From: Tubulinosema ratisbonensis
Taxonomy: Eukaryota > Microsporidia > Tubulinosematidae
Assembly (NCBI GenBank): GCA_004000155.1
Contig: RCSS01000933.1
Location: 1 to 14,812, forward strand
Direction: 5' to 3'
Length of the DNA stretch: 14,812 bases
The translations under genes were made by a program, and so were the position numbers. The number at the start of each line of letters is the position of its first letter. The stretch's first letter is position 1. Below, piece after piece: positions 1 through 14,812 of this stretch. The notes below the pieces were generated by a model. The model was given only the letters and a program-made list of their open reading frames with translations. It made no database searches and was not told the origin of the DNA.

Positions 1-911
1 GTTCCAAAAATCAATGGTAGTTATTTTTAAATAAATGATATAATTAATTTTTTAATAATTAATTTAAAAATCTATTCAACGTGTTGTAACATGAAAAAAA
101 GGGAATTTTTTTGGAGTGGGAAAAAACTTACCCCTAAGTTTGAATTTAATAGCAACCAATATTTATATTTTTCGCTTTACTAAAGAATCGGGTTAATTTT
201 GAAAAATAATAAATTTAAAATATATTAATTAAATATATAAAAATAACTATGTCAGTGTTTCTTAAAGTGAAACCAACTTCTTAAAGATGTGCAATTTGAG
301 ATTTTTCGTGGGTCTGGATTCTTTCTCTCTGCGATATTTTATAAGAAGAAAATTTCCTCTATAGATTAATTTTAAATTAAAAATAAGAATGGGAAAACAT
401 AAATATTCAAAGTTTATTGAGGGTCAAAAATTAAAGAGAACAAAAACAAGATGATTAATTCATTGTTGATGTAAAAAATCATCAATGTAAATAAAAAAAG
501 ATCTTTTAATTTAAAATCTTAAAATGCTTATTAAGATGTTTTATAATGAATTTAAAATAAAATTTTTAAAAAAACGTTTATATTTAGTTTTTTTTAATAT
601 ATCAAAAAATCCAATTTTATATAATATTTAGCCTAATGTTTGTCTAAATACTATTTTTTTAAAAAATTTTCTATTATATATTCAAGCATAATGAAAAACT
701 TAAAAATTTTTTAAAAGGGTACTTACTATCATTTTTATCTTATGTTAATGTCTTTTTTTTATTTTTATCAAAACCCATATACTGTAAAAAATAAAGAAAA
801 CTTATGAGGTCATAAAATAATTTAATTAATTAGATTATTTGGTATTAAATTATATCTTTTAAATATCATTTATAAATGAATAAATTTTTAAAACTTTCTG
901 TAACCACACCC

Positions 912-1040
912 TGCAAAGTAAGATAGAGTTAGAAGTCGGTAGAGTGACTAAGGTGGTGAGGTTTTTTGGGTGAAAGGGTATCGATATCTTGCCCTATACT
1001 TAATTATGTAGAAACATATTTTACCACATGTTTTTTTATA
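912..1040. repeat. Dispersed repeat, copy A
   Basis: This block aligns with 4028-4150 (copy B) in the same orientation. Shared blocks include TGCArAGTAAG, TTAGA followed by AGTC, AGGT, TATC, ATAC and AATTATGyAGAA, ending in ATTTTAC. By eye about two thirds of bases match, with small gaps. Similarity seems to fade rather than stop, and weak matches continue to about 1140. No reading frame is conserved between the copies, so I see a noncoding or decayed element. It may be a structured RNA, because CTGCA near its start can pair with TGTAG near its end. A remnant of a mobile element is equally possible. Confidence 0.6.
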
Positions 1041-1200
1041 AATAGAATAAATATTTTTATATAGAAAACATAGTAAAGAATCTTCTTATGGATTTGCATC
1101 CCTAGTTCTCTAAAAAAATCATTAAATTTTATATTATTAGATTATTTTTAGATGAAGATATTTTTTTGTAAAGAATTTTTTATTTGGAAGTGATATTAAG

Positions 1201-1245
1201 TTAAAACCTAATATAAAAGATTATATATTTTATAATAGGTTTTAA
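1201..1245. repeat. Inverted repeat (18-bp arms, one mismatch)
   Basis: The left arm is TTAAAACCTAATATAAAA at 1201-1218 and the right arm is at 1228-1245. The arms pair at 17 of 18 positions around a 9-nt loop. The arms include CC/GG pairs, so base composition alone is not an easy explanation. It lies about 130 bp beyond the 3' end of the asparaginase gene and about 160 bp beyond repeat copy A. It could be a 3'-end structure, a foldback element, or the end of a larger repeat. Confidence 0.7.
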
Positions 1246-1376
1246 TTACATCCCTTTTTAATTTAGTTTAGAATTAAATAAATCAAAATTATCAAAAAAT
1301 TTAAATTTTTGGATAATGACTACAAAAAAATATGTCAGATTTTTAAAAGATAGAATTTTCAAAAATTATTTTTAAT

Positions 1377-2504
1377 TCAATTAGGAGTAAATTCAGCTTT
1401 CAAGGGTTTTTTAAACAGCCTTTTAACTTCTTCAACATCATCAAAATTGCCTAACAAATAAGCCAGCTTGGCATAAGCAGCCTCAAGTGTCATNTCTTCN
1501 CCGGATAAAACGCCAAAATCATGCAAAAATTTACTTCCTTCGTATATATTTTGCACTCTGCCCATTTCGATCTGTGTCACGTTTACTACCACAGTACCAG
1601 AATCCACAATACGCTTGATTGAATCAATAACCCGTTGTTGACTTGGAATGTTTCCCGTGCCAAATGTTTCAAGAATTAATCCCTTTGTATTATTAAAGTT
1701 GATACTGTCAAAGAATAGTGAATCGATCCCCGGATAAATTTTTATTATTCGTATTTTTTTACAAACCTTCATAGAGATTCCTGGTTTTGTAAGTGAATCG
1801 AATTCGCAGATTGGGTTATTTGAGTTATAACAAAGGTTTTCTAATGGTTTTGCGTTTGGGGAGTAAAAAGCATCAAGACTACTTGTAGATTTTTTCTTAA
1901 TTCGTGTTGCAATGAATAAATGTTTATCAAAAAAAACGGTTGGTTTAGAAATGACATGCTTCGCGGCTATTAGCAGCGAATTGATCAAATTAGATTGAAA
2001 ATCGCTATGTTTTTCTACGAAAGCCACCATCGCTCCAGTTAAAATAACAGTTTTATTGAAAGATTCTAACATGAATGATAGGGCTGCTGCGGTATAAGCT
2101 AGAGTATCCGTACCATGGACCACAATAAATGCATCGAAATCGCTGTTTTCATCAATCATTTTCAAAATTTCTAACCAGTTTTGAGGTACTAAATTGGATG
2201 AATCGATTAAAGTTTCTGTCTCTTTGACCACAAAACTTACATCTTCATTCAAATCATTAAAATAAAATTCGTTTTCATCACCATCAAGCTTTCTTGTAAA
2301 ATGAGCTGGTATTTGAGAAATAACATTTACTATCGCCCCCTTTTCAGGCATATAAATTCCATTTCTTTTTACCATAGAAGCAGTTCCTCCAGTATTGATT
2401 ACCAAAATTCTTACGCCATCAACAGCAGCTGATTTTGATTTACAACGTTCACTAAATTTCATTTCTAACACAAAAAATAACAATAACTTTAAACAGATTA
2501 TCAT
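1377..2504 (-). CDS. Type I L-asparaginase (AnsA/ASPG family)
   Basis: It probably hydrolyses L-asparagine to aspartate and ammonia. The 375-residue product follows the bacterial type I enzyme along its whole length. The nucleophile motif TGGT is at residues 38-41 (T41), DSSN at 101-104, HGTDT at 130-134 with T132 and D133 of the second catalytic group, and a lysine (K204) lies before SSLDAF. YPGI, FGTGN and the C-terminal EFTPN also fit. The usual TGSQIP motif reads TGAMVA (156-161), a notable change. The first 30 residues extend beyond AnsA and hold a short hydrophobic run (7-13), perhaps a weak signal or anchor. The start at 2504 is favoured over M15 because a CCC motif sits right upstream. 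Two ambiguous bases near the 3' end are third-codon positions; one codon is GGN, so glycine whatever the base. Five of ten arginine codons are CGN, unlike neighbouring genes, which may point to transfer. Confidence 0.93.
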   Translation of the reverse strand: MIICLKLLLFFVLEMKFSERCKSKSAAVDGVRILVINTGGTASMVKRNGIYMPEKGAIVNVISQIPAHFTRKLDGDENEFYFNDLNEDVSFVVKETETLIDSSNLVPQNWLEILKMIDENSDFDAFIVVHGTDTLAYTAAALSFMLESFNKTVILTGAMVAFVEKHSDFQSNLINSLLIAAKHVISKPTVFFDKHLFIATRIKKKSTSSLDAFYSPNAKPLENLCYNSNNPICEFDSLTKPGISMKVCKKIRIIKIYPGIDSLFFDSINFNNTKGLILETFGTGNIPSQQRVIDSIKRIVDSGTVVVNVTQIEMGRVQNIYEGSKFLHDFGVLSXEXMTLEAAYAKLAYLLGNFDDVEEVKRLFKKPLKAEFTPN

Positions 2505-2506
2505 AA

Positions 2507-2509
2507 GGG
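2507..2509 (-). promoter_or_regulatory. CCC-type start-proximal motif, asparaginase
   Basis: On the coding strand the sequence reads GACCCTTATG, which puts CCC two bases before the ATG. C-rich motifs of this type just upstream of start codons are known in microsporidia. Here it supports the long N-terminus over an internal start. Confidence 0.55.
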
Positions 2510-3072
2510 TCTAAAATAATAAAACAATTATGTTTGATTTAAAATTATATTCTTAGAACTTTTACGGGTTATTTTTATGAGTTTATTAAATGATTTTTAT
2601 TAATTTTCTATTTTTGAATGTAGATTCTTATTTTTTATAAGATTTGTATTTTTTTTTGGCAAATTAGTTTACTGATGAGGAATGTTTTTCTAGATTAGAT
2701 ATGTTGATTATAAAATATAACATTTTTTGATTTTTTTTGTTTTGATCGAGTTAAAAAGGCTTAATTTTAATAGTTTTGGACAACCAAATATTTTCATAGA
2801 TTTATTTTGATTTTATTGATCTAAGATATTTTGATTTTTATATTAAATCAATTAAAGAGAAAACAAAAAACTTATCGGTCAATATTAATAATATGATCTG
2901 ATGTTTTTTTAAATTGAATTCGGTTATAAGTTATATCGGATTTAAAGATAAACTGTGATATTATTATTCATACTATTGCTAAATACTACTATCAAAGTCT
3001 AATCATCAAAGATCATCTTTATCCAAATCATGTCAACCCTTTAAGATATATAAAGACAAACATAAAAAATGC

Positions 3073-3100
3073 ACAGATCTTTTTTTACAGTATGATCTGT
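3073..3100. repeat. Short inverted repeat (7-bp arms)
   Basis: ACAGATC at 3073-3079 pairs with GATCTGT at 3094-3100 around a 14-nt T-rich loop. The short arms could arise by chance in this composition. No gene is nearby. Confidence 0.35.
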
Positions 3101-4027
3101 AAATAAATTGTGGTTCAAAGTAATTATAATGCAATAAGATTGATAAGCGATAGCATTTTAAGAAATTGAAAAGATTTTATCAATTTTTATTCTTTAAATT
3201 GTGCATATCCTACATATAATTTATTGTCTTTTAATTTTCACTTAGTATTAACTTATTAGAATAATTTTTTTTTCTGAATAATTCAAGATATTATTGTTAA
3301 ATGTTAATTGTATATTTTTTAAGAATTTTATTTTATAACTAACCTGTCTAAAGAAACTTATGTAAAACAAATTTAGAAAAAAGGTTTTGAACAGATTTTA
3401 TTCATAAGATTGTTGTAAGTCTTTTTTTATATTTTCCCTCACTATTGTTTTTGTAATGTTCACAGACACCTTTATATAATCATATAAATGTCATACTTGT
3501 TTTGTATTTTGACATAAAATTAAAGATTTCAAAAAGAAAATTTAAACAGTCATGTTTTTATTCTCAACATACATTAGCGATATATTTATTGATCTGATAA
3601 TAACTAAAAGGTAAAGTTTTTGTTAAGAATTATGCAAAAATTGACATCTGAAATTAACTACAAATTTCAATAGTTGGATTGAAAATTTAAAATTTTACTT
3701 GATTATTTCAACCTTAAATATGTAAAATTTTTCACTTAATACGAATTTAATAACTATTTTTCAAAAAGCATTTGTACGCAATACACATATTTTACGCAAA
3801 ATTTTAAATTTATTTTTTTGTCATAAAAATTTATTTATTTCGTAAGGCCTCAATCAGAATTGTTTTTAAATCTTGTTTAAATTAATATCTATTATCTTTT
3901 ACAATATATCAAACATAAATTCAAAGAAAAAATAGATTCAATACCATGGTGTTTTGATGTTTGATTTATTACTTTGTATTGTTATTAAAAATTATTAGTT
4001 CAAAATAAAATCCCTGGAACTGAAGGC

Positions 4028-4150
4028 TGCAGAGTAAGGGAGACTTAGACAGTCAATAAAATGCACAGGTTGGGTTTTATGGTGGAAAACTCGCTGTATC
4101 CTACGATATACCCAATTATGCAGAACTCATTTTACATATATTTCTTTATA
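4028..4150. repeat. Dispersed repeat, copy B
   Basis: This is the partner of 912-1040 in the same orientation, about 3.1 kb away, and weak similarity continues to about 4250. It is visibly less AT-rich than the surrounding spacer. Its ends can pair (CTGCA near 4027-4031 with TGCAG near 4119-4123). GGGTTTT at 4072-4078 can pair with AAAACTC at 4086-4092, with G-U allowed, and GTATC can fold with GATAT around CTAC. This would suit a structured RNA of roughly 100 nt. I could not match it to tRNA, 5S, U6, SRP or another known RNA. A 33-codon open frame from 4061 is absent from copy A, which argues against coding. Confidence 0.6.
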
Positions 4151-4418
4151 CTCAAATATTAATATATTACTTAAAAGGCATATCGAACGATCTTATTAAA
4201 AATTTCACATCTTTAGGTAATAAAAAAAATATTAAGTTCAACTATATATTTTTTTACAACATACTTCATTAATGTAAATATTTTTTATGAAAATATAAGA
4301 TATCTTTAGACATAATGTATTATCATATTTTGTAAATTTTTTTCTCAAATTAAATATATTTAAATTTTTATAATGGTGTTAATCATAAAATAATCGCTTT
4401 AGCAATACGTTAACCCTT

Positions 4419-4458
4419 ATACAAATTTAATAAATTGATCGCCTTATTAAATTTGTAT
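4419..4458. repeat. Perfect 15-bp inverted repeat
   Basis: ATACAAATTTAATAA at 4419-4433 and its exact reverse complement at 4444-4458 enclose the 10-nt loop ATTGATCGCC. It lies about 270 bp beyond repeat copy B, much as the hairpin at 1201-1245 lies beyond copy A. The function is unknown. Confidence 0.7.
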
Positions 4459-5249
4459 CTTTTAAAAGGTTCAATGAAGTATTCAATTTCTAAACAATAA
4501 ATTTATTTGCTTAATCATTTCTTGATAAATTTATATATTTTTACAAATATATTGATTAGAAAATTCTGTGAATTTCACGGTAGTAGCCTTGGCTTCCTGT
4601 AATTAAATTGCAATAAATTTTTTGTTTGCTATTTTTTTATTTATTACTTTTTTCTGGATATTATCTTAAAGTAATTAATCTTCCTTTGATAGAATATTTT
4701 CTAAAAAATTTAGAACCGATAAACTAATTTAATAAACACTTAAAATACCTTTTTATATAAATCATAACTTAGAATTCTGTAATTTTATGCTAAGAATCCC
4801 AAAAACTTTTAGAAAATATAAGTTTATGGTGTTTTTTTTTCTAAAAAATACATCTTTTGTAAATCAAAGTATACATATTTGAATATATAAATCATTTTCT
4901 GAGCACTTATTTTAATAAAATTTGACAAATTCATTTTTTAAGTCCTGATTTTAATAAATTAAAGTTTTCCTAAATTTCATAGAATAACAAATTAGAAATA
5001 AGCTGCTCAAATATTTTTAATACCTAAAAAATCTATAATAACTTTACTCTAACAATTCTAAGTTTACTAAAAAAAAATTATTTGATCAAAAACGTATTGG
5101 TAATCTGTAGATTGAAGTTTTCTAAGAAAAAGCTGATTTTTTATAGGTTAAAAAATCTTGAAATATTTCCTTATAATTTCTTTCCTATTGAAAAAAATTT
5201 TCTTATTAAAGAATTTCTTTTTCTCTCTTCAAAAATATTTAGTGTAAAA

Positions 5250-5358
5250 ATAAAAATTATAACTCAAAATTATTAAATCACAAAAAAATAAAAAAATTTT
5301 TAATTTAAAAATAAAAACTTTGACTCAAAGTTAAAAAATCAAAAAAAAAATAAATAAT
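5250..5358. repeat. Diverged AT-rich direct repeat, period about 61 bp
   Basis: Two units of about 48 bp, starting near 5250 and 5311, share ATAAAAA, ACTCAAA and AAATCA followed by A-rich runs. The second unit contains a small palindrome, ACTTTG-ACT-CAAAGT. It lies just beyond the 3' end of the LRR gene. Low complexity makes the boundaries soft. Confidence 0.4.
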
Positions 5359-5384
5359 TAAAAAAATGTACAAAAAATATAATT

Positions 5385-7307
5385 TTATAAATATTCATAA
5401 TAATCCTTTTCTTTTTCTTGTTTTTCATGAATAACAATTCTATCAACAGTCAATCCAATATCATTAAGCTTAATCTTAGCATTAACAAACTTCTTACCAA
5501 AAGATTCTAATTCTTCCAAATTAAAATTAGTATCATACTGCTTAATCTTAATATACTTAATATTCTCATTCTTAAACTTTTGATTGATAAACATTTTACA
5601 TTCGTTTTCGTTTAAAAATGCATCATTCAAAATCAATTCTTCAAGGGTAATTTGGTTAATCAAACTAATTAAATCATCATTTTTTAGAGATAAAAAAGAT
5701 AGTTTTACCNTTTNAANNTTTGTAAATGATTTAAATAGCAAATTTAAATTGTTGTGATCGCAGTTTACCATTTCAAATTTTGTACAATTTAGCTTTGTAT
5801 TCGTAGCTGATATGTTTAAATTTAATCTGTGAAAGGAAAGATCTTGTACGTTTGTNAGGAATGAATAATTTACTAATTTTAATTCGTGTTTTGTGGAGTG
5901 CATGGATGACAAATCCAAATTAAGGTTGTTAATTTTGAGCTTTGATAAATTTAATTTCTCAAGAAAATCAAAATTATAGCTGTAAAATGGTGATAAATAC
6001 AAGGTTAAAGCACTTAATTTACATCCTTTTAAAGTAGAAAAGGTTACATTCTTTCTTGTTTGNGTGAAGGGAGAACTTTTATAAACCAAAGTCAAATCAG
6101 TAAGCTTTTTTAGTTTGGTAATAAAATTAATTTTTTTATCATCCAATTCTTCTATTTTAACACCCAAAACACTTAAATTTTCGTTTAGAACAGGCTCTTC
6201 GGACAAGTCACCAATCTGTAAATTGGTTAAATTTGTATTTTTTAAAATTGAAACTTCACTGCCCAACAAATTTTTACTTGAAGAATAGAAAAAAGATCCA
6301 AGATCAGATTGTTTTACAGCCTCAAACAGTTCTTTTACTTTGCTATATTCTCTATAAGGAATGATTATCAGTGTTTTTAAATTTTTTAAAAATTCTTTTT
6401 TAAAAAACAAACAAGCAGAACTTCTTAGCTCTAACAAAGACAACTTTTTAGGTAAATTAAATTTAATATCTTTGGGATGAATTAAATTACAGCTAACAGA
6501 CAAATTTTCTAAATTAATAAACTGCTTAACAAACAAAGCTCTTTTTTCATTATCAATGTCTAAACTTAAATTTACAATCTGTTTAATTTTATCGCCAAGA
6601 ATGTCATAAACAGATTGTAAATTTTTAACTTTCAAAGAAACAAGTTTTTTACTAAAAAATTCTTTTTCTGGGATCACATTGTAAATTTGTAAATTAGGTA
6701 TTTCTAATAAAATCAAAGCTCTTTTCAAAAACTCATTCTTGTTAATTTCTTCTAATGTTTTATTTGTAAATTTTAATGTAAGATAATTGCTTTGATTTAC
6801 TTGTGAAAAGTAATTGAGATTACTTCTGATTGACAGATTAGAAATAGAATTAAAAAAAGGTTCTAAACATAAATCATCATCACTCAAAGAAAGTAATTCC
6901 CAGTACATAAAAACAAACTTTTGTAAATAAAAAGAATCTTTTAAAATATTTAAAAGAAGAAATGATTTGGTTTGCTTGTTTTCTTTTAACATTTTTATTA
7001 AATTGTTAAGAAAATTGTTTATACAAGCAGAAGTACAATAATTTAGGATTGTTTTACCTATTTTGGTTAAATCTGTTTCTGTTTTGTATTCCTCTAAGCA
7101 TAGCTTGATTAAAATATCAAATTCGTTGTCTGATAAATCTAATGACAGGTATTCTTTTTTGCCGAAAAGGCTTGTTTTTGTGTTAAACAAATTTTTTTGT
7201 TTTATTTGTGGTAAATCAAACATACTTTCGTTTATTTCGTGTTCTTTTTTTGATTTTAAAATGATTTTGGTGTAAAGGAAGGGAAATAAAAGAGGAAAGA
7301 TTGACAT
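5385..7307 (-). CDS. Leucine-rich-repeat protein
   Basis: The 640-residue product is rich in Leu, Asn, Lys and Ile. From about residue 200 to 620 it shows repeated, irregular LRR strands of the kind LxxLxLxxN, for example LTDLTLVYKS, LSALTLYLS, LNNLNL-like segments and LEELILND. LRR proteins act as protein-binding scaffolds, and divergent LRR families are common in microsporidia, where some are secreted. The first 17 residues (MSIFPLLFPFLYTKIIL) are hydrophobic and could be a weak signal or anchor. If translation starts at M29 (ATG at 7221-7223) this segment is lost. No clear CCC motif precedes either ATG. Six ambiguous bases affect the gene: four clustered in codons 530-533, and one each in codons 415 (ACN, Thr) and 484 (CTN, Leu). 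It is divergent from the Doa1-like gene, 133 bp away. I do not recognise a specific orthologue. Confidence 0.8.
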   Translation of the reverse strand: MSIFPLLFPFLYTKIILKSKKEHEINESMFDLPQIKQKNLFNTKTSLFGKKEYLSLDLSDNEFDILIKLCLEEYKTETDLTKIGKTILNYCTSACINNFLNNLIKMLKENKQTKSFLLLNILKDSFYLQKFVFMYWELLSLSDDDLCLEPFFNSISNLSIRSNLNYFSQVNQSNYLTLKFTNKTLEEINKNEFLKRALILLEIPNLQIYNVIPEKEFFSKKLVSLKVKNLQSVYDILGDKIKQIVNLSLDIDNEKRALFVKQFINLENLSVSCNLIHPKDIKFNLPKKLSLLELRSSACLFFKKEFLKNLKTLIIIPYREYSKVKELFEAVKQSDLGSFFYSSSKNLLGSEVSILKNTNLTNLQIGDLSEEPVLNENLSVLGVKIEELDDKKINFITKLKKLTDLTLVYKSSPFXQTRKNVTFSTLKGCKLSALTLYLSPFYSYNFDFLEKLNLSKLKINNLNLDLSSMHSTKHELKLVNYSFXTNVQDLSFHRLNLNISATNTKLNCTKFEMVNCDHNNLNLLFKSFTXXXXVKLSFLSLKNDDLISLINQITLEELILNDAFLNENECKMFINQKFKNENIKYIKIKQYDTNFNLEELESFGKKFVNAKIKLNDIGLTVDRIVIHEKQEKEKDYYEYL

Positions 7308-7348
7308 GGCTGAAATGTTTTAGTAAATAAATATTTAAAAAATTTTTT

Positions 7349-7376
7349 AATTTTTAATTTTTAATTTTTAATTTTT
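7349..7376. repeat. Tandem AATTTTT repeat in divergent promoter region
   Basis: Four 7-bp AATTTTT units lie in the 133-bp spacer between the divergent LRR and Doa1-like genes, followed by more T-rich sequence. It may serve as an open promoter tract or simply be replication slippage. Confidence 0.6.
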
Positions 7377-7435
7377 ATTTTTATTTTAATTTTATATTCT
7401 ACTTATTTACTTATTTTTATTTATTATTTTTCTAA

Positions 7436-7439
7436 CCCC
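7436..7439 (+). promoter_or_regulatory. CCC-type start-proximal motif, Doa1-like gene
   Basis: The sequence TCTAACCCCA is immediately followed by the ATG at 7441. The four C residues stand out in a spacer that is otherwise almost only A and T, and they support this start codon. Confidence 0.6.
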
Positions 7440-7440
7440 A

Positions 7441-8982
7441 ATGCTAACACCTAACAAAAAAATTAAATTACACACCTCAGACATAAAAGATATTTATTTT
7501 GACACAAAAACACTCATAACAATAGGAAGAGATAGTAAATTAAGAATAATTACAACAGATAAAAATATTACAAAAGAGATAAACCAAGGTTATTTAAATT
7601 CTTTGGCAGTAAAATTACCTCACATTTTTATAGGAACACAAAGTGGTACTTTATGTGTCTATAATTTAGAGACCGATAATTTTTCTAATGTAAAAATACA
7701 TGAGAATAATATTTGTACCATGAAAATAAAAGATAATCTTTTAATTACTGGTAGTTGGGATAATTCAGTAAAAGTAATTAATTTACTTAAATTAATACAA
7801 AAGAAAGAAGAAGTAATCTTTAACGAAAAGTATAAATGTACTGTTTTATCTGTTAATTTTTATAAAACAGGGTTCATTACAGGTTTAGAGAATGGTATAA
7901 TTAATTTTTACAAGAAAAAAGAAGAAAGTTTTGAAAAAATAAATGAATTTTACTTACACAACCACCCAATCAGAGATTTATTTGTGAAAGATGATTTAAT
8001 AAAATCAGTAAGTGTTTCTTTGATAGAAAGTAATGAGAAAAAAGTAAAAAATTTTATTGATTTTGATAATTTTATGTTTGGTTGCACTGAAAAAATGGTT
8101 GTGGGAGACACAGGGTTAATTGTTTATGAAGGAAAAAGTTATCAGATACCAGTAGGAACAATTTGGAAGGTAGTAGAAGTGAATGATACTTATTTATTGA
8201 CATGTTCTGATGGTTATATTTACATTTTTAATCAACCAATTTCTCTAAATTTTCAAAATGAAGAAGATTTTCAAGTAAATGAATACATAAAAAACCAAGA
8301 AGAATTTCAAAATGAAGAGCTCAGTGAAGATTACAAGATTGAAGATGGAATAATTTACCAGAAAGTAGGCGATAATTTTATAAAATTAGGTAAAATTAAG
8401 TATGACAGCTCATTTACCATAGAAATAGAAAACAGAAATATCAACGTAGAATTCAATAAAAACGAGTCNCCCACTGATATAGCAGCAAGAATAATCAAAG
8501 AAAAGAAGATAAATCCAATCTACAAAGAAGAGATCTCTGATTTTATTAAAAAGAATTTTAAAAAAGAAGAATCTTACAAATACTTTACAGGTTTACCAAA
8601 AGAAAAAGTAATTCCACTTTTACAAACCAAACCAAATTTAAAAAAATTAATATGTGAAGAAAAAACAGATTTAGAAAAAGTACAAGAAGAATTAAATGAT
8701 TTATTTAACGANTCAAAATTCTTATTTTTAGATTTGTTAAGGTATTTTTACAGTAAAAATCTTAAATTTAATATCAATTTTTTGTTTGATTATCAACCTG
8801 ATTTTAAGAATAGTAAAGAATGTTTGGCTTATGTTAGGTTGATTACTAATTTATTTGGGAAAGTTAATTTGAATTTGGAGATGTTTAGAAGAATTATGAT
8901 GGATATTTTAGATACTGGGTTGGTTGATAAANGAAAGTTTTATGAGTATGAGTTTAATAGACAAGTTATTCTTAAGAAATGA
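7441..8982 (+). CDS. DOA1: Doa1/Ufd3/PLAA-like WD40-PFU ubiquitin-binding protein
   Basis: In other eukaryotes this family binds ubiquitin and the Cdc48/p97 ATPase and acts in ubiquitin recycling and turnover. The product has 513 residues, against about 715 in yeast Doa1. Residues 1 to about 275 form a WD40 propeller with degenerate blades (for example LLITGSWDNSVKVINL and YLLTCSDGYIYIFN). Residues about 295-380 match the PFU domain: an EDGIIYQKVGDNFIKLGKI stretch, then an FTIEI strand, and IYKEEISDFIKKNF near its end. After KYFTGLP, where the Doa1 linker has KYFP-like sequence, only about 130 residues remain, with one LDLLRYF segment resembling the start of the PUL domain. PUL, the usual Cdc48-binding part, is therefore short or truncated. 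Ambiguous bases lie in codons 343 (TCN, Ser), 424 (GAN) and 498 (NGA), so the C-terminal frame is less secure. The start is supported by the adjacent CCCC motif. Confidence 0.85.
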   Translation: MLTPNKKIKLHTSDIKDIYFDTKTLITIGRDSKLRIITTDKNITKEINQGYLNSLAVKLPHIFIGTQSGTLCVYNLETDNFSNVKIHENNICTMKIKDNLLITGSWDNSVKVINLLKLIQKKEEVIFNEKYKCTVLSVNFYKTGFITGLENGIINFYKKKEESFEKINEFYLHNHPIRDLFVKDDLIKSVSVSLIESNEKKVKNFIDFDNFMFGCTEKMVVGDTGLIVYEGKSYQIPVGTIWKVVEVNDTYLLTCSDGYIYIFNQPISLNFQNEEDFQVNEYIKNQEEFQNEELSEDYKIEDGIIYQKVGDNFIKLGKIKYDSSFTIEIENRNINVEFNKNEXPTDIAARIIKEKKINPIYKEEISDFIKKNFKKEESYKYFTGLPKEKVIPLLQTKPNLKKLICEEKTDLEKVQEELNDLFNXSKFLFLDLLRYFYSKNLKFNINFLFDYQPDFKNSKECLAYVRLITNLFGKVNLNLEMFRRIMMDILDTGLVDKXKFYEYEFNRQVILKK

Positions 8983-9121
8983 TTAATAAATGAGAATGTA
9001 AAAGTATTTTTTTTTTGCGAAAATTAATTGTTAATTATCTAATTTTGTGTTTTGATTTTTCTAAAAAAGATTTTGTAATGAAGTATCATACCTAAGTGGT
9101 AAAAAAAAGTTATTGTTTTAA

Positions 9122-9168
9122 CTTGTTATGATGTAACAAGAACATAAAAAATTTGTGTTCTTTTTTTG
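9122..9168 (+). repeat. Two overlapping hairpins followed by a T run
   Basis: CTTGTTA (9122-9128) pairs with TAACAAG (9134-9140), and AAGAACA (9138-9144) pairs with TGTTCTT (9156-9162). The two stems share AAG, so they are alternatives or stack end to end. A run of Ts continues to about 9167. The form recalls the end of a polymerase III transcript, but no matching RNA is recognised. Confidence 0.4.
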
Positions 9169-9341
9169 GCATTTTAAGGGAGAAAAATTACAAAATAATT
9201 TGACCAATCAGCTTCCAGCGTAATAAAAATAGTATATAATAAAGATATAATAAATTATATGATTTCATTTGTCATAAACAAATAAAAATAATTTTTTTAT
9301 AATAATTGAGAATTCCTTTTTTTCTCATACCCAGAGAAGGC

Positions 9342-9455
9342 ATGCGACTCTTTCAATACAACAGTAAAATAAATAGGTATTTTAAATTTAACAACCATAT
9401 TATGACAATATTAATAAAAAAATTTAATTTTTGTAGACATCTTAGTAATACATGA
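9342..9455 (+). CDS. Doubtful small ORF, 37 codons
   Basis: An ATG-started frame encodes a basic 37-residue peptide beginning MRLFQYNSKINRYF. A CCC lies 9 nt upstream of the ATG (9330-9332) and the first 40 bases are less AT-rich than the spacer. There is no recognisable family. It is not in frame with the histone-fold gene that starts 62 bp further on. It may be chance. Confidence 0.15.
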   Translation: MRLFQYNSKINRYFKFNNHIMTILIKKFNFCRHLSNT

Positions 9456-9517
9456 AAATCTTTAATTATTGGTTAACAAATTAATATTTAAAAAAATAAT
9501 ATTTTTATTTTTTTAAA

Positions 9518-9886
9518 ATGTTATTAACTGATTTTTACATACAAAAGTATAAATATAAAATTTTATCAGATCAACCTTATACAATTGTAAACCTAGAACA
9601 AATGCATAAACCAGAAGAAAATAATTCAAATTTGAGAAAAAAAATAAAAAAAGAAAATCAATTATTTTCTAAAAATAAAATATTAAAAATATTAAAAGAA
9701 TTAAATTTAAATTTCGAAAATACAGAATTAATTTCCAATAATTTAGAAATATTTGTAAAGAATTTAATAAGAAATTCAATCACAAAAGCAATTTCTAAAG
9801 GAAGAAAGACTTTGTTTGTTGAAGATATTAAAGAAAGTATAAAAGAGATGAGACTGTTTTACTTATATGATTTAATAAATGAATAA
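9518..9886 (+). CDS. Histone-fold protein, probably NC2alpha/NF-YC type
   Basis: The product has 122 residues. Residues about 50-120 fit a histone fold: helix 1 (FSKNKILKILKEL), a long helix 2 (LISNNLEIFVKNLIRNSITKA), the RKTL loop, helix 3 (EDIKESIKE) and a tail FYLYDLI. The initial F..NKI.KIL, the LEIFVKNL core and the FxxLxDL-like end resemble NC2alpha (DRAP1/Bur6), NF-YC and the Dpb3/CHRAC class, which bind DNA as heterodimers with an H2B-like partner. The helix 1 to helix 2 loop is about four residues shorter than in human DRAP1. The 49-residue N-terminus is unrecognised. There is no CCC motif at the ATG. The gene converges with eL39, only 16 bp from its stop. TAF-type proteins are alternatives. 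The histone fold is fairly secure; the exact family is not. Confidence 0.65.
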   Translation: MLLTDFYIQKYKYKILSDQPYTIVNLEQMHKPEENNSNLRKKIKKENQLFSKNKILKILKELNLNFENTELISNNLEIFVKNLIRNSITKAISKGRKTLFVEDIKESIKEMRLFYLYDLINE

Positions 9887-9902
9887 AGCTATTTATTTAA
9901 AA

Positions 9903-10080
9903 TTAATAGATTTTTAGTTTGGTGTTCCTCCAATGTCTTTTTTTAACATTGTAATATTGTTTAAAACCGCTCATTCTTCTCTTCCAGGCTGGGATGTTTC
10001 TGTTCTTACGGTATGCCTTTGCTAGTCTTGTTTTTATGATTTCTGTCTTCTTGAATCCCTAATTAAATTTTACTTACCAT
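9903..10080 (-). CDS. RPL39: Ribosomal protein eL39 (RPL39), spliced
   Basis: This is a small basic protein of the large ribosomal subunit. Exon 1 is just the ATG (10078-10080). A 19-nt intron (10059-10077) follows, and exon 2 (9903-10058) encodes 51 residues plus stop, giving 52 in total. The product aligns without gaps to the 51-residue eukaryotic eL39 from its first methionine. It shows KT at 5-6, LAK at 13-15, NR at 20-21, IPAW at 23-26, [10 protein letters not shown] at 40-49 and a basic C-terminus. Without splicing the frame stops after five codons. A CCC motif lies 5 nt upstream of the ATG. The gene is less AT-rich than its surroundings. It converges with the histone-fold gene. Identification is strong; only the exact acceptor is inferred, since an in-frame AG nine bases further would give a product three residues shorter. 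Confidence 0.93.
10059..10077 (-). other. RPL39: 19-nt spliceosomal intron in eL39
   Basis: On the coding strand the intron reads GTAAGTAAAATTTAATTAG. It has a canonical GTAAGT donor, a branch-like TTTAAT fused to the TAG acceptor as in other microsporidian introns, and it lies directly after the start codon, the usual place in microsporidian ribosomal protein genes. A downstream AG in frame would make it 28 nt; the gap-free protein alignment favours 19. Confidence 0.85.
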
Positions 10081-10085
10081 TTTTA

Positions 10086-10088
10086 GGG
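10086..10088 (-). promoter_or_regulatory. RPL39: CCC-type start-proximal motif, eL39
   Basis: On the coding strand the sequence is TACCCTAAAAATG, with CCC 5 nt before the ATG. It independently supports this start codon for a gene whose first exon is only ATG. Confidence 0.6.
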
Positions 10089-10376
10089 TAAAATTTTTTT
10101 TATTATTTTTTAAAAAAATTAAAAGAATATAATTTTTAATAATAACAAATAAATAAAATTATTTAATTTGTTTTATTTTTTTCATAATTAAACACTAAAT
10201 TTCAAATTATAAGTGATATAAAATTAATAAGAAAATTATAAAAAAAATTAATAAAAATAAATTATCAAATAATAGAATAATTAATTAAAATTATAAATAA
10301 ACTAAAATAAAAAATAAATCAAAATTAAATTAAAAATATAAAAAACATATAAATTATTTATTTTTTAACCAATACA
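10089..10376. other. Divergent promoter spacer, eL39 / COG4-like
   Basis: The stretch is almost entirely A and T between two divergently transcribed genes. Apart from TTAACC at 10365-10370, 6 nt before the plus-strand ATG and perhaps a weak version of the start-proximal C motif, I see nothing distinct. Confidence 0.5.
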
Positions 10377-11207
10377 ATGGAAAAACTTAAACAATTATTT
10401 CTTAAAAGAAGTGAACTTTTAGCAAAGAAAGATAAATTATTCATAGAAATAACCTTAAAAGAAAAACTAACAAACCTACAAAAGAACATCAAAGAAAAAA
10501 ACTATGAAGAAATAATAGAAACATACTATCTTATCAAAGAAAGTGATAATCCTAAAGAAAAAAAGAGATGTTTTGATTTTTTAGTAGAACAAACTTCTTC
10601 TCTTTTAAATTATGATAATCTTATTACTTTAAAAAGAATTACCAGTCTTCTTAACAATGATTTTATACAATTAATCTCTAATAAATTAATAACTTACTTT
10701 AATAACAAAGTAAATCAATTTAGAAAAGATATGTTAGCACATGACACATACGAAATGTACCAATTATTTCTTAATTTGGACAGTAATAATAAATTCGGGT
10801 TGCAAATTGAAATGAACAACATTCTTATAAAAAATATAAATTATTTTCTAAAGAAAGGAGAATCTTTGATAAAAAATAATGAATCTGATCTTTTATTAAT
10901 TGATAGATGGTTAGAAGAGTGTTATTTNTTTATGGATCTAAGAGTAGAATTAAAAAATAATGAGTTAAGGCAATTATTAAGCAAAATAGAATTATTTTAC
11001 TTAAATCAATGTATAAATTTAGTGTTTAGGGATGATAAAGTGCATGGTAACAAAGATTTATTCTTTTTAGTAAAAAGGATTTATAAAAGACAAAAGGGGT
11101 GTGAATTAAAATTAGAGAATAAAATTAAAGAGACTGTTTTTGAAAGTAGAATGTTAAATGAAGAAGAGAAAGAAGATTTGTGTAGAATATTAGAAATTAA
11201 TAAATGA
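10377..11207 (+). CDS. Helical protein, possible minimal COG4-like tether subunit
   Basis: This 276-residue protein looks all-helical, with a basic, coiled-coil-prone N-terminus (1-45). Several segments line up in order with COG4, a subunit of the conserved oligomeric Golgi complex that tethers vesicles. LQKNIKEKNYEEIIETY (34-50) fits the COG4 ALRxxDYExAA helix. NLITLKRITSLL (81-92) fits the VERFFKIFPLL region. LIDRWLEECY (174-183) fits its LTEV helix region. FYLNQCINLVFRDDKV (207-222) followed by DLFFLVKRIYKR (227-238) resembles EYFMRE and DVFYIVKKC. COG4 is usually over 700 residues, so this would be a drastic reduction. The match rests on short similarities recognised by eye; another CATCHR-type tether or an unrelated helical protein remains possible. 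One ambiguous base gives codon 184 as TTN (Phe or Leu). No clear CCC motif; the ATG follows AACCAATACA. Confidence 0.4.
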   Translation: MEKLKQLFLKRSELLAKKDKLFIEITLKEKLTNLQKNIKEKNYEEIIETYYLIKESDNPKEKKRCFDFLVEQTSSLLNYDNLITLKRITSLLNNDFIQLISNKLITYFNNKVNQFRKDMLAHDTYEMYQLFLNLDSNNKFGLQIEMNNILIKNINYFLKKGESLIKNNESDLLLIDRWLEECYXFMDLRVELKNNELRQLLSKIELFYLNQCINLVFRDDKVHGNKDLFFLVKRIYKRQKGCELKLENKIKETVFESRMLNEEEKEDLCRILEINK

Positions 11208-12904
11208 ATTATTTTTTACATTCAATTTAATTGTTAAATCATTTAATTTACTAAATAGAATTATTATAACTGATTATTTATTAATTGACAAGAGTTATCA
11301 AATTGTATCATAAAAAGTAATTCTAAACCATGAAAATAAATGATTTTTTTATCAACTTATTTGTTTAATAATATTCCTTTAATTTATTTTAATAAATTGT
11401 ATGTTTTTTTTGTTGCCTAGGGATGGGAAATTCATACGGAGATCTTTTCGCTATACCTTCTTTACAAGAATATTTATAATAAATTGTATATTTACCTGGT
11501 GAAATCCTTTATTCATATTTATACTTTTAATGTTTTAGATGATTTAGAGATAAATAAACGTTATCATGACAAAAAAGTCAGTGTCAGAATATCATTTATT
11601 AAATGATTGAGTTAAAATTATTTTTATCATGTATTCAACCATTTATAATATGTTTATTAAAAATGATCTCATTACCTTATCTTTATTTACTTAATGAAGT
11701 TCTCTAAGCACTTCTTGTTTTGTTATTCTTATTCTTTGGGTAATAATTTTATTTACATAGATATTTTTATGATATTTTTTCATTTAAAAAATGTTTTTAT
11801 GAGTATATTTTTTCATGTTTTTTTCTTTTTTCTATGATGAATTCTTATTGTAAGACTTAATTAAAAAATTAAAATTTTATTTTTTTTGAAAACATTGCAA
11901 TAAAATTAAAAAAATATTCTCATTTTAAAAATAAAAATAATGATTTAATATAATTTTATATTTATAAAATTTTTTTATATAAGAAATGTTTATAAAAATA
12001 TTTCATTTTTTCAATAAATAAAAAATAATATTATTTTTTCTTATAGATTATTGTCTAGAGAAGTTGATAATTTACCCAACCTCAGGTAATTTAAATAAAA
12101 GAATCACAATTTTTCTTTATTCATCATTCTTTAAACATTAAAGGTATTTTTTATTTGTTTATTTATTCTGTCATAGTTGACATAATTATAAAAAATATTA
12201 GGTCAGTTATTGAAAGTTAATTCATTCTTCAAAAATATTCCTATTTATGTAAAATATTACAGTAGTATTTATTTTTATTCTATAAAACATTCATTTTCTT
12301 ACAGCACTGACTTATTTTAAATAAATCTTATAATTAATAATTTAATAAAGTATTTTTATATCCTAAGTGAAAATAAAACAAACAATAAATAATTCAAATA
12401 ATTAATTTAATTTTTTTTTAATTTAACTTTTTATAGAATTTTTAATTTGTTCTTATGATTTTTAAAAAAAATAAGATTTTGTTTTTTAGCTGAAAAAACT
12501 TTCTTTTATCACTTAAATAAAGTAAAAATATATTAAAAAATATTTTTTAAATTTCTCCTTTTTAAGTAATTTTCTTTTTTCGTATGCATGTGTTCTAAGA
12601 CTTACATAAATTTGACAGAGAGTTTAACTCTTATTCAAAGATGTTTAATTTAGAAATATTTTAATCTATAATTCTAAAAATAAAATTTTTAAATTAAATT
12701 ATAAATCTATTTATTTAAAATATCTAATATTCAGTCAGTATCTATCTTTATACAATAGCATAAAAAAATAATATCATAAAATATTAATTTTAAAATTGAT
12801 AATATAATTTTTAAAAAAATTATACTTGTAAAATAAAATTTTAAATTAATAAAAAATGATTAAAATTTATGCTATAAAAAATAAAATATTTTACTCAAAT
12901 AAAT
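11208..12904. other. 1.7 kb AT-rich spacer
   Basis: No gene is supported on either strand. The one striking object is a GC-richer block bounded by 13-bp direct repeats (11390-11489). A 33-codon frame from 11401 crosses that block but resembles nothing known. A small less AT-rich patch near 12052-12085 was also read without result. No tRNA-like sequence was found. Confidence 0.55.
11390..11489. mobile_element. 74-bp block between 13-bp direct repeats, possible insertion
   Basis: TAATAAATTGTAT occurs at 11390-11402 and again exactly at 11477-11489. The 74 bp between them contain a core near 11416-11460 that is much richer in G and C than the surrounding spacer. This arrangement fits an insertion with a target-site duplication, such as a small retroposed RNA or decayed element. 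Part of the core (GAGATCTTTTCGCTATACCTT) resembles repeat copy A near 983-1002, so it may be a third, shorter member of that family. Chance direct repeats in AT-rich DNA remain possible. Confidence 0.45.
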
Positions 12905-14551
12905 TTAATTTTTAGATGGCAAAATATCATCAATGTTTAACATAACAATTGTACTCTCAATTGCTAGTTTTACAGCTGATAAAATCACTTTTATTGGCTG
13001 TAATACACTCTCTTCTACCATGTCTGTCACTGTGTTAAGCCTTACATTTATGCCATGTCCTTTAACTTTCATCAGAGTAACTGTCTCAATAGGATCCATT
13101 CCTGCATTCTTGGCAAGTAAAAAAGGAATTATTTCGAATGCATCTGCTATGCTGTCATAAATAAACCCTTTTTCTTTTCTGATATTCTTGGCTATTTCCA
13201 TTTCTAATACACCACCACCTGGCACTAAGTATGGGTAAAAAATCAAAGATTTTACCACTCCAAATGCATCATTCATACTTCTTTCCACTTCATCCAACAA
13301 AACATCATTCTCTCCTTTTAATACAACAGTACAAATTGGTGATTCTTTAGAAATAGGATTGAAAATAAAAACANTGTCTTTGTGGTCGTAATTCACTGAT
13401 TTTACAAACTCATTTTTTACAAAATCAATATCTGACACTGCTGTAATGTTTAAACACTTCTCTAAAAGTGAAATATCTTCTCTGTCCACTCCGTCTAAAA
13501 CAGAAATACCTAATTTATTCAAATAATGTACACCAAGTTCACTGACAGAGTCTCTTAAAATGCTTTTTTGTACGATCAATAATTCTACTTCTGTCTCTTT
13601 TATCTTTTTACACATATTTAAAATGTAATCTCTTTCTTCTTTGATAGTTTTTTCCATTAACTCTGCGTTGTTTACAATTATTTTTGAGTCTAAGTTTGTT
13701 TTAGGAGCAGAAATGCAAAATTTGACTGCCATTGTTTTTAATGCTTTGTTTTTTTGTAAATTTTTGGTTGGAAAGAATTTTTTAGATTCTAACCCTACCC
13801 CTTTAAAGTAAAATGATTCATCAGTGGCACCTCTTATCTTTAAAATTTTTAGTTTTTTCATCTCTCCCTTACAAATTAACATACTGTCAACTGCCAAATC
13901 AGACAATTCTGCAATCGAAGAAACAATTTTAGAACTAAGAGAAGTAAGTGCTGCTTTTTTCAATGCCTCTTTAAGTTGACTTTCTTCCATTTCCCAAAGC
14001 TTTTTTCTATCTTCTTCTAAAATTTGAGTGTTGTTAAAATTTTCACTGATTTTTAATTTGTTCATTTTTTCTTTTATCAACGAATGTGCTTGGTTCATTC
14101 TTACTTTACTGTCTTTTATTTTCATTTCTTCTCTAAAAACTGAAAAGACGGGGTATGCAAACTTAAAAATAATCTCTTCAGCCAAAAGAGTACTCTTTTT
14201 TAAATGATCAATAATCTTTGACTTAGAAATGCCTTGTTCAATGAGTTCATTCATTTTTACAAACAGTTCACTTATCAACAAAATTACTGTGGTTGTACCA
14301 TCTCCACACTCCAAATCTTGTGTCTTAGAAACAGAGTCTAACAGCCTAACGATTGGATGTTTAGCATTTTTGCCTAAAAAGTCTAAGATGGTAGCACCGT
14401 CATTGGTGATAATTGTCTTTTTTTTGGTGGTTAACATTTTATCTAATCCTTTAGGTCCGAGTGAGGTAGAGAGAGTATTTCCAATTGAGGTAACCAAATC
14501 TTTTAAACTTGTTTGGATTTGAGTGTTTCTGGTTGTTAATTTTTCAGTCAT
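12905..14551 (-). CDS. CCT4: T-complex protein 1 subunit delta (CCT4)
   Basis: This is one of eight subunits of the cytosolic TRiC/CCT ring, which folds actin, tubulin and other proteins using ATP. The 548-residue product has the group II chaperonin signatures: LGPKGLDKM (31-39), TNDGATIL (49-56), the nucleotide-binding GDGTTTV (83-89), ERSMNDAF with the hydrolysis Asp at 428, PGGGVLEMEIA (444-454) and NAGMDPIETV (482-491). The delta subunit is indicated by FCISAPKTNLDS (278-289), EERDYILN, QKSILRDSVSEL (328-339) and DREDI. Human CCT4 has 539 residues with a longer N-terminus. Here the N-terminus is short, but about 54 extra charged residues lie between YPV (133-135) and TSLSSKIV (203-210), where the human protein has about 13 residues in total. 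Codon 393 is ANT owing to one ambiguous base. A CCC motif precedes the ATG. All 12 arginine codons are AGA or AGG. Confidence 0.95.
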   Translation of the reverse strand: MTEKLTTRNTQIQTSLKDLVTSIGNTLSTSLGPKGLDKMLTTKKKTIITNDGATILDFLGKNAKHPIVRLLDSVSKTQDLECGDGTTTVILLISELFVKMNELIEQGISKSKIIDHLKKSTLLAEEIIFKFAYPVFSVFREEMKIKDSKVRMNQAHSLIKEKMNKLKISENFNNTQILEEDRKKLWEMEESQLKEALKKAALTSLSSKIVSSIAELSDLAVDSMLICKGEMKKLKILKIRGATDESFYFKGVGLESKKFFPTKNLQKNKALKTMAVKFCISAPKTNLDSKIIVNNAELMEKTIKEERDYILNMCKKIKETEVELLIVQKSILRDSVSELGVHYLNKLGISVLDGVDREDISLLEKCLNITAVSDIDFVKNEFVKSVNYDHKDXVFIFNPISKESPICTVVLKGENDVLLDEVERSMNDAFGVVKSLIFYPYLVPGGGVLEMEIAKNIRKEKGFIYDSIADAFEIIPFLLAKNAGMDPIETVTLMKVKGHGINVRLNTVTDMVEESVLQPIKVILSAVKLAIESTIVMLNIDDILPSKN

Positions 14552-14554
14552 TGA

Positions 14555-14557
14555 GGG
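14555..14557 (-). promoter_or_regulatory. CCT4: CCC-type start-proximal motif, CCT4
   Basis: On the coding strand the sequence is CATCCCTCAATG, with CCC 3 nt before the ATG. It matches the placement seen at the asparaginase, eL39 and Doa1-like genes and supports the chosen start. Confidence 0.6.
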
Positions 14558-14812
14558 ATGAAAAATACCTAAATTAAATATTTTAATAAAAAATAAAATT
14601 TTATAAAAAATAAATTAAGAAATAATTTTGTTTTTTAAAAATATTATTATTAAAACAACTAGGGTTATATTTACTGCAAAAGAAATTTACAAATATTAAC
14701 TTACACATCTATAAAATTTGAAAACGATATTTAAAGATATTTATTTATTTTAATGTTCAATAAAACTTTTAACCATTACTGAAAATATATTTTTAAGAAT
14801 AAAAATTGTCCC
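14558..14812. other. AT-rich upstream region of CCT4
   Basis: Nothing beyond A/T-rich promoter-like sequence is seen. A GTAAGT followed 25 nt later by TTTGCAG occurs on the minus strand near 14668-14698, but no exon flanks it. Confidence 0.4.

Follow-up and report, generated by a model that had tools for sequence, protein, structure and literature searches.

The short introns of Encephalitozoon cuniculi lie at the 5' ends of ribosomal protein genes, measure 22–76 nt (PMC3629993) and carry the branch motif CTAAYTT (PMC2483917). TopHat failed to detect introns in E. cuniculi, and reads were mapped there to junction references in spliced and unspliced form (PMC3629993). According to the available text of two studies, fewer than 15% of the transcripts are spliced for the short introns of S17, L27a, S24 and L5 (PMC3749934), and one 27-nt intron is unspliced (PMC2803860). 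Six of the eight introns proposed for Spraguea lophii, namely the short ones adjoining the start codon, were not seen spliced, and the accessible part of the same report ties poor splicing to candidates that are open to read-through (PMC3749934). A search of T. hominis with the pattern GTA[AG]GT...TAATT...AG placed motifs in S17 and L39 at intron positions of E. cuniculi and N. ceranae ribosomal protein genes; the available description of the L39 motif, with lengths in supplements, contains no 19-nt form (PMC3486916). Outside Microsporidia, ultrashort introns are represented by those of mikrocytids (16–17 nt), heterotrich ciliates (15–16 nt) and the chlorarachniophyte nucleomorph (18–21 nt) (PMC10245619, accessible sections). 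An earlier study, in its available part, described the introns of very intron-poor species as not particularly short and the shortest-intron lineages then known as devoid of branch motifs (PMC2483917); mikrocytids have since provided introns that are short, conserved and numerous (PMC10245619).

The window analysed here is the whole stretch of 14,812 nt of DNA from the fly parasite Tubulinosema ratisbonensis, in which the first-pass annotation had proposed a gene for ribosomal protein eL39 interrupted by 19 nt directly after the start codon. Judging from the sequence, we put at about 90% the probability that these 19 nt constitute a true spliceosomal intron of U2 type; most likely it is of microsporidian inheritance and has shrunk to a near-minimal fixed length. 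Between GT-AG borders it has the donor and branch motifs typical of the clade (GTAAGT...TAATTAG), and the microsporidian character ascribed to the donor and to the fused branch/acceptor is borne out by the T. hominis pattern as given in the available text (PMC3486916). The intron is also, as proposed, shorter than those of E. cuniculi (19 nt vs 22–76 nt; PMC3629993, available part). It is indeed close to the smallest spliceosomal introns known but not a record, 15–17 nt being known elsewhere (PMC10245619, available part).

At least nine further GTAAGT/TAATTAG stretches of 19–20 nt occur in the same genome, and their removal restores genes. T. ratisbonensis probably has a small set of ultrashort spliceosomal introns of fixed length, shorter than those of E. 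cuniculi and inside the range known for eukaryotes. As far as the accessible text of the cited studies goes, the narrow fixed length is common to T. ratisbonensis, mikrocytids, heterotrich ciliates and the chlorarachniophyte nucleomorph, and the mikrocytid introns likewise have conserved sequences; on the other hand, introns are many in M. mackini (224) and in the nucleomorph (>800), whereas few are supported in T. ratisbonensis (PMC10245619). The nucleomorph of B. natans differs further in having introns with no identifiable 5' motif and a U6 with ACAGAGA (PMC6461891, available part), in contrast to the rigid motifs and the ACUGAGA of T. ratisbonensis. From E. cuniculi, T. ratisbonensis differs in both intron length and branch motif (19–20 nt and TAATTAG in T. 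ratisbonensis). A microsporidian would join the small group of eukaryotes whose introns have a fixed, near-minimal length, yet with few introns and rigid motifs, as an intron-poor counterpart of the mikrocytids, and its reduced spliceosome would offer a test of a very small donor-branch distance (~14 nt). The position of the eL39 intron was already known; a fixed class of 19–20 nt was not found reported for a microsporidian, in that no title or displayed abstract among the papers listed on T. ratisbonensis or Anncaliia introns or splicing, or on very short microsporidian introns, announces one (subscription papers and supplements lay outside this search). The genome-wide class, a spliced-looking gene copy, a U6 variant and a truncated eS1 record go beyond the first-pass annotation.

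Structure and identity of the eL39 gene

The gene occupies the minus strand of the window, with the following features:

10091 to 10096, minus strand: AAATTT-like ribosomal-protein promoter signal (sequence; as in the available text of PMC2803860)
10086 to 10088, minus strand: CCC-like transcription signal, 5 bases upstream of ATG (sequence; as in the available text of PMC2803860)
10078 to 10080, minus strand: eL39 exon 1, coding part, consisting of the start codon ATG alone (sequence)
10059 to 10077, minus strand: probable spliceosomal intron GTAAGTAAAATTTAATTAG, 19 nt, phase 0 (sequence and motif search)
10072 to 10077, minus strand: 5' splice site GTAAGT (sequence and motif search)
10059 to 10065, minus strand: fused branch site/acceptor TAATTAG, with a putative branch adenosine (sequence and motif search)
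9903 to 10058, minus strand: eL39 exon 2, 51 codons and stop (Pfam PF00832 and solved eL39 chains)
9892 to 9897, minus strand: AATAAA, likely polyadenylation signal (sequence)

The coordinates and sequence agree with those first given for the one-codon coding exon and its 19-nt intron, and removal of the 19 nt yields a 52-residue eL39. This product covers the Pfam profile PF00832 (Ribosomal_L39) over its full length (1–42 of 42) at 56.8 bits (cut-off 21.6 bits; E=1.7e-15). Comparison with solved chains returned 57 distinct sequences at E <= 0.001, among which 6zu5, 6rm3 and 7qep (51–52 residues) give gap-free alignments that start at residue 1 or 2 and reach residue 52, and a fourth, 7qca, from residue 1 or 2 up to residue 50. 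The identification of the minus-strand gene as eL39 is supported. The chain 6zu5 is from Paranosema locustae, which fits the protein record P0128; the other three are likewise of microsporidian type. After removal of the 19 nt the N-terminus reads M-G-x-K-K-T, matching that of other microsporidian eL39 proteins: the four microsporidian-type chains, all aligned from residue 1 or 2, begin G-x-x-K-T.

Retention of the 19 nt gives MVSKI followed by a stop, that is, five residues. As the codon immediately 5' of exon 2 is TAG, an upstream in-frame start would be unable to serve exon 2 without splicing. Exon 2 is intact across all 51 codons, and eL39 is matched once in the 4.12 Mb searched. The AATAAA sits within the 16-base gap between eL39 and a convergent neighbour ending at 9886. 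This neighbour (9518–9886) encodes a small protein with a weak, below-cut-off match to the histone-fold family CBFD_NFYB_HMF (E=0.002).

The gene had been called hidden, which holds in part. A search of the protein collection with eL39 returned the window's own protein as the sole match, without eL39 of relatives; this record (P0001) is identical to the spliced 52-residue product, so the 19 nt have probably already been removed by some person or program, and the L39 position was known (PMC3486916, available part). On the other hand, the deposited eS1 of the same species has lost 12 N-terminal residues to an intron (see below).

In the mechanism that we propose, U6 would pair with GUAAGU, and the lariat would form from the adenosine of UAAUUAG, some 14 nt from the donor. 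The acceptor would be the AG ending four bases past this adenosine, an arrangement that would suit a fixed spacing. AAATTT- and CCC-like signals precede microsporidian ribosomal protein genes, and the 5'UTRs of the tested E. cuniculi genes are shorter than 7 nt (PMC2803860, available part). If transcription of eL39 likewise starts just 3' of the CCC signal, with a 5'UTR below 7 nt, exon 1 would be only ~8 nt long. The shortening of the eL39 intron would have been shared by the other clear introns of the genome.

A genome-wide class of 19–20 nt introns

The genome counts cover 4.12 Mb in 236 contigs, probably the longer ones only, as those listed all exceed 10 kb; the published draft of T. ratisbonensis has 7.56 Mb in 952 contigs and 23.2% GC (PMC6675976), and the window has 22.5% GC. 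RNA-seq of the species is also published (PRJEB31246 / PRJNA494796), with 54.8 million reads averaging 54 bases (PMC6675976). Both strands were searched for GTAAGT-N2-22-TAATTAG, a pattern open to total lengths of 15–35 nt, with the reversed pattern as control. There were 22 matches vs 12 for the control, with the following lengths: 17 nt (1), 18 nt (1), 19 nt (4), 20 nt (9), 22 nt (2), 24 nt (1), 26 nt (1), 33 nt (1) and 35 nt (2). The 13 matches of 19–20 nt compare with an expectation of 0.7 from an order-2 Markov model (trained on the loci read and scaled to the genome) and of 1.1 from the control (scaled by length, the control itself not being split by length). This excess exceeds chance, the 13 matches not being independent in that seven come from one gene family.

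Removal of the matched stretch restores clear genes in 10 of these 13 cases: eL39, eL43, eS1, Arv1 and three membrane-protein paralogues with two introns each. A search for similar short introns in other ribosomal protein genes had been suggested at the outset; the intron stands directly after ATG not only in eL39 but also, at 20 nt, in eL43 and eS1, in the manner of the 5'-terminal introns of E. cuniculi. Spliced eL43 matches PF01780 (E=8.1e-36) and aligns from residue 1 or 2 to four eL43 chains; spliced eS1 aligns from residue 1 to chain 6zu5_SB0. In Arv1 the 19-nt intron lies within the gene. Its exon 1 alone covers profile positions 1–26 (17.7 bits) and exon 2 alone 28–93 (26.4 bits), and the joined product covers 1–92 at 55.3 bits, a rise which indicates that removal of the 19 nt closes the domain. 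The membrane-protein paralogues have introns of 20 and 19, 20 and 20, and 20 and 20 nt. With both removed they reach 274–275 residues in an alignment that is gap-free across both junctions; with the introns retained they stop at 147–159. Thus in eL43, eS1, Arv1 and the three paralogues, as in eL39, removal restores a conserved frame and retention breaks it. The membrane-protein family (L007/L008, L011/L012 and L019/L020; ~275 residues) has conserved intron sites, other members appearing to be without one or both introns; the one member scanned gave no Pfam match.

Each of the 10 introns backed by homology or by paralogues measures 19–20 nt, though the search spanned 15–35 nt. The supported introns of this genome are confined to a narrow length below ~22 nt, within a search whose pattern included TAATTAG, so that longer introns or those with other motifs could have escaped it. 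Searching for ATGGTAAGT-N2-26-YAG gave 22 rows (control 11) for 17 distinct sites, three of which (eL39, eL43 and eS1) restore a conserved gene on splicing. No enrichment was seen for a wider branch-acceptor spacing, TAAYNNAG (16 matches vs 44 in the control), or for other last bases of the donor, GTAAG[ACG] (4 vs 6). The relaxed pattern GTANGT-N4-9-TAAYNAG gave 46 matches (control 25); 17 of them are among the GTAAGT...TAATTAG matches already described and 11 belong to a dispersed repeat, which leaves 18, below the control.

Several candidates were rejected or left uncounted. Nine of the 22 GTAAGT...TAATTAG matches (17, 18, 22, 22, 24, 26, 33, 35 and 35 nt) have no spliced ATG frame above 29 residues and were taken as chance. 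Three matches of 19–20 nt were not counted: one at C107 without a frame, one at C231 where a frame is merely lengthened and a clear relative is absent, and one at C60 in a partial paralogue, the front part of which was not read. Among the 14 remaining ATGGTAAGT sites, 13 have spliced frames no longer than 60 residues, and at C41 an ordinary frame, 172 residues when unspliced, becomes shorter on splicing. Of the new GTANGT-N4-9-TAAYNAG rows, 18 have loci, which were read in context, and 11 have none; none of the 18 gains a frame by splicing, and three have frames that are longer unspliced. The 11 repeat rows consist of the 19-mer GTATGTTTCTTTTAACTAG and its variants; the nine read in context (L024, L026–L028, L031, L036, L037, L039 and L041) are a dispersed non-coding repeat without reading frames, with flanks resembling CTATACCTAATTATGTAGAAACATATTTTACC. 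By eye, similar sequence occurs in the window at ~990–1040 and ~4090–4140.

A spliced-looking copy of a membrane-protein gene

A protein search with one spliced paralogue identified an uninterrupted frame on contig C184 (5832–6641) that is 88% identical over residues 1–270. DNA alignment with the paralogues showed both 20-nt introns to be missing at their exact GT..AG borders:

L066, 1433 to 2391: chimeric membrane-family copy without both 20-nt introns (DNA alignment)

Counted from the start codon, the copied block covers about -66 to +890, stopping just a few bases beyond an AATAAA; within the stretches compared, the flanks of the block bear no relation to those of C95 or C165. The copy is chimeric, C95-like up to 402–423 and then identical to C165 (zero mismatches between positions 402 and 890), with four mismatches in all. 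It may have arisen either by reverse transcription or as an RNA-seq contig that was joined into the assembly; the latter option arises because genomic and RNA-seq contigs were combined with CAP3 (PMC6675976). Under either origin, RNA from which the two 20-nt introns had already been removed would be its simplest source. This bears on the 20-nt introns of a membrane-family gene, not on eL39. An ancestral intronless form is unlikely, since the distant C60 paralogue keeps both introns at the same places. By eye, a member on C179 is without the first intron, has stops further on and is probably decayed, and another (C95:13652–13900) is without the second intron.

Alternative readings and the extent of splicing

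The next AG downstream, after GGATTCAAG, would define a 28-nt intron with a product beginning MKTEII.... This AG keeps the frame, and the resulting 49 residues score 57.1 bits against PF00832 vs 56.8 for the 19-nt form. Even so, we regard the 28-nt intron as very improbable: the four microsporidian-type chains begin G-x-x-K-T, as does the 19-nt product; the ten supported introns end in TAATTAG at 19–20 nt (a motif that was part of the search pattern); and the branch adenosine would lie 13 nt, not 4, from the exon. These chain starts, together with the use of the TAATTAG acceptor by the supported introns, favour the 19-nt reading. Still less probable, to the point of being nearly negligible, is that the 19 nt are no intron at all and that eL39 is a pseudogene or an assembly error. 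The assembly is a draft with scattered single N bases, and with one eL39 match in the 4.12 Mb searched a second copy elsewhere is conceivable; against this, the second exon is undamaged, the promoter signals are in place, the exact splice signals recur at the same length in unrelated genes, and the protein collection holds the identical 52-residue protein.

Splicing of eL39 might also serve beyond housekeeping as a regulatory switch, for example by stage-dependent retention that shuts off the gene. Retention does lead to a stop after five codons, and a median splicing efficiency of 25.3% is given for V. culicis in the available text of PMC4435813, but the sequence is without any pointer to regulation, and we consider such a role rather improbable. 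Returning to the 19-nt housekeeping intron, a low splicing rate is quite possible, given that it resembles the unspliced S. lophii candidates (PMC3749934, available part) in being short and directly beside the start codon. It differs from them in that read-through is impossible, since retention shifts the frame and introduces a stop; if this is the sole eL39 gene, splicing could therefore not be wholly absent.

Spliceosomal components and a U6 variant

The searched 4.12 Mb contain a single U6 match, above the Rfam cut-off (57.9 vs 44 bits):

L042, 1501 to 1598, minus strand: U6 snRNA (Rfam match)

Prp8 is represented by an RRM_4 match inside a 1381-residue frame. In the ~4.1 of 7.56 Mb covered, U2 snRNA gave no Rfam match and U2-like words no clear excess (36 vs 32 in the control). 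The METTL16 family (PF05971) gave no match over the same ~4.1 of 7.56 Mb, a weak negative with nearly half of the genome outside the search.

The 5'-splice-site box of this U6 (one copy, draft assembly) reads ACUGAGA vs the Rfam consensus ACAGAGA. In spliceosome structures its third base faces intron position +4, and this base is also the m6A site of U6. On base complementarity, the U of ACUGAGA could pair with the +4A of GUAAGU, which the A of ACAGAGA would not. No title in the U6 literature searched announces an ACUGAGA variant. A broader and tentative picture, toward which we lean less than away from it, is that Tubulinosematidae would have a minimal spliceosome working on a fixed ruler of 19–20 nt, with a U6 changed from ACAGAGA to ACUGAGA that pairs fully with an invariant GUAAGU, and that Anncaliia algerae would share such introns unnoticed.

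The eS1 record and Anncaliia

At 218 residues, the eS1 on record for T. ratisbonensis matches that of contig C154 with 100% identity and begins at an internal Met. At this gene (L018, minus strand) removal of the 20-nt intron after ATG adds 12 N-terminal residues, MAIKVQSVTKKQ, which align with MAKKDQPVTKKS of P. locustae; the record exemplifies an annotation fault, a ribosomal protein deposited minus its N-terminus. Among 17 proteins aligned out of 34 matches, A. algerae (P0125) and two relatives (P0123 and P0124) have the same internal Met start, and the N-terminus is kept in other records (e.g. P0127, P0128 and P0131). A shared unseen intron in the family would fit these truncated starts; it is a lead only, with a counter-case in the more distant P0130, which begins at the same Met. 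A. algerae is named as devoid of introns in the available part of PMC8476143, and Anncaliia may pass for intronless through having introns so short that they go unnoticed.

Other features of the window

Rfam and tRNA scans of the window gave no matches. Two long frames, 5385–7307 (640 residues, leucine-rich by eye) and 10377–11207 (276 residues), are without a Pfam match. Single N bases occur in several frames, as would be expected of a draft assembly produced by merging. The remaining assignments are an asparaginase (1377–2504), a WD40/PFU-domain protein (7441–8982) and CCT delta (12905–14551), the last being 80% identical to the A. algerae protein and 90% identical to another protein.
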